A DNA stretch of 64,000 bases from Tautonia plasticadhaerens (GTDB lineage: Bacteria > Planctomycetota > Planctomycetia > Isosphaerales > Isosphaeraceae). Numbering within the stretch: position 1 is the first letter of the stretch; every line of letters begins with the position of its first letter. Below the pieces are notes generated by a model. The model was not told where the DNA came from. It made no database searches and was given only the letters and a program-made list of their open reading frames with translations. The position numbers were made by a program, and so were the translations under genes. The stretch covers positions 7,626,001 through 7,690,000 of the forward strand of contig NZ_CP036426.1 in NCBI RefSeq assembly GCF_007752535.1. Reading direction: 5' to 3'. Shown piece after piece: positions 1-64,000 of the stretch.

Positions 1-2
1 TC

Positions 3-1241
3 GGCCCCGACGCGCTGACGGGCTGGTGGCAGGACGTCGACGGGTGCGGCACGACGATCGACCAGTGGATGGCCGAGACCGTCGCCCCGCTGCTGCTGAC
101 CCTCGGCCAGCTCGACCTCTGCTTCGACCACCCCCCCGCCCCCCCCGGCGAGGAGGTCGAGACCAGGGCCGACCAGGCGAGGCTGGGCCTCGACTCCTGC
201 GTCGCCTCCTGCATCCTGCCGGAGAACATGCTCTGGTGGCGGCTCGACGAGTCCGGGCGGCGCTACGAAGAGTGCCTGGTCCTGGAGCGACACGACTCCG
301 GGGACGGGCCCCGGACCCGTTACCGGCACTGGACCGCCGAGGGCTCGACCCTGTACGACGAGGACGGGGAGGCCCTGGCGGTGACGCCCCACCCGTTCGG
401 CCGCGTGCCGATCGTCCGCGTCTTCGACCGCCGCAAGCCGCGCTGCCGGAACATCGGCCAGTCGCGATATGAAGGCATCGCCGAGCGCCAGCGCGAGTAC
501 TACAACCGGGACTCGGAGCTGATCCTCTCCGACACCACCCAGGCCCACCCGCTGTTGCAGGGGCCGGAGGACTACGTCCAGCCCGACGGCTCGGTGCCGA
601 TCGGGCCCGGCTGGCTGCTGCCCAAGAAGAAGAACTCGGGGGGCGGGGGCGCGACCTACGAGGGGTTCGACATCGTCGAATTCCCCAAGGACGGGGCCGA
701 GTCGATCCGCAAGAACAAGGCCGACATCCGGGACGACGTCGACCGGGACGCCTCGCTCGTCCGCACCCCGGCGCGGGAGGCGGTCGCCCAGTCGGGCCTG
801 GCGAAGATGCTCGACCAGGCCGACGGCAACAACCGCCTGGCCAAGATCGCCCGGGTGCTGGCCCAGGCGGAGCGGCTGGCCGCCGAGTTGGCGCTGACGG
901 TGCTCGGCGACGGCGAGGCCGGGCCGTCGACCCCGGGGGCGATCGAGGTCGTCTACCCGGCCGAGTTCGACCTCTACACCACCGAGGCCGTGGCCCGGGC
1001 CTCGGCCGACTTCCAGGCCATCGCCGCCCGGGCCGGGGCCCTGCCCCGGTGCGAGGCCCTGATGCTGGCCCGGCTGCTCCGGCTCTGCCTGCCGGGGCTC
1101 AGCGACCCGCATTACGCCGAGTGCGAGCGGGAGATCGATCGGTACCTGGAGGGGCGATCCGCGGGCGGCGACCCGCCCTCGGCGGTCCCCTATGACGAGA
1201 TCGCCCGGCGTGACGTCTTCCAGGACATCAACGTCATCTGA
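3..1241 (+). CDS. Phage portal-like protein, 5' end cut by window edge
   Basis: A portal protein forms the dodecameric ring through which DNA enters the phage head. The frame is open to the left edge of the window, and the residues before the first ATG (position 69), such as GPDALTGWWQDVDG, read as real protein, so the true start lies upstream. The visible 412 residues have portal-like character: a beta-rich N-terminal half, an RYEGIAERQREYYNRDSE helix, a glycine loop near residue 210 and a long C-terminal helix with the IARVLAQAERLAAELAL stretch. Portal identity is inferred from fold character and from position just before a small membrane protein, a scaffold-like protein and a major capsid gene. 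A minor head protein is the alternative. Terminase genes, if present, lie left of the window. Confidence 0.68.
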   Translation, partial: GPDALTGWWQDVDGCGTTIDQWMAETVAPLLLTLGQLDLCFDHPPAPPGEEVETRADQARLGLDSCVASCILPENMLWWRLDESGRRYEECLVLERHDSGDGPRTRYRHWTAEGSTLYDEDGEALAVTPHPFGRVPIVRVFDRRKPRCRNIGQSRYEGIAERQREYYNRDSELILSDTTQAHPLLQGPEDYVQPDGSVPIGPGWLLPKKKNSGGGGATYEGFDIVEFPKDGAESIRKNKADIRDDVDRDASLVRTPAREAVAQSGLAKMLDQADGNNRLAKIARVLAQAERLAAELALTVLGDGEAGPSTPGAIEVVYPAEFDLYTTEAVARASADFQAIAARAGALPRCEALMLARLLRLCLPGLSDPHYAECEREIDRYLEGRSAGGDPPSAVPYDEIARRDVFQDINVI

Positions 1242-1429
1242 CCGTCCTCGCGGGGGCGACGACGCCCCCGGAGGCCACCTGTATTTTCCACAAACACTCA
1301 CAATAGAACAACTTCAAACGTCTAGCGGGCCGATTATCCGAGCGGCCCGCGCAGAGAAGGGTGGCCGGGGCGGGCGAGCGTCGACGTGGACGCGAGGGCG
1401 AGCCGGCCACCCGGAGGCAAGTCACCGAG

Positions 1430-1549
1430 ATGAATCCCGATGTGGTTACCAAGATCGTCTCCGCCATCTCCGTCGGGCTGTTCTTCCTGACGGTGGTGGT
1501 GACCCTGATCCTCCCCATGGCATACGGCCTCATCGGCCGTCGCCCCTGA
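1430..1549 (+). CDS. 39-aa single-helix membrane protein in phage head module
   Basis: A 39-residue peptide with one obvious transmembrane helix (about residues 13-35, core GLFFLTVVVTLILPMA) and a short basic C-terminus (GRRP). The ATG at 1430 is preceded by GGAGG at 1413-1417, a good ribosome binding site; an upstream in-frame start at 1361 would add an arginine-rich stretch with no coding look. It sits between the portal-like and scaffold-like genes. Small membrane peptides in this place are sometimes holin-like or head-associated, but nothing in the sequence decides this. Confidence 0.6.
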   Translation: MNPDVVTKIVSAISVGLFFLTVVVTLILPMAYGLIGRRP

Positions 1550-1575
1550 CCGCAACCGAGCGCCGAGGACGGACC

Positions 1576-2205
1576 ATGACCCTGTACCGCATCCTGCTGA
1601 ACCCCGACCAAGGCGAGGGGGGCGAGCCGGCCGGAGACGAGATGGTCAGCATCTCCGCCTCGGAGCTGGAGGCCCTCCGGCTCGCCTCGGGCGGGGCGGC
1701 CCGGCCGTCCGACGCGGCGGCCGAGGCCGAGGATCGCCTCCGGGAGGCCGAACGCCGGCACGACGAGGAGCTGTCCCGGCTGGCGAAGAAGGCCGAGCGC
1801 TGGGAAGGCGCCTTCAAGGCGGCCCTCAAGGAGAAGGAGCTGGCGGCGGCCCTGGCCGGTCGGCCGCTGGTCCCGGGGGCGGCCGCCCAGTTGATCAAGC
1901 TCTGGCGCGAGGAGCTGAGCGTCGTGGACGAGGCCGACGGCCCACGGGTCGCCGCCCGGGACGGGCGGCCGGTGGCCGAGGCGGTGGCGTCGTGGCTCTC
2001 CGGCCCCGAGTACGCCCACTTCAGCCGGGCCGGCTCCCGGGGCGGGACCGCCCCGCCGGGAGACTCCCGGTCGTCCGCGACCGGCCCGCAGCCGTCCCCC
2101 CCGAGGACCCTGGGCGAGGCGGTGCTGGACCGATGGCGGGAGGCCGCCCAGGCCGCCCGACGCGACCCGGCCGCCCCCATCGGCCTGGGCCGGAGACGAC
2201 CCTGA
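1576..2205 (+). CDS. Phage scaffold-like coiled-coil protein
   Basis: A 209-aa acidic protein. Residues about 25-100 form a charged alpha-helical coiled coil (AEDRLREAERRHDEELSRL, then AERWEGAFKAALKEKELAAAL), followed by LVPGAAAQLIKLWREEL, the kind of helix seen in GP20-like capsid assembly scaffolds. The C-terminal 70 residues are Pro/Ser/Gly-rich with a final helix. The ATG at 1576 was chosen because the frame upstream of it is low-complexity and overlaps the portal gene. Position directly before the major capsid gene supports a scaffold role; no protease motif is visible, so processing is unknown. Confidence 0.6.
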   Translation: MTLYRILLNPDQGEGGEPAGDEMVSISASELEALRLASGGAARPSDAAAEAEDRLREAERRHDEELSRLAKKAERWEGAFKAALKEKELAAALAGRPLVPGAAAQLIKLWREELSVVDEADGPRVAARDGRPVAEAVASWLSGPEYAHFSRAGSRGGTAPPGDSRSSATGPQPSPPRTLGEAVLDRWREAAQAARRDPAAPIGLGRRRP

Positions 2206-2270
2206 GGACGAGCCGAAGCCCCGAACCGACTCGAATTGACCCTTCCAGACACCCGAAAACAAACACACCC

Positions 2271-3413
2271 ATGTCGATCAACTTCCTTCAGGGCATCCAG
2301 CGCGCCTCGGACCACCAGTCCCAGATCCGCAACGACGTCCACGTGGTCGCGACCAACTGGTTCGTCAACCGCTGCCCGCTCGCCACCCGGCTGCCCAGGC
2401 TCCCGGTCGGCTCGACCACCTTCACGCTGGTCAACCGCGCCTTCCGGCGGCGGACGACCGCGGTGGCCGCGGCCGTGGCCGCGGGAGACGCCCAGATCAC
2501 GCTGGAGAACGCCAGCTCCTTCATGGTCGGCGACGTGCTCGAGCTGCCCTCGGGCGAACGCGTCGAGGTCCTGGCCGACCCGAACGTGTCGACCCACGTC
2601 GTCCAGGTCCGCCGCGGGGCCGAGGGCACGACGGCGGCGGCCGCCGCCATCGGCGGCACCGTCCGGCTGATCGGCAACAGCCGCACCGGCGGCGAGGTCA
2701 ACCAGAGCGCCGTGGCCCTCCAGCCCACCGGCACCATCCAGTACTGCCAGACCTTCCAGCACCCGGTCCAGGTCGCCGGGTCGCTCCAGTCGAGCCTCGG
2801 CTACCAGACGTCGCCCGGCATCCAGACGCCGTTCGACCAGCACAAGATGGACGCGCTGCAGAACCTGCTGGACGACATGGAGGTTTCCGCCTACTACGGC
2901 CTCGGCGAGTCCCCGACCGTCGCCGGCCGGCCGAAGCAGCGGGGCCTGCGGTCCCTGCTGTCGAGCAACAAGGTCACGGCGCCGACCAATGCGGGCGCGT
3001 ACAAGCCCAGCGACCTGATCCGGGACACGCTGGAGCGCTGCCGGGCCAACGGCGGCTCGCCGGACGTCCTGCTCGTCTCGTCGAACTTCATGACCGGCCT
3101 GGCCGTCTGGGGCCACGCGGCCCAGCGGATCGACGCGGGCATGAACGTCTTCGGCGTGCCGATCGACGTCTTCGAGGCCCCCTTCCTGGGCGGGCTGTCG
3201 ATCATCGAGGCCCCGCTGCTCCGGCCCTTCACCGCGGTGGCCCTGACGAGCACCGAGGTCCGCCTGCGGATGAAGCGGAACGAGTACTGGAACCCCCGGG
3301 GCAGCCGGGGCGACGCCCTGGAGGGCGACTGGATCGCCGAGGGCGCCCTCGAGGTCGAGAACGAGTCGCACCACGCCTGGCTCGAGGGGATCACCGCGTT
3401 CTCGGCGACCTGA
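2271..3413 (+). CDS. Major capsid protein, DUF5309 / SU10-like
   Basis: A 380-aa HK97-fold-type major capsid protein of the DUF5309 (SU10-like) kind. The N-terminus MSINFLQGIQRASDHQSQIR is followed by a region about residues 55-130 resembling the inserted beta domain of this family (AGDAQITLENASSFMVGDVL, then VVQVRRGAEGT). The family-typical stretch about residues 140-200 (TGGEVNQ, CQTFQHPVQVAGS, DQHKMDAL) reads well, as does the central domain (DVLLVSSNFMTGL). Start is the ATG at 2271; upstream in-frame codons overlap the previous gene and are low complexity. It is the best conserved gene of the head module and is followed by a perfect 14-bp hairpin. Confidence 0.85.
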   Translation: MSINFLQGIQRASDHQSQIRNDVHVVATNWFVNRCPLATRLPRLPVGSTTFTLVNRAFRRRTTAVAAAVAAGDAQITLENASSFMVGDVLELPSGERVEVLADPNVSTHVVQVRRGAEGTTAAAAAIGGTVRLIGNSRTGGEVNQSAVALQPTGTIQYCQTFQHPVQVAGSLQSSLGYQTSPGIQTPFDQHKMDALQNLLDDMEVSAYYGLGESPTVAGRPKQRGLRSLLSSNKVTAPTNAGAYKPSDLIRDTLERCRANGGSPDVLLVSSNFMTGLAVWGHAAQRIDAGMNVFGVPIDVFEAPFLGGLSIIEAPLLRPFTAVALTSTEVRLRMKRNEYWNPRGSRGDALEGDWIAEGALEVENESHHAWLEGITAFSAT

Positions 3414-3446
3414 TCGCCCGGACGCCGATCGCTCCGGGATGACCGG

Positions 3447-3477
3447 CCGGGGGCCCTCCCCATGGGAGGGCCCCCGG
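3447..3477 (+). terminator. Strong hairpin after the major capsid gene
   Basis: A perfect 14-bp inverted repeat (3447-3460 and 3464-3477) with a 3-nt loop, 33 nt after the capsid stop codon. There is no T-tract, so it may attenuate transcription or protect the capsid mRNA 3' end, keeping capsid expression above the downstream head-tail genes. Confidence 0.65.
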
Positions 3478-3521
3478 TGTCGCATCATCCCCGCCGACCC
3501 CCTTCCCCGGAGGACGCGACC

Positions 3522-3872
3522 ATGAGCCCAGACAGATACCACTTCCGAGGCTTCCCCGAGTACGTCGACGCCGCGGCCGGGCGGGTCGGCCGCCCGGATC
3601 TCGCCGGCCCGGCCCGGCGGGTCGAGGCGCTGGCGGCCCTGTCCAACCTCTGCTCCCAGGCGATCGAAGCCGACCCCGAGCGGGTCGCCTCGATCCTCGA
3701 CCGCGCGGCCGAGATCCGGGACCACCTCCGCATCGCCTCCGAGGCGGCCGACGGCATGCTCTCGGACGTGTTCGGTGCCCGAGACGCCGGGCCGCCGGCC
3801 GGCCCACCGAAGCGGGCCCGCTCCGATCGCCGGTCGAAGGCCCAGGGCCCGGGACCCATCGAGGCACCATGA
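3522..3872 (+). CDS. Small head-module protein, function unknown
   Basis: A 116-aa protein, largely alpha-helical, with alternating charge (VEALAALSNLCSQAIEADPE, then VASILDRAAEIRDHLRIA) and a basic Gly/Pro/Arg-rich tail. The ATG at 3522 has a CCGGAGG ribosome binding site 8 nt upstream; an ATG at 3462 lies inside the hairpin loop and is rejected. Its stop overlaps the next start as ATGA at 3869-3872, so the two are translationally coupled. Position after the capsid gene suggests a head-tail connector or head completion role, but no family is recognised. Confidence 0.6.
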   Translation: MSPDRYHFRGFPEYVDAAAGRVGRPDLAGPARRVEALAALSNLCSQAIEADPERVASILDRAAEIRDHLRIASEAADGMLSDVFGARDAGPPAGPPKRARSDRRSKAQGPGPIEAP

Positions 3873-4516
3873 GCACCACGACCACCCACTGCTACGCGAC
3901 CGACGAGGACCTCGCCCTCATCGCCACGGGCGACGTCGGGGCGGTCTTCCCCGCCGACCAGGTGATCGCCTCCGGGGTCGACGGCTCCTTCGACCCCTCG
4001 GATCGCTGGACGCTCCGGTCCGAGTCCGTGAATTTCCCCGACGCCGGGCTGGCCCCCGGCCACGTCGTCCGGCTGGTCGGCCCCCCGGAGCGGTTCCGAC
4101 CCCCGGGGCTCCTGCTGGGCGTCTCGGCGGTCTCGTCGAACGTGGTGACGCTGCGGCGGATCGGCATGGGTCCGGGCTCGGGGACGCCGGCGTCCCCCGC
4201 CGAGGGGATCTCCGGCGTCGAGTTCGTCGCCACGACCCTGGGGCCGCAGCTGGCCGGGGCGAGCCGGGAGCTCGACCGCCTGCTCGGCCTCGACTCCATT
4301 CCCCTCGACCCGGCCGGTGCCCTGAGGGACGCGGTCGCCCGGCTGGTCCTCGCCCGCCGCTACGCGATGATCGCCGGGGGCGTCGACGACGCCTACCTCG
4401 GCCGCTCCGCCCTCCTCAGGGCGGAATTCGACGCGATGGCGAGGAGGCTTGCCCTGGGCGGCAATCCCCTCGGCCCGTCGCCGGCCCCCCGGCGCGGGAC
4501 GAGGCTCGTCCGCTGA
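3869..4516 (+). CDS. Putative head-tail connector / adaptor protein
   Basis: A 215-aa protein. The first 25 residues (YATDEDLALIATGDVGAVFP) resemble the starts of phage head-tail adaptors. The middle is beta-rich (WTLRSESVNFPDAGLAPGHV, then SSNVVTLRRIGMG) and the C-terminal half helical (ALRDAVARLVLARRYAMIAG, then ALLRAEFDAMARRLAL). It overlaps the upstream gene by ATGA. Connector assignment rests on gene order (capsid, small protein, this protein, tail-completion candidate) and on the overall helical C-terminus, not on a clear motif. Confidence 0.55.
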   Translation: MSTTTTHCYATDEDLALIATGDVGAVFPADQVIASGVDGSFDPSDRWTLRSESVNFPDAGLAPGHVVRLVGPPERFRPPGLLLGVSAVSSNVVTLRRIGMGPGSGTPASPAEGISGVEFVATTLGPQLAGASRELDRLLGLDSIPLDPAGALRDAVARLVLARRYAMIAGGVDDAYLGRSALLRAEFDAMARRLALGGNPLGPSPAPRRGTRLVR

Positions 4517-4628
4517 TCCGACCCCGCCCGCCCGATCGGCGTCCCCCTCCCACGCCGACGGGCGGCCCCCAAACCGATCGCGCCCGCCCGAAGCCGTGCG
4601 GACGCGTTGATCCTTTAGAGGGCAGCCC

Positions 4629-5381
4629 ATGTGCGTCTCCGATCGAGAAGTCTACGACACGATCGTCTCTGCCCTGGCGGCGACCCGGTCCTTCGGCGCC
4701 GTGCTGATCGACGAGCCGGGCCGGGGGCCGGGCGGCCCCTCCGCGTCTCCCCGGGCCGTCGTCTCCCCGGGCCCCTGGACCGACGACCTCACCGACGACC
4801 CGGAGATCGCGCTGCGTCGCGTCTCCTACCGCGTGACGATCTCGGTCCGGGGGGACGACCCTCGGGCGCGGTCCTGCCAGGCCGACCGGCTCTCCCGGGC
4901 GGTTTCCGCCCTCCTCGAGGGGGCCGACTTCGGCGGGGGATGCATCCCCGCCCTGTCCCGGATTTACCGGGGCGAGAGCCAGGCGTCGGCCGGGGGTGGG
5001 AAGGCGACCTGCGAGCTCGTCGGGTCATTCTCCTATTTCCTCCCGGAGTCGTCCGGCTTCGCCTCGGACCTGCCGGGCGTGCCGCCCATCGAGGAACCGG
5101 CCTTCGTCGATGAATCGAACGTCTCCAACCGTCGGCGGTCGATCCCGGCCGCGGGCGACGGCCCGGCCCCGGAGGTCCGAGGTGTGCCCGGCACGAGGGC
5201 CCGCCTGACCTCGAACCGGGGACCGGGCGGGTCGACCACGGTCGGGATCCTCGGCGGCGGGGCATTCCGCCCGCCGACGATCGCCGACCCGGCCGCGGCG
5301 GACGACTCGATCTACTTCAGCAGCACGTCGGGCAGGCTTGTCTACAAGGATGGCGCCGGCTCGGTCCATCCCCTGTACTGA
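4629..5381 (+). CDS. Putative tail-completion protein with display-like C-terminus
   Basis: A 250-aa protein with two parts. Residues 1-140 have the alternating strand/helix pattern of tail-terminator or tail-completion proteins: a helix (EVYDTIVSALAATRSF), a strand (RRVSYRVTISVRGDD), a helix (CQADRLSRAVSALLEG) and a closing strand (ATCELVGSFSYFLPE). The rest is flexible and Gly/Pro-rich and ends in DSIYFSSTSGRLVYKDGAGS, a motif resembling the tips of phage fibre or surface-exposed structural proteins. The start ATG is at 4629. Joining a tail-completion-like fold to a fibre-like tip in one chain would be unusual. Function is inferred from position. Confidence 0.5.
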   Translation: MCVSDREVYDTIVSALAATRSFGAVLIDEPGRGPGGPSASPRAVVSPGPWTDDLTDDPEIALRRVSYRVTISVRGDDPRARSCQADRLSRAVSALLEGADFGGGCIPALSRIYRGESQASAGGGKATCELVGSFSYFLPESSGFASDLPGVPPIEEPAFVDESNVSNRRRSIPAAGDGPAPEVRGVPGTRARLTSNRGPGGSTTVGILGGGAFRPPTIADPAAADDSIYFSSTSGRLVYKDGAGSVHPLY

Positions 5382-5442
5382 TCCGGGGGGATCGGCCGGT
5401 GCCATCGACGACGATCGCCCCCCGGATCCGGAGCGACATCCC

Positions 5443-5658
5443 ATGAACCTGGTACGGTTCGGCTCGATCTACGTGAATTTCGACCGCATCTCGACGATCC
5501 GAGACCTGACGCCCGACCCGGGCGACGGGCCCCGGCTGGTCCGGATCGAGTTCGGGCAAGGCCACTCGATCGACGTCACCGCCAACGCCCAGCGGTTGCT
5601 CGACTGGGCCGACTCCCGGGTGCTCGACGCGTCGAACCCGGCGACCCCCGCCCTCTAG
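5443..5658 (+). CDS. 71-aa hypothetical protein ending the phage module
   Basis: A compact, probably beta-rich 71-aa protein (MNLVRFGSIYVNFDRISTIR, then RLVRIEFGQGHSIDVTANAQ). The ATG at 5443 has a GGAG ribosome binding site 9 nt upstream; the frame extends upstream but overlaps the spacer after the preceding gene. It is the last gene of the head module; the next gene is on the other strand and looks chromosomal. Not recognised. Its look (a strand-turn-strand PH/SH3-like mini-domain followed by a short helix) would fit a small structural or regulatory protein. Confidence 0.55.
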   Translation: MNLVRFGSIYVNFDRISTIRDLTPDPGDGPRLVRIEFGQGHSIDVTANAQRLLDWADSRVLDASNPATPAL

Positions 5659-5688
5659 CGGGGACCGCGCCGGGGGGCGTCCCCCACC

Positions 5689-5913
5689 TCAGGACGCGTC
5701 GACCTTCGCGTCGCCCGCCCCGACGCATTCCAGGTCGGAGAGGGAGTGACAGCCCTCGGGCAGTTCGGCCTCCTCGACGAGCATGTTCGGAATGTCGTCC
5801 TGGATGGCGAACCGGAGCCCGCAACGGGTGCAGACGAGGCGATGCTCGTCGAGCCTCAGGGGCGCCTTGCCCATCGGGCAGACGAGTAGCGACAGGAGTT
5901 CCTCGCTGATCAT
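5689..5913 (-). CDS. Trm112 family protein
   Basis: A 74-aa zinc-ribbon-like protein of the Trm112/YcaR family, small partners that activate tRNA, rRNA and protein methyltransferases. The N-terminal signature EELLSLLVCPMGKAPL, the second knuckle LVCTRCGLRFAI and the closing DIPNMLVEEA are all present. Three of the usual four cysteines are visible: the first knuckle is CPM.K instead of CP.C, so metal binding may be reduced, as in many bacterial members. The start at 5913 has a GAGGAG ribosome binding site; a frame extension upstream is low complexity. It is divergent from the ketosynthase gene. Confidence 0.85.
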   Translation of the reverse strand: MISEELLSLLVCPMGKAPLRLDEHRLVCTRCGLRFAIQDDIPNMLVEEAELPEGCHSLSDLECVGAGDAKVDAS

Positions 5914-6097
5914 CGGCTCCTCGATCCTCCGTGCTCGGCGACCGCTCCCGGCGGTCGTGGGTTCCCGCGGGCGGCGTCCGGCCGTCATTATGGGAGACTC
6001 GGCCGGCCGGCGGAAGCCGAATCCGGCCGCCCGGGGATCCGGCCCTGCCCGATCCCCCATCCGGACACCGCCCAGGGCAGGGATCGAGCGAGGACCG

Positions 6098-7369
6098 ATG
6101 CGCTACGTGCCGATCCGGCGAGTGGTCGTGACCGGGATGGGGGCCCTGAGCCCCAACGGTCACGACCTCCCCTCCTACCGAGACGCCCTCCGGGAGGGCC
6201 GCAGCGGCGTGACCGCCGTCGAGGAGTTCGACGCCTCGGACCTCGGCAGCCGGATCGCCGGCGCCGTCCGGGGAGTCGACCTCCGCCGGGCGATGGAGCC
6301 GAAACAGCTCAAGGTCGTCCCCCGGACCGCCCCGCTGGCGATCCTCGCCGGCCGGGAGGCGATGGAGGACGCCGGGCTCCCCCCCGCCGACCTCGACCTG
6401 GAGACGAGGCGGCAGGTCGGCCTGACGCTCGGCACCGGGGGCGGCGGCATCGCCTTCGTCGAGGAGTTGTACGGGTACTACTACCGGGGCCAGCTCGAGA
6501 AGGCGACCGCCTTGGCCGTGCCGGCCGGGACGCCGGGGAACATCGCCTCGGAGCTGTCGATCCAGCTCGGGCTGAGGGGCCCTTCGCACGTCGTCTCGAC
6601 CGGCTGCACGTCGAGCACCGACGCCATCGGCCACGCCTTCCGGCGCATCCAGCACGGCGAGACCCCCCTGATGCTCGCCGGAGGGGCTGACGCGCCGATC
6701 GCCCCGGCGATCATGCTCGGCTTCGACGTGATGGGGATCATCTCCCGGAACTGGAACGACCAGCCCCGGCGGGCCTGCCGCCCCTTCAGCCGGGACCGAG
6801 ACGGCTTCGTCCTGGCCGAGGGGGCCTGGATGCTCGTCCTCGAAGAACGCGAACACGCCCTCGCGCGGGGGGCCCGCATTTACGGCGAGTTGCTCGGCTA
6901 CGCGAGCACCTGCGACGCCTGGCACCGCGTCTCCATGTCGAGCGACCTAGAGGAGCCGGTCCGGGCCGTCCGGCTCGCACTGGAGGATGCCGAGCTGACT
7001 CCGGAGGACGTGGAGTACGCCAACCTCCACGGCACCGGCACCCCGCTGAACGACCGGGTCGAGACGGCGGCCATCAAGCGGGCGCTCGGGCCGAGGGCGT
7101 CGAGCGTGCCGATGTCGAGCACCAAGAGCATGATCGGCCACCCCCAGGGTGCCTGCGGCGCCGCCGGGCTGGTCGCCACCCTGCTCGGGCTCGACGCCGG
7201 GTTCCTGCCCCCGACGATCAACTGCGACGAGCCCGACCCCGAGTGCGACCTCGACTACATCCCCCACCAGTCCCGCCCCGCCGACGGGGCCCGGATCGCC
7301 CTCTGCAACTGCATGGGATTCGGCTCGAAGAATTCGGCCCTGGTCGTCCGTCAGGGGGACGAGCCCTGA
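6098..7369 (+). CDS. Beta-ketoacyl-ACP synthase II family (FabF-like)
   Basis: A 423-aa thiolase-fold condensing enzyme that elongates acyl-ACP with malonyl-ACP. The catalytic triad is in place: Cys170 in VVSTGCTSSTDAIG, His311 in NLHGTGTPLND and His348 in STKSMIGHPQGACG. The N-terminus VVVTGMGALSPNG and the C-terminal GFGSKNSALVV loop are standard. No acyl carrier protein or reductase lies next to it, so it is not an obvious part of the primary fab operon. It may serve a specialised lipid or polyketide, together with the methyltransferase and FAD oxidoreductase found in the next 5 kb (inference). The ATG at 6098 fits the family's usual N-terminus. Confidence 0.88.
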   Translation: MRYVPIRRVVVTGMGALSPNGHDLPSYRDALREGRSGVTAVEEFDASDLGSRIAGAVRGVDLRRAMEPKQLKVVPRTAPLAILAGREAMEDAGLPPADLDLETRRQVGLTLGTGGGGIAFVEELYGYYYRGQLEKATALAVPAGTPGNIASELSIQLGLRGPSHVVSTGCTSSTDAIGHAFRRIQHGETPLMLAGGADAPIAPAIMLGFDVMGIISRNWNDQPRRACRPFSRDRDGFVLAEGAWMLVLEEREHALARGARIYGELLGYASTCDAWHRVSMSSDLEEPVRAVRLALEDAELTPEDVEYANLHGTGTPLNDRVETAAIKRALGPRASSVPMSSTKSMIGHPQGACGAAGLVATLLGLDAGFLPPTINCDEPDPECDLDYIPHQSRPADGARIALCNCMGFGSKNSALVVRQGDEP

Positions 7370-7480
7370 TCGGGGCCATCCCCCCTCTCTGGGGCTGATC
7401 TTCGGCATCCCTCGCCGCGAGAGACGACCCGATCCCAGCACTGCCGCCACCTGCGACGGTTCGAGGACGGCCGTCGGCAG

Positions 7481-7503
7481 GTCGGGCAGGCCTCCTGCCC
7501 GAC
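7481..7503 (+). terminator. Hairpin downstream of the ketosynthase gene
   Basis: A 10-bp perfect inverted repeat (GTCGGGCAGG / CCTGCCCGAC) with a 3-nt loop, 112 nt after the ketosynthase stop. No T-run follows, so termination is only possible. Confidence 0.4.
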
Positions 7504-7612
7504 GGCCGGGGCGGATCGGTCTCGGGAGACCGGGCACGGGGATGCCCTCGGGCGAGGTCGGCGCCTTCCACCTATGGGGGTTGTCGGCAACCCGCCGCGA
7601 TCGCCTCCCCGA

Positions 7613-7642
7613 CTGCACGGGGCCGGGGGATTCTGCTACAAT
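7613..7642 (+). promoter_or_regulatory. Sigma70-like promoter for the 7697-9089 operon
   Basis: CTGCAC at 7613-7618, 18-nt spacer, TACAAT at 7637-7642; the first ATG of the operon follows 55 nt downstream. It is one of the best -10 boxes in an otherwise very GC-rich window. Confidence 0.5.
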
Positions 7643-7696
7643 CGCCCGGGTCGTCGGGATGTCGCCGAGGCCCTTCTCCGTTGGGGGAAGCCGATC

Positions 7697-8128
7697 ATGA
7701 GCCTTCGAGAGGCGCTGGCCGCCGCGGTCACCCGCGACGCCCGCTACACGATCGAGGCCTACGAGTTCGTCTTCGCGTCGCTCGACCTCGCCAAGGTCCG
7801 CAAGCGCAAGGCCCGTCGGGCGAAGGGCCGGGCCCGGAAGGGCCGGGGTAAGGCCGCCGTCTCGAAGCACGTCTCCGGCCAGGAGCTCTCCGAGGCGGCC
7901 CGGGACCTGGCGCTCGACCTCTACGGCCTGATGGCCCTGCCGATCCTCCAGGCCTGGGGGATCCGGGCGACCTCCGACCTCGGCGAGATCGTCTACAACC
8001 TGATCGAATCCGGGGATTTGGAACGCTCCCCCGACGACAGCCGGGCCGACTTCGACGACGTCTTCGACTTCGAGGCCGCCCTGGGCACCGAGTACGTCAT
8101 CCCGATCGAGGACCCGGAGGAGCAATGA
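7697..8128 (+). CDS. Minf_1886 family protein
   Basis: A 143-aa protein of a family found mainly in Planctomycetes and Verrucomicrobia (Minf_1886 type); function unknown. Typical elements are the N-terminal REALAAAVTRDARYTIEAYE, then a region corresponding to FVFASLDLA, then VSGQELSEAARDLALDLYG, WGIRATSDLGEIVYNLIESG, and an acidic C-terminus. An unusual feature is a basic insertion of about 28 residues (RKRKARRAKGRARKGRGKAA) near residues 37-56, probably a flexible nucleic-acid-contacting loop. It is first in a tightly coupled three-gene unit: its stop overlaps the next start as ATGA at 8125-8128. Confidence 0.8.
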   Translation: MSLREALAAAVTRDARYTIEAYEFVFASLDLAKVRKRKARRAKGRARKGRGKAAVSKHVSGQELSEAARDLALDLYGLMALPILQAWGIRATSDLGEIVYNLIESGDLERSPDDSRADFDDVFDFEAALGTEYVIPIEDPEEQ

Positions 8129-8355
8129 GCACCGCCCCCCCCGAAGCCCCGCCACCTTCCCCCGATCGGCCGATCGGCACCCCCTCCCGACGCCGTCGGT
8201 TCGCCCTCGCCCTGTCCGTCTTCGGCCTCTGGGTCGCCTGCCTCGCCTTCCTCGCCTTCCGGGCCGAGCCCCCCGACCCCCTCCCCGGCGCCAACCCGGG
8301 TGACGAACTCCCCGCCCCTGTCCCCGACGACTCCGACGCCGACCCGGGCCCATGA
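8125..8355 (+). CDS. Small single-pass membrane protein
   Basis: A 76-aa protein: a Pro-rich basic N-terminus, one transmembrane helix at about residues 26-45 (FALALSVFGLWVACLAFLAF) and an acidic Pro/Asp-rich tail. It overlaps both neighbours by ATGA, so it is clearly cotranslated with the Minf_1886-type and methyltransferase genes. No family is recognised. Its size and topology suggest a membrane tether or accessory factor for one of them. Confidence 0.7.
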   Translation: MSTAPPEAPPPSPDRPIGTPSRRRRFALALSVFGLWVACLAFLAFRAEPPDPLPGANPGDELPAPVPDDSDADPGP

Positions 8356-9089
8356 CGGCCGACGCCCGGCGCCGGTGGCTCGTCCCCCCCCGGCGGTCTG
8401 ACCCGGAGCTGATGGACGCCCCCGGCCTCCCCGAGCGCGAGGTGGCCGACGCCTACGCCGTGCTCCGCCGCGTCAATCGCCACCTCGGCAACAACCTCGT
8501 CATCGACCGGGAGGTCTCCCGGTTCCTGAACGAGGACCGCCCCGGCCCGGGGGCGACCACGCTCGACGTCGGCTCCGGCTCCGGGGACATCCCCCGCCGG
8601 ATTTCCCGGCTGATGGCGAGGAGGGGCATCGAACGCCCCCTCATCCTCGCCCTTGACCGGGATCCGACCGCGACCTCCCTGGCGGGTTCGGGCCCGAGAG
8701 CCCCGGTCGTCGTCCGGGGAGACGCCCTGAGGCTCCCCCTGCCCGACCGATCGATCGACCTCGTCTCGGCCGTCAAGTTCGCCCACCACTTCGAGGGCCC
8801 GGGGCTCTCCCTGCTGATCGCCGAGATGGCCCGGGTCGCCCGACGCCGGGTGATCGTCCTCGACATCCGACGCCACTGGCTCGCCTACTGGGGCTTCGTC
8901 GCCTGGAGCCGGACCTTCACCCGCAACCGACTCGTCCGATACGACGGCCCCCTTTCGGTCCTCCGAGGCTTCACCGACGAGGAACTCGCCGAGGTCGCCG
9001 CCCCGATTCCCGACTTCCAGTGGACCGTCCGCCGCGATCCGGGCTACCAGATCGCCCTGATCGGCCGTCGGGGCGCGGATCGGGCCTGA
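8352..9089 (+). CDS. Class I SAM-dependent methyltransferase
   Basis: A 245-aa methyltransferase. The SAM-binding motif I is TLDVGSGSGDIPRRISRL (about residues 72-89), the acidic motif II LILALDRDPTA and motif IV DLVSAVKFAHHFEG follow, and the C-terminal half has a hydrophobic aromatic patch (HWLAYWGFVAWSRTF) that could bind a lipid or quinone-like substrate. Members of this kind often sit with a FAD-dependent geranylgeranyl-reductase-like enzyme in planctomycetes; one is present at 10147-11367 on the other strand. Last gene of the three-gene unit, started by an ATGA overlap. Confidence 0.8.
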   Translation: MTADARRRWLVPPRRSDPELMDAPGLPEREVADAYAVLRRVNRHLGNNLVIDREVSRFLNEDRPGPGATTLDVGSGSGDIPRRISRLMARRGIERPLILALDRDPTATSLAGSGPRAPVVVRGDALRLPLPDRSIDLVSAVKFAHHFEGPGLSLLIAEMARVARRRVIVLDIRRHWLAYWGFVAWSRTFTRNRLVRYDGPLSVLRGFTDEELAEVAAPIPDFQWTVRRDPGYQIALIGRRGADRA

Positions 9090-9285
9090 CCGGGGCCGGG
9101 CTCTCGGATCGGACGAGTCGATGGACGGCGGCGATCAGAGGTTCTCCTCCCGTTCCCGGGCCGGGACGAATGGCCCCGGGCCAGGACTGCACGTTCGAGG
9201 ACCCGCCGCCCGCCGACCCCCCTCAGAACAAGGCCGGTGGCGTCTGTGGAGATGAGCCCGAGTCCAGCGGTGGTCATCACGCCGA

Positions 9286-9941
9286 TCAGTCCCGAGACTC
9301 TCCTCGCACGCGCACGAGGATGTCGTCCCGCCCCGGACCGACCTCGGCCTCGACGACCGAGTCTGACGTGCCATTCCGGGCAATCGTAATCCTGAGCAAG
9401 CCGGGAGGGAGCCCGCCGAGGATGGAAATGCCCTGTCGGTCGGTCGTGGTCTCCACCAGGAGATCAGGCTCATCGTAGTAGACACGGAATCCGACGCACG
9501 GACGGTCGTCCTCGTCCACCGCCCGGCCGGTCAGCGACCGCTCTTCCCCGGGGGGAGGGGCGTCCAGGTCGGCCTCGTAGCGGTATTGGGCGATTTCGAC
9601 CGGCTTCTGACCGGCCCAGGGGAATTCACCGACTTCGAGACGAACTGGCCCGGGTTCTTCCTCATCCGGGACGATCAGCTCCTGACTGTTCTGGCCTTTC
9701 ATGCCGACGTTCCCCGTCGGATCGAACCGGCCCTCATCGCCAGGATCAGGAAGGTGGCCTGATAGACATCTCCGGCGTCGTGCTCGTCCCCGAGGACCGA
9801 CCGGCAGACCCTCAGGACCATCGGCCCGTGCCTCTGGACGAGGGCCTCGAACGCCGACTCGTCCCCCCGGTCGACGAACCGCTCCAGCAGGGCCCCGTCC
9901 GACAGCCCCCCGAACGTCCCCGACCGGAAGAGGTCCCGCAA
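9286..9941 (-). pseudogene. Decayed ECF sigma factor with Ig-like C-terminal domain
   Basis: Two fragments in different frames. Upstream (about 9699-9941) is a sigma region 2 N-terminus: GGLSDGALLERFVDRGDESA, FEALVQRHGPMVLRVCRSVL, DEHDAGDVYQATFLILAMRA, stopping just after GSIRRGTSA. Downstream (about 9286-9700, other frame) is a carboxypeptidase-regulatory-like Ig domain: SLTGRAVDEDDRPCVGFRVY, then TTTDRQGISILGGLPPGLLR. Planctomycete ECF factors often carry such C-terminal extracytoplasmic domains after a membrane helix. Here sigma regions 3-4 and the helix are missing, consistent with an internal deletion plus frame change. The first codon is uncertain (TTG at 9941, or further upstream). Confidence 0.7.
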
Positions 9942-10146
9942 CGGCTTCGCGGCCGATCCCGAAACCTGGCCCGCACGGCAAGCCCTCCCGATCGCCCCGG
10001 CCTCCCTCCTTCGACTCGTCCAGGAGTGCCGTCCCGCCCCCCGGGGCGCTCAACATTTCTCCGGGGGTCGAGGCCCTGTCCCCTCCGGCGGCGTCGAGCA
10101 GCCGAGGCCCGGATCGGTCTGACGCCTGGAATCCCCTTCGAGTCGA

Positions 10147-11367
10147 TCAGCACGACAGCCGGGCCGGATCCCTCGTGCAGGAGAAGCCGAGCGAGAGCAG
10201 GTCGTCTCCCCATCGGCCGAGCAGCGAGGCGAGGTCGACCAGCGACGGCCGGACGAGGGCATGATGGAACGCCCGGCAGAGGAGGACCCGGCGATCGAAC
10301 CGGGAGTGCCAGGCGCGGATCGCCTCCCGGACCAGCCCGGGATCGGCCCCCTCCCGGGCGATCGCCCGGAGCACGAAGGGGGCGAGCACCTCAGAGCCGA
10401 GCAGGGCCATGGTCAGGCCCTGGCCGCCGAGCGGGTCGACCGTCCCCCGGGCGTCCCCCGCGTAGAAGATGCCGGGGAGCCGGGGGGACGCAACCTCGAC
10501 CCGGACGCCGGCCACCGTCTTCCAGGGCCCGAGCGGCTCGGAGGCGCGCCAGAGGGCCGAGAGGGTCGGATTGCCGGGGAAGACGGCCCCGGCCAAGGCG
10601 TCGAGGTCGCCTCGATGGCGGCGGGAGAGGCGTTCGGGGAGCAGGCCGCAGAGGTTCGTCCTCCCGCCCTCGACCCGGCAGGCACCGACGTAGCCGCCGG
10701 GCAGGAGGTGCAGGCCGACGGTCGAGGCGGGCTCGTCGGCCGAGTCGTCCGGGACGATCAGGTGTCGCTTCAGGCCGAAGAGCCGGGGGCGGAGGCCGGG
10801 GACGCTCCGAGGCCGGGAGGTGCCGGTGCGGCGGGTCAGGCTGGAGTTCCGGCCGTCGGCCGCGACGACCACCGTCGACCGGATCGAGACGGGGGCACCG
10901 CCCTCGCCCCGGCCCGAGATGCCGACGACCCGGCCGGCCGCGACGATCGGCCCCGAGATCCGGGTCCCCTCGAAGGCGAGGACGCCCCGGGCCCGGGCGG
11001 CGTCGAGCAGGATGGCGTCGAGCGCCGACCGGCTCAGCCCGAGGCCGGTGCGGCCGTCGGGGCCGGCGACCTCGGCCTCCAGGGACCTGCCCCTCGGGGT
11101 CGTGAGCCGGACGAGGCGGATCGGCCTCCCCCCCGAGCGGGCGACCTCGGCCCCGAGCCCGAGCCGCCCCAGGGCCTCGACCCCTTCCGGGCTGAGGTAC
11201 TCGCCGCAGAGCTTGTCCCGGGGGAACCGGCCGGCGTCGATCAGCGCCACCCGGGCCCCGGCCGAGGCCAGCCGGATCGCCAGCGCCGAGCCGGACGGCC
11301 CGGCGCCGACGACGGCGGCGTCGAACGGGCGGTCGTCGTGGTCGAGGTCGGGGGGATCGGGGGTCAT
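10147..11367 (-). CDS. FAD-dependent oxidoreductase, geranylgeranyl reductase-like
   Basis: A 406-aa flavoprotein. The dinucleotide-binding motif is AAVVGAGPSGSALAIRLA (about residues 16-33), followed by the FAD ribose acidic residue in VALIDAGRFPRDKLCGEYLS, where the DKLCGE motif is diagnostic for the geranylgeranyl reductase / RebC-like group. The second FAD motif is YAGDARGTVDPLGGQGLTMA near residue 295. It likely reduces or hydroxylates a lipid or aromatic substrate; with the convergent methyltransferase and ketosynthase nearby it could belong to a small lipid/quinone pathway (inference). The start at 11367 (MTPDPPDL) was chosen because upstream frame is low complexity. Confidence 0.85.
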   Translation of the reverse strand: MTPDPPDLDHDDRPFDAAVVGAGPSGSALAIRLASAGARVALIDAGRFPRDKLCGEYLSPEGVEALGRLGLGAEVARSGGRPIRLVRLTTPRGRSLEAEVAGPDGRTGLGLSRSALDAILLDAARARGVLAFEGTRISGPIVAAGRVVGISGRGEGGAPVSIRSTVVVAADGRNSSLTRRTGTSRPRSVPGLRPRLFGLKRHLIVPDDSADEPASTVGLHLLPGGYVGACRVEGGRTNLCGLLPERLSRRHRGDLDALAGAVFPGNPTLSALWRASEPLGPWKTVAGVRVEVASPRLPGIFYAGDARGTVDPLGGQGLTMALLGSEVLAPFVLRAIAREGADPGLVREAIRAWHSRFDRRVLLCRAFHHALVRPSLVDLASLLGRWGDDLLSLGFSCTRDPARLSC

Positions 11368-11579
11368 CGGCGTCGCTCCGGTTCGAGGGTCGGTGTAGCC
11401 GCCCGGCCGCCTTGCCGCAAGGGGAGGGCCCGAGGGGCGCCGAAATTGCAGCCGATCGGTCTCGCCGGCCGTCCTCCCGACGGGCCTCGCATGCCCCGGC
11501 CGGAGTCGAGACGCCAAGGCGGTCGCATCGCCCCGCGATCGGGCCGCCCCCGCCACCCGAACCACCAGGAGATGATCGC

Positions 11580-12425
11580 ATGTTCTACCGGGTCAAGGAG
11601 CTGCAGTACAACGCCAAGCCGGAGAAGCCCGACGCCCTGTTCGCCCGCAAGCTGCAGGAGGTCCTCGGCGGCCAGTGGGGGGAGATGTCGGTGGCGATGG
11701 GGTACCTGTTCCAGGGCTGGAACTGCAAGGCCCCGGGCAAGTATCGCGACATGATCATGGACATCGGCACCGAGGAGCTGGCGCATGTGGAGATGCTGGC
11801 CACGATGATCGCCCGTCTCCTGGAGAACGCGCCGCTGAGCATGCAGGAGGCGGCCGTCGAGCAACACCCGGCGATCGCGGCGGTGATGGGGGGGATGAAC
11901 CCGCAGCACGCCATCGTCACCGGCCTGGGCGCGGCCCCCCAGAACAGCGTCGGCATGCCGTGGACGGCCGCCTACATCACCGCCAGCGGCAACCTGCTGG
12001 CCGACTTCCGCTTCAACGTCACCGCCGAGAGCATGGGCCGGCTCCAGGTCAGCCGCCTCTACAACCTGACCGACGACCCGGGCGTCCGGGACATGCTCTC
12101 CTTCTTGATCGCCCGGGACACGATGCACCAGAACCAGTGGCTCGCGGCCATCGAGGAGCTGGAGGCCGACGGCCTGGAGGAGACCCCCTGCCCGTCCGGG
12201 TTCCCGATGGACCTGGAGAAGCAGGAGGTGTCCTACCAGTTCTGGTCCTGCTCCGAGGGCAGCCAGGCCAAGGAAGGGCGTTGGGCCCAGGGCGAGGCGC
12301 CCGACGGCAAGGGCCGCTTCTCCTTCCTCGACTACCCGGCCAAGCCGATGGGGCCGGAGATCCAGGTCCCGCCGCCGAAGCCCGACGGCCGCGTCTTCAA
12401 CACCGGGGAGGGCAAGGTCCTCTGA
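11580..12425 (+). CDS. Manganese catalase
   Basis: A 281-aa non-heme di-manganese catalase that disproportionates hydrogen peroxide. Ferritin-like ligands are visible: Glu in KLQEVLGGQWGEMSVAM, Glu and His in DIGTEELAHVEMLATMIA, Glu in FNVTAESMGRLQVSRLYN and the later Glu/His region TMHQNQWLAAIEELE. The C-terminal extension (FPMDLEKQEVSYQFW, then GRFSFLDYPAKPMGPEIQVP) matches the family. Start ATG 11580 with AGGAG upstream. It stands alone between the divergent FAD enzyme and a convergent J-domain gene. Confidence 0.93.
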   Translation: MFYRVKELQYNAKPEKPDALFARKLQEVLGGQWGEMSVAMGYLFQGWNCKAPGKYRDMIMDIGTEELAHVEMLATMIARLLENAPLSMQEAAVEQHPAIAAVMGGMNPQHAIVTGLGAAPQNSVGMPWTAAYITASGNLLADFRFNVTAESMGRLQVSRLYNLTDDPGVRDMLSFLIARDTMHQNQWLAAIEELEADGLEETPCPSGFPMDLEKQEVSYQFWSCSEGSQAKEGRWAQGEAPDGKGRFSFLDYPAKPMGPEIQVPPPKPDGRVFNTGEGKVL

Positions 12426-12437
12426 GGGACCCCAACC

Positions 12438-12461
12438 GGGGCCGGGGGCGTCCCCGGCCCC
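12438..12461. terminator. Bidirectional terminator between catalase and J-domain gene
   Basis: A perfect 10-bp inverted repeat GGGGCCGGGG / CCCCGGCCCC with a 4-nt loop, 13 nt after the catalase stop and just before the convergent gene's stop at 12469. Confidence 0.6.
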
Positions 12462-12468
12462 CGACCGA

Positions 12469-13167
12469 TCAAGCGGTGTCCCTCGGGATGATCACCTCCC
12501 GGATCCGCTGGCTGACCCCCAGGCCCAGGCCCTTGAGCGCCTGCCGGAGGCGGTTGAAGGCGTCGTAGCTCTCCTGGGCCGACGGGTAGCTCAGCCAGCC
12601 CCGGAAGGCGGACGGCCCGTCGTCCTGCGCACTGCTCGTGGGCCGGGTCTGCTTGAGCGCGAGGCCGAAGGCCTCCACCACCCGGGGGAGGACGCCGGCG
12701 GGGTCCGGGCCCGGGGGGGCGTCGGCGGCGACGGCCGGCGGCCAGCTCACGTTCAGGGTGCAGCTCAGGTTGCGCTTCGAGGCCGGGATCGCGATCACCT
12801 CGTAGGGGTTCTCCAGCTCGACCCGGAGCAGCAGCAGCTCCACGTCGACCAGCAGGATCGGGTGGTCGACCCGGTCCCGGACCCCCGACCGGACCGACGC
12901 CCCCTCGTCCTCCGGGGTCTTCGGCACCACCGGGTTGACCGGGGCGGCGGGGTGCTCGCCCGACTCGACCGCGAACCGGCCGGCGACCCGGGCCCGGCTG
13001 AGCAGTTCGTACGACCGGGCGACCACCCGGAAGGCCCATTCGTCGCCGCCGACGTCGGGGTGGTACTTCTTGCTCCGGGACCGGTAGGCGTCCCGGATCT
13101 GCTCCAGGGTGGCGTCCCGGGGCACGCCGAGCACCTGGGACGGGTCGATCTCGACGGTGTAGTTCAT
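12469..13167 (-). CDS. J-domain (DnaJ-like) protein
   Basis: A 232-aa protein with an N-terminal J domain at about residues 8-58: VLGVPRDATLEQIRDAYRSR, the diagnostic HPD in KKYHPDVGGDEWAFRVV, and helix 4 ARSYELLSRARVAGRF. The J domain stimulates Hsp70 ATPase. There is no Gly/Phe region or zinc finger, so it is a class C J protein. The C-terminal 120 residues (NPYEVIAIPASKRNLSCTLN, later RGWLSYPSAQESYDAFNRLR) are unknown and may be the client- or partner-binding part. Start ATG 13167. Confidence 0.87.
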   Translation of the reverse strand: MNYTVEIDPSQVLGVPRDATLEQIRDAYRSRSKKYHPDVGGDEWAFRVVARSYELLSRARVAGRFAVESGEHPAAPVNPVVPKTPEDEGASVRSGVRDRVDHPILLVDVELLLLRVELENPYEVIAIPASKRNLSCTLNVSWPPAVAADAPPGPDPAGVLPRVVEAFGLALKQTRPTSSAQDDGPSAFRGWLSYPSAQESYDAFNRLRQALKGLGLGVSQRIREVIIPRDTA

Positions 13168-13326
13168 GGGGGTCTTCGGCGGGCCGGGGGTCGGGGCGGG
13201 CGGGCGGCCGCCCTCGTCAGCGTTCCAGTCTAGGGCAGGTCGGGCCGATCGGGGAGCCCGGACCGGCCGCCCTCCCCCGGGGCGTGACGGGAATCAACAC
13301 GGCCGAGGGGCGGGAAGTCATATCGA

Positions 13327-16131
13327 CTAAATAACACATGATCGATCACCCACGACACCCTCCCCCCCGGCCGGCGCCTCCGGCGGGGGCAGCCCGAGTG
13401 CCCGCTCCACCTGCTCGACGGCCAGGGCCAGCCGGCCGATCAGGCGGCAGTGCAGGGTCAGGATCCGGTCGATCGCCTCCCCGGAGGCCTCGTAGAGCGG
13501 CACCACCTCGTCCCTGCCGGGGATCGAGGCCGGCAGGGCGAACCTCGAGAGGCCGACGGTGCCGTCGCCGTGGTGGAACGGGTAGGGGATCGCGTCCCCG
13601 AGGCGGCCCCGCAGCTCGACGAGCCGGTCGTGCAGGCGGGCGGCGAGCCGGAGCACGCCGTTGACGTAGGCCTGGTTCTCGTCGTTCCCCTTGAGTAGGC
13701 CGAGGGCCCGCTCCAGCGCCCCCCGGGCCGAGATCACCGCGACCAGCGCCGGCAGGACCCGGCCGGCGACGTGCGCCCCCGCCGGGTAGAGCCCCCGGGC
13801 CTCTCGCCTCCAGGAGTCGGCATCGGGGACCCTCGCCGACATCGCCCCCGACTCCAGGAGGGACAGCCCGGCCATCAGCCGGCAGGCGACCTGCTCCTCG
13901 AACGGCTCGAAGTGGGGGGAGAGGCGCAGCAGGTACGAGTCCAGCTCCTGGCGGGCCGCCTCGGCCTCCTCCAGCCTCGCCTTGCCGAGGCCGAAGTCGG
14001 CGGCCTTGACCCCCTTGAACCCGGCCTTGAGGAGGTCGGCGGCGGCCTCGACGCCGACGAGGCGGGCGAGCGCCTCGCGTCGCCTCGTCAGGGCCTCGGC
14101 GTACCGGGCCCTCGACGCGACCAGGGCCTTGCGGGCCCGGGCCAGCTCCTTCGCGGCGAGATTCGGGTCGTTCGGGGCGGTCGGCGGCACGGCGGGCAGC
14201 GGCAGGGGCCGGGAGGGTTCGAAGGCGGCGAGGTAGAATCGGTCGAGCCCGAGGTGCCCCTCGGCCACCGCCTCCTGGTCCCGGACGATCTCCGAGACGG
14301 GGGTCAGGGCCTCGGGCCGGACGGCCTGGCCGAGCGCCTGGCGGTAGTAGTTCAGGGTGGCGGCCCGGGAGAGGCCGTCGAAGTCCCGGAAGAGGTCGGT
14401 GGCCGGGCCGTCAAGGCCGAAGAGCCCGTCGGGGCCTTCGAGCCGGGCGTTGGCGATGCGATCGGTGTCGCTGGGGTGGGTGTCGAAGAGGCCGGTGCGG
14501 CGCGAGTCGACGGCCCCCATCAGGGCGGTCCGGACCTCGTCGGGGATCTGGGCGACGTTGGCGAGGACCAGCCGGGTCAGGTCGTCGGCCAGCCGATTCT
14601 CGGTCCAGCAGGTGGCGAGATCCGCGTGGGCCCCCCGGGAGGCGAGGCCCAGGACGGCCAGTCGTCGGCAGGTGGACTCGAACACGTCGGACCCGACCAT
14701 CCGGGCCTCGTAGCGATCGGCGTCGTACTCCATCTGCCGCATCATGAAGCAGCTGATCCCGTGGCCGACCATCATCAGGGCCCAGAGGAGCTTGCGGACC
14801 AGCCAGATGGCCAGCTTCACCAGCAGGCCGACGGCCGTCAGGGCGTTGCCGGCGCGGACGAGGCCGTCGAGGTTGGCGTCCCAGTCGTCGCGCTCGTATA
14901 CCAGGCGGGCGAACCAGGCGTTGATGGCCCGGATGACGTTGGTGAGCCTCATCCCGGCCCCCTGGGAGAAGTGGCCGAACTCGTGGGCGAGCACCCCGGC
15001 GAACTGCCTCAGGTCCAGCCCGGCGACCAGCGGCAGGCCGATCGTCAGCGTCAGCTCCGAGTTCCAGACCGAGAGCGGCCCCTTCACGAAGCCGGCCGAG
15101 GCGTTCACGTCGCAATCCACCACCACCCGAGACGGCGTCGGCGCCCCGACCGACCGGCAGATGCCGTCGATGAAGGCGAAGACCAGGGGCTCCGCCTGGG
15201 GGTTCAGCGCCCGGGTCTTCCCCCGCCTCGCCGGCCGGGCGAACAGGGGCTTGAGCAGGAACAGCACCAGCGTCCCCCCGGCGGCGATCGGCGCCAAATA
15301 GAGGAACACGGCCACCTTCATGCTGCCGCTCGACCCGCCTGCTTTTTGGAGCGGCACATGACCATGCGTGGCGTAGTAGAACGTGGCGAAGGCGGCCAGG
15401 GCGATGGTCGCCAGGTAGATCATCGGCAGCGTCAACATGGCCGCGGCGACCACCAGCAGCCCGAGCCGGTAGACCAGGGTGGGCCGGACCGGCTCGATCT
15501 CGCCCCGGAAGGCGGCCAGGATCTGGGCGGGGGTGCGAGACGGCCTCGTCCGGGCGCCGGCCCGTTCGGCGACCTCGGCCAGCGACGGCCTCCCCGCGAC
15601 GGACGGGGCGACCGTCGCGGCGGCCCGGCGCCCGACGGCCCGGGCGGGGGCGTATCGGGGGGCCACCTCCTCGGCCAGGGCGTACCCACCCACTTCATCC
15701 TCGGCCTCGGCCTCGGCCCCGGCGGCCGGGCCCGGCCGCCGGGGGTCCCCGGCCTCGGGCTCGTCGTCCTCCACCAGGAGGATCTCGACGTCGTCCTCCG
15801 TGATCGGGGGAAAGGACCCGGCCGGGGGGAGCGGGGCGTATCGGGCCGTCGGCCGGTCCGCCCCCCTCGGGACGACGGCCGGGGGTGGGGACGGGGGGAC
15901 GGGGCCGGCGCGAGGGGCCGGGGGCCGGGCCATCGGCCGGGTGCCCGCCCCCCGGGCGATGGCCCCGTGGCCCGGGCCCGCGTCCGGGGCCGATGGGGGG
16001 GCGGGCGACGCCACCGGGAGGGGGACCGCGAGGCCCGCCTTGCACTTCGGGCACTCGACGACCTTGCCGCCGAGGTGGTCCTTCACGCGGGCGGCGAAGC
16101 CGCAGTCGACGCACGAGATCGCGATCGGCAT
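13327..16131 (-). CDS. Membrane M48 metalloprotease with zinc-ribbon N-terminus
   Basis: A 934-aa protein. Residues 7-30 form a zinc ribbon (CVDC ... CPKC; C7, C10, C27, C30) followed by about 200 residues of Pro/Ala linker with an acidic patch (DDVEILLVEDDEPEAG). Transmembrane helices lie near 235-275, 300-325 and 420-465. The M48 site is H383-E384-F385-G386-H387 (GVLAHEFGHFSQG) with the third ligand Glu468 in QMEYDADRYEA. The last 300 residues are helical and unknown. M48 enzymes act in membrane protein quality control (HtpX/Ste24 group). The ribbon at the N-terminus and the long helical tail make it about three times the HtpX length. The start MPIAIS at 16131 begins the ribbon; upstream frame is not convincing. 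Confidence 0.85.
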   Translation of the reverse strand: MPIAISCVDCGFAARVKDHLGGKVVECPKCKAGLAVPLPVASPAPPSAPDAGPGHGAIARGAGTRPMARPPAPRAGPVPPSPPPAVVPRGADRPTARYAPLPPAGSFPPITEDDVEILLVEDDEPEAGDPRRPGPAAGAEAEAEDEVGGYALAEEVAPRYAPARAVGRRAAATVAPSVAGRPSLAEVAERAGARTRPSRTPAQILAAFRGEIEPVRPTLVYRLGLLVVAAAMLTLPMIYLATIALAAFATFYYATHGHVPLQKAGGSSGSMKVAVFLYLAPIAAGGTLVLFLLKPLFARPARRGKTRALNPQAEPLVFAFIDGICRSVGAPTPSRVVVDCDVNASAGFVKGPLSVWNSELTLTIGLPLVAGLDLRQFAGVLAHEFGHFSQGAGMRLTNVIRAINAWFARLVYERDDWDANLDGLVRAGNALTAVGLLVKLAIWLVRKLLWALMMVGHGISCFMMRQMEYDADRYEARMVGSDVFESTCRRLAVLGLASRGAHADLATCWTENRLADDLTRLVLANVAQIPDEVRTALMGAVDSRRTGLFDTHPSDTDRIANARLEGPDGLFGLDGPATDLFRDFDGLSRAATLNYYRQALGQAVRPEALTPVSEIVRDQEAVAEGHLGLDRFYLAAFEPSRPLPLPAVPPTAPNDPNLAAKELARARKALVASRARYAEALTRRREALARLVGVEAAADLLKAGFKGVKAADFGLGKARLEEAEAARQELDSYLLRLSPHFEPFEEQVACRLMAGLSLLESGAMSARVPDADSWRREARGLYPAGAHVAGRVLPALVAVISARGALERALGLLKGNDENQAYVNGVLRLAARLHDRLVELRGRLGDAIPYPFHHGDGTVGLSRFALPASIPGRDEVVPLYEASGEAIDRILTLHCRLIGRLALAVEQVERALGLPPPEAPAGGEGVVGDRSCVI

Positions 16132-16276
16132 GGCGGACACCCTTCGGGGCGGAGCCGGTCCGTCTTGCTGGCGACGTGACCACGCCAGGAAACCCGATCG
16201 CGCCGCCGATTGCAAGGGTGTTTGATCGGCCCTGGTGATCGGGGGAAACGGCTGGTCGCGGCGCCCCCGCCCCTGG

Positions 16277-16282
16277 TACGAT
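16277..16282 (+). promoter_or_regulatory. TACGAT -10-like box upstream of 16425 gene
   Basis: TACGAT preceded by GG, 143 nt before the ATG at 16425. The -35 region is weak. It belongs to a set of TANNAT boxes seen before several genes here. Confidence 0.3.
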
Positions 16283-16424
16283 GTTCCCCTTGCCCGCCCC
16301 GTCGGGGCCGCCCCCGATCCGCCCCGGATCGGCCGGCCTCGCCCGGGGCGTCGCCCATCGACCCGAGACCCACCACCCCGAGCACGCCCCGGCCGCCATC
16401 GAGCCGGACGAGGAGGCCCCCGCG

Positions 16425-16700
16425 ATGGAGACGTTCGACCCGAAGATCCTCCGCAAGCTGTTCCGCCATTCCCCCCGGGTCAACACCCTGTTCGACCAGA
16501 CCCGGGCCGCGCTCCGGGCCGAACGCGTCGCCAACCCCCCCGGCCCCGGCAACCTCCGCGACCTGAAGGCCCAGGCCGACAAGGACGCGATGCACCAGAC
16601 CTACCAGACGGTCTCCTCCGACTCGGCCTACGCCAGGGACGCCGCGCAGTACAACGTGCTCTTCAAGAAGGACCACGGCGACGTCGCCGTCCGCCCCTGA
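16425..16700 (+). CDS. Conserved-looking 91-aa hypothetical protein
   Basis: A 91-aa protein with a basic helical N-terminus (METFDPKILRKLFRHSPRVN, then LFDQTRAALRAERV) and a C-terminal half containing LRDLKAQADKDAMHQTYQTV. The ATG at 16425 has a GAGGAGG ribosome binding site 9 nt upstream, so an earlier in-frame ATG at 16281 is not favoured. Sequence character and codon use look genuine. Not recognised; no membrane segment or cofactor motif is seen. Confidence 0.6.
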   Translation: METFDPKILRKLFRHSPRVNTLFDQTRAALRAERVANPPGPGNLRDLKAQADKDAMHQTYQTVSSDSAYARDAAQYNVLFKKDHGDVAVRP

Positions 16701-16823
16701 CTCGATCCCGGGCCCCTGCTCCGCTCCGGTCCCGGTCCCTCCCCATCCTGCCCGGTCGTCCGGGGATCGCCCCCCGATCCCCGGACGGCCATCTAGGCCC
16801 CGGAATCCGCCGCCAACCGGCCC

Positions 16824-17168
16824 GAAATGGGTTCGTTCCGCGCACCGGCCCGGGGGAATCGGCTTCGATTCGCGCGAACGATTCCGGGGCGATCGGCCCC
16901 GCCTCGATCGACGAACCTGGGTTCGTTTCTCTCCGGGGAAGGCCCGCCCGGGGCGAGCATCCCGGGGGCGGTGCGCCTCGGCGATCCGGGCCGGTGCGCC
17001 CCGACGTTCCGGGCATACCCGGACCTTTTTGCCTATCTGACAATGGGTTGCGCCGATCGAAATGGGTTCGTTCCGCGCGACGCCCCACGGTGAAATGGCT
17101 TCGTTCCGCGCGGTGCGTCCCGGGCGGTTGGGTTCGTTTTCGCGCCGCGGTTGGGTTCGTTTTCGCGC
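16824..17168 (+). repeat. Interspersed TGGGTTCGTTYYCGCGC repeat array
   Basis: Six recognisable copies start at 16824, 16913, 17059, 17092, 17126 and 17149. The core TGGGTTCGTT is followed by TCCGCGC or TTCGCGC; copy 4 has GGCTTCGTT and a degenerate copy lies at 16857-16880. Spacing tightens toward the right (33, 34, 23 nt). The array does not keep one reading frame through unbroken coding-like sequence, so a non-coding repeat is favoured. Confidence 0.75.
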
Positions 17169-17315
17169 CCCCCGGTTGGACCCGACGGGCGATCCCCGGG
17201 GCTGGACCGTGCCTCGGGATCGGGGGCGGTGCGCGTCCGGTGCGCCGGACGCTCGACCTGCTCGGATTGCCAAAGAGGATCGGCCGGAGGATGCCCGGCC
17301 CGCTCGAAAGGTCGT

Positions 17316-17500
17316 GGGGCGTCGGCCCGGGGGCAACGCACCGTCATCCTTTACTATCGTGGGAAGTCGTCCCGGCAGTCACTCGAAATGGGGACGTCCC
17401 GTCGACCACCCCGGGCCGGTCGACGGGCAAGGCCCCGAGTCGCCGGGACTCCCGACGATAGGGGCCTGGGTGCTCGGGCTGGCGTCGAGACGACTCCAAC
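17316..17500. repeat. Dispersed palindromic repeat, copy A
   Basis: Shares GGGGCGTCGGCCCGGGGGCA, CATCCTTTA-like and GGCAGTCACTCGAAATG blocks with copy B (18576-18770). It includes an imperfect palindrome GTCGACC...GGTCGAC at 17401-17423 and the right-end block GTCGAGACGACT. Confidence 0.7.
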
Positions 17501-17651
17501 CGCCGCGGCCGAGCCCGGCACGTCCCCCGGCGAACACGTCGCCGGTCGCGCGTTCCCCCCTCGGTCACGTCTGCCGGGACCGCACTGGAGAGGACACCAG
17601 TCGTACCCGCCGAAGGCGTAGGCAGGTCGCCCAGCCGCGTTGCGTACCGGC

Positions 17652-18087
17652 CTATCGCCAGTTGACCAGTGTGAGGGGGTAGCCCAGCTGCGGGATCCGA
17701 TGGAAGTGGGCCGTGTTGCCCGTGACCAGCTCCAGGCCGTGGTGCAGGGCGATGGCCGCGATCACGGGATCGGCCGGGCTGATGGGGCGGCCGGCCAGCT
17801 CCAGCTCGCCTGCGATGCGGCCGGCCAGCTCACCCTCGGCCGGACTGAACGGAAGCACCTCTTCCGACGCGATCGCGGCGAGGAAGGATTGAAGTTGTCG
17901 GGTCGCCTGCCTCCGCCGATAACCCCCGGACCATCTCCATCACGGTGACGACGGAGATGGTGTCTCGGGAGAAGGTCTGGCGGTAGGAGTGGGCATTCGC
18001 GACGACCGTGGGATCGACCGCCCTGGTCATCTCCGAGATGATGTCGGTGTCGATGAGGGCCCTGTTCAACGGTCCGGTTCCCGCCAC
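17652..18087 (-). pseudogene. Frameshifted VapC-type PIN-domain toxin
   Basis: Two overlapping frames together make one PIN-domain ribonuclease of about 140 aa. The N-terminal part (from 18087) has RALIDTDIISEMTRAVDP with the first acidic residues and VVTVMEMVRGL. The C-terminal part (other frame, ending 17652) has RQLQSFLAAIASEEV, PFSPAEGELAGRIAGELE, ISPADPVIAAIALHHGLE and LVTGNTAHFHRIPQLGY with the later acidic residues. The shift lies between about 17890 and 17945. VapC toxins cleave tRNA or rRNA. It overlaps the antitoxin gene by 22 nt, a normal TA operon order. Either the toxin is dead or a sequence error broke it. Confidence 0.78.
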
Positions 18088-18347
18088 GTCGCGTCTTGCC
18101 GCTGGCGGTAGGTGTCGGCCACGATCTCGTCCATGAGTCCGGGGTCCTGACGCATCAGGCCCAGGATCGGATCGGGAGGGGACGGGTTCGCACGAGGTGT
18201 CGGTGCGGGCTTATGCTCCTGACCCAGCCCTCGGAGGAGCAGGCGCGCAGCCTCGGCGATCGCCTCATCGACGGAAGAGAACTGGCCTCGCTGCACGGCG
18301 GCCTGGATTTCATTTTCCAGGTCCCTGGGCAACTGAACCGTGATCAT
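18066..18347 (-). CDS. Type II antitoxin, ParD/CopG-like
   Basis: A 93-aa antitoxin that would bind and neutralise the adjacent PIN toxin and repress its own promoter. The N-terminal ribbon-helix-helix is MITVQLPRDLENEIQAAV, RGQFSSVDEAIAEAARLLL; the C-terminal half is a flexible Pro-rich toxin-wrapping tail (HKPAPTPRANPSPPDP, then MRQDPGLMDEIVADTYRQRQ). Upstream 'AAGGAGACACACC' gives a strong ribosome binding site. First gene of the TA operon; intact although the toxin is frameshifted. Confidence 0.8.
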   Translation of the reverse strand: MITVQLPRDLENEIQAAVQRGQFSSVDEAIAEAARLLLRGLGQEHKPAPTPRANPSPPDPILGLMRQDPGLMDEIVADTYRQRQDATWREPDR

Positions 18348-18776
18348 GGTGTGTCTCCTTCGTCCACAGTTCTTCCATGCACCTCCATTGTGTCAGGTTT
18401 CGTTCACTGCTGTGAACCGGCTTGCCAGCCGGCTGTCAGCGCGGAGGCTTCCGAGAATGCCCGCGAAGACTTGGGCTGGGTACTCGGCCGAACGAGGCTG
18501 GTAGGATGGCCCGGCCCGTCCGTCTAGCCTCTCGTCGCTGCGCGACCCCGGTTGCTTGCAACCGGGGCCACCCGGGGGGCGTCGGCCCGGGGGCAACGCG
18601 CCATCATCCTTTATCATCGTGGAAACTCGATTCGGCAGTCACTCGAAATGAGGAGGGGGCCGTCGACCGATCCGGGACCGGTCGACGGGCAACGCGCCGG
18701 CTCGCGGGGGGCCCCCAATACCGGGTGCCGGGGCCTGGGTGATTGGACTGGGGTCGAGACGACTCTAGCCACCCCG
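18348..18776. other. Intergenic region carrying repeat copy B
   Basis: Holds copy B of the dispersed repeat and no gene. The first 120 nt are less GC-rich and probably carry the TA promoter (18350-18400). Confidence 0.6.
18474..18770. repeat. Dispersed palindromic repeat, copy B (longest)
   Basis: Left part (18474-18575) matches copy C, including the perfect hairpin CCCCGGTTGC-TT-GCAACCGGGG (18547-18568 region). Middle part (18576-18698) matches copy A and is bounded by a 12-bp direct repeat GGGCAACGCGCC at 18591-18602 and 18687-18698. The right part (to 18770) matches both. Confidence 0.75.
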
Positions 18777-20543
18777 TCAGTCCTGCTGAACCTCAGCATC
18801 GTCCACCTCGGGCCCGTCCGTGAAAACCGTGAAGAGGGTCATCCCTTCCCGGATGGGGGCGCCCTCGGTGATGCCTTCGAGGATGCCGGCTTCGTAGCGG
18901 ACCACCCCGCCGGCCGGGGCCTCGACCCGGCACTTCTCGATCATTCGGCGGAGCCTCTCCTCGGCCTCCTTCTCCCGCTTGAACCGAGACTGCTTCGCGA
19001 GTTCATCGGCCTTGGCGTTCTCGACCATCGCTTCGAGGGACTTGATCTGCCGTTCAGAGGAGTATTCCGTGAGCAGTTCGAGCGCCCGCTCCGCCTTCCT
19101 CAGGGCGATCTCTGCTCGAAGCACACCGACGCGCGCTTCTTTGAGTTCTTCCTCGCTCACGACATCCCTGACACGTGAGCGGTTCCGTTCGATCCTCGTC
19201 AACCGATCTTGCGCCAGTTCGAGTTCCGCTTTCTTGAGGTCGATCTCGTCCTGGAGCGTCGCCTCCTCCCGTGGATAGATGCCGTCTTCGTACTCCATCA
19301 CGTGTAACTCGGCGACCTCTCGGGTCCTGGTCGCGTTCATATGGTCGGCCTGGGCTTGCTCGGTGACGACCTGCCGGATGGAAAGCTGCTCCCAGAGGTC
19401 CGACGCGTCGAGTTCGAGGACGACCTGGCCTTTCTCCACGACCGCCCCCTCCTGGGCGACCAGCTTGAGGACGCGGGTCGGCCCCTCAACCGCGGAGGCA
19501 GCGAGAAGGCCGTTGGAGCCGGTCTCCCGGATGGAGTCGATCGGAGGTCGCTCCCCGGCCTCGGCCTCACCACCGGAGGGCGGTTCGGCCTGTTTCTGCG
19601 AGGGCGGCACGGTGGAAACGAGGGCGGCGGGGGGGGCGTCGGTCGGAGCGGCCGGGCCGGGGCCCGGGGCGGCGGAGAGCGCGGCGATCCCGGCGCCGAG
19701 GCCGAGCAACGAGGCGCCGCCGAAGGCGATCGATCGGGTCAGGGCGATCATGGTCATGCTCCTGAGGGTGGAAACGGCCAGGGGGGCGGAGAGCATCGCG
19801 AGTGGGAGGCCCCGGGCGGCGAGGGCGAGGCGGGAGGCGGCGGCGACCCAGCCGGTGGGGAGCGGGGCGAGGGCCGAGGGGGAGACGGCGGAGGTGAGGA
19901 GGGCCGAGGACGGGTTCGTCGGCGAGAGGCCCCGGCGGGCGAGTCGGGAGCGGAGGCGGGCCTTGGCCCGGGCGAGGCGGGTCCGGAGGGTGCCGGTGGG
20001 GCAGCCGAGCCGGGAGGCGGCCTGGTCGTACGAGAACCCTTCGAGGTAGCAGAGGACCAGGGGGTCCCGGTAGCGCGGGGGGAGGCGGTCGAGTTCCTGG
20101 TAGAGCGTGGCCCAGTCCTCGGGGAGGTGGGCCTCGGGTTCGGCGGGGGCGAGGTGAGCGGCGTCCTGCTCGGCCTTCGAACGCTCGGCCCGGCGGCGGC
20201 GGGCGGCGGCGGATCGGGCCTTGAGCGAGACGCGTCGGGAGACGCCGTAGAGCCAGGGGCCGACGGACTCGGCGTCTCGGATCGAGGGGGCGCGGCGGGC
20301 GAGGACGAGGAAGGCGGCCTGGAAGGCGTCTCCGGCGTCGTCGTGATTGTCGAGCACGGCGAGGCAGGCGTGGCGGACCATCGGGCCGTGGCGCTCGACG
20401 AGGGCGGAGAAGGCGAGTTCGGCCTCCTCGGCCCGGCCGTCGAGGTAGCGGCCGAGCAGCTCGCCGTCGGACAGGGTCCCCGTCGCGCCCAGGGTGAAGA
20501 GCGTCCGCAAGGGCGAGGAGACGGCGGCGGATCGATCGTTCAT
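18777..20543 (-). CDS. ECF sigma factor fused to membrane-anchored HlyD-like domain
   Basis: A 588-aa fusion. Residues 44-112 are sigma region 2 (ALVERHGPMVRHACLAVL, DDAGDAFQAAFLVLARRA, VGPWLYGVSRRVSLKAR); residues 145-200 are region 4 (LPPRYRDPLVLCYLEGFSYD, ASRLGCPTGTLRTRLARAK). A membrane helix follows at 272-291 (IAFGGASLLGLGAGIAALSA). After a Pro/Ala linker, residues about 345-588 resemble a periplasmic membrane-fusion (HlyD/RND adaptor) protein: split barrel-sandwich hybrid halves (KLVAQEGAVVEKGQVVLELD and EAPAGGVVRYEAGILEG) around a long coiled-coil hairpin (about 400-535). Such a protein would place the sensor outside the membrane and the sigma part inside. No anti-sigma gene is adjacent. 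Confidence 0.85.
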   Translation of the reverse strand: MNDRSAAVSSPLRTLFTLGATGTLSDGELLGRYLDGRAEEAELAFSALVERHGPMVRHACLAVLDNHDDAGDAFQAAFLVLARRAPSIRDAESVGPWLYGVSRRVSLKARSAAARRRRAERSKAEQDAAHLAPAEPEAHLPEDWATLYQELDRLPPRYRDPLVLCYLEGFSYDQAASRLGCPTGTLRTRLARAKARLRSRLARRGLSPTNPSSALLTSAVSPSALAPLPTGWVAAASRLALAARGLPLAMLSAPLAVSTLRSMTMIALTRSIAFGGASLLGLGAGIAALSAAPGPGPAAPTDAPPAALVSTVPPSQKQAEPPSGGEAEAGERPPIDSIRETGSNGLLAASAVEGPTRVLKLVAQEGAVVEKGQVVLELDASDLWEQLSIRQVVTEQAQADHMNATRTREVAELHVMEYEDGIYPREEATLQDEIDLKKAELELAQDRLTRIERNRSRVRDVVSEEELKEARVGVLRAEIALRKAERALELLTEYSSERQIKSLEAMVENAKADELAKQSRFKREKEAEERLRRMIEKCRVEAPAGGVVRYEAGILEGITEGAPIREGMTLFTVFTDGPEVDDAEVQQD

Positions 20544-21091
20544 GAGACGGCCCCCCTGGTCACGGTCCGTCCATAGTGCCGTGGCGGGGGGTCGGGCGCG
20601 TCACCTTTTTTCGGGGGCCCACCGGGCGGGTTCGGTGCTCCCGCCAGCCGGCATGAAACTCCGCCCACCGGAATGCCGGCGGCCGGGATCTCCCCAGTCG
20701 GTTGCTTGCGCGTCCAGTTGAGCCATGAGGGACGCCGAAGCCCGACTCCCCGACGCCCGGGCCACCTGCCACGAGCCGATCCGCCGGCAGGCCGAAACCA
20801 TCCTGGAGGCCCCTCGGCGGATCGAGCGTGGTTCGCGGCCCATCCGGACACACGACGCGAGGTCGACGCGAGGTCGCTTCCCGACGGGCCGACCCGGGCG
20901 GGCCGCGTCCGGGCGCGGCACAGGTCTGGCGATGACCTGCAAGTCGGGTGGCCGGCAGCCGCCTGCAACCGGCGCGATCGGCGTCCGCAAGGCGGTCACC
21001 TCAAGGATGCCGAGCGGGCCGGGCGTTACGATCGTGTGCGGGAGGCGCCGGCCGGACGCTCGGCCCGTCGTTTCTCAGACGGACACGCCCG
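20544..21091. other. 548-nt gap without recognisable gene
   Basis: Open frames here are arginine/proline-rich and look like shadows of GC skew. Only a short tandem duplication (GCGAGGTCGAC, about 20854-20875) was seen. Confidence 0.5.
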
Positions 21092-21547
21092 TCACCTCCC
21101 CGAGCCGACGGTGGAGATGGAGCCCTCGATGAGGATCTCCGCCCCGTCGTCCCGGCGATCGACCGTCCCCTGTCCCGCGGCATGCAGGAAGCGGCCAGTG
21201 CCGCCGACGATCCGGAAGGCGGAGATGGACTCCGTGTCGGAGAGGAGCTGGCCCACCATCTCCATGCGAAGGACGTCACCGTTGGCCGCCGTGATCACCG
21301 CCGTGGCCGTGAATGCGCCGGTCTGGAGGTCGAACACGTGGGGCGAGGAGTAGGTGAACCGGCCGAGGTGGCTGCCCCGCCCGGCGCCGTAGACGTCGGC
21401 GACGAGGAATCTCCCGTCGAAGGACAGGGGGACGAAGGCCGTCTCGCGGGCGTCGGCCTTCAGCCTCACCAGGTCGCCGGCCGGGGCGGGGCTGCAGAGG
21501 AGGAAGAGGGCGAGGGCGGCGCAGGGCTTCGCGAAGGGCATCATCAT
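21092..21547 (-). CDS. Secreted small beta-rich protein
   Basis: A 151-aa protein with a Sec signal peptide (AKPCAALALFLLCSPAPAG) and a mature part that is predominantly beta strand: AFVPLSFDGRFLVADVYG, SHLGRFTYSSPHVFDLQTG, AFTATAVITAANGDVLRME, then FRIVGGTGRFLHAAGQGTVD. This G-T-G-R-F followed by a 'G.G.V' turn recalls small lipocalin/allene-oxide-cyclase-like barrels of exported proteins. Three consecutive ATGs open the frame (21547, 21544, 21541); GGAGG lies 3, 6 and 9 nt before them, so the second or third is the likely start. Function unknown. Confidence 0.72.
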   Translation of the reverse strand: MMMPFAKPCAALALFLLCSPAPAGDLVRLKADARETAFVPLSFDGRFLVADVYGAGRGSHLGRFTYSSPHVFDLQTGAFTATAVITAANGDVLRMEMVGQLLSDTESISAFRIVGGTGRFLHAAGQGTVDRRDDGAEILIEGSISTVGSGR

Positions 21548-21782
21548 CGCCTCCGTTGCGGGAATCGCGTCGACATGCCCGGGTCCGGGGAGCTCCCTCG
21601 GTCCACACGCGGCCGGGGCATCACAGTCGGCCCCAGACTTTAATAAACAAAGCAGCGAAGTTCAATATGGGATCCGAAATTCGTCCTTCCATGCCTTTCC
21701 ATATAGGCAGGTTTCGTTGTCAGTCGCGAGCTTGCCTGCCCCCCGGCGGGCGGAGCAGAGGTTATCGATGCCGACTTCGAAG

Positions 21783-21985
21783 TCGTGGGCCGGGTACCCG
21801 GCCGAACGAGGCGGGCGGGAGGGCGGGCCCGGCCCGGCCTCGGGGCCTCTCGTCGCCGCGCGACCCCGGTTGCGAGCAACCGGGGCCACCCGGCGACGCA
21901 CCTACCCGCGGGGGGCTCCCGACCCGGGGTGCCGGGGCCTGGGTGATCGGACTGGGGTCGAGACGACCCCACCCACCCCGATCGG
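21783..21985. repeat. Dispersed palindromic repeat, copy C (lacks middle block)
   Basis: Matches the outer parts of copy B: GGCCGAACGAGGC, CCTCTCGTCGC, the perfect hairpin CCCCGGTTGC-GA-GCAACCGGGG (21872-21893 region), GGTGCCGGGGCCTGGGTGAT and GGACTGGGGTCGAGACGAC. The roughly 120-nt middle block shared by copies A and B is absent. Confidence 0.75.
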
Positions 21986-22036
21986 CGAGGGTCACGGTTC
22001 AAGGGAATCTCGCCGGAATCCGTTGTTCGTTCGTCA

Positions 22037-22098
22037 ATGTGGGACCGCCGCCCTCGCCTGTCCTCCGATGGGGACAGCCGAGGGCGGCCGTCCCACAT
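22037..22098. terminator. 27-bp-arm hairpin after the metalloprotease gene
   Basis: Arms 22037-22063 and 22072-22098 match at 25 of 27 positions (begin ATGTGGGAC, end CTGTCC), loop 8 nt. It lies 40 nt past the stop of the minus-strand protease gene and probably ends its transcript. Its size and regularity also fit a MITE-like repeat. Confidence 0.6.
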
Positions 22099-22138
22099 CG
22101 GACGGGTACTGCTGGCGGGAGACCAGGGCGGTCGGGCA

Positions 22139-24022
22139 TCAGAGGCCCGGGACGAGCGACGGGCCGCGGTCGGGTTCGGCCTCGCGGGCGGACCGGACGA
22201 TGCGCGCGATGTCCGGGCTTCCCGAGGCGGTCTCCCCCCGGCCCGGCGACGCCGACGGCGACGCATCCGGGGCGGTGCGGAACGGGAACAGCGACCGCGA
22301 CCCGACGATCCCTTCCAGGTGTTCCCTCAGGTTGCACCGCGCCCGCACCAGTCGCGGCGCGCCGACCTCCGGGGTGAGGAGGCGGTAGGGGAACGGGGAC
22401 GCGGGGGGGTGAGGGGCCCCGTCCCCGCGACGGAGGCCGTCCAGGGCCTGGTGGTTGGTCTCCCGGAACCGGCGCAGGACGTCCGAGAAGGCGGCCCCGA
22501 TCGGGTCGGTGCCCGCCAGGGACGGCCCGCGCAGCTCGGGGTCGGTGACCAGCAGCAGATCCCGGTAATCCTCGTCCATCGCCAGCATGCCGCCGCCGAC
22601 GACCCGGAAGAGGAACCCGCCGAAGTCGATCTGCACCTCGTAGGAGTAATAGAGGTAACGCTCGGTGATCGTCGCGGAATAGCCAGCGCTCTTGCCCTCC
22701 CGGGCCCCCTCGACGGTCCGGGAGAGCGTGACCATCCGGGGGGTCAAGAGCGTCGCACCCAGGTTCATCGGGATGCGGAGGGCGTCGGCGTGGTCGCGGA
22801 CCATCCGGTGCCGGGCCGTCGGGCCGGCGCGGTCGAAGCCCTCGAAGGCCGGGCCGATCCCCGGCGAGGGCGGGTCGAGGTCGAGGCTGGGGTCCCAGAT
22901 GCCGCGGCGCTCGAAGACCTCGCGGGCGATGTCGCGGTGGGCCGGCTCGTCGGGGAAGGCACGCTCGTCGGCGAAGACCATCATGCGGGCCAGCCCCGGC
23001 ATGGTCACGCTCGTGGGCGTCATGTAGGGGAACGCCCGGATCAGCAGGCCCTTGGTCCAGTAGCTCGCCGTGACGACCGCCTCGGAGAACTCGTCGAAGG
23101 TCCGGTCCCCGGGCGACTCCAGCTCGGCCCGGCTGGCGACCAGATTCGTGCGGGGCGGGATGATCGTCTCGACCAGCCGGATCAGGATCTCGTAGATGGC
23201 CGCCGTCCAGGTCGTCGAGCGGTCGTGGACCTCGAAGCCGGCCTCCGGGTAGGGCGGCCCCTGGAGCGCCGAGCGGAGGGAGGGCATGCCGACGCCGCCG
23301 AGCCCGATGCCGAACTGCTCGGCCAGGTTGCTGATGGTGCTGGGGCGCCGCAGGTCGCCGCCCGAGTCGCGGAAGAGGCGCTCCACGACGGGCTTGTGCT
23401 CCAGGGCCGAGAAGAGCGCCAGCAAGTCGCCCATCGACTCGTGGATCGCCCCGGTGTCTACATGCAGCGAGAAGAGGAACTGCGGCCGGAACGAGTCCAG
23501 GATGGCGTGCCCCAGCTCGTGTGCGACGATGTCGTGCGACAGGCACGTCCAGATCGGCGTGCGCTGGAAGGGGGACGTGAAGAAGCCGAAGTTGATCGAC
23601 GGCGAGCCCGAGTCGTAGAACGCATTCTGCCCCTGGAAGGCATGGGGGCGGATCACCAGCGGCCCGCCGTGCTTCCAGGCGATCTCCTGGCCCAGCGCCT
23701 CCTCGACCAGCGCGAGGGTGTGCGCGGCGACCGCGAACGCATTGACCTGGTGGAACTGGGGGTTGTCCACCACCTCCCCCTTGCGCCGGAACGACTCGAA
23801 GGACAGGTCGGCCTCGGCCGACCAGTCCAGCCCCGGGAAGACGGGGAGGCCGACTTCGCTCGTGTCCAGCAGGTGGAACTTGCTGGAGTTCATCCCGACC
23901 AGGAAGTCGGTCTCCAGGGGAAACTCATAGTCGCCGATCAGGTCGGGGAGCGAGGGGTCGTCCAGGAACATCCCCATCCGCTTGGTCCCCGTCGCCGGGG
24001 GCAGGCCGGGCCGCGTCGACAT
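22139..24022 (-). CDS. Thermolysin-like zinc metalloprotease (gluzincin)
   Basis: A 627-aa protein. The zinc site is H168-E169-L170-G171-H172 in SHDIVAHELGHAILDSF with the third ligand Glu195 in GAIHESMGDLLALFSA, the HEXXH...E arrangement of gluzincins (thermolysin and relatives). The preceding SINFGFF and following helical domain (SALEHKPVVERLFRDSGGDL) fit the peptidase core; residues beyond about 400 are a separate unknown domain (LYYSYEVQIDFGGFLFRVVG). No signal peptide is evident with the chosen start (24022, AGAGGA ribosome binding site 8-9 nt upstream), so it may be cytoplasmic or exported unconventionally. Confidence 0.8.
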   Translation of the reverse strand: MSTRPGLPPATGTKRMGMFLDDPSLPDLIGDYEFPLETDFLVGMNSSKFHLLDTSEVGLPVFPGLDWSAEADLSFESFRRKGEVVDNPQFHQVNAFAVAAHTLALVEEALGQEIAWKHGGPLVIRPHAFQGQNAFYDSGSPSINFGFFTSPFQRTPIWTCLSHDIVAHELGHAILDSFRPQFLFSLHVDTGAIHESMGDLLALFSALEHKPVVERLFRDSGGDLRRPSTISNLAEQFGIGLGGVGMPSLRSALQGPPYPEAGFEVHDRSTTWTAAIYEILIRLVETIIPPRTNLVASRAELESPGDRTFDEFSEAVVTASYWTKGLLIRAFPYMTPTSVTMPGLARMMVFADERAFPDEPAHRDIAREVFERRGIWDPSLDLDPPSPGIGPAFEGFDRAGPTARHRMVRDHADALRIPMNLGATLLTPRMVTLSRTVEGAREGKSAGYSATITERYLYYSYEVQIDFGGFLFRVVGGGMLAMDEDYRDLLLVTDPELRGPSLAGTDPIGAAFSDVLRRFRETNHQALDGLRRGDGAPHPPASPFPYRLLTPEVGAPRLVRARCNLREHLEGIVGSRSLFPFRTAPDASPSASPGRGETASGSPDIARIVRSAREAEPDRGPSLVPGL

Positions 24023-24307
24023 CGCATTCATTCCTCTAGTAAAACCATCAGCGGGCGACGACGGCCGACATCGTCCGTCGTGCGCGATCAGCTTAAGCAC
24101 GGCACGCGCGGCGCCGCAATAAAAAATCCATCCCGTTTGAAATGGCTGAATCGACGGTCGAGCCGGGGGGAGGGATGGGTGGGGGGAGGCCCGGATCGCC
24201 GAGCGATCCGGGATCGTGCGACCGGCGTGTGGGGGAGACGGGGGGGAGTGGGTCGGCGGCTCGATCCCACCTCGGGGGGTGGGTGGCGTGGACGGGGAGT
24301 CGGGGGG

Positions 24308-26485
24308 TCAGCGGGCGATGAGGACGATGGTGCTGCGGGGCTGGACCTCGTAGGTGGGCTCGGGGAGGAAGGCGGCCTCCTCGTGGGGGACGATGTCCTC
24401 GCCCTCGGGCAGGGAGGTGTCGACGACCCGGTACCAGCGGCGGTCGTCCTGCTCGGGCAGCTCCACCTCGATCGGCTCCCAGAAGGCGTTGCTGGCGACG
24501 TAGATGGGCACGTCCCAGCGCTCCTCGGTCTCGAAGGCCTCCAGGGTCCAGGCGAGGAACCGCGAGGTGCCGGAGAAGTCCGGCTTCTCGGGCTCGACGC
24601 CGTGCCAGGTGATGTTGCGGAGGATCGGGGTCTCGTCCTCCTCGGAGGTGAGGTAGCGCCAGCGGCGGATGATCGAGTGATTCTTCCGGAAGGCGATGAT
24701 GTGTTTGGTGAAGCGGTAGATCTCCCGGTGCTCCTTCAGCAACTCCCAGTTGAGCCAGTTGTGGTCGTTGTCCTGGTAGACGGTGTTGTTGTTGCCGAAG
24801 GCGGTCCGGCGCATCTCGTCGCCGTAGAGGAGCATCGGCGTGCCCTGGGAGAGGAAGAGCAGGGCCAGGAAGTTCTTGATCTGCTTGACCCGGAGGCGCT
24901 CGACCTCCTGCTTCTCCTCGTCGTCGAGTTCGTCGAGCTGGTCGACGGGGCCCTCGACGCCGCAGTTCCAGGACTCGTTCTCGTTGTGGCCGTCCCGGTT
25001 CCCCTCGCCGTTGCGGATGTTGTGCTTCTCGTTGTAGGTGACCAGGTCGTTGAGGGTGAAGCCGTCGTGGCAGGTGACGAAGTTGATGGAGTGGTAGGGG
25101 GAGCGTTCGCTGTCGTCGCTGGGGGCGAAGAGGTCGTAGGAGCCGGCGACCCGGGTGGCCAGCTCGGCGGCGATGCCCATGTCCCCCTTGACGAACGTGC
25201 GGACGGCGTCGCGGAACTTGCCGTTCCACTCGGCCCACCGGCGGTCGGAGAAGGAGCCGAGGCGGTACTGGGAGATGGACCAGGGCTCGGCGATGAGCTT
25301 GATCCGGGAGAGGACCGGGTCGGTCTCGATCTCCTCGATGATGGGGGTCTTGCCCTTCTCCTTGAGGTCGACGTCGATGGCGAACACCGCGGCGAGGTCG
25401 AAGCGGAAGCCGTCGACGTGCATCTCCTCGACCCAGTAGCGGAGGCAGTCGAGGATGAACCGGCGGACCACGGGGTGGTTGCAGTTCATGGTGTTGCCGC
25501 AGCCGGTCACGTCGTAGTAGAACTGCGGCTGGCCGGGGACGAGCATGTAATAGATGCTGTTATCGAGGCCCTTGAAGCTGACGGTCGGGCCGTAGTGGTT
25601 CCCCTCCCGGGAGTGGTTGAAGACGACGTCGAGGATGACCTCGATGCCGGCCTTGTGCAGCTCCCGGACGAGCATCTTGAACTCGTCGACCTGGGCGCCG
25701 AGCTTGCCGAAGTAGCTGTAGTGGCTCTCGGGGGCGAAGAAGGCGAGGGTGTTGTAGCCCCAGGCGTTGGCCAGGCGCTCGCCGGTCATCGGGTCCCGGA
25801 AGGGGCCGTCGAAGCGCTCGAACTCGAAGACGGGGAGCAGTTCGACGGCGGTGATCCCCAGGTCCTTGAGGTAGGGGATCTTCTCCATGAAGCCGCGGTA
25901 GGTGCCCTCGAAGTCGGTCTCGGAGGAGTGGTGGCGGGTGAAGGCGCGGACGTTCACCTCGTAGATGATCGATTCTTCGATGGGGATGTCGGGGTGCTTG
26001 TCCCCCTGCCAGTCGAAGTCGGACCGGTAGGCGATGCAGCGGGGGGCGCCGCCGAGGTTGGCGACCTTGCTGGGGCGGAGGTGGCGGTCGGGGGCCTCGG
26101 GGTCGGCGTTGTCGTAGCCCAGGGGGTCGCCGTCGTTCCAGTCGAAGTCGCCGGCGACGGCGGGGGCGTAGGGGTCGAGCAGGGCCTTGCGGGGGTTGAA
26201 GCGGGAGCCGTCCTTGTCGGGCCGGTAGGGGCCGTCGGCACGATAGTTGTAGAGGGTGCTATTGGGCAGGCCCTCGACGAACATGTGCCAGACGTCGCCG
26301 GTCTTGTGGACCTCCCTGGAGAAGGGGATGACCACGGCCGGCCTGGCGTCGGCGATGTTGTCGAACAGGAGCAGCTCCAACCGGGTCGCGCCCCGAGAGT
26401 GGACCGCGAAGTTGATCCCGTCGGGTCGGACGGTCGGGCCGAGCGGCTCCGGCTCTCCCGGGTGGATGTCCCTGATCGTCGGCAT
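24308..26485 (-). CDS. glgX: Glycogen debranching enzyme GlgX
   Basis: A 725-aa GH13 isoamylase-type debranching enzyme that cleaves alpha-1,6 branches of (phosphorylase-limited) glycogen. It has the N-terminal CBM48-like domain (INFAVHSRGATRLELLLFDN), the conserved region I ILDVVFNHSREGNHYGP, the nucleophile Asp in MHVDGFRFDLAAVFA, the acid/base Glu in KLIAEPWSISQYRLG and the transition-state Asp in FVTCHDGFTLNDLVTYN. GlgX-specific LANAWGYNTLAFFAPESHY is present. Divergent from treY with 202 nt between; both act on glycogen-derived maltodextrin. Start ATG 26485. Confidence 0.93.
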   Translation of the reverse strand: MPTIRDIHPGEPEPLGPTVRPDGINFAVHSRGATRLELLLFDNIADARPAVVIPFSREVHKTGDVWHMFVEGLPNSTLYNYRADGPYRPDKDGSRFNPRKALLDPYAPAVAGDFDWNDGDPLGYDNADPEAPDRHLRPSKVANLGGAPRCIAYRSDFDWQGDKHPDIPIEESIIYEVNVRAFTRHHSSETDFEGTYRGFMEKIPYLKDLGITAVELLPVFEFERFDGPFRDPMTGERLANAWGYNTLAFFAPESHYSYFGKLGAQVDEFKMLVRELHKAGIEVILDVVFNHSREGNHYGPTVSFKGLDNSIYYMLVPGQPQFYYDVTGCGNTMNCNHPVVRRFILDCLRYWVEEMHVDGFRFDLAAVFAIDVDLKEKGKTPIIEEIETDPVLSRIKLIAEPWSISQYRLGSFSDRRWAEWNGKFRDAVRTFVKGDMGIAAELATRVAGSYDLFAPSDDSERSPYHSINFVTCHDGFTLNDLVTYNEKHNIRNGEGNRDGHNENESWNCGVEGPVDQLDELDDEEKQEVERLRVKQIKNFLALLFLSQGTPMLLYGDEMRRTAFGNNNTVYQDNDHNWLNWELLKEHREIYRFTKHIIAFRKNHSIIRRWRYLTSEEDETPILRNITWHGVEPEKPDFSGTSRFLAWTLEAFETEERWDVPIYVASNAFWEPIEVELPEQDDRRWYRVVDTSLPEGEDIVPHEEAAFLPEPTYEVQPRSTIVLIAR

Positions 26486-26687
26486 CGTCGGCGAACGGGC
26501 GACGAGGCGCCCGCCCCAAGGTAAGATCGAGTCCAGGCACGGGGATGCCCCGCGGCGCGGCGACTCGGCCACGCCGCGGGGCATCTCGTGGCACACTTTA
26601 GCAGATTCCGCGCCGATTGTGCAGGCCCGCCGCGTCGCGGCCCCGCCCCGGCCGCTCGACCCCGACCCGACCCGAGGCCCAGCGACC
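26486..26687. promoter_or_regulatory. Divergent glgX-treY promoter region with 14-bp hairpin
   Basis: 202 nt between the two starts. It contains a perfect 14-bp inverted repeat GATGCCCCGCGGCG (26544-26557) / CGCCGCGGGGCATC (26572-26585), loop 14 nt. In a divergent promoter region it is better explained as an operator or 5'-leader hairpin than as a terminator. Confidence 0.5.
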
Positions 26688-29600
26688 ATGCCTCCCCGCC
26701 CCGACGCCGACGCCGAATCGAACCCTGTCGAGACCCCGAGCGTCCCCGGGACGACGCCCTCGCCCGCCGAAGTCGAGGCCGACGCCCTGTTCGAGGCGGC
26801 CGCCCGGGAAGCCGCCGAGCACCCGCCGAGGCGTCCCCAGGCCACCTACCGGCTGCAGCTGCACCGGGACTTCCGGCTGGTCGACGTGGAGGCGATCGTC
26901 GACTACCTGGACGACCTGGGGATCTCCGACGCCTATTTCTCCCCCTACCTCGCCGCCCGGCCGGGCAGCACCCACGGCTACGACGTCTTCAACCACGGCG
27001 AGATCAACCCGGAGATCGGCAGCGAGGAGGAGCACGAGCGGCTCGTCTCCAGGATGCTCGACCGGGGCCTGGGCCGGGTGGTCGACGTGGTGCCCAACCA
27101 CATGGGGATCACCGGGGGCAACCCGCACTGGTTCGACCTGCTGGAGAGCGGCCCCCAGGCGCGATCGGCCCGGTACTTCGACGTGGACTGGGAGCCGGTC
27201 AAGGAGGAGCTGGAGGACCGCGTCTTGCTGCCGATCCTGGGGGACCAGTACGGCAAGGTCCTCGAGGACGGCCAGCTCGTCGTCGGCCGGGACGGCGGGT
27301 CGTTCCACCTGGATTATTTCGACCACCACTTCCCGCTCTCCCCCCGGTCGTACGCGCTGATCCTCTCGCAGCGGCCCGAGGCGCTGGCCGACCGGGTGAG
27401 GCCGGACGACGTGAACCTGCTGGAATACCGGAGCGTCATCGCCGCGGTCGAGAACCTGCCCCCCCGCGACGCCGACGACGAGGAGTCGGTCGCCCGGTTC
27501 CGGGCCGAGACGGAGGTGATCAAGCACCGGATCGCCCGGATCTGCGAGGAGAGCCCCGAGCTGGCCCGGTTCGTCGACGAGAACGTCGGCCTCTTCCGGG
27601 GGACCCCCGGCGACCCCCGGAGCTTCGACCTGCTCCACGAGCTGCTGGAGATGCAGGTCTACCGGCTGGCCTACTGGCGGGTGGCCGTCGAGGAGATCAA
27701 TTACCGGAGGTTCTTCGACATCAACGACCTGGCCGGGATCCGGACCGAGGACCCCGAGGTCTTCGAGACGACCCACCGGCTGATCTTCGACTGGGTCGAC
27801 CGGGGGGGCGTCTCGGCGCTGCGGATCGACCACCCCGACGGCCTGGCCGACCCGGCCGGGTACTTCGCCCGCCTGCAGGAGACGCTGTTCGTCCGGGGGT
27901 GCCTGCGGGGGCTCGGCGACGGGGCCGACCCGGAGCGCCGGGGGGCCGTCGAGGAACGACTGCGGGCCCGCTTCCGGGAGGCGACCCGGGCCGAGCCCGA
28001 CGGACCCCTGGCCCGGCGGTTCCCGGTCGTCGTCGAGAAGATCCTCAGCCGGGGGGAGGACCTGCCGGGGCCCTGGGCGATCGACGGCACGGTCGGGTAC
28101 GAATACCTGAACGCGTTGAACGGCCTGTTCGTCGACCCGGACGGCCAGGCGACGATCGACGCCTCCTACGTCGAATTCACCGGCGACGGCGAGCCCTGGC
28201 CCGAGGTCGTCTACGACGCCAAGCAGCTGATCTGCCGGGCCTCGCTCGCCAGCGAGCTGAACATGCTGGCCCGGCAGCTCAACCGGGTCAGCGAGCACGA
28301 CCGGCGCAGCCGGGACTTCACGCTCAACGACCTGAGGCGGGCCCTCCGCGAGGTGATCGCCTGCTTCCCGGTCTATCGGACGTACCTCCGGCCCGACGAG
28401 CCGATCGCCGAGCGCGACCATGCCTACATCGACCAGGCCGTGTACCGGGCCCGGCGCCGGAACCCGACGATCGACCCCTCGGTCTTCGAGTTCATCCGGG
28501 CGGCGATGTTGCTGGAGCACCCGGAGGGGATCTCCGAGGACGAGGTCCGCCAGCGGGAGGCGTTCGTCACCCGGTTCCAGCAGACGACCGGGCCGGTGAC
28601 GGCCAAGGGGGTGGAGGACACGGCCTTCTACCGGCAGATCAAGCTCGCCTCGCTCAACGAGGTCGGCGGCGAGCCGGGGCGGTTCGGCCACTCGCCGCCG
28701 TCGTTCCACGGCATGAACGCCCACCGCCTCTCGACCTGGCCCGGCGGCTTCTCCACCACCGCCACCCACGACAACAAGCGGGGGGAGGACACCCGGATGC
28801 GGATCAACGTCCTCTCCGAGCTGGCCGAGGAATGGCAGACCCACCTCGCCCGCTGGGGCTACTGGAACAAGTCGAAGAAGACCGAGGTCCACGGCTCCCC
28901 CGCCCCCGACCCGAGGGAGGAATACCTCGTCTACCAGACCCTCATCGGCGCCTGGCCCTTCGGCGACGGCGACGGGGTGCCCGGGGGGCTGATCGATCGC
29001 GTCCAGCAATACATGCTCAAGGCCATCCGGGAGGCGAAGCTCAACACGACCTGGACCGACCCGGATCCGTCCTACGGCGACGCCGTGTCCCGGTTCGTCG
29101 CCGACACGATCTCGGGCGAGGGGGCCGACGTCTTCCTCAAGGACTTCCTGCCGTTCCAAAGGAGGGTGGCCCGGGTGGGGGTGATCGGCTCGCTCGGCCA
29201 GGTGCTGCTCAAGGTCGCCTCCCCCGGCGTGCCGGACGTGTACCAGGGGTGCGACCTCTGGGACCTCGCCCTGGTCGACCCCGACAACCGCCGCCCGGTC
29301 GACTACGACCTCCGACGCCGGTCCCTCGCCCGGCTCCGGGACGAGCTCGCCTCCGGCACCCCCCGGGCCGAGCTGGCCTCCCGGCTGATGGCGTCTCCCG
29401 AGGACGGCCGGATCAAGCTGTTCGTCCTCTGGACGGCGCTCCAGCACCGCAAGGAGCACCCCGACCTGTACGCCCGGGGCGTCTATCGCCCGCTGGAGGC
29501 CGAGGGGGAGAACAAGGCGAACGTCGTCTCCTTCGGCCGGTACCGGGACGGCCGGTACGCCGCCGTGGCCGTGCCCCGGCTGGTCGCCGGGATGATGGGG

Positions 29601-29813
29601 GACGACGGCACCCGGCTGCCCCTCGGCCCCGACTGCTGGGGGGACACCCACCTCGTCCTGCCCGACACCGGCCTGCCCCGGCGGTGGCGGAACCTGCTGA
29701 CCGACGAGGTCGTCGAACTCCGAGACGGCGACCACGGACCCGACCGCCCCTCGCTCCCCCTGGCCGAGATCTTCCGGACGATCCCGCTCGGCCTGTTGGT
29801 CGAGGAGGGGTGA
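26688..29813 (+). CDS. treY: Maltooligosyl trehalose synthase TreY
   Basis: A 1041-aa GH13 enzyme that isomerises the reducing-end maltose unit of maltodextrins to a trehalosyl unit. After a 45-residue acidic Pro-rich N-terminal extension come ATYRLQLHRDF, the region I RVVDVVPNHMGITGGNPHWF, the nucleophile Asp in SALRIDHPDGLADPAG, the acid/base Glu in PVVVEKILSRGEDLPG, and the TreY-typical GTVGYEYLNALNGLFV, FQQTTGPVTAKGVEDTAFYR and GVPDVYQGCDLWDL. Length is above the usual 720-980 because of inserts. The partner TreZ is not in the window; glgX next door supplies linear glucans. Start ATG 26688. Confidence 0.92.
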   Translation: MPPRPDADAESNPVETPSVPGTTPSPAEVEADALFEAAAREAAEHPPRRPQATYRLQLHRDFRLVDVEAIVDYLDDLGISDAYFSPYLAARPGSTHGYDVFNHGEINPEIGSEEEHERLVSRMLDRGLGRVVDVVPNHMGITGGNPHWFDLLESGPQARSARYFDVDWEPVKEELEDRVLLPILGDQYGKVLEDGQLVVGRDGGSFHLDYFDHHFPLSPRSYALILSQRPEALADRVRPDDVNLLEYRSVIAAVENLPPRDADDEESVARFRAETEVIKHRIARICEESPELARFVDENVGLFRGTPGDPRSFDLLHELLEMQVYRLAYWRVAVEEINYRRFFDINDLAGIRTEDPEVFETTHRLIFDWVDRGGVSALRIDHPDGLADPAGYFARLQETLFVRGCLRGLGDGADPERRGAVEERLRARFREATRAEPDGPLARRFPVVVEKILSRGEDLPGPWAIDGTVGYEYLNALNGLFVDPDGQATIDASYVEFTGDGEPWPEVVYDAKQLICRASLASELNMLARQLNRVSEHDRRSRDFTLNDLRRALREVIACFPVYRTYLRPDEPIAERDHAYIDQAVYRARRRNPTIDPSVFEFIRAAMLLEHPEGISEDEVRQREAFVTRFQQTTGPVTAKGVEDTAFYRQIKLASLNEVGGEPGRFGHSPPSFHGMNAHRLSTWPGGFSTTATHDNKRGEDTRMRINVLSELAEEWQTHLARWGYWNKSKKTEVHGSPAPDPREEYLVYQTLIGAWPFGDGDGVPGGLIDRVQQYMLKAIREAKLNTTWTDPDPSYGDAVSRFVADTISGEGADVFLKDFLPFQRRVARVGVIGSLGQVLLKVASPGVPDVYQGCDLWDLALVDPDNRRPVDYDLRRRSLARLRDELASGTPRAELASRLMASPEDGRIKLFVLWTALQHRKEHPDLYARGVYRPLEAEGENKANVVSFGRYRDGRYAAVAVPRLVAGMMGDDGTRLPLGPDCWGDTHLVLPDTGLPRRWRNLLTDEVVELRDGDHGPDRPSLPLAEIFRTIPLGLLVEEG

Positions 29814-29931
29814 TCGGGCCCTCCGTCGGGTCCCCGGGCCGGGCCCGGTGCCGGGGATTCGGCGTCGCCTCCAGGGAAGACCCGGCCGCATTCGTCGCGG
29901 CCGCCCGGTCACCCGAGGCCACCGTCACCAC

Positions 29932-29974
29932 GCAAACGGCCCCCCCGGCGTCGCGAACCGGGGGGGCCGTTTGC
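29932..29974. terminator. Terminator between convergent treY and 30008 gene
   Basis: A perfect 15-bp inverted repeat beginning GCAAACGGCCCCCCC (29932-29946) and ending at 29974, loop 13 nt. It lies between the treY stop (29813) and the convergent gene end (30008), so it can serve both; the A/T-containing outer arms give short U-tracts in either direction. Confidence 0.75.
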
Positions 29975-30007
29975 TTCCGGGGTGATGGTGGCGGTGCGTC
30001 ACCCTCC

Positions 30008-30796
30008 TCAGGGGAGGAGTTGCCGCATCTGCTGGAGGGTGTTGCCCATCAGGCCGACCTGCTGGATGTTCGGCCCGGTCCGCCCCCGGGCGACGCGCCG
30101 GGTCCGCTGCTCGAGCCGCTGCCAGGCCCCCTCGACCGCCCGCAACTCCTGCGAGAGCTGGGCCGGGGGGACGCGGCCGGCGGCGAGCTGCCGGAAGCGG
30201 CCGGCCGCCGCGCCGAGGTCCTGGGCGTCGGCCACGAACTGCTCGCCCTCGGGCACGTCCCGGGCCGTGGCCGCGAAGGCCTGGAGGAAGCTGTCGGCCT
30301 GCCCGGCGAGCGTGTCGGCCAGGCTCGCCAGCTGCGCCGAACCGCCCGGGGCGGGCCCGTAGCCGGGGAAGCCGGCCGGCCCCGGCCCCGGGAAGGGGGG
30401 CCGATAGGAGTCTCGGTATTCGGTCGGGGGACCGTAACCCGGCGCGGCGGGGCCGAAGCCGTAGGGCGGCTCCTCCGGCAAGGCGGGCCGGTTATACCCG
30501 TATGGGCCGTACTGCGGCGGGCCGTACTGCGGCGGGCCGTACGGGGACACCAGGCGGTCGGCCCGGTAGGGGTCGCCGTAGGGCTGGCCATAGCCCTGGT
30601 TGCCGTACGGGTAGGTCGGGCGGTCGGCCCGGTAGGGGTCGCCATAGGGAGATCCCGGGCCGGGCGAGACGACGGGACCGCGCCCGGCCAGAAGGTCGGC
30701 GAGATTGATGGTCAGCGATTGGGCCTCGGCGGGAGAGGCCCCCCAGGCGATCCCGAGGGCCAGCAGGCCCGGGCCGATCAAGGCGAGCGACTTCAT
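30008..30796 (-). CDS. Secreted Pro/Tyr/Gly-rich protein
   Basis: A 262-aa protein with a Sec signal peptide (LALIGPGLLALGIAWGASPA, cleavage near AEA). Residues about 45-150 are low complexity with repeated PYGDPYRADR and YGPPQ units; this section is duplicated at DNA level (copies of a 30-nt unit near 30540-30660). The last 110 residues are helical: AQLASLADTLAGQADSFLQA, LGAAAGRFRQLAAGRVPPAQ, LRAVEGAWQRLEQRTRRVAR. The helical end is a four-helix-like domain of unknown role seen in exported planctomycete proteins. GGAGGA ribosome binding site 7 nt before the start at 30796. Confidence 0.75.
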   Translation of the reverse strand: MKSLALIGPGLLALGIAWGASPAEAQSLTINLADLLAGRGPVVSPGPGSPYGDPYRADRPTYPYGNQGYGQPYGDPYRADRLVSPYGPPQYGPPQYGPYGYNRPALPEEPPYGFGPAAPGYGPPTEYRDSYRPPFPGPGPAGFPGYGPAPGGSAQLASLADTLAGQADSFLQAFAATARDVPEGEQFVADAQDLGAAAGRFRQLAAGRVPPAQLSQELRAVEGAWQRLEQRTRRVARGRTGPNIQQVGLMGNTLQQMRQLLP

Positions 30797-31171
30797 GGTG
30801 CATCCTCCGCGGCGTCGATTCGACGGATCAAGTGGTCCGGACGTGTCGACTCCGATTGTCCTTGTTCGAACGATTGTGCAATCGCTGTGCCCAATCCGGA
30901 CTCCCCGGCCCGGCGACGCCCGAGGCGACCTCGGGGCGTTGCGGGGACGCATCATGTCCCCGCGTGCGGACGGCGACGACGACCGACCCGGCCGACCCGA
31001 CTCGCCTCCGGTGGCGGACTCACGGTCGAGACCCGCCGGGCGTGACGGTCGAGCGGCCGAGGCCGACCGACCGGCCCGTCCCATTGCCCGCCGCGGGGAG
31101 TCCCGGTATGGTTCTCGGTCGGGGCGGGGCCGCCGGACCGGCCGCCCGACGGTTTCCGGGAGTGCGATCCG
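30797..31171. other. Intergenic region between divergent genes
   Basis: 375 nt, no gene. Contains the promoter at 31084-31112 and a less GC-rich stretch (30840-30895) probably belonging to the upstream region of the 30008-30796 gene. Confidence 0.5.
31084..31112 (+). promoter_or_regulatory. Sigma70-like promoter for isochorismatase gene
   Basis: TTGCCC at 31084-31089, 17-nt spacer, TATGGT at 31107-31112; the start codon is 60 nt downstream. The same TTGCCC -35 occurs before the tRNA gene. Confidence 0.5.
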
Positions 31172-31798
31172 ATGGGCGAGGCGACGCGATACAGGCGGCT
31201 CTCGAAGGACGACGCGGTCGTCCTGCTGGTCGACCACCAGTCGGGCCTGATCTCGCTGGTCCAGGACTTCTCGCCGGGCGAGTTCAAGAACAACGTGCTG
31301 GCCCTGGCCCGATCGGCGAAGTTCTTCGGGCTGCCGACGATCCTCACCACCAGCTTCGAGCAGGGCCCGAACGGGCCGCTCGTCCCCGAGCTGAAGGAGC
31401 TCTTCCCCGACGCCCCCTACATCGCCCGTCCCGGCCAGATCAACGCCTGGGACAACGAGGACTTCGTCCGGGCGATCGAGGCCACCGGCAGGAAACAGCT
31501 CATCATCGCCGGCGTGGTGACCGACGTCTGCGTCGCCTTCCCGACCCTCTCGGCGATCGAGGCCGGCTACGAGGTCTTCGTCGTCGTCGACGCCTCGGGC
31601 ACCTTCAACGAGGCGGTCCGCCAGGCCGCCCTGGCCCGGATGTCCGCCGCGGGCGCCCAGCTGATGAACTGGTTCGCCGTCGCCTGCGAGCTGCAACGCG
31701 ACTGGCGGAACGACATCGAGGGCCTGGGGAACCTCCTCTCGGAGCACATCCCCAACTACCGGAACCTGATGACGAGCTACGCCGCGAGGACCCCCTGA
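31172..31798 (+). CDS. Isochorismatase family hydrolase (YcaC-like)
   Basis: A 208-aa cysteine hydrolase. The catalytic triad is visible: Asp21 in VVLLVDHQSGLIS, a Lys or equivalent basic position near residue 87, and Cys120 in GVVTDVCVAFPTLSAIE, which also carries the family cis-peptide context. The C-terminus (RQAALARMSAAGAQLMNWFA) matches the YcaC subgroup, octameric enzymes of unknown physiological substrate. Start ATG 31172 with CGGGAG upstream. The next gene, a flavin-binding PNPOx-like protein, starts 17 nt after its stop, so the two form an operon. Confidence 0.85.
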   Translation: MGEATRYRRLSKDDAVVLLVDHQSGLISLVQDFSPGEFKNNVLALARSAKFFGLPTILTTSFEQGPNGPLVPELKELFPDAPYIARPGQINAWDNEDFVRAIEATGRKQLIIAGVVTDVCVAFPTLSAIEAGYEVFVVVDASGTFNEAVRQAALARMSAAGAQLMNWFAVACELQRDWRNDIEGLGNLLSEHIPNYRNLMTSYAARTP

Positions 31799-31814
31799 GG
31801 CGAGGCCGCCCCCC

Positions 31815-32453
31815 GTGAACCGTCCAGACCCCGATCGGATCGTCCGCTCGGCCGAGGAACTCGAGGCGCTCATCGGCCTGCCCAGCGAGCTGGTGATCCG
31901 CAAGCAGCTCGACCACCTCGACGCGCACATGAGGGCCTTCATCGCCCGGTCCCCCTTCCTGCTGCTCGGGACCTCGGGGGCCGACGGCTCGTGCGACGTC
32001 TCGCCCCGGGGAGACCTCCCCTCGGTGGCGACCGTGCTCGACGAGACGACCCTGATCCTCGCCGATCGGCCGGGGAACCGCCGCGCCGACAGCCTGAAGA
32101 ACGTCATCGAGACGGGCCGAATCGGCCTGCTGTTCCTGGTGCCCGGCGTGGGCGAGACGCTCCGGATCAACGGCCGTGCCTGCGTGACCCGAGATGAAGA
32201 CGTCCTCACCCCCCTGTCCGTCAACGGCAAGCGCCCGGTGGTGGGGATCGTGGTCGAGGTGCAGGAGTGCTACTTCCAGTGCGCCAAGGCGCTGATCCGC
32301 TCGAAGCTCTGGACGCGGGGAGAGGCCGAAGCCCCCGACGGCGACGGGTTCGACCTGGCCGAAGTCCTGGTCGACCAGTGCCGGATCGAGGACCAGACCG
32401 TCGCCGGTTTGAAGGAGCAGATCGAGACATCCTACCGGGACCGGCTGTATTGA
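31815..32453 (+). CDS. PNPOx-like flavin-binding protein (MSMEG_1061 type)
   Basis: A 212-aa split-barrel protein of the pyridoxamine-phosphate-oxidase-like superfamily, MSMEG_1061 subgroup, that bind FMN or F420. Visible are an N-terminal helical lead, FIARSPFLLLGTSGADGSCD, VSPRGDLPSVATVLDETTLI, the phosphate-binding ADRPGNRRADSLKNVI, and VGIVVEVQECYFQCAKAL, the typical 'ECFFHCAKA' signature. Likely oxidoreductase acting on an unknown substrate. It follows the isochorismatase gene by 17 nt. Confidence 0.85.
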   Translation: MNRPDPDRIVRSAEELEALIGLPSELVIRKQLDHLDAHMRAFIARSPFLLLGTSGADGSCDVSPRGDLPSVATVLDETTLILADRPGNRRADSLKNVIETGRIGLLFLVPGVGETLRINGRACVTRDEDVLTPLSVNGKRPVVGIVVEVQECYFQCAKALIRSKLWTRGEAEAPDGDGFDLAEVLVDQCRIEDQTVAGLKEQIETSYRDRLY

Positions 32454-32537
32454 TCCCGGCCCTCGGCCCCTTCGCCGCCCCTGGCTGAGATCTCCCAGAC
32501 GATCCCGCCGGGACTGAGGTTCGATGAGTCGTGAGAT

Positions 32538-32564
32538 CGGGGCCGGGACCGCCGTCCGGCCCCG
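32538..32564. terminator. Hairpin between convergent genes
   Basis: A 9-bp inverted repeat CGGGGCCGG / CCGGCCCCG with a 9-nt loop, between the flavoprotein stop and the convergent gene end at 32579. Confidence 0.5.
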
Positions 32565-32578
32565 GCCCGCTTCGGGGG

Positions 32579-35500
32579 TCAGCCGGCCTCCCCCTCGACC
32601 CGGGGAGCGTCCCGCGGGATGGGCAATGCGATGGAGCCGTTAGGGGAGATGCTGGCCATCCCCAGGGCGAGGGTGGCCTGGGTCCAGTTCTGATAGGCCG
32701 GGTCGTCGATCCCCCGGGCGATGAGGATGGCCTGTCGGATCCGGCGGTCCTCCCGGACGCGGTTCAGGAGCTGATTGACGTCCTGCTGGGTACGGTTCGA
32801 GACGACGAAGAACAGGCCGGCGACGATCTCGATGATCACCGCGGCGATGCCGCCGAGCAGGGCCGTCCCGTGCTCGGCCATGAAGTCGCGCTGCTCCGAT
32901 CGCCTCGCCTCGATCCGGTCGGCGACCTGCCGCTCCTCGTCCCTGAGGCGGCCGAGGGTGGCATCGGCCTCCTCCTTGGCCCGGTCGGCCCGGGCCTGCG
33001 CGTCGGTCTCATCGTTGATCCGGTCGAGGATGGCGTTCCGATCCTCCCGGGCCCGGGTCAGCTCTGCCTTCTTCTCGGTGACCTCCGCGGTGCGCCGCTC
33101 CAGCTCCTTCTGCCGGGCGAGGCCGAAGGGGACCAGGATCTCGTCGAGAGCTTCCCGCTGGAGCTGCGTCGCGTCGACCCGGGTCGCGACGACCTCGTCG
33201 ACCACCGCATCGAAGACCTCGGGGGCTTGCTCGATCATGCCCGCCAGCCGATAGGCCGGCTCCTGCTCCTCGTGGGGGACGGCGATCAGGTCGACCAGCG
33301 CCCGGAGGGTCTCGGCGGCCTGGTCGCGATCGCCGATTGCGTGGAGCAGCTGATGGACCTCGGCCAGGATCTGCTCCACGTAGTCCCGCTCTTGGCGCCG
33401 CGACTGGGCCGGATCCATCCCGTCTGCCCTCATCAGGAACAGGGGCAACCCGGACTGGGGGAAGTAATAGCCCTCCGGGTCGTCGGCGCCGCCGAGGGCG
33501 GCCCGAGCGGGCCCCGGGCTGAGGTACTGGTAGAGGACGAAGAATCGCCTCAACCCGTCCGACGACAGCGGACCGTAATTCAGGCCGACTGAGGGCGGGG
33601 AGAAATTACCGCGGAGGAATCGGCCCAGGGCCTCGACGACCTCAACGCGGGACCCGTCCCGCGACCCCCCGGGCTTGCCGCCCGGCCCGCCCCGGCCGGG
33701 GGCGGCCGATGGGGAGCCGGAGGCCAAGAGGGTGAGGAGTTTAGGGAATTCGGGAGGCAGGTCGACCGGGGCGGATCGCGAGCTGACGCCCTGCCTCATC
33801 GCGGGGCCGACCCGGTCGCTCACCTCGCAGGCCCGGGCGTAGAGGGCGAGGAAGTCGAGCATCTCCAACTTCTGCGAGGCCCAGGCGACCGGGTCGACGT
33901 TCTCCTCGAGGTGGGCAAGCTCCGCGACGGGCTCGGGCTGGGGTGCCTTAGGGGAGTGCGCCTCGTCGTCAGGGATCTCCGAAGCCTCCGGGTCGCCGGG
34001 AATCTCCGGGGCCTCGTCCTCCGTCCCGGGCACGGGGGGCGCCTGCAAGTCGGGCTCGTCGGCGAAGGGGACCACCGGGAGGGCGGGCTCATCCGACACG
34101 GGGGGGGACGGTACCGATTCGGCCTCGACGTATGGAGGAAAGACCTGTTCGTACCCCGGCGCCGGCGTCGGCGCCGGCGGCAACTTGACCGACTGGAAGT
34201 CGGTGCCGGCACGGGAATCGGCCATGGTGTAGGCGATCCCACCACTAGACTGGAAGGTGCGGACCCACCTGGGGCTGTAGGACGCCACGAGTCGCTGGCG
34301 TCCGACCAGCCCTTCAAGGCTCCTGGCGAACTCGCCGGCGCGCTCGGCGACCGGGGCGTCACTCGGCCGGTCGCCATCGTCCAGGAACTCGAAGATCGAG
34401 ATCAGCTGGTCGGTCCGGGACAGGGCGCGGCGAAGCTCCCAGTTCTGGACCCGGAAGAAGAGGTTGGTCCGTTCGCTTTCGGCGAGCCCTTCGAGGTGCC
34501 GGCGGAGTGCGCCGAGGATCTCGGGATCCGGCCCCGGTGCGGGCGTCGGGGTCTGTCGATCGGCCCCCTCGGCCGGGGGGAAGCGCAACGGGTCGACCCG
34601 ACGGAGGATCTCGGACAGGGGCTCGGAACGGGCGATGAACGAATGGATCATCGCGGTCAGCAACCCCCCGGTCGGGGGGGTGGCGGCCGGGCCCCGGCCG
34701 AGGGAATCTCGCATGTCTTCCAGCATCGCCGTGGGGAGGACGCGTCCAAGCGCCTCGTCGATCTCCATCACCCGGGCCTTCTCCGCCTCCTCCGCCAGTC
34801 GGGCCCGGATCTGGTCGGGGTGGACGCCCCGGCCGATGGGGTTGACCGCCAGCTCGTAGAACGCGTCCGAGAACGAACCGAGGGTCTCGTTCAGCTCGTC
34901 GACCATCTCCCCCTGCGTGCCGGCGGCTTGATCGGGCGGCTGATCGACCGCGCCCGGCACCCCCTGCTCGTCGGGGGGCATCGACGGGTCCTGGATGCGG
35001 TCCGAGCCGATCCGTTCGACCTCCTCGATGATCCAGCGATAATCCCGGAGGCCGGACTGGACGGCGTTCCAGATCTCGTTGAGGACCCGGTCGCCGTCCG
35101 AGAAGTAGGGGATCAGCCCCTCCGGGCTGGCGTCTCGGCCCTCGGCGAGCGAGCGGACCTGGGACCGGATCTCCAGCCGGTCGTCGAGGCCGAGCCCCGA
35201 GCGGTCCAGGAGGGTGGGGACGCCGGGCTGGGCGATCCGGAGGCCCAGCTCGTCGGCCAGCTCCTCCAGCTCGCCGGGCAGGTCCAGGCGGGCGTCCTTG
35301 AAGGCATCCCGTTCCTCCTCGACCCGGGCGAGCTGACCTTCGGCCTGCTCGATGGCCTCGGACGCCTTCTCCTCGGCCGTCTTCGCATCCCCGAGCCGCT
35401 CCGACGTCACCTGGCTTGCGCTCGATGCGGCGTCCTTCGCCTGCTCGGCCTCGTTGATCGCCTGCTTGGCGTCCGCGAGCTCACGCTCCAGCCCGCCGAG

Positions 35501-35683
35501 GTCCTCCCCGGTGAGGGAGAAGAGGCTGATGGCGAACATCACGAAGCCGATGACCGCGAAGGCGATGCTGAACCAGTAGCTGATGGTGTAGTAGCGGATC
35601 GCCCGGGTGTAGTGCTCCTCCAGGTGCTCGTCCTCGCGCTGGTCGAGCAGGGCGTCGAGGTTGTTCGCGCGTGGCCTGGCCAT
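32579..35683 (-). CDS. Large two-helix membrane protein, TRADD-N-associated TM-like
   Basis: A 1034-aa protein. A short N-terminal helix leads into a transmembrane segment at about 36-56 (YYTISYWFSIAFAVIGFVM, then FAISLF). A coiled coil (60-125) and about 800 residues of mixed, mostly helical sequence with acidic/Pro-rich linkers (520-640) follow. A second coiled coil (865-935) ends in a helix at 941-961 (LLGGIAAVIIEIVAGLFFV), then SNRTQQDVNQLLNRVREDRR and a helical tail. The 'ISYWFS...' start and 'LFF..SNR' end recall the two halves of the TRADD-N-associated two-TM module of bacterial conflict systems, here split by a giant insert (inference, not searched). GGGAGGAG ribosome binding site 6 nt before ATG 35683. 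No operon partner. Confidence 0.6.
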   Translation of the reverse strand: MARPRANNLDALLDQREDEHLEEHYTRAIRYYTISYWFSIAFAVIGFVMFAISLFSLTGEDLGGLERELADAKQAINEAEQAKDAASSASQVTSERLGDAKTAEEKASEAIEQAEGQLARVEEERDAFKDARLDLPGELEELADELGLRIAQPGVPTLLDRSGLGLDDRLEIRSQVRSLAEGRDASPEGLIPYFSDGDRVLNEIWNAVQSGLRDYRWIIEEVERIGSDRIQDPSMPPDEQGVPGAVDQPPDQAAGTQGEMVDELNETLGSFSDAFYELAVNPIGRGVHPDQIRARLAEEAEKARVMEIDEALGRVLPTAMLEDMRDSLGRGPAATPPTGGLLTAMIHSFIARSEPLSEILRRVDPLRFPPAEGADRQTPTPAPGPDPEILGALRRHLEGLAESERTNLFFRVQNWELRRALSRTDQLISIFEFLDDGDRPSDAPVAERAGEFARSLEGLVGRQRLVASYSPRWVRTFQSSGGIAYTMADSRAGTDFQSVKLPPAPTPAPGYEQVFPPYVEAESVPSPPVSDEPALPVVPFADEPDLQAPPVPGTEDEAPEIPGDPEASEIPDDEAHSPKAPQPEPVAELAHLEENVDPVAWASQKLEMLDFLALYARACEVSDRVGPAMRQGVSSRSAPVDLPPEFPKLLTLLASGSPSAAPGRGGPGGKPGGSRDGSRVEVVEALGRFLRGNFSPPSVGLNYGPLSSDGLRRFFVLYQYLSPGPARAALGGADDPEGYYFPQSGLPLFLMRADGMDPAQSRRQERDYVEQILAEVHQLLHAIGDRDQAAETLRALVDLIAVPHEEQEPAYRLAGMIEQAPEVFDAVVDEVVATRVDATQLQREALDEILVPFGLARQKELERRTAEVTEKKAELTRAREDRNAILDRINDETDAQARADRAKEEADATLGRLRDEERQVADRIEARRSEQRDFMAEHGTALLGGIAAVIIEIVAGLFFVVSNRTQQDVNQLLNRVREDRRIRQAILIARGIDDPAYQNWTQATLALGMASISPNGSIALPIPRDAPRVEGEAG

Positions 35684-35950
35684 CACATGCTCCTCCCGGG
35701 AGTGTCGTCGGCGAGTGGCCTCGCGAGTCCCATCGCTCCGGCTTCGATACCCTCCCCTCCGGCCACCAAGACGTACGAGGGGCGGACCGCCACCGGCCGC
35801 ATCAGGCGCAATCTAAGTCGGACCGCCGGGCATCAACGCGTCCGACCGCGGGCCTTTAGCACTCGTCGGTTCTAAGATAGCGACGCCCCCCGGTCAAGCT
35901 TGTCGAGGACGGCTCCCGGGAGGGCGGGGAGGGGACATGACCGCCCCAAG

Positions 35951-37573
35951 TCAAGCCCGGGTGCCGGGCCCGCCGGGGGTGGGGGCCTCGCCGGCCGGGG
36001 CATCATCCTCGGTCGGCTTGCCGAGGCGGGTGCGGTAGGCCTCGGGGACCTCGCCGTTGAAGCGGTTGAAGACGGCGGTCTGCTCGGCGAGCCAGGAGCG
36101 GAGTTCGGGGGTCAGCGCGTCGGCCCGGAACCGCCAGGACCAGTTCCCCTGGCCGACGCCGGGGGTGTTCATCCGGGCCTCGGAGTCGAGGCGGAGGAGG
36201 TCCTGGAGCGGGGCGATCGCGGTGTCGGCCACCGAGGCCCAGGCCAGGCGGATCAGGCCGTGCGGCACGTCGTCGGCCCAGCCGGGGCCGAGGTAGCGGC
36301 GGATGAAGGAACGTTCGGCTTCGAGTTCCTCGATCGGCTGGGTCGTGGATCCGGGGGGGGCGGTGAACCATCCAAGGGTGGTGTCATTGTCATGCGTCCC
36401 GGTGTAGGCGACGCAGCGGCGGACGTACGCATGGGGCAGGTAGATATCCGCCAGCGGGTCGTTGCCGAAGGCGAACTGGAGCACCCGCATGCCGGGCAGC
36501 CCGAAGCGGTCCCGGAGGGCCTCGACCTCGGGGGTGATCACGCCCAGGTCCTCGGCGATCAGGGGCAGCTCGCCGCCGAGGGCCTCCCGGACGGCGGAGA
36601 GCAACGCCTCGCCGGGGGCGGGCTCCCACGCGCAGCGATCGTCGGCGGCGTTCTCGGCGTCGAAGGGGATGGAGTAGCAGGCGTCGAGGCCCCGGAAGTG
36701 GTCGAACCGGAGCAGGTCGAAGCGCCCCAGCGCGGCGGCGACCCGGCGCGACCACCACTCGAAGTCGTCTTTCAGGTGGGCCGGCCAGTGGTAGAGGGGG
36801 TTGCCCCAGTCCTGGCCCAGCTCGTTGAAGTAGTCGGGGGGGACGCCCGCGGTGTGGGTCGGGGTGCCGTCGGGGTCGAGCCGGAAGAGGTCGCGGTGCG
36901 ACCAGACGTCGGCGCCGTCGAAGGCGACGAAGATGGGGATGTCCCCGATCAGGCCGATGCCCCGGTCCCGGCACCGGAGGTGGAAGGCCCTCCACTGGCG
37001 GTCGAACATCGACTGCTCGAACCGGCCGAAGGCGATCTCGTCGGCGAGGGCCTCGTCCCAGCGCCGGAGGGCCTCGGGGTCCCGCTCGGCGAGGTCGCGG
37101 TCCCAGCGGTCCCAGGGGAGGCCCCCGAAGTGGGCCTTCAGGGCGTTGTAGCGGCAGTAGTCCTCCAGCCAGTCGTCGGCCCGGCGTCGAAAGGCCTCGT
37201 GCTCGGCGTCGGGCCGGAACCGGGAGAAGGCGAGGCGGAGTAGCCGGGTCTTCTCCCGGGAGACGGCGTCGAAGTCGACGCGGCCGGTCGGGAACTCGGG
37301 GAGGTCGGCCAGCTCGGCGTCGGTCAGCAGGCCGTCGTCCCGGAGGAGGTCGGGGGAGATCAGCAGCGGGCTACCGGCGAAGGAGGACGGCGAGGCGTAG
37401 GGGGAGTCCCCCGCGCCGACCGGCCCGACGGGGAGCATCTGCCACCAGCGCTGGCCGGTCTCGGCCAGGACGTCGAGGAACCAGTCCGACCCCGGCCCGA
37501 GGTCCCCGACCCCGAACCGGCCCGGCAGCGACGTCAGGTGCAGCAAGATCCCACTCGCTCGGGGCAGGTCCAT
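35951..37573 (-). CDS. malQ: 4-alpha-glucanotransferase (amylomaltase)
   Basis: A 540-aa GH77 enzyme that transfers alpha-1,4-glucan segments between maltodextrins, releasing glucose. Signatures: ASGILLHLTSLPGRFGVGDL, SPYASPSSFAGSPLLISPDL, GLIGDIPIFVAFDGADVWSH, the nucleophile Asp in LLRFDHFRGLDACYSIPF, acid/base Glu in PLIAEDLGVITPEVEALRD and AYTGTHDNDTTLGWF. With GlgX (debranching) and TreY nearby it completes a route from glycogen to free maltodextrins and trehalosyl-dextrins. Start ATG 37573, where the family's usual N-terminus begins. Confidence 0.93.
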   Translation of the reverse strand: MDLPRASGILLHLTSLPGRFGVGDLGPGSDWFLDVLAETGQRWWQMLPVGPVGAGDSPYASPSSFAGSPLLISPDLLRDDGLLTDAELADLPEFPTGRVDFDAVSREKTRLLRLAFSRFRPDAEHEAFRRRADDWLEDYCRYNALKAHFGGLPWDRWDRDLAERDPEALRRWDEALADEIAFGRFEQSMFDRQWRAFHLRCRDRGIGLIGDIPIFVAFDGADVWSHRDLFRLDPDGTPTHTAGVPPDYFNELGQDWGNPLYHWPAHLKDDFEWWSRRVAAALGRFDLLRFDHFRGLDACYSIPFDAENAADDRCAWEPAPGEALLSAVREALGGELPLIAEDLGVITPEVEALRDRFGLPGMRVLQFAFGNDPLADIYLPHAYVRRCVAYTGTHDNDTTLGWFTAPPGSTTQPIEELEAERSFIRRYLGPGWADDVPHGLIRLAWASVADTAIAPLQDLLRLDSEARMNTPGVGQGNWSWRFRADALTPELRSWLAEQTAVFNRFNGEVPEAYRTRLGKPTEDDAPAGEAPTPGGPGTRA

Positions 37574-37949
37574 CTCGGGGGCTCCCTGGGGGGCGTTCTC
37601 GGGTCGGCCGGTGCGAGGCCGGGGAAATCGGGGCATCCGCTCGGGCCGTCCGACCCACGATGAGAACGAAACGGCGGGGCGATTGGAAGCCGTGATCCGG
37701 CAGAGGCCCGGCGGCACCGAGGACCCTGCACGAACCATGCCCCGGCGTGGTTGATCGGCGGGGGCATCGGGACGGGGAGTCGCCCGGCGAGTCGACCTCG
37801 GGGAGGTCCGGGGCCAGGCTCCGAGGGCCGGGCCTCTCGCGTCGCCCGGCCCCCCTCACCCGGCCTCCGGCCACCCTACTCCCCCGCACGCGAGGGCGAG
37901 GGTCGGAGTCGGACCCGAGTTCCCGCCCGGGGTCGGGAGGGGTCCGGGG
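37574..37949. other. 376-nt gap, nothing recognised
   Basis: Between two minus-strand genes. GC-rich with arginine/proline-coding shadows only; the malQ promoter is presumably in 37574-37700. Confidence 0.45.
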
Positions 37950-39212
37950 TCAGCCGCCGTCGGGGCCCGGGTGGGCGTTGAGGAGGTAGCGGCCGGCGAG
38001 GCGCCGGATGGCCTCGGGGCCGGTCGCCTCGGCCCGGGTCCGGCGGCCGGAGAAACGGCAGGCCCGGCCCCAGGAGACGACCCGGACGCCCCGGGGGGAG
38101 CCGACCCGAGCGGCCAGCGCCTCCGCGACGCCGACCGAGGCCCTCGCCTGGGGATAGGGCGGCGTGCCGCGTTCGGACCGGCTCCAGGAGGTCAGGTCGA
38201 GCCGGTGCCACGGGTCGCCGATCGGGCCGGGGCGGAGGTGGCGGCGGATCGGACCGGGGACCTCGCCCAGGGCATCGTCATGGAGGTAGACGTAGACCCG
38301 CTCGGCGTGGCTGGCGTAGAGCGCGAACGACGGCCAGGAGTCCCAGCCCCCCCAACGCTCCAGCAGCGGCAGGGAGACGGCCAGGGCGAAGAGGGCGACG
38401 ACGGGGAGTCCGAGCCTCGGCATCGGCTCCATCGGCGGGGAGGGGCGGCCGGGCCCGGTGCGGGCGAAGAGGATCAGCCCCTCGACGACCAGGGAGGCGT
38501 TCCAGATGACGACGATCGTGCTGTGGTCCAGGCCCCAGGGGCCGAGGATCGCGATCAGGGTCGCGTGCATCAGCACCGCCAGGGCGAGGGCGACGGGCCT
38601 CGACCGTCGGGAGGCCAGTCCCAGGCCGACGAGCAATTCCAGCAGCGGCATCCCCAGCGCGACGGCCGTCCGGGCCGGGCCCGGCCAGGCCATCGGGTCG
38701 AGCCCGACCGGCGCGGCGAGCCGGGCCAGGAATTCCGCCCCCACCTCCCGGGGGAAGGTGGCGTCCAGCTTCGAGAGGCCCGAGTGGAGGTAGAGGGCCA
38801 CCAGCAGGAGCCGGCAGAGCCCCAGCGCCCGGGCCCTCGGCAGGGTCCCCAGGGCCAGGGCCATCAGGGCATACTGATAGGCCCAGGGCTGGAAGCGATG
38901 CTGGTCCCCCGCCACCAGGTACGCCAGGGCCGGCAGGCCGACCAGCAGCAGGCGACGCCGGGCCACGCCAGCGACGATCGAGCCGACCAGCACCGCGAAG
39001 AGGGCCCCTCGCAGCCAGGGCGGCTCCGGCAGCCCCGGGACGAACGGCACCCTCGGGAAGGAGCCCCCGGGACGGACCCAGAGCGGCGAGGACAGGGCCA
39101 GCATCGCCAGCGTCGCCGCGCCCAGGGCCGCCCGGAACGCGTGCTCTCGGCGGTCGGGGGCCGCGGCCGGGGGGGGGCCGAGGGCGGGCTCCTTCGGCAA
39201 GGGCGTCGGCAT
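37950..39212 (-). CDS. Polytopic membrane protein, DoxX/HTTM-like
   Basis: A 420-aa integral membrane protein with about eight hydrophobic helices in residues 28-300 (for example AALGAATLAMLALSSPLWV, ALFAVLVGSIVAGVA, PVALALAVLMHATLIAIL, GLPVVALFALAVSLPLLE). The motif LLLVALYLHSGLSKLDATF is the best clue: 'Y...G..KL.' followed by 'F' recalls DoxX/MauE-type and gamma-carboxylase-like (HTTM) membrane proteins. The last 120 residues are soluble and end in GRYLLNAHPGPDGG. Function unknown. Start ATG 39212. Confidence 0.72.
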   Translation of the reverse strand: MPTPLPKEPALGPPPAAAPDRREHAFRAALGAATLAMLALSSPLWVRPGGSFPRVPFVPGLPEPPWLRGALFAVLVGSIVAGVARRRLLLVGLPALAYLVAGDQHRFQPWAYQYALMALALGTLPRARALGLCRLLLVALYLHSGLSKLDATFPREVGAEFLARLAAPVGLDPMAWPGPARTAVALGMPLLELLVGLGLASRRSRPVALALAVLMHATLIAILGPWGLDHSTIVVIWNASLVVEGLILFARTGPGRPSPPMEPMPRLGLPVVALFALAVSLPLLERWGGWDSWPSFALYASHAERVYVYLHDDALGEVPGPIRRHLRPGPIGDPWHRLDLTSWSRSERGTPPYPQARASVGVAEALAARVGSPRGVRVVSWGRACRFSGRRTRAEATGPEAIRRLAGRYLLNAHPGPDGG

Positions 39213-39433
39213 GGGAGATCCGGGATCCGGGATGCCGGGCGGGGAGTCGCACGGGCAGGCTGGTGGCGAACGCACCAAATCACATCAAAATGTTCAAGAA
39301 CAACGTCGTAGGATCGAGTTCCCGTCCTCCGCCGTCCACCCTCCGGCGTACCTCGTCCGTCGTCGACTACGGCCGACTTGCGGGGAGGGACGTCTCCTCG
39401 GGCCGGCTCGGGCAGCCCCGAGAGGGGGTCGGG

Positions 39434-40342
39434 TCAGGCGCCGGCGAGGCGGTCTCGGAGGATCGCGTAGCGGCCGAGTGCGGCGTCGGCCTCGCGATGC
39501 TGGTGGTCGATCAGGGCGTCCAGGGCCGACCGGGCCGGGCCGTCGTCGGGGAGGAGGTCGGCAACCTCCCGGATGAAGAAGACGGCCACGGCGGCGTCCT
39601 GCACCAGGCCGAGCGCCTCCTGGAACTCCTTGCAGCGCCGGCCGATCCGGCGGGCGGCCTTCCCGGCCCGGTCTCCCAGCCGGCCGGCGGCCGACTCGGC
39701 GGCGTACCGGGTGCGCTTGGCCCGCTTCCGGAGTTCGTGCAGCGCCTCGATCGGGGCGTCGGCGGGTGCGGACTCGACCTCCTCGATCAGCCGCCTCCAG
39801 TCCTTCGAGAGCCGGTCGACGAGCATCCCGCCGGCGGGCCGGTCGGCCTCGTCGGAGAGGCCGGGGGACCGGGCCTCGGCGATCGCGGTCCGGCGAAGCC
39901 CGGCGTATCGGTCGCCGGAGATCGCCTCGACGAGGGCGGCGCGGCGGGCCCCCCGGCGCCGGTCGAGTTCCTCGAAGAGCGGGTCCGTCTCGGCGACGAG
40001 GTGCAGGGAGACGACCGCCCCCCGGAGTCGGTCCTCCAGCACGTCGAGGTCCCGGACCTCGCCGAGCACACCGGCCAGCCACTTCAACTCGACTCGGAGG
40101 GGCCGGGAACGCTCCTCAAGCATCGCGGGCCCGAGGAAGCGGAGGTCGGAGCGGAGCCGGCGGACGGCGGTCCGCATCTGGTGGACGTCCTCGGGCAGCG
40201 ACCGGAGGGCGCCGGGCTCGTGCAGGAGCATCCGGAGCAGGTCGTCGGCCAGGGCGGATCGCAGGACGTCGCCGAGGGGAGACCGGGCCGATCGTCGGGC
40301 GTCCCGGGCGACGCCTCGGGTCAGTTTCGGGGGCTTGCTCAT
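39434..40342 (-). CDS. CHAD domain protein
   Basis: A 302-aa alpha-helical protein of the CHAD family (conserved histidine alpha-helical domain), which binds inorganic polyphosphate. The two repeated helical units show the conserved histidines and basic residues: DVHQMRTAVRRLRSDLRFL, RDLDVLEDRLRG, then IEALHELRKRAKRTRYAAES and CKEFQEALGLVQDAAVAV. There is no attached CYTH domain. The ATG at 40342 is used; a GTG 12 nt upstream is possible; neither has a clear ribosome binding site. It is downstream of, and probably cotranscribed with, the alpha/beta hydrolase gene. Confidence 0.88.
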   Translation of the reverse strand: MSKPPKLTRGVARDARRSARSPLGDVLRSALADDLLRMLLHEPGALRSLPEDVHQMRTAVRRLRSDLRFLGPAMLEERSRPLRVELKWLAGVLGEVRDLDVLEDRLRGAVVSLHLVAETDPLFEELDRRRGARRAALVEAISGDRYAGLRRTAIAEARSPGLSDEADRPAGGMLVDRLSKDWRRLIEEVESAPADAPIEALHELRKRAKRTRYAAESAAGRLGDRAGKAARRIGRRCKEFQEALGLVQDAAVAVFFIREVADLLPDDGPARSALDALIDHQHREADAALGRYAILRDRLAGA

Positions 40343-40418
40343 AGAGGCGTTCACATTCGAATCGGGGAGGGGCCGGGGCGGTCCGGCCCATCGGGTCGTT
40401 CGACCCGATCGGATCGGG

Positions 40419-41219
40419 TCAGGTCGAGGGGGCGAAGTCGTCGATGGCCCGTCGGAAGGCGAGGCCGGCCTCGATGTGGGGCAGGTGGCCGACCCCGGGC
40501 ATCGAGACGAGCCGGGCGCCGGGGATCAGCCCGGCCAGCTCGGCCGACTTGGCCGGGGGGTTGACGAGGTCCTGCTCGCCGACGAGGACGAGGGTCGGGC
40601 AGGAGAGGGCGCCGAGGCGGTCCCTCGCCTCGTGCCCGAGGGCGGCCCGGGCCTGCCGGGCGTAGGCGTCGGCGTCCTGGGGGAATTCGTTGCGCTCGGC
40701 GAACCGGATCAGGCCCTCGACCTGGGCGGGGTGGTCGAAGAAGGGCGGGGCGACGAGCCAGGGCATCACCAGCCGGGTGAACTCGGCCGGGTCGCACTTC
40801 GCCCGCAGCTCGACCCAGGATTCGAGCAGGACCTTCCGCCAGGTGTCGGTCCCGGCGTGGGAGGAGGCGAGCACCAGCGCCCGGACGCGCCCCGGGTGCC
40901 GGATCGCCAGCTCCTGGGCGACCAGTCCCCCCATCGACTGGCCGACGACGACGGCCGTGGGCAGGTCGATCGCGTCCAGCCAGGCGGCGGCGTCGGCGGC
41001 GAGGTCGGCGATGTCGTAGGGGGAGTCGACCCGGGAGCTCCGGCCGACGTCCCGGTGGTCCAGCCCCAGCACCCGATGGCGTCGGGAGAAATGCCGCATG
41101 GCCACGGCGAAGGCGCGATGGTCGCCCCCCAGGCCCGGCAGGAAGACGATCGGCGGCCCGTCCCGGGGCCCCTGATCCTCGAAGAACAGGGAGACGCCAT
41201 CGAGGTCGACGAGGGGCAT
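40419..41219 (-). CDS. Alpha/beta hydrolase
   Basis: A 266-aa alpha/beta-hydrolase-fold esterase or related enzyme. The oxyanion-loop strand is [18 protein letters not shown], the nucleophile elbow [17 protein letters not shown] (Ser in G-Q-S-M-G), the acid Asp in [16 protein letters not shown] and the His in [18 protein letters not shown], all in the expected order. It resembles 3-oxoadipate-enol-lactonase-like hydrolases, but the substrate cannot be told. Start ATG 41219. Confidence 0.88.
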
Positions 41220-41392
41220 GAGGGCGCGGTCCGATCCGGTCCGGTTCCGGGGGGAGTGGGCCCCGCAAGATCCCCGCGGGCGAGGCGATCTCGCCCGGGG
41301 GATGGGCCCCTCTCCATCTTACCCAATCGCCTCCCCGGGGGGCGAGGGGCACCCCTCCCCCGCCCCCGGCCCATTATTCGACGGCGAGGATC

Positions 41393-41421
41393 TTGCCCGG
41401 CCGGGGAGTCGGGGCTAGAAT
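41393..41421 (+). promoter_or_regulatory. Promoter of tRNA-Glu
   Basis: TTGCCC (41393-41398), exactly 17-nt spacer, TAGAAT (41416-41421). Transcription would begin near 41428, about 42 nt before the tRNA. Confidence 0.65.
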
Positions 41422-41469
41422 ATGCCAGTCGTCGGTGGTCGTCATGAGGCCTGATGGCAACGATCCTTT

Positions 41470-41542
41470 GCCCCCATCGTCTAGAGGCCTAGGATACATG
41501 GTTCTCAGCCATGGGACCGGGGTTCGAATCCCCGTGGGGGTG
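41470..41542 (+). tRNA. tRNA-Glu, anticodon CTC
   Basis: 73-nt cloverleaf: acceptor stem GCCCCCA/TGGGGGT with a G1-U72 wobble, D arm ATCGTCTAGAGGCCTAGGAT, anticodon stem CATGG/CCATG with loop TTCTCAG and anticodon CTC at 41504-41506, T arm CGGGG-TTCGAAT-CCCCG, discriminator G73. No CCA is encoded. The sequence pattern TCGTCTAGAGGCC is typical of tRNA-Glu. Confidence 0.95.
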
Positions 41543-41555
41543 CTCTGATTTTGCC

Positions 41556-41588
41556 AAGGGCCACGCGGGTCGCGTGGCCCTTTTCGTT
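41556..41588 (+). terminator. Rho-independent terminator of tRNA-Glu
   Basis: 12-bp stem AAGGGCCACGCG / CGCGTGGCCCTT with a 3-nt loop followed by TTTTCGTTT. The clearest intrinsic terminator in the window. Confidence 0.85.
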
Positions 41589-41767
41589 TCCGACGCGGTG
41601 CCGACGGCTCGGAGACCCACTGGGGTGCCCCGGCCGTCGGCCAGCAGGCTCGTGGTGAGTCGCTCGTGCTGGTCCGCCCCCGGAGTCGCGATGTCGTCGC
41701 GTCGAGGGGCCGCCGACCGGCCTCGCACGGACCCGAAGCCCGGCGGGACGCCGCGCCGGGAGGTGCC

Positions 41768-42379
41768 ATGATGGACGTCGCCGACCCTCCCCGCTCGACC
41801 TCAGGGGCCCCGGGGCCGGGCAACCGGCTCCCCGACGCCTGGGACCGGTTCTATGCCGAGTGCTTCGACGTGATCCGGGGCTGCCCGGCGGTCCGGAGGC
41901 TCTCCCAGGCCGACCGGGACGACTGCGTCCAGGAGGTCATGATGGAGCTGGTCCGACGCCTCGGCGACGACCCGACCGGGACGCCCCCCGAGGGGATGAT
42001 CCGGTGGGTCCGGGCCGTCTCCCGGAACAAGGCGGCCGACATCGTCCGTCGCAAGTTCCGCAAGCCCGAGGTCACCTTCGACGACGGCTCCGGCGGCTCG
42101 CTGGCCGACCGACGGCCGGGCGAGCACGACGACCCCTCCCCGGGCCCCGGGGAGACGGTCTCCCTGGTCTGGGAGGCGCTGGTCTCGCTCGACAGCCAGG
42201 TCCCGGTGACCAGCTACCTCGTCTTCTACCTGCGGACGATGGAAGGCTGGTCGATCGCCGAGATCGCCGAGTTGTTCCAGATCACCCCCGAGCAGGCCCG
42301 GTTCCGCTGCCACCGCGTGAAGAAGAAGTTCGGCACGCTGCTCAAACGGCGGCGGGACGAGGCCGGCGACGGCGAGTGA
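41768..42379 (+). CDS. ECF-type RNA polymerase sigma factor
   Basis: A 203-aa sigma factor. Region 2: WDRFYAECFDVIRGC, QADRDDCVQEVMMELVRRLG, WVRAVSRNKAADIVRRKF; region 4: LVFYLRTMEGWSIAEIAELF and the recognition helix TPEQARFRCHRVKKKFGTL. The linker is acidic. A GGAGG ribosome binding site lies just before the ATG at 41768 (a second ATG follows directly). The next gene, 163 nt downstream, is a membrane Ser/Thr kinase; ECF-kinase pairs of this kind are frequent in planctomycetes and suggest phosphorylation-controlled sigma activity rather than a classical anti-sigma factor (none is visible). Confidence 0.88.
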   Translation: MMDVADPPRSTSGAPGPGNRLPDAWDRFYAECFDVIRGCPAVRRLSQADRDDCVQEVMMELVRRLGDDPTGTPPEGMIRWVRAVSRNKAADIVRRKFRKPEVTFDDGSGGSLADRRPGEHDDPSPGPGETVSLVWEALVSLDSQVPVTSYLVFYLRTMEGWSIAEIAELFQITPEQARFRCHRVKKKFGTLLKRRRDEAGDGE

Positions 42380-42393
42380 GCGGGGCGATCCGG

Positions 42394-42438
42394 CCCGCCC
42401 CGGCACCCGGGGGGGCGATTGCCCCGGTGCCGGGCGGG
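42394..42438 (+). terminator. Bulged hairpin between sigma and kinase genes
   Basis: Core 9-bp stem CCCGGCACC / GGTGCCGGG (42399-42407 / 42426-42434), extended on both sides across a bulge. It may attenuate read-through from the sigma gene into the kinase gene. Confidence 0.5.
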
Positions 42439-42541
42439 TGCAGCCGGCCCGTCCCCGGTTCATGAGACGCGAGTGGCCGCGAGGGGACGGTCCCCGGCGG
42501 CCGACGGGCCCGATCGAGGGCCGAGCCGAGGGGCCTTCGCC

Positions 42542-45433
42542 GTGAGCCTCGCCTCCCCGAACACGGACCGGAACTTGCTGTTCGGCGTGCTCGCCCTGCA
42601 GATGGGGTTCGTCTCCAGGGACGATCTGATCGGGGCGATGGTCGCCTGGATGGCCGACCGGGGGACGCCCCTGGGGGCGATCCTCGTCGACCGGGCGGCC
42701 CTGCAGCCGGCGGACCTCTCGCCGATCGACCTGGCCGTCCGGCGCCACCTGGCCCGTCACGGGGAGGACGCCGGCCGATGCCTGACGGACCCGGACCTCG
42801 GGCTGATCGGCCCGGCCCGGGACCTCGCCGTCCGGATCGGCGACGAAGGGCTGAAGGAGAGCCTGGCCCGGTCGGGGGTCGAGTCCCCCGAGGCCCCCGA
42901 CGCGACCACCGCCTTCGGCGGCGACCCGCCCTTCCCGGTCGCCCGCCCCCCGGCCCCCGGCGGCGACGGGCCGGGGGCGGGGCACGCCCCGGCGGCGTCG
43001 CGCTACCAGGCGATCCGGCCTCACAAGGCGGGGGGGCTGGGGGAGGTCTTCGTCGCCTGGGACCGGGAGCTCGGCCGCCAGGTGGCGCTCAAGGAGATCC
43101 GGGCCGACCACGCCGACGACGACGGCCTGCGGGCCCGGTTCCTCCGGGAGGCCGAGATCAACGGCAACCTCGAGCACCCGGGGATCGTGCCGGTGCACGG
43201 CATGGGGACGCACCCCGACGGGCGCCCGTTCTACGCCATGCGATTCGTCGACGGCGAGACGCTCCAGGAGGCCGTCGACCGCTTCCACCGGGCCGACCTG
43301 CCCCTCGGCCCGGCCCGGGCCCTGGGCCTGATGGGGCTGCTCCGCCGGTTCGTCGCCGTCTGCGAGGCGATCGCCTACGCCCACAGCAAGGGGGTCCTCC
43401 ACCGGGACCTGAAGCCGAGCAACGTCATGCTCGGCCCCTTCGGCGAGACCCTGATCATCGACTGGGGCCTGGCCAAGGTCGTCGGCCGGCCGGATGAGCC
43501 GGGCGGGCCGCGCGAGGCGGCCGGGCCCCCCCCCACCGAGCGGGTCGGTCCGGTGCCGATGGACAGCGTCCAGCTGCCGACGGCCGTCGGCGAGACGCTC
43601 GGGTCGCCCCCCTACATGAGCCCCGAGCAGGCGAGGGGCCGGCACGACGAGCTGACCCGGGCGAGCGACGTCTACAGCCTCGGCGCCACGCTCTACACCG
43701 TGCTCACCGGCAAGCCGCCGGCCGTCGGTCGCCCCAAGGAGGTGCTCGCCCGGGTGGTCCGGGGGGAGATCGACCCGCCGATCGTCGTCGAGCCCCGAGT
43801 CCCCCGGGCCCTCGACGCGATCTGCCGGCGGGCGATGAGCCTGGAGCCGGGCGACCGCTACGGGTCGGCCCGGGACCTGGCCCGCGACCTGGAACGCTGG
43901 ATGGCCGGCGAGGCGGTCTCGGCCTACCGGGACCCGGTCCCCGCCCGCCTGCTCCGCTGGGGGAAGCGGCACCAGGCCCTGGTGGCCGCGTCGGCCGCCC
44001 TGACGCTGGCCACGCTCCTCGGCCTGGCCGTGGGGCTGGTGGTCGTCGGCCGGCAGCGGGAGCGGGCCGATCGGGCCAGGATCGTCGCCGAGGACGCCCG
44101 TCGTCACGCGAGGGAGCACCTGAAGGTGGGCCTGGATCTGATCGACCAGCTCGTCACCTTCGGCGACCGCCGGCTCATCGCCCAGCAGGCCCCCGCCGAC
44201 CGCGCCCGTTTCCTGCAGGTCGCCGAGTCGTTCCTCCGGAGCTTCCGCGAGCGGGAGCCCGACGACCCCGAAGTCCAGCGCGATTCGGGGATGATCGCCC
44301 GGCGCCTGGCCAACCTCTATCGCCTGACCGGCTCCCCCGACCAGGCCGGGCCGCTGTATGGGGAATCGGTCGCGATCCTCTCCGCCCTGGCCGACCACCC
44401 GGGGGCTCGACCGCTCCGAGACCGCGACCTGCTGGCCGAGGCGATCGCCGACTCCGCCGAGTCCGAGATCCTCTTCGGCCACCCCAGGCGGGCCGTGGAC
44501 CTGCTCGATCGAGCCCTGGTGCTGGCCCGGGAGAATGCCCTCCGGACCGAAACCGAGACCGAGACCGACCCCCGCTACCAGCGGACCCTCGCCCGGGTCC
44601 TCTCACTCCGGGGGGCGGCCTCGCTGGCGCTGGGACGGCCCGAGGAAGCCCGGGACTCCTGCCGGGAGGCGATCGGTCGCCTGGAGCCCCAGGCCGACCT
44701 CGCCCTGCCGACGCTCCTCGATCGGGTCTCGTCGGGACGCTACCTCCCCCTGTTCGACCAGCTCTTCCTCGTCTCCGCCCGGCACGACCTGGCCTCGGCG
44801 CTGAGGCAGCTCGACGAGCCCGAGGAGGCCGACCGGCAGCTCCGGCGGGCGTTCGGCCGCATGGAGGAGGTCTCCCGGGCGCTCGACGGCCTGGAGATCC
44901 CCGACGTCGACCACTCCTTCGGCTGGATCGCCGCCGCCCGAGCCCGATCGCTCTCGGGCCGGGGAGAGGCGAGGGACTCCGAGGCGATGGGGCTGCTGGA
45001 CGCGGCCATCCCCGGGCTCGAGTCGCTCGTGGCTCGCCATCGGGACTTCTGGCAGTTCCAGGCCACCTTGGCCGACGCCCTCGCCGCCCGGGCCGGGCTG
45101 CGGGAGCGCGTCGGACGCCCCGTCGAGGCCCGGGGGGACGCCGAGGCGGCCCGGGCGCTGATGGGTCCGATCGCCCCGAGGCTGGGGACGGCGGCCGAGG
45201 CGTGGGCCCCGCTGGCCGACGCGCTGGAGCTGATCGCCCGGATCGAGCTGGCCCCCCCCTCCCCCGCCCCCGACGCCGCCCGGGAGCGGCTCCGGCAGGC
45301 CCTCGACGCCCGGCGCCGGGCCCTCGACGCCCGGCCCGGAGACCCCGAGGCCCGGGCCCGGCTCGACGAGGTGGCCGACCGGCTGGGCGGGCTCGACGGC
45401 GTCGAGACCGCCGGGACGCCCCCGGGCGGCTGA
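42542..45433 (+). CDS. Membrane Ser/Thr protein kinase with TPR-like C-terminus
   Basis: A 963-aa protein, GTG start at 42542. Residues 1-75 are a planctomycete-type N-terminal domain (NLLFGVLALQMGFVSRDDLI). The Hanks kinase domain spans about 155-440: Gly-loop degenerate (KAGGLGEVFVAWD), ATP-binding Lys184 in VALKEI, catalytic Asp289 in HRDLKPSNVM, metal Asp307 in a DWG instead of DFG motif, then SPPYMSPEQARG. A transmembrane helix lies at about 477-503 (ALTLATLLGLAVGLVVV). The remaining 450 residues are helical repeats (TPR-like: EDPEV..., LYGESVAILSALADH, PEEARDSCREAIGRLEPQ). Directly follows an ECF sigma gene and may act on it. Confidence 0.88.
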   Translation: MSLASPNTDRNLLFGVLALQMGFVSRDDLIGAMVAWMADRGTPLGAILVDRAALQPADLSPIDLAVRRHLARHGEDAGRCLTDPDLGLIGPARDLAVRIGDEGLKESLARSGVESPEAPDATTAFGGDPPFPVARPPAPGGDGPGAGHAPAASRYQAIRPHKAGGLGEVFVAWDRELGRQVALKEIRADHADDDGLRARFLREAEINGNLEHPGIVPVHGMGTHPDGRPFYAMRFVDGETLQEAVDRFHRADLPLGPARALGLMGLLRRFVAVCEAIAYAHSKGVLHRDLKPSNVMLGPFGETLIIDWGLAKVVGRPDEPGGPREAAGPPPTERVGPVPMDSVQLPTAVGETLGSPPYMSPEQARGRHDELTRASDVYSLGATLYTVLTGKPPAVGRPKEVLARVVRGEIDPPIVVEPRVPRALDAICRRAMSLEPGDRYGSARDLARDLERWMAGEAVSAYRDPVPARLLRWGKRHQALVAASAALTLATLLGLAVGLVVVGRQRERADRARIVAEDARRHAREHLKVGLDLIDQLVTFGDRRLIAQQAPADRARFLQVAESFLRSFREREPDDPEVQRDSGMIARRLANLYRLTGSPDQAGPLYGESVAILSALADHPGARPLRDRDLLAEAIADSAESEILFGHPRRAVDLLDRALVLARENALRTETETETDPRYQRTLARVLSLRGAASLALGRPEEARDSCREAIGRLEPQADLALPTLLDRVSSGRYLPLFDQLFLVSARHDLASALRQLDEPEEADRQLRRAFGRMEEVSRALDGLEIPDVDHSFGWIAAARARSLSGRGEARDSEAMGLLDAAIPGLESLVARHRDFWQFQATLADALAARAGLRERVGRPVEARGDAEAARALMGPIAPRLGTAAEAWAPLADALELIARIELAPPSPAPDAARERLRQALDARRRALDARPGDPEARARLDEVADRLGGLDGVETAGTPPGG

Positions 45434-45526
45434 GGCAGGCCCCCCCCTTCCCGGGGACCTTCGGGGGCGTCGCCGGGTCTCCCCGCAACGTCCCCCACGG
45501 TCCCCGGCCCGCCAAGATCGCCCCGA

Positions 45527-45844
45527 TCAGCCGAGCATCGCATCCGGCTCCTGGATCAGGATCGGCGCCTGCTCGTCGGACAGCTCGAACGGCGGGTGGC
45601 CCATGCCGTCCTCGTTGGTCGACGTGATGGTCATGGTCAAGCTATTGAGCTGCATCGGCTGCGGCCAGGAGACGGCAACCGGCGGGATCGGGGCCGCCGT
45701 CGCGATCGCGTCCAGGCCGAGGGAGGCGGTCGAGGGCAGGTCACGGCCCTCCAGGAGGTCGACGCCGGGGCGGGCCGCCCGTGGGCGCCGGGCGGACCCG
45801 GGCGTGCCCATCGATCCCATAAGCGCGAACATGCGATTCAACAT
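45527..45844 (-). CDS. Small protein with planctomycete LEGRxLPS signature
   Basis: A 105-aa protein. Residues 19-40 (RPRAARPGVDLLEGRDLPST) carry the 'LE.R.LPS/LLS' N-terminal signature that precedes many very large exported planctomycete surface proteins. Here only a short Thr/Ser/Met-rich segment (QPMQLNSLTMTITSTNEDGM) and an acidic end follow, so it is either a small exported protein or a stub left from a larger one. The sequence is not obviously broken; the stop is clean. Function unknown. AT-rich DNA just upstream (45845-45860) fits a start region. Confidence 0.6.
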   Translation of the reverse strand: MLNRMFALMGSMGTPGSARRPRAARPGVDLLEGRDLPSTASLGLDAIATAAPIPPVAVSWPQPMQLNSLTMTITSTNEDGMGHPPFELSDEQAPILIQEPDAMLG

Positions 45845-46375
45845 TTTTTATCTCCGCGCTTGCATTCCCTGGAGACGCGTCGAGCCGCCCCATCCCTTGC
45901 TCGCGGCCACCGGTCCCGTCGGCCGCTCACCCTCTCTATCGCGGCCACCGCCCGGCGTTGCGCGACCCCTCGATTTTCCCCGGATCCGCCTTCGCCCCGG
46001 AGAGCCAACCGGGATCGCCCGGCTCGGTGACCGTCGGGTGGCCGGGGCCTCGCCGGCGAGGCCCCGGCCACGCCGGCGACCCGAACGCACGTCTTCCAGG
46101 CGATGCGGCATCACGCGTCCGCCCTCTCGGGCGCAGGGCGATTCGACGCGCCGCCGGGGACCTCCGGGTTGCGGACCGATCGGCGCGACGATGGGGAGAT
46201 CGGCGCCGGGCCGCGGCGGGGTGCGGTGGGGGGGAGTCCGGCTCGGCCGGGCCGGTCGCCTGGGCAGCGGGCCGTCGGGGGGGCCGGCGGCGGTCCGGCC
46301 GGGCGGGGGAGACGGGAGCCCGGGGAGGGGCCGATGACGGGCGGCCGGGATCGGAGAAGGGCCGGGCGGTCGGCC
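45845..46375. other. 530-nt intergenic region with a perfect palindrome
   Basis: No gene recognised. Contains the 34-bp palindrome at 46038-46071 and G-rich runs between 46195 and 46345. Confidence 0.55.
46038..46071. repeat. Perfect 34-bp palindrome
   Basis: Two 17-nt arms (GTGGCCGGGGCCTCGCC and its exact complement) with no spacer. Outer bases GTGGCC...GGCCAC are shared with other hairpins of this window (50357-50391), suggesting a REP-like family. Confidence 0.8.
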
Positions 46376-47176
46376 TCAGCGGAGGTCGGAGGCGGCCTCG
46401 GGGTCGAGCAGCCAGGTGACCCGGTCGCCGGCCGATCGGAGCAGCGAGCCGGGGACCTCGGCGGTGATCGGCCCGGAGAGGGACCGGGCCACGGCCTCGG
46501 CCTTGTTCAAGCCGAAGGCGAGGACGAGGATCGACCGCGCGGCCAGGATCGAGGCCGTGCCCATCGTCAGCGCCCTGCGGGGGACGTGCTCCTCGCCGCC
46601 GAAGTCCTTCGCCGCGTCGGCGATGGTCGTCGGGTGCAGGGAGACGGGCCGGGTGGGCAAATCGAGGGCGCGGTCGACGGCCATCCCGTCGGGCTCGTTG
46701 AAGCCGACGTGGCCGTTGCGGCCGAGGCCGAGCAGTTGCAGGTCCAGGCCCCCTTCGGCGGCGATCCAGCGGTCGTACGCCTCGCCGTAGGCCTCCAGGG
46801 CCGACTCGGGCACGGTGCCGTCGGGCAGGTGGGCCCGGTTCGGCGCCAGGTCGACCTTCGAGAACAGGTGCCGGTGCATGTAGGACCGGTAGCTCCGCGG
46901 GTCGAGGGGGGACATGGGGTAGTATTCGTCGAGGTTGAAGCTGGTCACCCCGGCGAGGGAGAGGCCGTCGGCCTCGTGCAGCCCGACCAGCCGTTCGTAG
47001 ACCGGGATCGGCGTTCCGCCGGTCGCCAGGCCGAGCACGGCCTTGCCCCGGGCGTCGGTCGCCGCTCGGATCGTCGCCGCGATCCGATCGGCCGCGGCCA
47101 GGCAGGCGAGGGAGCGGTCGTCGAAGATCAGGACCGGGGCGCCGTGGGATTCGAGGGTGCGGGCGGGGTCGGGCAT
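46376..47176 (-). CDS. nagB: Glucosamine-6-phosphate deaminase
   Basis: A 266-aa NagB/RpiA-fold enzyme converting glucosamine-6-phosphate to fructose-6-phosphate and ammonia. The phosphate loop VLGLATGGTPIPVYERL, the catalytic Asp in TSFNLDEYYPMSPLDPRSYR, and LQLLGLGRNGHVGFNEP (His/Glu of the active site) are all present; ALTMGTASILAARSILVLAF is the usual closing block. Length matches the family. No nagA or transporter is adjacent, so regulation by amino sugars is not evident here. Start ATG 47176. Confidence 0.9.
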   Translation of the reverse strand: MPDPARTLESHGAPVLIFDDRSLACLAAADRIAATIRAATDARGKAVLGLATGGTPIPVYERLVGLHEADGLSLAGVTSFNLDEYYPMSPLDPRSYRSYMHRHLFSKVDLAPNRAHLPDGTVPESALEAYGEAYDRWIAAEGGLDLQLLGLGRNGHVGFNEPDGMAVDRALDLPTRPVSLHPTTIADAAKDFGGEEHVPRRALTMGTASILAARSILVLAFGLNKAEAVARSLSGPITAEVPGSLLRSAGDRVTWLLDPEAASDLR

Positions 47177-47314
47177 CGTTCTCGGTCGGGTTGGTGGGAT
47201 GCGTGGCCGGACGGTCCGGGCCCGGCGGTCGGGTGGGGAGGCTCCAGCATACGGCAGCGATCACCGGGGAGGGAACCCCGCCCCGGGGTCCTATGCGGCG
47301 GCGGATCTCGCCCG

Positions 47315-47320
47315 TAGAAT
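47315..47320 (+). promoter_or_regulatory. TAGAAT -10-like box upstream of 47367 gene
   Basis: TAGAAT 47 nt before the ATG at 47367; no convincing -35. Confidence 0.35.
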
Positions 47321-47366
47321 GGAGCCAGGCCGGGCCGGGCCATTGAACCTGATCGAGGCACCGCCG

Positions 47367-47645
47367 ATGGCGCGATTGCGGATCCGCTATCCCCTGCCGG
47401 GCGACCCGCCCGGGCACTGGAGCGGCGAGCTGAGGCGGGAGGACGAGGTCCCCGAGCTCGGCCAGGACATCGAGCTCACCGCCGGGGAGGGCCCCCGCCG
47501 GGGCCGGGTGGTGGCCATGCTCTTCAAGGCCACCCTGGCGATCGCCGGGATCGACGCCGACATCTTCGTGACCGGCTCCGGCCCCGACTCGCCGCCGCCG
47601 GCCCTCTTCTGCCGGGCCGACGATCCGCAGTCCCCCGCACCTTGA
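47367..47645 (+). CDS. 92-aa hypothetical protein
   Basis: A small basic-then-acidic protein (ARLRIRYPLPGDPPGHWSGE, GQDIELTAGEGPRRGRVVAM, LAIAGIDADIFVTGSG), beta-rich and compact in its first 70 residues. The pattern of strands with a central GRVV suggests a small beta-barrel such as an SH3- or Hfq-like fold, but no family is recognised. ATG 47367 follows a -10-like box. It is convergent with the PIG-L deacetylase gene, 54 nt away. Confidence 0.55.
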   Translation: MARLRIRYPLPGDPPGHWSGELRREDEVPELGQDIELTAGEGPRRGRVVAMLFKATLAIAGIDADIFVTGSGPDSPPPALFCRADDPQSPAP

Positions 47646-47699
47646 GCGCCGGGGGCGGGATGGCCCCGGCCCGGACGGGTGGGCCGGGCCGGGCCGGGC

Positions 47700-48650
47700 T
47701 CAGGCCGTCGCCGGGAGGACCTCCCGGACGCTCTCCGGGTCGAGGTGGCCGCCGAGGATGCCGAGGGCGACCTGGATGGGGTCGCTGGCCATCAGGTCCG
47801 CCCGCGAGGGGTCGAAGGCCTCGATCCGGAACAGCTCGACGCCGGCGGCGTGCTCGTCGGCCCGGGGGGAGCGGCCGCCGGCGATCCGGTGGCCCTCGGA
47901 CCACTCCCGGGTCAGGGCGGCGTAGGCGCGGCCGAGGTGGTTGCAGAACTCGGTGTAATCGGTCAGCTTCACCTGGGAGGCGTGGCAGTTGATCGCCCAC
48001 TCCTTGGTGCGCTCAGCCTGCTCGTCGTAGGTGAAGAAGGCGTTGGGTTGGGGGAGCGGGCCCCAGGGGGTCCAGCCGCTGAGGACCAGCGCGTCGGACA
48101 GCCCGGCGCCGATCAGGCCGATGGCGGCGAAGCACCGGGTCATCCGGTGGGCCATGTGGGCGTCGGTGGCCGGGGGGATGATCAGGGCCCCCGGCTTGCG
48201 CTGGTCGAACCAGCCGACGATCTTGTCGAGGTCGGCGGCGGTGGGGCGGTAGCCGGGGGACCGGTAGGCGTCCAGGTCCCAGCAGACGGGCTCGGCGCCG
48301 AGCACGTCGCACTCCAGGCGGAACTCCTTCTCGCGGACCGTGACCTTCTTCTGGTTGTTCAGCCAGGGGGCGTCGACGTTGCGCTCCCCGGCGAAGACCA
48401 GGACCTCGATGACCGGGAGGCCGCGTTCGACGGCGAACTCGTGGAGCAGGCAGGCGGCGGTGATGGCCCCGTCGTCGGGGTGCGGGCACATCATCACCAG
48501 CGGGCGGTCGGACTTGACCACGCGCCGGAGCGGCTCCCGGAGGTCGACGAGCTGGCCGTGCGCCCCGCTGGCGAGGACGATGCGGAGCAGGTCCTCGTAG
48601 ACGGGCTTCCAGCGGGTGCAGTTGTCGGACAGGTGGGGATCGGGTTGCAT
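47700..48650 (-). CDS. PIG-L family deacetylase (LmbE-like)
   Basis: A 316-aa zinc-dependent deacetylase of the PIG-L/LmbE group, which remove N-acetyl groups from GlcNAc-containing small molecules (as in mycothiol, bacillithiol or GPI synthesis). The family motif is PLVMMCPHPDDGAITAACLL, with the third metal-binding part near ATDAHMAHRMTRC. The N-terminal 50 residues and the C-terminal 70 are extra. Start ATG 48650; upstream frame is low complexity. It is not adjacent to a thiol-biosynthesis partner, so the substrate is unknown; nagB is 500 nt away on the same strand. Confidence 0.87.
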   Translation of the reverse strand: MQPDPHLSDNCTRWKPVYEDLLRIVLASGAHGQLVDLREPLRRVVKSDRPLVMMCPHPDDGAITAACLLHEFAVERGLPVIEVLVFAGERNVDAPWLNNQKKVTVREKEFRLECDVLGAEPVCWDLDAYRSPGYRPTAADLDKIVGWFDQRKPGALIIPPATDAHMAHRMTRCFAAIGLIGAGLSDALVLSGWTPWGPLPQPNAFFTYDEQAERTKEWAINCHASQVKLTDYTEFCNHLGRAYAALTREWSEGHRIAGGRSPRADEHAAGVELFRIEAFDPSRADLMASDPIQVALGILGGHLDPESVREVLPATA

Positions 48651-48977
48651 GGTCCTGCCAGGACTCCGGCGCGGCGTCTCGGTCGCCTCGGGGGTGGGAG
48701 AGGGGGGGGGGTCCGTCGTCGAGCGTCGGCCGGCCGTCGAGGGCGTCAGGTCCGATCGGTCCGGCCACCCGGCTTCGATGAATTGTTCATGAGCAAGGGG
48801 ATGCGACGGCCCGCGCCTCCGCCGACACTCCTCCATTGTGGGATCCACTCGCCGGCGAGTCAACGCGCGATCCCGCATGGGACGCGGGCCGACGCTCCCC
48901 CGGGGGCCGTCGTTCTGGTAGGGTGGATGAGGACCGTCGGCCCTCCCGTCCTCGACGCCCTCCCGGGAGCCCCCGCC
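48651..48977. other. Intergenic region between divergent genes
   Basis: 327 nt; holds the -10-like TAGGGT (48919-48924) for the Uma2 gene and no gene. Confidence 0.5.
48919..48924 (+). promoter_or_regulatory. TAGGGT -10-like box upstream of Uma2 gene
   Basis: TAGGGT preceded by TGG, 54 nt before the ATG at 48978; no clear -35. Confidence 0.3.
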
Positions 48978-49544
48978 ATGTCGACCGCCTCGCCGATCGC
49001 CGCCGATCTCCGGCCCGACGACCCCGAGCCCTTCACCGAGGTCGTCGACGGCCAACTCGTGGAGCTGCCCCCCATGGGGACCGAATCCGTCTGGGTCGTG
49101 TCTCGGATCCAGTTCCGAATCGCCGCATTCGCCGACGAGCAGACTCCCGGCTCGGTCGTGAGCGAGATGCTCTTCACGCTGCGGAAATCCCCCCTGCTCC
49201 GCCGCCGCCCCGACGTCGCCTTCGTCTCGGCCGGGCGATGGCCGCTCGACCGGCCGATCCCCCGGGACAACGGCTGGGAGGTGGTGCCCGACCTCGCCGT
49301 CGAGGTCGTCAGCCCGACCGACCCGATCGAGGACGTGATGGACCGGGTCCTCGACTTCCTGGCCGCCGGGTCGACCCGGGTCTGGCTCGTCCTGCCGAAG
49401 CCCCGGCAGGTCTACGTCTACGACAGCCCGACGTCGATCCGGGTGCTCGGGCTCGACGACGAGCTGGACGCCGAGCCGGTCTTGCCGGGGTTCCGGTGCC
49501 CGGTCGCCTCGATCTTCCCGCCGATGGCGGGGCCCCCGGCCTGA
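48978..49544 (+). CDS. Uma2 family (DUF820) endonuclease-like protein
   Basis: A 188-aa protein of the Uma2/DUF820 family, a restriction-endonuclease fold expanded in cyanobacteria and planctomycetes. The start has the ELVDGQLVELPPMG-like element (EVVDGQLVELPPMGTES), the acidic RRRPDVAFVS and the PD-(D/E)XK-like core VPDLAVEVVSPTDPIEDVMD, then GSTRVWLVLPKPRQVYVYD. Catalytic Asp and Glu are present; the usual Lys is replaced by Val (EVV), as often in this family. Role unknown, often mobile-element associated. Start ATG 48978. Confidence 0.83.
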   Translation: MSTASPIAADLRPDDPEPFTEVVDGQLVELPPMGTESVWVVSRIQFRIAAFADEQTPGSVVSEMLFTLRKSPLLRRRPDVAFVSAGRWPLDRPIPRDNGWEVVPDLAVEVVSPTDPIEDVMDRVLDFLAAGSTRVWLVLPKPRQVYVYDSPTSIRVLGLDDELDAEPVLPGFRCPVASIFPPMAGPPA

Positions 49545-49555
49545 AGCGGGCCGGA

Positions 49556-50221
49556 TCAGAGGTGCTCGACCCAGGCCTCGGCCTCGTCGGTGGCCCGGTT
49601 CATCCGCAGTTCGACTTCCCGGCGGTAGTGCTCGATGCCCTCGCGGTCGACGTCGGCGGGGACGGCCACCGGGGGGGGGACGACGCAGCAGGCCGGGCGT
49701 CCCGGGCCGGGGACGGCGAAGCGGTCCCAGCTCTTCGCCCGCCAGGGGCGGCGGAAGGCCATCCCGGCGCCGACGATCGGCCAGCCGGTTTTGGCCGAGA
49801 GGTAGATCATCCCCTGGTGGACGTGCCGGCGGGGCCCCCGGGGGCCGTCGGGGGTGACGCAGAGGTGGCCCCGGTCGATCCGGGCGATCATCTCCTTCAG
49901 CGCCCGGGCCCCCCCCCGGGTGGTCGACCCCCGGACGACGCCGAAGCCCAGTTTCTTGACGACCCGCGTGATGTACTCGCCGTCCCGGTGGTCGCTGATG
50001 AGGATCTGCATCTCCGGCCAGGCCCAGTAGTAGGCCGGGAAGAGCATGACCTCGTGGAAGAAGGCGTAGATGTAGCGGGTGCCCAGCCGCCGGGCGACCT
50101 CCGGGTTGGCCATCGGGTCCTCGTACCGGAAGTGGAACCGGTTCGAGCCGACCAGGCGACGGATCGCCCACGCCCCGGCGCTGCCGACCGCCGAGAACAG
50201 CAAGGGATGCTGGATCTTCAT
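49556..50221 (-). CDS. Lysophospholipid acyltransferase family (DUF374)
   Basis: A 221-aa protein of the DUF374 acyltransferase-like group. The equivalent of the H-x4-D motif is FFHEVMLFPAYYW (His present, acidic residue displaced), followed by ISDHRDGEYITRVVKKLGF, RGSTTRGGARALKEMI and the diagnostic VTPDGPRGPRRHVHQGMIYL. In LPS-bearing bacteria such proteins may acylate lipid A or phospholipid. This fits the presence of kdsA elsewhere in the window. Start ATG 50221, no strong ribosome binding site. Confidence 0.82.
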   Translation of the reverse strand: MKIQHPLLFSAVGSAGAWAIRRLVGSNRFHFRYEDPMANPEVARRLGTRYIYAFFHEVMLFPAYYWAWPEMQILISDHRDGEYITRVVKKLGFGVVRGSTTRGGARALKEMIARIDRGHLCVTPDGPRGPRRHVHQGMIYLSAKTGWPIVGAGMAFRRPWRAKSWDRFAVPGPGRPACCVVPPPVAVPADVDREGIEHYRREVELRMNRATDEAEAWVEHL

Positions 50222-50697
50222 GGCCTCGGCCTCCGTGCCCCCCCGATCGTCCGGACCCCGGGCGAGGGAGCCTACCCGACCGGGCGATTCCGGGCCAGAT
50301 CACTCGGGATGGGGGTCTCATCTCGGGTCGACTCGATGCGAGGTCGTCGGGGTCCCGGGGTGGCCGGGCTCGGGCCGACCCCGGCCACCCCAGGGGCCGG
50401 CGTTCCCCTCAAGTCGTCTCCAGGACCGGGTCTCCGGGGGATTGGCTTCGATTCGAAACCCTCGCCGGGCCGGGTCCGTCGGGCCGGTCGGCCGGGGGTC
50501 GAGTGGGGTCGATCGGAGCCCATCGGGGGCCGCCCGGCGGGCCCGGGGGAGGGCCCGGGGACGCCCGGCGCGGAGGATCCCCGAGGACGGGCCCGGAGGG
50601 GACCTGTCGGGGCGATCGGGTCGGGGCGGGATCGGGTGCGGCTCGGGGCGGATCGATCGGGGAGGCGGCCGATCGCCGAGGGCTCCGGGGCGGGCCC
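50222..50697. other. 476-nt intergenic region with REP-like hairpin
   Basis: No gene. Contains the 12-bp hairpin at 50357-50391; the rest is GC-rich. Confidence 0.55.
50357..50391. repeat. REP-like hairpin GGGGTGGCCGGG
   Basis: Perfect 12-bp arms (50357-50368 and 50380-50391), loop 11 nt. Shares the GTGGCCGG edge with the palindrome at 46038-46071. Confidence 0.65.
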
Positions 50698-51885
50698 TCA
50701 GGAGCGTCGGGCGGCGGCGGCCAGGGCACGCCGGGCCCGCCGGTTGTTCGGCGTCGAGCGATCCCGGAGGCGGTCGGCGATCGAGGCCGGGGCCGTCGTC
50801 GGGAGCGTCGGGGACGCGACCCGGACCCGGCCCGGCTCCGAGACCATCGGCGCCGGGCTCGGGCTCGGGCTCGGCGTCCGGTTCGGGTTGGGGCTGGGGT
50901 TCGGGCTGGGATTCGGGCTCGGGGTCGGGTCGGGAGAGGTGGACGCGGGGGCCGATCGGGGCTCGGGGATGACGGTCGCCGGTGTCGGCCGGGGCCACCG
51001 GGCCGTTCGGTCGGGGCGGGGGCCGGGGGGGCCATCGGGGGTCGGCCTCGTGGAGGCGGGGGCCGACGGGGACGGGGCCCGGGCGGCCTCGGCCTGGAGC
51101 CGTCGCAGCTCGTCGCGGTTGCGGGCGACCTGGCGGCGGGCGTCGGCCGCGTAGCGTTCCAGCAGGCGGACCTCGGGCGACCGATCGGGGTCGAGCCCGG
51201 CCTCGGCGGCCTCGCGGTGGCGGGCGTCCCGGGCGTCGAGGTAGCCCTCCAGCCGGGCCTTGAGCGCCTCGACGCCGTCTCGGGCCAGCTCCAGGCCGGG
51301 CCCGGCGGTGCCGTCGGCCGGGTCCAGGTCCCAGGGGCCCGAGTGCCGACGGCCCTCGACCGGCACGCCCAGCAGGTCCAGGGCGAGGAACCAGACCTCC
51401 GGCGTCCACCCGTCGAGCCGGGCCACCTCGGCGGCCACGTCCCCCCAGCGCTCGACCAGCCAGAGGACGCCGTGCCTCGACTGCAAGAGCTTCGGCTGGA
51501 TGACCTCCGGGGCGTCGGCCAGCCTGGCGGCCAGGGCGGCGACCTCGGCCGACCGGTCGTCGTCCCAGCTCTCGGCGGCCCGCTCGGCCGCCTCGGCCCG
51601 GGCGGCGAGGATGCGACACCTGCAGGCGTCGAGCCGGACCGACTCGGCGCAGAACTGCTCGAAATGCCACTGCTGGGCCTCCCCGACCGGCCGATACGCC
51701 CCCTTCCAGGCGGCCATCCGATCGGCGATGGCCTTCGCCATCAACGCCGGTGGCGTGCTCGGCAGCCGGGACAGCCCGTGCGAGGTGGCGTTGCGGGAGG
51801 CCCGCTGCTTCCCCCCCGCCGACCGGGGCCCGGTGGACTTGAGGCTGTTGATCCGGTTGGCGATCGTCTGCTTCAGGCTGGCCAT
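50698..51885 (-). CDS. Hypothetical protein with low-complexity C-terminus
   Basis: A 395-aa protein. Its N-terminus (NRINSLKSTGPRSAGGKQRA, SRNATSHGL) matches the 'STGPRT.EGK..SRNA..HGL' lead of a family of unknown function common in planctomycetes and other soil bacteria. Residues 60-260 are helical (EAQQWHFEQFCAESVRLDAC, LLERYAADARRQVARNRDEL). Residues about 265-370 are Pro/Ser/Thr-rich with repeated PNPSPNPS units that come from a short tandem DNA repeat (50850-50940). The start at 51885 (MASLKQ) fits the family; a longer frame reaches 51942. Confidence 0.68.
   Translation of the reverse strand: MASLKQTIANRINSLKSTGPRSAGGKQRASRNATSHGLSRLPSTPPALMAKAIADRMAAWKGAYRPVGEAQQWHFEQFCAESVRLDACRCRILAARAEAAERAAESWDDDRSAEVAALAARLADAPEVIQPKLLQSRHGVLWLVERWGDVAAEVARLDGWTPEVWFLALDLLGVPVEGRRHSGPWDLDPADGTAGPGLELARDGVEALKARLEGYLDARDARHREAAEAGLDPDRSPEVRLLERYAADARRQVARNRDELRRLQAEAARAPSPSAPASTRPTPDGPPGPRPDRTARWPRPTPATVIPEPRSAPASTSPDPTPSPNPSPNPSPNPNRTPSPSPSPAPMVSEPGRVRVASPTLPTTAPASIADRLRDRSTPNNRRARRALAAAARRS
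50850..50940. repeat. TCGGG/TTCGGGCTGGG short tandem repeats inside a gene
   Basis: Repeated TTCGGG, CTCGGG and CTGGGG hexamer-like units that encode the Pro/Ser repeats of the overlying protein; prone to length variation. Confidence 0.65.
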
Positions 51886-52271
51886 GGTGCGGGTCCAGGA
51901 TGGGGGCTCGGGGTTCGGCCTGGGGATCGGCGCGCCAGGCACACGAGCCCCATACCCTTAACCATCGAGGAAATCGCCGGCCGTAGTCACTTTTCCCGGA
52001 CAATCGGCGCAGGCCGAGAGACGCGACCTCGCCGGTCGGTGTCGTGTCGTCCGGTGGCATTGGGACCTTTCCCCGCGGATCGGGGCATCCCCAGGCGGGG
52101 TTGCCGGGGGTGCGGCGGCCGTGGACCTGGGGCGAGCGCCGGGCGATGATACAGCCGATCACGGCCGAATCCGTCGAATCATCGAGGATCCGGCCGCTCA
52201 CCCAAGATCGATCCGAGGTGATCGAATCCCCTCAGACACTCCAGGCAACCAGGAGACCCGGGAGGTAATCG
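51886..52271. other. 386-nt intergenic region, nothing recognised
   Basis: Contains a less GC-rich stretch (51955-52010) that probably includes the promoter of the minus-strand gene, and a region before 52272 serving the small membrane peptide. Confidence 0.45.
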
Positions 52272-52433
52272 ATGTTCGAGCCCGTCATCGCGGTGGCCAT
52301 CATCCTCGCGGTCGTTTCGCTGTGGAGCGTCTCGCAATCGCTCGAACGGATCGCGAAGGATCTCCGGATCATCGCGGGCCGCGACGACTCGAAGCCACAG
52401 GCCGAGGATCCGGAAGAACTCGCCGACGCCTGA
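52272..52433 (+). CDS. 53-aa single-helix membrane peptide
   Basis: A 53-residue peptide, MFEPVIAVAIILAVVSLWSV then SQSLERIAKDLRIIAG and an acidic tail ending in ELADA. One membrane helix (about residues 4-22) followed by an amphipathic helix. GGGAGGT ribosome binding site 7 nt before ATG 52272 strongly supports expression. No family is recognised; the layout (helix plus charged cytoplasmic tail) is typical of small membrane regulators. Confidence 0.65.
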   Translation: MFEPVIAVAIILAVVSLWSVSQSLERIAKDLRIIAGRDDSKPQAEDPEELADA

Positions 52434-52487
52434 CCTCGCGCCCAGCAGGCCCGGCCCGCCGCAGCGACGGTGGCGGGCGACCCGGGA

Positions 52488-53114
52488 TCAGGCCCGTCGC
52501 CCCGCCCTTCGGGAGAGCCGGCCCGCCGCCAGGACGGCCGGCAGGGCGAGCAGCGCGAGGCTCGACGGCTCGGGGATGGCGGTCGAGGCGGTGAAGGTCG
52601 CCGGCCCTTCCAGCGAGGACACGGTGATCGGGCCGAGCGTCGTCGCGATCCCGTTGAAGGCGGCGAACAGGATCGGGGCCGGGTCGACCACCGGCCCGAA
52701 CGGGCCCGTGAGGTCGAAGGAGGAGAAGCCCGGATCCTCGACATCGATGAGGTCGGAGATCGTCGACAGGTCGGGCACCCGACCGAGGGAGAACCCGGCC
52801 CCCTGCCTGGTCTGGTTGACGAAGACGAGCATCTCCTCGTCGATCGTGCCGGAGCCCACGCCCTCGATCGAGATGGAGGCGACGAGGGCCTGCACGGCGA
52901 AGACGACGTCGTCCCCGTTCGGGCCCACCCCGTCGATCCGGGTCACGTCGTCGGCGTCCGCGAGGACCTCGATCACGAAGCTCGAGTCGTCGAACGGGTT
53001 GCCGGCGACGGAGCCGCTGGCGAGGCCCGAGATCGAATACGTGACGGTCGCCGAAACCGCCGAGTCCGAGACGAACAGCGTCAGCGCCAGGGCGATCGGG
53101 AGCGATCGGGCCAT
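52488..53114 (-). CDS. PEP-CTERM sorted exported protein
   Basis: A 208-aa exported protein. An N-terminal signal peptide (RSLPIALALTLFVSDSAVSA) is followed by a beta-rich region beginning ATVTYSISGLASGSVAG. The C-terminus has the PEP-CTERM sorting signal: IPEPSSLALLALPAVLAAGR then basic LSRRAGRRA. Such proteins are processed by exosortase and anchored or released at the surface. Gly/Ser/Asp-rich middle, no enzyme motif. GGAGGAC ribosome binding site before ATG 53114. Confidence 0.85.
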   Translation of the reverse strand: MARSLPIALALTLFVSDSAVSATVTYSISGLASGSVAGNPFDDSSFVIEVLADADDVTRIDGVGPNGDDVVFAVQALVASISIEGVGSGTIDEEMLVFVNQTRQGAGFSLGRVPDLSTISDLIDVEDPGFSSFDLTGPFGPVVDPAPILFAAFNGIATTLGPITVSSLEGPATFTASTAIPEPSSLALLALPAVLAAGRLSRRAGRRA

Positions 53115-53420
53115 GATCCTGTCCTCCTGGGAGTCGGGCACTCCGCCCGCAAACGCCCCGGCACGGCCGGGTCGCCCCGACACCCTAATGGGCCCGACCG
53201 CCTTGGGCAACCAGCAATGGCACCGACGTTGTCGTCATGCAACGCCCCGCGGGTGGCCCGGACACCGTCCGCGGTGTCCGGGTCGCGAAGCGACACGAGG
53301 CGGTCGGAGGGGTCGGCCCGGAGGACGCCCCTCGCTCGTCCACGGCCCTCTTGCGGCTGCGCCGCCCGGTACCGGGGACGGTGTCGGGGCCACCCGCGAA
53401 GATCGGATGTTCCTTGGATA
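53115..53420. other. Intergenic region with inverted repeat pair
   Basis: 306 nt between the PEP-CTERM gene start and the SNIPE-like gene stop, largely occupied by the inverted repeat pair at 53248-53398. Confidence 0.6.
53248..53398. repeat. Inverted pair of 35-nt hairpin repeats downstream of SNIPE-like gene
   Basis: Unit 1 (53248-53282) starts CGCGGGTGGCCC and contains a perfect 11-bp hairpin CCCGGACACCG / CGGTGTCCGGG (53257-53282). Unit 2 (53365-53398) is its near-complement in opposite orientation, about 30 of 35 positions matching by eye. The pair, 82 nt apart, is BIME-like and may end the nuclease transcript. Confidence 0.65.
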
Positions 53421-55172
53421 TCAGGGTAGAGCTTCTACCTCCCCTTCTTCCTCGATGATGCTGTCATCTTCCTCCTCATCCCCGAGGACAGCACTCTGCT
53501 CCAGTGCCGCCTGCTCTTCAAGCCATTTACTCCTGAGCTGGGGATCATCTCGCATGGCGTTTTCGAGTGTGAGTGTCTCCTTGTACTCCCTAGCCTCCGC
53601 TGTCAATGTCCACCTCGCTTGGAGGCCCATCTCGTCGAGAGCTGCTTTGATGGCGTGAATCCCGACTCGGAAGAACTCCTTCCGCCGATTAACTTTGTTA
53701 ACCTGCATCGGGAGAAACTTCCTGTGGAGCGAAGCCTCAAGGGCTGGGGCATCCTCCGAATAGATCATCGCATGGACATCGAAACCGAATGGGACAGAGG
53801 CGTTGCCGAGTTCTCGGACCCGGTCCATGGGCTCCAGTCTCCGGGTGAGCCCGATCTTGAAGACGTCGCCTCCAAACGATCCAGGATTCGATATTATGTA
53901 CACATGCCCACATTTTGTCTGCTGAGCCATGGATACGGCCCTTCTATTCTTCTCTTCCGCATCCGCGAGCTTCGCGCTTAGTTCATTGAGTCGAGCCTCG
54001 TACACTCCCTTCTCTTCAATGGTCGCATGCTCGAATTCGAGTCTGGCCTGCTCCAGTGCCCTTGATAGAAGCTCCTCGTCCCGACGTGCCTGCTTGAGTG
54101 CCCGTTCGAGTTCCTTCCTCGCCTTCTCCTCCTCGCGAACCTGCTCCCTGATGGCCCGCTGCTCCTCGCGTTGCTTGTCCTTTAATCGCTGGATGGCTAC
54201 GGCCCACTTGTATTCGTCGAGCCTGGATTCGAGGAACTCCCCGTGGATTCTCGCCCCCTTGAACACGTTTCCATTATGGTTTACCAGCGAGAACACATCT
54301 TTAATTTCCTGGATCTGCTTCCCTTGGTTGGAAGGCTTGACCCGTGACAGGATGGAGTCAACCTTGCCGTTGAAGGCGCTGAGGACGAAGTTGATCGCGT
54401 AGTCTCGCTTCCACCCCGGCGGATAGTTGCAATCGGCGGCCTCGCCGCTCTCCTCCATGATCCTGGTGCGTTGCCTGGCCAGTTTCAAGCGCTCGCCGGC
54501 TTTGTGGAATCCGAATTCATCAGCGAGTTCGTCAAGAAGATGGGAAGCCGGTACCGCATACGTGCCCAGATAGCCGTCCACCGTATTCTTGTATGCTTGT
54601 ACCGTATCCGCATAATGGTCATGAAGCCGAAGTGACTCATATGCTTTGTCGGCAATCGCCTCAGCCCGCTTATCAGCCATCATCCTGATCTCGGCCGCAT
54701 AATCTACGGCCAAAGCCAACGTCTCCTCGACCTTTCGGGTCTTCTCCTTGGCCTCCTTCCTCGCCTCGCGGGTGATTTCCTTTGCCTTGGATTCGGCTTC
54801 TTCGAGGAGTGCTGCGGATTGGGCCTTTGTGACTCGGAGAGACTCTTTGGCGCCAGCCGCCATTCCCTCCGCCTCGCGGGTTAGCTCTTGCATCCGAGTC
54901 GCCGCACGTTCTTCCGCTCCGGCGATCAGTTGGTCGGCCCGAACTTGGGCAGCTTTCATCTTAGCTTCGGCACGAGCTTTCAACTGCTTACATTTTTTAA
55001 TTATATTTGGTATATTTCTTATCCGATCTAGCTCTGTCAGTTCCTGTCGCATTGCCTCCTGTTCTTTATTGAGGCGTGCGATCATAGTCTCGAGGTCTTG
55101 CTTCTTTAGCATTCCATAGAGACCGAACGCGATCGAAGCGAGAGAAACCAACCCAAGAAGTGCGTACAACAT
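53421..55172 (-). CDS. SNIPE-like membrane nuclease: DUF4041 plus GIY-YIG (Mug113)
   Basis: A 583-aa protein. Residues 1-22 are a transmembrane anchor (LYALLGLVSLASIAFGLYGM); residues about 25-195 form a long Lys/Glu/Ala-rich coiled coil; about 200-360 is DUF4041 (ERLKLARQRTRIM, AADCNYPPGWKRDYAINFVL, SAFNGKVDSIL, FLESRLDEYKWAVAIQRLKD); another coiled coil follows; 420-505 is the T5orf172/Mug113 GIY-YIG nuclease: V424-Y425-I426, K439-I440-G441, Arg453, Glu479 and N495...KEFF. This is the domain set of SNIPE, reported in E. coli as a membrane nuclease that cuts phage DNA during injection (established knowledge; homology inferred here). GAGGGG ribosome binding site 8 nt before ATG 55172. DNA is clearly AT-richer than all neighbours, which suggests transfer. 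Confidence 0.88.
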   Translation of the reverse strand: MLYALLGLVSLASIAFGLYGMLKKQDLETMIARLNKEQEAMRQELTELDRIRNIPNIIKKCKQLKARAEAKMKAAQVRADQLIAGAEERAATRMQELTREAEGMAAGAKESLRVTKAQSAALLEEAESKAKEITREARKEAKEKTRKVEETLALAVDYAAEIRMMADKRAEAIADKAYESLRLHDHYADTVQAYKNTVDGYLGTYAVPASHLLDELADEFGFHKAGERLKLARQRTRIMEESGEAADCNYPPGWKRDYAINFVLSAFNGKVDSILSRVKPSNQGKQIQEIKDVFSLVNHNGNVFKGARIHGEFLESRLDEYKWAVAIQRLKDKQREEQRAIREQVREEEKARKELERALKQARRDEELLSRALEQARLEFEHATIEEKGVYEARLNELSAKLADAEEKNRRAVSMAQQTKCGHVYIISNPGSFGGDVFKIGLTRRLEPMDRVRELGNASVPFGFDVHAMIYSEDAPALEASLHRKFLPMQVNKVNRRKEFFRVGIHAIKAALDEMGLQARWTLTAEAREYKETLTLENAMRDDPQLRSKWLEEQAALEQSAVLGDEEEDDSIIEEEGEVEALP

Positions 55173-55260
55173 AATTGTTACCCCTCTTTGCAATGACGTC
55201 GAGCACTCCAGTGCAATTTCAAACTAGCCCATGCATCCAGACAACAAATCGGCAGGGTGG

Positions 55261-55343
55261 CACTGGCGAGGAGTCTTGATCTGGGTGCCACTGGCTCCTT
55301 CAGTGCCGAGTGGACGCAGACACTGGCGGAGCCAGTGGCACCC
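55261..55343. repeat. 16-bp inverted repeat element upstream of SNIPE-like gene
   Basis: Perfect arms beginning GGGTGCCACTGGCTCC at 55283-55298 and the complement at 55328-55343, 29 nt apart. CACTGGCG also occurs directly at 55261 and 55321, and GTGGCAC/CAGTGCC fragments continue to about 55400. MITE-like palindromic element. Confidence 0.7.
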
Positions 55344-55447
55344 TGTGTGGGTGGCACTTGTCGGTGGCCGACTCTGGGGGCATGCCACCAATGGCACCCT
55401 CCACGCGTGTGAGTCGTTCGCGCGATCCGGGATGAGTGACCCCCGAT

Positions 55448-56077
55448 TCAGGGCTCCAGGACGCGGTAGCGCTCGCCGAAGAAGGGGCGGCCCTCGATGC
55501 GGAACTTGTTGGCGAAGTTGGTCTGGAGTTGCCAGGCGTCGCCGGATTCGACGCGGGACTCGTCGATGGGCTCGAAGGCGGGGTGGGGGGTCAGCAGGTC
55601 GAGGATCTCGCGGAAGTACTCCTCCACGTCGGTCATCACCCGCAGCTCGCCGCCGAGCTTGACGACCTTCGAGGCGCGGTCGACGAACCGGGCGTTGACG
55701 ACCCGGCGCTTGCGGTGCCGCTTCTTCCACCAGGGGTCGGGGAAGTAGACGTGCAGGATCTCGACCGAGCGGTCGGGCACGAAGTCGTCGAGGAACTTCT
55801 GGGCGTCGCCGGCCACGACCCGGACGTTGTCGAGCCCCGCCTTGACGGCCCTCGCCGCCGAGATGATCGCGTATTTCTTCGCCAGCTCGACGCCGACGAA
55901 GTTGGTCCCCGGCTGCTCGGCCCCGGCGTGGGCGAGGAAGACGCCCTTGCCGGGGCCGACCTCCAGCTCGACGGGGCGGTCGTCGCCGAAGAACTCGGGC
56001 CAGCGCAGCGGGGGGGTCAGGTCGTCCAGCAGGGAGAACGTCCCCGTCGTGTCGACGAGGGATCGGCGTCGGGGCAT
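55448..56077 (-). CDS. trmB: tRNA (guanine-N7-)-methyltransferase
   Basis: A 209-aa SAM-dependent enzyme that makes m7G46 in tRNA. The SAM site is VELEVGPGKGVFLAHAG, followed by TNFVGVELAKKYAIISA, VRVVAGDAQKFL and the TrmB signature HVYFPDPWWKKRHRKRRVV with the catalytic Asp; the C-terminal DVEEYFREILDLLTPHPAF and EGRPFFGERYRVLEP are also standard. The start MPRRRS at 56077 matches the family; a longer frame to 56164 is low complexity. Confidence 0.93.
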   Translation of the reverse strand: MPRRRSLVDTTGTFSLLDDLTPPLRWPEFFGDDRPVELEVGPGKGVFLAHAGAEQPGTNFVGVELAKKYAIISAARAVKAGLDNVRVVAGDAQKFLDDFVPDRSVEILHVYFPDPWWKKRHRKRRVVNARFVDRASKVVKLGGELRVMTDVEEYFREILDLLTPHPAFEPIDESRVESGDAWQLQTNFANKFRIEGRPFFGERYRVLEP

Positions 56078-56181
56078 GGCGGGGGGGACCGTCGGGCCTG
56101 GTTCGGTTGGCGGAGGGGGGTGGAAGAAACCCCGATCGTACCGCAATCCGGCCCGGGCTTCCACGCGACCGGCGCCCCCGG

Positions 56182-57402
56182 CAGGGCCGTTTCATTCTCA
56201 TCTTGGAGTTGACAGGAGTTCGATTGCCTCCTCGGGGTGACAGACGTAATGCCTCGTCGCGGCGGCCGCGTTCCGATGGCCCGACCGGCCCAGGCAGAAG
56301 ATGATCACGTTGCGCGGGATCGCCATGACTTGGGCCGAGCCGCCCCTGCGGATCCGGCTGGCGTCCTCGCGGGACGTCCCGTCGCGGACGCCGTGCAGCC
56401 CGTTCTCGATCCCCCGGTGGGCCCGCGTCAGCCGGAGCAGTTCCGCCGCGTCGGCCCGCTCGGGGCCCAGGCTGGTGATCCCCAGGACCACCTCGGCCTC
56501 GACCTTCCCGCCCACCTTGCGGACCCGTCTCAGCCGGAAGACCCGCACGCGGCCCGGCCAGTCCGAGCCGAGGTACTCCCCGAGCGCGGCGGTCACCTCG
56601 ATCGACCGCTCCTCGATCCGCCCATGCCCCTTGTCGATCTGGCGGGCCCGCTCGAATCCGGCCTCACGACGGGCGGCCTGCCGGGGGGGAAAGCCCGGGC
56701 GGGGGCCCGGCGAAGGCGGCCTCGATGGCGCGGGCCAGCGTCGGCTGGTTCTCCTTGACCGGCAGGACGTAGTCGCCGCCCCGCGCCACGATCGCCTGAC
56801 AGACGTCGCGGCGCGTGAACATCGCGTCGGCGGTGACGACCGTGCCGGACAGCGGCAGCACCCCCAGCAGCTCCAGGGCGGCCTTGTGCTCGTTGGTCTT
56901 GGCGTCGACCCGCAACCGGGCCAGCACCGCCCGGGCCCGCGGGGCGTAGGCGGCGACCAGGTGGGCCCCGGGGGCCGCCCCGTCGCGGCTGCCCCGGGCG
57001 GCCTTGCCGTCCAGGGCGATGTGCTCGGCCGCCTCGTCGGGCCCCAGCCGGCCGCGGATCCAGCCGGCGACCCGGGCCTCGAAGTCGGCCGCGTCGATGC
57101 GGCGGAAGACGCGCGAGTAGGTGGCCTTGCAGAGGCCCTTGCGGGTGGTGAAGCCGAGCTGCTGCAGGAAGTCCCAGCCGCGTTGCTTGCCGTGCTGGAC
57201 GATGGCCTCGTAGCCGGCCATGCCGGCGAGCATGGCGACGACGGCCAGGGCGAGCAGGGCGGGCAGCGGATGACGCGTGCCCCGGCGCCGACGCGGATCA
57301 GGGATGTCCTGAAGGAGTTCCATCAGCGGGGGCTGGGCTTCCATGCCTGGGTCCTGATGAGGCGGCCTCCCGATGTCATCGGCCACACCGGATGGATATA
57401 AC
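56182..57402. mobile_element. ISAs1-family insertion sequence, frameshifted
   Basis: The element carries one ISAs1 (H-repeat-associated type) transposase gene in two frames. The left end beginning CAGGGCCGTTTCATTC at 56182 looks like a terminal inverted repeat; the right end near 57380-57402 (GATGGATATAACC, then CCGGCCGGTC) is only partly complementary, so the right boundary is uncertain. A target duplication was not identified. Confidence 0.72.
56198..57344 (-). pseudogene. ISAs1-type DDE transposase, +1 frameshift
   Basis: N-terminal part: MELLQDIPDPRRRRGTRHPL, MLAGMAGYEAIVQHGKQRGW, then EHIALDGKAARGSRDG with the first catalytic Asp, and VTADAMFTRRDVCQAIVARG with the second. The frame is lost at a run of seven C (minus strand; seven G near 56683-56689 on the plus strand). 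The C-terminal part in the other frame continues AARREAGFERARQIDKGHGR, RVRVFRLRRVRKVGGKVEAE, LRLTRAHRGIENGLHGVRDG (with the Glu-containing helix) and closes with NVIIFCLGRSGHRNAAAATR. With six C the reading would be continuous, so a one-base insertion inactivated it, unless it is a sequencing error. Confidence 0.85.
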
Positions 57403-57456
57403 CCCGGCCGGTCATTGACGCTAGTCCAGAAGGAAACCGCCCTGGCGCCCCCGGGC

Positions 57457-58743
57457 TCAGCGGCCCGACCAGAGCACCGACCCGGGGCGGTCGAGCCCGA
57501 GCCGGGCCTCCTCCGAGGGCCGGGCGCAGCCGCCGGGGTGCGGCGGGGGGTCGAGGCGGGGGACCCGGGGGGTGCCGAGCCGTCGGGCCAGGGTGCGGAC
57601 CCGGGCGATCGCCCGGGTCATGGCCTCGTAGTCGACCTCGTGGACCTCGACCGGCCGGCCGACGGCGGGGACCATCGTCAGGGTGAGCCGGCCGCCGAGG
57701 TGCTGCCGGAACTCCTCCAGGCCGAGGAAGAGGTGGTCGGTGTCGTCCAGCGAAGGGTCGTCCAGCGGCAGGTTCAGGTCGGCCAGGCAGCGGACGACCC
57801 GGTCGGCGACGCCCGGATCGAGGCCGAGCACGAGGGAGGAATAGACGGTGTCGATGGCCACGCCGATGGCGACGGCCTCGCCGTGCCGCAGGGCGAAGCC
57901 GCTGAGCGGCTCCAGCTTGTGGGCCGACCAGTGGCCGAAGTCCAGGGGGCGGGCCTCCAGGGCCTCGAAGGGGTCGCCGCCCCGGGTGATGTGGTCCAGG
58001 TGCATCCGGACCGAGTCCCGGATGACGGGGCGGACGGCCTCGGGGTCGCGCCGGGCGATCCGGCGGGCGGTGCGGGCGATCCGGTCGAAGGCGATCGGGT
58101 CCTTCAGGAGCGAGACCTTGACCGCCTCGGAGAAGCCGGAGACGTAGTCGCGGTCGGGCAGGGTCTCGAGCAGGGCCTCGTCGTTGACCACCGCCCAGGG
58201 GACGGCGAAGGCGCCGAGCCAGTTCTTCTTGCCGAAGAGGTTGACCGCGTTCTTGACCCCGACCCCGGAGTCGGCCTGGGCCAGCGTGGTCGTCGGCAGC
58301 CGGACGAGGCGGATGCCCCGGTGGGCGATCGCCGCCGCGAAGCCGACGGCGTCCAGCACCGCCCCCCCGCCGACGACGACGACGTAGCTGCGGCGGTCGA
58401 GGTCGGCCTCGTTGAAGGACCGCAGCATCCCCTCCAGGCCCTGGGTGTCGTTCTTGATCGCCTCGCCGCCGGGGACGACGACCGGGTCGCCGACGGGCCG
58501 GATCCGGCCGGAGAGGCGCTCGGTGAACGCCCGGAGGTCGGCGAGCAGGCCGGGGCGGGCGTCGAGGACGTGGCCGTCGACCCAGAACTGGACCCGGGCC
58601 GGGCGGTCCCCGGAGGGTTCGAGCAGCTCGGCCAGCGTCTCGGAGTCGGCCCCCAGCACGTCCCGGGTGAAGCGGAGGCGATGGACGAAGGGGGCCGAGA
58701 ACGGCTGGTCGAGCCGATCGAGGGGGTCGGACGGGTTCGTCAT
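57457..58743 (-). CDS. Sugar phosphate cyclase (AroB-like, possibly EboD-type)
   Basis: A 428-aa NAD- and metal-dependent cyclase of the 3-dehydroquinate synthase superfamily. NAD-binding [19 protein letters not shown], substrate/metal regions [44 protein letters not shown], and metal His residues in LDHITRGGD and [20 protein letters not shown] are visible. It is about 60 residues longer than typical AroB. FGKKN and the '[15 protein letters not shown]' block resemble EboD, the cyclase of the eustigmatophyte/bacterial ebo cluster, rather than housekeeping AroB. Other ebo genes are not adjacent, so the assignment is open. Start ATG 58743. Confidence 0.8.
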
Positions 58744-58959
58744 CGCTCGGCGCACTCCTGCGACCCGGCCGGGGGCCCCGAGGGGGGTCGGGGCGGGCCG
58801 AGGCTCGGCGAAGTCATCGGGGGGACCGGGTTCGGACGGATCGGCGAGGGGCCGACCGCTCCCGGCCGCGAAGGGGGGGCGGCCGGGTTGAACATTCGAA
58901 CTTCATTGTCCCGCCCGATCGCCCGGTGGGCAAGGCCCCGACCCCGGCAAGAGGGGAGG

Positions 58960-59433
58960 TCAGGGGGAGTCGCCCGGCGGGGGGGCGTCCGCCGGATCGA
59001 GGCGCCGGAAGGTCATCAGCGTGGTGCCGCTGCCGGGCCCGGCCTCGAAGGAGGTCGGCCGGGGACGGCCGGCGTCGGCGGTGCAGAGGACGAGCAGGTC
59101 GTCCTCGAAGGCGTAGATTCCCAGGACCTTTTCCCCCCGGTTCGGCCCCCCTTCGGGGATCAGGTCGATGGCCTTCGGGTCGGCGTCAGGGTCGAGCTCG
59201 AACCGGGTGGCGGCGAACGGTTCCCCCGATCGCTCCCAGACGACCCGATCCCCCTCCACCACCCGGGTGATCTCCTTCATCGCGTCGACCGGGCCTTCCT
59301 CGCCGTCCCGGATCGACCGGACGACGGCCCAGGTGCCCTGATGGCGTCGGAGATCGTCCGGGCGACCGGGGGCGCCGTCGTCCGGCCCCGGTGAGGCGAG
59401 CAGGATCGGGAGCAGGGCGGCGAGGCCGATCAT
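58960..59433 (-). CDS. TIGR03067-type exported protein
   Basis: A 157-aa protein of the TIGR03067 family, lineage-specific small proteins of planctomycetes. A short signal peptide (MIGLAALLPILLASPGPD) precedes the domain: LRRHQGTWAVVRSIRDGEEG, ITRVVEGDRVVWERSGEPFA, the typical LDPDADPKAIDLIPEGGPNR, VLGIYAFEDDLLVLCTADAG and PTSFEAGPGSGTTLMTFRR. The function is not known. The start at 59433 begins the signal peptide; earlier in-frame codons run into the opposite-strand promoter region. Confidence 0.85.
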   Translation of the reverse strand: MIGLAALLPILLASPGPDDGAPGRPDDLRRHQGTWAVVRSIRDGEEGPVDAMKEITRVVEGDRVVWERSGEPFAATRFELDPDADPKAIDLIPEGGPNRGEKVLGIYAFEDDLLVLCTADAGRPRPTSFEAGPGSGTTLMTFRRLDPADAPPPGDSP

Positions 59434-59566
59434 GGGGATCGCTCCGGGGGCACACGGGCGGTTCTCGGTCCGAGGTGCCAGGATATCAGGCCCGCCGCCC
59501 GATCGGCAAAGCCCGATCGCGGTCGTCGAGGGGCAGGATCGACGCGACCTGGGCCGGCCGAAGCGA

Positions 59567-59572
59567 TAGGAT
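59567..59572 (+). promoter_or_regulatory. TAGGAT -10-like box before DUF4058 gene
   Basis: TAGGAT preceded by GCGA, 54 nt before the ATG at 59626; -35 not clear. Confidence 0.35.
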
Positions 59573-59625
59573 GGGGGGGAGGAATGTCGGCCCGATCGGG
59601 GTGCCTTGACTGGGGGTTCGAAGCG

Positions 59626-60396
59626 ATGCCCGGACCGTTCCCCGGAGTTGATCCGTACCTGGAGGCGCAGGGCTACTGGCCCGAGTTCCACCTGAAATTC
59701 CTGAACTACTGGCAGGAGGCCCTCGCCAATCGTTTGCCCGACGAATACGAAGTACGGGTCGAGGAGCGGGTCAAACTCGTCGACGTCGAGACGGACAAGA
59801 ACTACTTGATCCGGCCGGACATCGCCGTCACGCACGCGACACGAAGACCGGAAGGAGCCGCATCGGGAGTCGCGACGCTCGACCCGGAGACGATCCCGAC
59901 GGTGATCCTGGACGAAGACCGGGAGGTCTTCCTGAAGATCCTCCACCGACCCGATCGGAAGCTCGTCGCGGTGCTGGAGCTGCTCTCCCCGGCGAACAAG
60001 GTCGAGCCGGATCGTCGCGACTACCTGACGAGGCGGAACGCCGTGCTCCGCCAGCAGGTCCACCTCGTCGAGCTAGATCTGCTGGTCGGCGGCCAGCGGA
60101 TCCCGATGGGGCGCCCGTTGCCGCCGGGGGACTTCTTCGCGATCGTCGCCCGGTGGGAGCAGCGGCCGGACTGCCAGGTCTACGCCTGGACCCTGCGCCA
60201 CCGCCTGCCGATGCTGCCGATCCCCCTGAGGGCGCCGGACCCGGACATCGCCGTCGACCTGGCCGAGGTGTACGAGACCGCCTTCGATCGGGGTCGGTAT
60301 GTCCGGTCGGTCGACTACCGGGCCCCGCTGGATCTGCCCCTGCACCCCGAAGACCGCGCGTGGGCCGAGCAGGAAGCGAGGGCCCCCCGGGGTTGA
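59626..60396 (+). CDS. DUF4058 family protein
   Basis: A 256-aa protein of DUF4058, common in planctomycetes and cyanobacteria. The N-terminal signature PFPGVDPYLEAQGYWPEFH and the block YLIRPDIAVTHATRR, then LEILSPANK-like VLELLSPANKVEPDRRDYLT, RRNAVLRQQVHLVELDLLVG are diagnostic; the PD...E..SP.NK pattern recalls a PD-(D/E)XK-like nuclease fold, distantly similar to Uma2. ATG 59626 is used because the signature MPGPFPG begins there. Role unknown. Confidence 0.88.
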   Translation: MPGPFPGVDPYLEAQGYWPEFHLKFLNYWQEALANRLPDEYEVRVEERVKLVDVETDKNYLIRPDIAVTHATRRPEGAASGVATLDPETIPTVILDEDREVFLKILHRPDRKLVAVLELLSPANKVEPDRRDYLTRRNAVLRQQVHLVELDLLVGGQRIPMGRPLPPGDFFAIVARWEQRPDCQVYAWTLRHRLPMLPIPLRAPDPDIAVDLAEVYETAFDRGRYVRSVDYRAPLDLPLHPEDRAWAEQEARAPRG

Positions 60397-60407
60397 TCGG
60401 GGGGCCC
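60380..60407. terminator. Terminator hairpin overlapping DUF4058 stop
   Basis: Perfect 10-bp stem GGGCCCCCCG / CGGGGGGCCC with an 8-nt loop containing the stop codon of the DUF4058 gene; sits between convergent genes. Confidence 0.6.
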
Positions 60408-60427
60408 GGGCCGATCGATCGGGCGAG

Positions 60428-61291
60428 TCAGGGCCGGGCCTCGATCGGGTTCGAGAGGGTGCCGAGGCCGTCGATCTCGACCTCGACGACGTCCCCGGGC
60501 TTGAGCCAGACGGGGGGCTTGCGGGCCATGCCGACGCCGGGCGGGGTGCCGGTGAAGACCAGGTCGCCGGGCTCCAGGGTCATGATCTGGGAGAGGTAGG
60601 CGATCGTCTCGGGCACCCGGAAGATGAGCTGCGAGGTGCTGGAATCCTGCATCAGGCGGCCGTTGAGGCGGAGCCGGATGCCCAGGGCGTGGGGGTCGGG
60701 GACCTCGTCGGCGGTGACGAGGGAGGGCCCGACGGGGGCGAAGGTGTCGAAGGTCTTGCCGGCCATCCACTGGCCCCCGGGCTTGCCCAGCTGCCAGTCC
60801 CGGGCCGAGACGTCGTGGCCGACCGCGTAGCCGGCGACGTGGTCCATCGCCCGGTCCCGGGGGATGTCCCGGCCGGGCAGGCCGATGACGAAGACGAGCT
60901 CGGCCTCGAAGTCGACCTCATGGCAGATCTTCGGCAGCAGGATCGGCGCCTTGTGGCCGGTCAGGGCGGTGGGGTACTTGCTGAAGAGGATCGGCTCCTC
61001 GGGGATCTTGGCGCCGGTCTCGATGGCGTGGTCCCGGTAGTTCAGGCCCAGGCAGATGATCTTCCTCGGGTCGGGGACCGGGGCGAGCAGCCGGCTCGAC
61101 GCCGGGTCGTAGGACGTCGGGGCCCGGTCCAGGGCCGATCGGGCCCGGGAGAGCCGATCGGGCCCCAGGGCGATCAGCTCCCGGACGGAGTTCGGGAGGG
61201 TCGGGTCGGCGGCGTTGAGGTCGACGAGTCGGCCGGCGTGCTCGGCGCAGGCCCTCGGGCCCCGATCGGTGGCGACGGTCAGCAGGCGCAT
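60428..61291 (-). CDS. Fumarylacetoacetate hydrolase family protein
   Basis: A 287-aa FAH-superfamily enzyme (hydrolase, isomerase or decarboxylase of 2-keto acids). Visible are the N-terminal lid domain and the core [34 protein letters not shown], the divalent-metal acidic residues in [60 protein letters not shown] and the closing [20 protein letters not shown]. Such enzymes act in aromatic or sugar-acid catabolism; no pathway partner is adjacent. GGGAGGA lies before the ATG at 61291. Confidence 0.9.
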
Positions 61292-61478
61292 CGTCGGGTC
61301 GTCCTCCCTCGGGTGGGGTCGACTCGGTCGGTGCGGGCCCGGCGCCCGTCCCCGGCGGTCGATCGTGTACCCTACACCGATCCGGGGGCCGGGGCCAGTG
61401 GTCGTCGGGGGCCGGGCCGGACCCCGACCCGGGAACCGGACCGGACCGGACCGGGCTGGCCGGCGGGCCGGGGGCTGG

Positions 61479-61484
61479 TAAGAT
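61479..61484 (+). promoter_or_regulatory. TAAGAT -10-like box before kdsA
   Basis: CTGGCC (61456-61461), 17-nt spacer, TAAGAT (61479-61484); the kdsA start is 74 nt further. Confidence 0.4.
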
Positions 61485-61557
61485 CCCCCGGGAGGGGTGG
61501 CCCGGCCGGTCGGATCCGGCAGCTCCCGCCCCCCCGAGCCGATCGAGGACGACCGCC

Positions 61558-62430
61558 GTGCCCAGCCCCCCGAACCCCGTGAGCCTCGGCCCGAAGACCC
61601 GGATCGGCCGGGGGGGGCCGCTGGCCCTGATCGCCGGGCCCTGCGTGATCGAGCCGGGGGACCTGACCGACCGGATCGCCGACCGCCTCGCCGAGCTGGG
61701 TGAGGAGCTGGGGATCCCGGTCGTCTTCAAGGCCTCGTTCGACAAGGCCAACCGCACGTCGAAGTCGAGCTTCCGGGGGCCGGGGGTCGAGGAGGGGCTG
61801 CGGACCTTCGAGCGGATCAGGGCCAGGACCGGGCTGCCGGTGACGACCGACGTCCACGAGTCGATCCAGTGCGAGGCCGTCGCCGGGGTGGTGGACCTGC
61901 TCCAGATCCCGGCCTTCCTCGCCCGGCAGACCGACCTGCTGGAGGCCGCCGCCGCCACCGGGAGGCCGGTGAACGTGAAGAAGGGGCAGTTCATGGCCCC
62001 CTGGGACATGGGGCACGTCGTCTCCAAGCTCTCCGGGGCGGGGGCCGTCGGCATCCTGCTCACCGAGCGGGGGACGACCTTCGGCTACGGCCGGCTGGTC
62101 AACGACTTCCGGGCCATCCCGGTCATGCAAGGCACGGGCGTCCCGGTGGTGTTCGACGCCACGCATTCGGTCCAGCTCCCGAGCGCCGGCCAGGGGGTGA
62201 CGGCCGGGGAGCGGGAGATGATCCCCTACCTGGCGAGGGCCGCGGTGGCCGCCGGGGTCGACGCGCTGTTCCTGGAGGTCCACCCGAGGCCCGAGGAGGC
62301 CCTCTCCGACGGCCCGAACGCCCTGAGGCTGGACGACCTGCCGGCGTTGCTGCGGACCTGCCTGCGGATCCGGTCGGCGATCGAGGAGGGGGCGGCGCCC
62401 GAACCATCGGGCGGCCCGGGGCGTAGCTGA
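61558..62430 (+). CDS. kdsA: 3-deoxy-8-phosphooctulonate synthase
   Basis: A 290-aa enzyme condensing PEP and arabinose-5-phosphate to KDO-8-phosphate, the committed step toward the inner core sugar of lipopolysaccharide. The PEP/metal region [97 protein letters not shown] and [10 protein letters not shown] are all intact; the Asn/Cys position 'AGPC' indicates a metal-type enzyme. GTG start at 61558. It supports an LPS-containing outer membrane. Confidence 0.94.
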
Positions 62431-62632
62431 GGAGATCGGGGCCGAGTCCCGGCGCCCCCGGCTCGCCGAGGGGCCCGGGATCGGTCACAATAGGTCGATC
62501 GATCCCGCCCCCTCTGCCGGACCGGGCCACCGGGACGGCCCGAGCGGGGCCGTCTCCCCCCAAGGCCCCCCTTGCGGCGCGATGCGGCGCGACGCAACGC
62601 ATCGACGACGACGCACCCGGAGAGCGACCCCC

Positions 62633-64000
62633 GTGCGAAGGCGAAGGCGAACACCTCGATGGCTCGGCCCGGTCGGCCTGGCCTCGGCCCTCGGCATCCT
62701 GGCCCTCGGCTGCGGCGGGGGGGACGACGACCGGCCCCCCGGCCCCGCGGCCGGGGGCGCATTCGCCCCGAAGGCCGCCCCCGGGGAGGCCGGCGACGCC
62801 CCCGAGGGCGGGGCCGCCGCCAGGGACCCCTTCCGGGGCGTGGCGATGGACCCGGAGATGCGGGAGGCCCTGCTCCGCAACGTCGTCAGCCTGCTGGAGC
62901 GCGCCCCGCTGACCCCGGGCGGCCAGAACATCCGGATCGCCACCGACAACCTCAACCAGTACTTCAAGGGCACCCCCGACGAGGCGTTCCGGCTCTCCCC
63001 CGAGTCGGGGTCGTACCTCACGGAAGAGATGGCCAAGTCCCCCTTCAAGGTGGAGGACTTCGAGGCCCGGGCCTTCGAGCTGAAGGACGCCCGGCACATC
63101 GAGGACTGCCTGCTCTACCACAACATCGCCTCCCGGGTGGCCGGCCCGGGCACGACGCTCGACCGCGTCCGACGGCTCTTCGACTGGACCGTCCGGCACG
63201 TCCAGCTCGTCCCCCCCGACGCGCCGATCCCGGAGATCCTCGCGGGCCAGGGGATCCGGCCCGCGCCGACCCGGCCCTACGACGTGATCGTCCGGGGCTT
63301 CGCCTCCGAGATCCCCGGCAACGCCTGGGCCGAGCGCTCGTGGGTCTTCCTCGCCCTCTGCCGCCAGATCGGCGTCGACGCGGCGATGATCGGCTACACG
63401 ACCGAGGTCGAGGTCGAGGTCGAAGCCGAAGCTGCAGCCGAGGGGGGCGGGGACGAGGCGGGAGAACAGGAGACGAAGGTCGAGGTCCAGGAGCGGCCGT
63501 ATTACTGGGCCTGCGCCGCCCTGGTCGACGGGGTGCCCTACCTGTTCGACGCCCGGCTCGGCATGGAGATCCCCGCCCCCGATGGCGGCGGGGTCGCCAC
63601 CCTCGAGCAGGCGGCGACCGACCCGGGCGTGCTCGACCGCCTGGACCTGCCCGACCCGCCGATCCCGTATGAGACCGAGGCCGCCGACCTGGGCCGGGTC
63701 CGGGTCTTCCTCGACTCCAGCCGGGGCTACTTCGCCCCCAAGATGGGGCTGCTGCAGGCCGACCTGGCGGGGGCCAACCGGATGGTCCTGCACCGGGATC
63801 CGGCCGAGCAGCGCGAGGCCTGGGCCTCGGCCCTGGGGGGCCGGCTGGAGGCGGTGGAACTCTGGGAGCTGCCGCTGACCGTCGAGTTCCGCCTGTTCAC
63901 CGACCCCGCCTACGTCCGGGCGGTCCAGTTCGTCAACCTCTACTTCGACCCCCAGTTCCCCCTGCTCGGCGCCCGGCTCCGGCAGCTCCGGGGCGACCTG
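62633..64000 (+). CDS. Lipoprotein with transglutaminase-like domain, 3' end beyond window
   Basis: At least 456 residues, open to the right edge. GTG start at 62633, arginine-rich n-region, hydrophobic core and lipobox LALGC (Cys27) indicate a lipoprotein exported and anchored by Lgt/LspA. After a Pro/Gly/Ala linker come PEMREALLRNVVSLLERAP and a transglutaminase-like region: TTLDRVRRLFDWTVRHVQLV, AWAERSWVFLALCRQIGVDA (a possible catalytic Cys), ACAALVDGVPYLFDARLGME (the 'W-x-H...D' part is replaced). An acidic repeat (EVEVEVEAEAAAE) interrupts the domain near residue 262. Role in envelope remodelling is possible. A shorter start cannot be excluded. Confidence 0.75.
   Translation, partial: MRRRRRTPRWLGPVGLASALGILALGCGGGDDDRPPGPAAGGAFAPKAAPGEAGDAPEGGAAARDPFRGVAMDPEMREALLRNVVSLLERAPLTPGGQNIRIATDNLNQYFKGTPDEAFRLSPESGSYLTEEMAKSPFKVEDFEARAFELKDARHIEDCLLYHNIASRVAGPGTTLDRVRRLFDWTVRHVQLVPPDAPIPEILAGQGIRPAPTRPYDVIVRGFASEIPGNAWAERSWVFLALCRQIGVDAAMIGYTTEVEVEVEAEAAAEGGGDEAGEQETKVEVQERPYYWACAALVDGVPYLFDARLGMEIPAPDGGGVATLEQAATDPGVLDRLDLPDPPIPYETEAADLGRVRVFLDSSRGYFAPKMGLLQADLAGANRMVLHRDPAEQREAWASALGGRLEAVELWELPLTVEFRLFTDPAYVRAVQFVNLYFDPQFPLLGARLRQLRGDL

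Follow-up and report, generated by a model that had tools for sequence, protein, structure and literature searches.

Does a lone, AT-rich gene of a planctomycete encode a membrane-anchored nuclease that cuts phage genomes as they enter the cell? The question is raised by a gene at 53421–55172 (minus strand) of a 64,000-nucleotide stretch of the Tautonia plasticadhaerens genome (hereafter, the window), which a preliminary description had likened to SNIPE. SNIPE, the new name of PD-lambda-1, is a proven defence protein of E. coli that cuts phage DNA during cell entry (PMC13190303). The host strain, ElP, belongs to the Isosphaeraceae and has a reported genome of 9,395,224 bp, made up of an 8.67-Mb chromosome plus five plasmids (PMC7716859); the assembly used here has the same total of 9,395,224 bases, divided among six contigs of which the first is 8,668,938 bases long.

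Domain architecture of the encoded protein

The gene is a single open frame of 583 codons that starts with ATG at 55172, with AGAGGGG a short way ahead of it. Six aligned relatives from the Isosphaeraceae (one of them, L061, trimmed by hand to that residue) begin at the Met matching this ATG, and a longer frame starting with TTG at 55193 is therefore unlikely. In Pfam searches, three families scored above their cut-offs, namely DUF4041 (PF13250; 5.3e-10; 39.5 bits versus a cut-off of 27; residues 262–317), MUG113 (PF13455; 8.1e-15; residues 438–514), and T5orf172 (PF10544; 6e-14; residues 422–515). The PADLOC model PD-Lambda-1 (PDLC03977) matched at 1e-104, with the best stretch pairing residues 259–549 with model positions 194–484 of 496, and phrog_1847 of PHROGs matched at 2.2e-111. 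An NCBIfam search of the 583-residue protein gave no match above a cut-off, and a MutS2 match (0.0025) was discarded as far under its own.

The preliminary description had proposed that one gene combines a membrane anchor, coiled coils, DUF4041, and a GIY-YIG/Mug113 nuclease, and this arrangement was recovered from the Pfam matches, the hydropathy profile, and an AlphaFold2 model. The predicted N-terminal anchor (residues 1–23; 55104–55172) has a hydrophobic core at residues 2–18 with a mean Kyte–Doolittle value of 2.12, a figure of hydropathy rather than of a trained predictor, and is spanned by a model helix of residues 2–52; the following Lys24–Lys25 agrees, at the level of sequence, with the positive-inside rule, by which the N terminus would lie outside and the nuclease in the cytoplasm. 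The same hydrophobic segment is present in the six aligned Isosphaeraceae relatives. Among SNIPE homologues, a membrane segment inside the first 70 residues has been reported for 59% plus 7% (PMC13190303), and by hydropathy and the model helix the window protein has one too. The anchor is followed by a coiled-coil stalk (residues about 24–199; 54576–55103; model helices 2–52, 57–173, and 180–199, in accord with the alignment) and the DUF4041 region (residues about 208–330; 54183–54551), in which the model places helices at 210–219, 224–241, 254–275, 280–304, and from 311 on. The GIY-YIG (MUG113/T5orf172) nuclease domain occupies residues 422–515 (53628–53909) and contains the invariant residues Y425, G441, R451, E479, and N492. 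The chain ends in an acidic tail, with a net charge of −11 over the last 25 residues (53424–53498). With the frame at full length and the invariant nuclease residues and tail in place, the gene appears from its sequence to be intact.

Kinship with E. coli SNIPE and distribution of the family

As the reference we used the 500-residue PD-lambda-1 protein XSB42081.1 of phage PhiR26_1 (record PV340555.1), which was taken as E. coli SNIPE because all nine residues named in the published work (E223, N250, L253, W257, E264, K305, I308, T319, and E414; PMC13190303) are in place. In BLASTP, residues 257–538 of the window protein aligned with SNIPE 193–474 at 45% identity (129 of 284 columns). In a tree of 173 proteins (quick search, SH-aLRT support only, midpoint root), the two fell on separate branches, each with support of 94: branch A with 126 rows from many phyla, including the window protein, and branch B with 43 rows, including E. 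coli SNIPE; four rows lay outside both. Comparison of profiles built from 88 branch-A and 37 branch-B sequences with hhalign gave 100% probability (E-value, 1.2e-100) over window residues 184–546, with low confidence before about residue 225.

The AlphaFold2 models of the window protein and SNIPE had mean pLDDT values of 83.9 and 83.8, and low pTM values of 0.56 and 0.48, as would be expected of model rods with an uncertain bend. The DUF4041 helices of the two models (224–241 and 146–165, 254–275 and 185–212, and 280–304 and 219–236, respectively) are followed by two long helices and then by the strands and helices of the nuclease, in equal order in both when lists of elements, not coordinates, are compared. 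Solved structures gave no sequence match at an E-value of 0.1 and no Foldseek match in the PDB at 0.001 or better, the long helices making this search noisy; among viral predicted structures, the best match (4.7e-17) was a phage protein named Helicase, followed mostly by T5orf172 proteins over about 100–200 columns. The SNIPE architecture put forward at the outset is thus supported by PADLOC, Pfam, the profile–profile comparison, and the matching predicted models, and so is the membership of the window protein in the family.

Both proteins are encoded by a solitary gene and run from an N-terminal anchor through a coiled coil, DUF4041, and a long helix to a GIY-YIG nuclease with the same catalytic Glu. 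They differ in length (583 and 500 residues), in the longest stalk helix of the models (117 residues in the window protein and 85 in SNIPE), in two short helices (180–199 and 210–219) that the window protein has in addition ahead of DUF4041, in the further C-terminal helix and acidic tail behind its nuclease, and in branch and host, that of the window protein being without ManZ. The length of the N-terminal region has been reported to differ widely across 474 SNIPE homologues (PMC13190303), so the long stalk is within the known variety of the family.

The catalytic residues had been described as R453 and E479. The latter was confirmed: E479 aligns with the catalytic Glu of SNIPE, E414, and is invariant in all 88 branch-A and all 37 branch-B rows. 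The Arg had to be renumbered, because position 453 varies (Arg in 41 and Lys in 41 of 88 branch-A proteins), whereas R451, aligned with R386 of E. coli SNIPE, is invariant in the same 88 and 37 rows. Judged by the alignment, the catalytic Arg is most likely R451, which we take to be the counterpart of the catalytic Arg in other GIY-YIG enzymes. Altogether, Y425, G441, R444, R445, R451, E479, and N492 are invariant in the 88 branch-A rows. On the W257R-type change of SNIPE, which the window protein might share, the two alignments disagree: W257 is paired with W323 by BLASTP and with K322 by hhalign, residue 322 being Lys or Arg in 77 of 88 branch-A rows.

Relatives were matched in 12 of 58 related genomes (own genome excluded), 11 of them among the 36 of the same family, and in 24 of 391 other genomes drawn from the whole phylum, with three candidates scored per genome. 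Relatives of the SNIPE family are encoded by 481 of the 557 candidates on viral contigs and by at least 575 of the 594 candidates among the matches listed on genome contigs; the best 80 from each source were kept, and those of them that entered the tree belong to branch A. A comparable hydrophobic N-terminal segment was found in 154 of these 160 relatives, a count that leans upward, as hydropathy was taken into account in choosing the starts and the viral copies include many that are near-identical; of the six without it, three begin at or near a contig end, and the other three have shortened frames beginning with TTG or GTG. Matching records comprise 186 plasmids and 37 phages, none covering 80% of the query. 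The family is known, widespread, and recently explained, and the window protein is a well-formed, ordinary member of it.

The closest comparison with phage-borne proteins of phrog_1847 and branch A is offered by UNI73750.1 (Klebsiella phage KP12 record; 50.8% identity) and XAI96619.1 (Synechococcus phage Ssp-JY37; 53.2%), aligned from residue 152 to 537 or 536. Both have a hydrophobic N terminus and the same nuclease as the window protein, and differ from it in being phage-carried, in the stalk, and in having no acidic tail. The KP12 gene lies at an accessory position between repressor and integrase genes in a P2-like part of the record, and the branch-B copy of the lambda-like PhiR26_1 is likewise at an accessory position. 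The KP12 record (L034) is assigned by taxonomy to the Vequintavirinae, while its SNIPE relative is flanked by P2-like temperate genes, integrase, and repressor; it may be a mixed record.

Rows from the Isosphaeraceae form one clade of ten with support of 99. The other copies of the family (e.g., in G003, G004, and G011) are 49–58% identical to the window protein, mostly near full length, and encoded by genes standing alone, in chromosomal contexts other than that of the window gene. The extended coiled coil and acidic tail pointed out in the preliminary description are real and occur in most of these copies. Over their last 30 residues, 8 of 11 Isosphaeraceae proteins carry a net charge of −8 to −12, and the other three have −7, +4 (an odd extension), and −2 (a frame ending inside the nuclease); a charge of −8 is reached in 18 of 116 other branch-A rows and in 0 of 43 branch-B rows. 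The tail is therefore stronger in the Isosphaeraceae copies, yet not limited to them. In G019, the frame of the relative (L064, 6204–7973) has an in-frame TGA in the stalk part.

Genomic setting and probable acquisition

The gene had been described as far AT-richer than its neighbours, and its GC content is indeed 0.549 against 0.719 for the whole window, and its GC3 0.64 against 0.93–0.98 in seven neighbours. Comparison with three genomes of the same genus revealed a 5.16-kb block (50303–55457), absent from all three, that holds the SNIPE gene, a protein gene at 52488–53114, and a high-copy gene. Between the end of the DUF374 gene and the trmB match, G003, G001, and G002 have 92, 194, and 16 nt, where the window has 5,218, 5,221, and 5,155 nt, respectively. 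G001 and G002 contain no SNIPE match anywhere at an E-value of 1e-10, and relatives thus do not all carry the gene in the same place with host-like composition. Because its GC3 is foreign and the block is missing in three congeners, the SNIPE gene was probably acquired, as had been suggested; loss in three congeners would probably be less economical than gain, depending on the order in which they branched. SNIPE is alone among the genes of the block in its foreign codon use (the two other genes have a GC3 of 0.95, and the outer neighbours 0.93–0.98), and for this reason the block is probably layered. Low GC is not general among Isosphaeraceae copies, as that of G003 (0.626) equals its own flanks.

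This G003 gene lies elsewhere in its genome, and its product is 57% identical to the window protein, compared with 83% for TrmB, a sequence difference easier to reconcile with separate acquisition than with descent. Several other pairs are more similar in SNIPE than in TrmB (e.g., 74 versus 60 in G020/G021), and over 45 pairs, which are not independent of one another, the two identities rise together weakly (Spearman, 0.35). Other sites are less clear. Where G011 has its SNIPE site of 2,768 nt, the congener G028 has 446 nt, partly very AT-rich, which is not a clean empty site; the very AT-rich stretch of G028 lies at L318, 1600–1800. The SNIPE genes of G026 and G035 match at 89%, and the searched flanks of G026 had no match on the 6.5-kb G035 contig holding the gene, a weak comparison as G035 is fragmented; the gene adjoining SNIPE in G026 matched a different contig of that fragmented assembly. 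In G009, the G026 locus had no match. A search for a target-site duplication yielded nothing beyond matches of 7 bp between the block edges and 6 bp between the gene edges, either of which may be due to chance.

The palindromic elements said to bracket the gene do exist on both sides, but their reading as marks of its acquisition is not supported. The right-hand palindrome (55283–55343), found by inverted-repeat search and genome comparison, is one of a set dispersed in the genus; it has 15 matches in G000 with up to three mismatches, against 9 for a reversed control, so that weak matches are partly chance, and paired copies recur 36–37 nt apart in the own genome and in congeners. The paired element may belong to a REP-like family. 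Downstream of the gene, a 28-nt inverted repeat with arms 95 nt apart (53248–53398) occurs once more at another place in G000 and once in G003. As the right-hand one belongs to the dispersed set and the left-hand one recurs elsewhere, the palindromes provide no evidence for a SNIPE element of which they would be the ends.

Upstream on the same strand are trmB, a 3-dehydroquinate-synthase-like gene, and a fumarylacetoacetate-hydrolase-like gene. A transposase gene with DDE_Tnp_1 domains (56664–57386, minus strand), presumably of the ISAs1 type, is accompanied by a short frame without a Pfam match that resembles a broken-off end (56198–57386 together), and this stretch is also missing from the three congeners. 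The protein encoded at 52488–53114 had no Pfam match, and its end reads like what we take to be a PEP-CTERM signal. The gene at 50698–51942 (minus strand) encodes a 414-residue protein of a high-copy family, with 20 matches in its own genome (counting the gene itself; one of the others is 90% identical) and 6, 21, and 20 in three congeners, and without a Pfam or PADLOC match. Among the nine window neighbours, no phage gene was found with Pfam, and no credible PADLOC partner or other defence gene; the sole hit, of mad2 on TrmB, was read as a shared methyltransferase fold. In rough gene calls at nine Isosphaeraceae loci, any one neighbour was seen at two of them at most, and distant paralogues (three pairs, 28–33% identity) lie some kb away; the flanks share short matches of 12–23 nt, none convincing. 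The single-gene organisation claimed for the locus is therefore supported across these neighbours.

Proposed function and alternative readings

Observed at this locus are the SNIPE domains and catalytic residues, the match in predicted architecture, and a solitary, probably acquired gene in a host in which no ManZ was found. We consider it very probable that the gene encodes an anti-phage nuclease of the SNIPE family that is anchored in the membrane and cuts the phage genome at entry. Its N-terminal helix would anchor the protein in the inner (cytoplasmic) membrane with the remainder in the cytoplasm, the coiled-coil stalk would keep DUF4041 and the GIY-YIG nuclease close to the membrane, DUF4041 would contact DNA as well as the injection machinery of the phage (tape measure protein), and the phage genome would be cleaved by the nuclease as it enters. 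Tethering of the enzyme at the membrane would, we propose, spare self DNA. The membrane location, tape-measure contact, DNA cutting, and phage defence are those that we infer from E. coli SNIPE (PMC13190303).

A search of 40 genomes, own included, found no ManZ (PF03613), while in a control set of 14 named genomes three were positive: E. coli, B. subtilis, and L. lactis. This absence speaks against ManYZ as the partner here, and defence, if any, must proceed without it. It does not weaken membership in the family, because SNIPE is able to defend without ManYZ, which is accessory in E. coli (PMC13190303). A PD-Lambda-1 homologue of Streptococcus thermophilus also blocks phages, although of two homologues 98.5% identical there, one was highly active and one had no activity (PMC12322248). 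In the literature searched, we found no experiment on the window protein, on a planctomycete homologue, or on any branch-A protein, and no paper on SNIPE in planctomycetes; the string "planctomycet" has 0 occurrences in the main text of PMC13190303.

The same chemistry may have had a different owner, the window copy being a left-over or domesticated prophage gene for a phage-borne superinfection-exclusion factor. The many relatives on viral contigs, of which those of the best 80 in the tree are all branch A, and the accessory positions of copies in the temperate-phage records of PhiR26_1 and KP12 would suit such an origin; the lack of a Pfam phage gene among the nine neighbours and the separate clade of the Isosphaeraceae copies tell against it, and we regard it as rather unlikely. 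That the enzyme is instead a solitary, selfish gene of the homing type, spreading by cutting empty sites and without a role in defence, seems very improbable: both in the window and in G011 relative to G028, the gene appears as an insert standing alone, with no mobility genes recognised as belonging to it, but the contexts of the nine copies differ without a convincing common flank sequence, the membrane anchor would hold the enzyme off the chromosome, and the E. coli protein has a proven role in defence (PMC13190303).

A non-functional remnant of an acquired defence gene is also improbable. The foreign codon use points to a short period of selection in the host, and the G019 copy is interrupted by its TGA; the window frame is nevertheless of full length and retains the acidic tail along with those nuclease residues that are invariant. 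As an elaboration of the anti-phage reading, it is conceivable, and we offer it only tentatively, that the proteins of the Isosphaeraceae form a SNIPE lineage specific to this family, in which the longer stalk and acidic tail serve as its own adapter, replacing the ManYZ contact and tuning the enzyme to planctomycete envelopes or phages, and that the gene spreads by itself from one chromosomal site to another with no mobility gene belonging to it.

The anti-phage reading would place a defence strategy acting on injection at the membrane in a cultured planctomycete. A host in which no ManZ was found would provide a natural test of whether SNIPE acts chiefly via the phage tape measure protein, and the genus includes genomes both with and without the gene.
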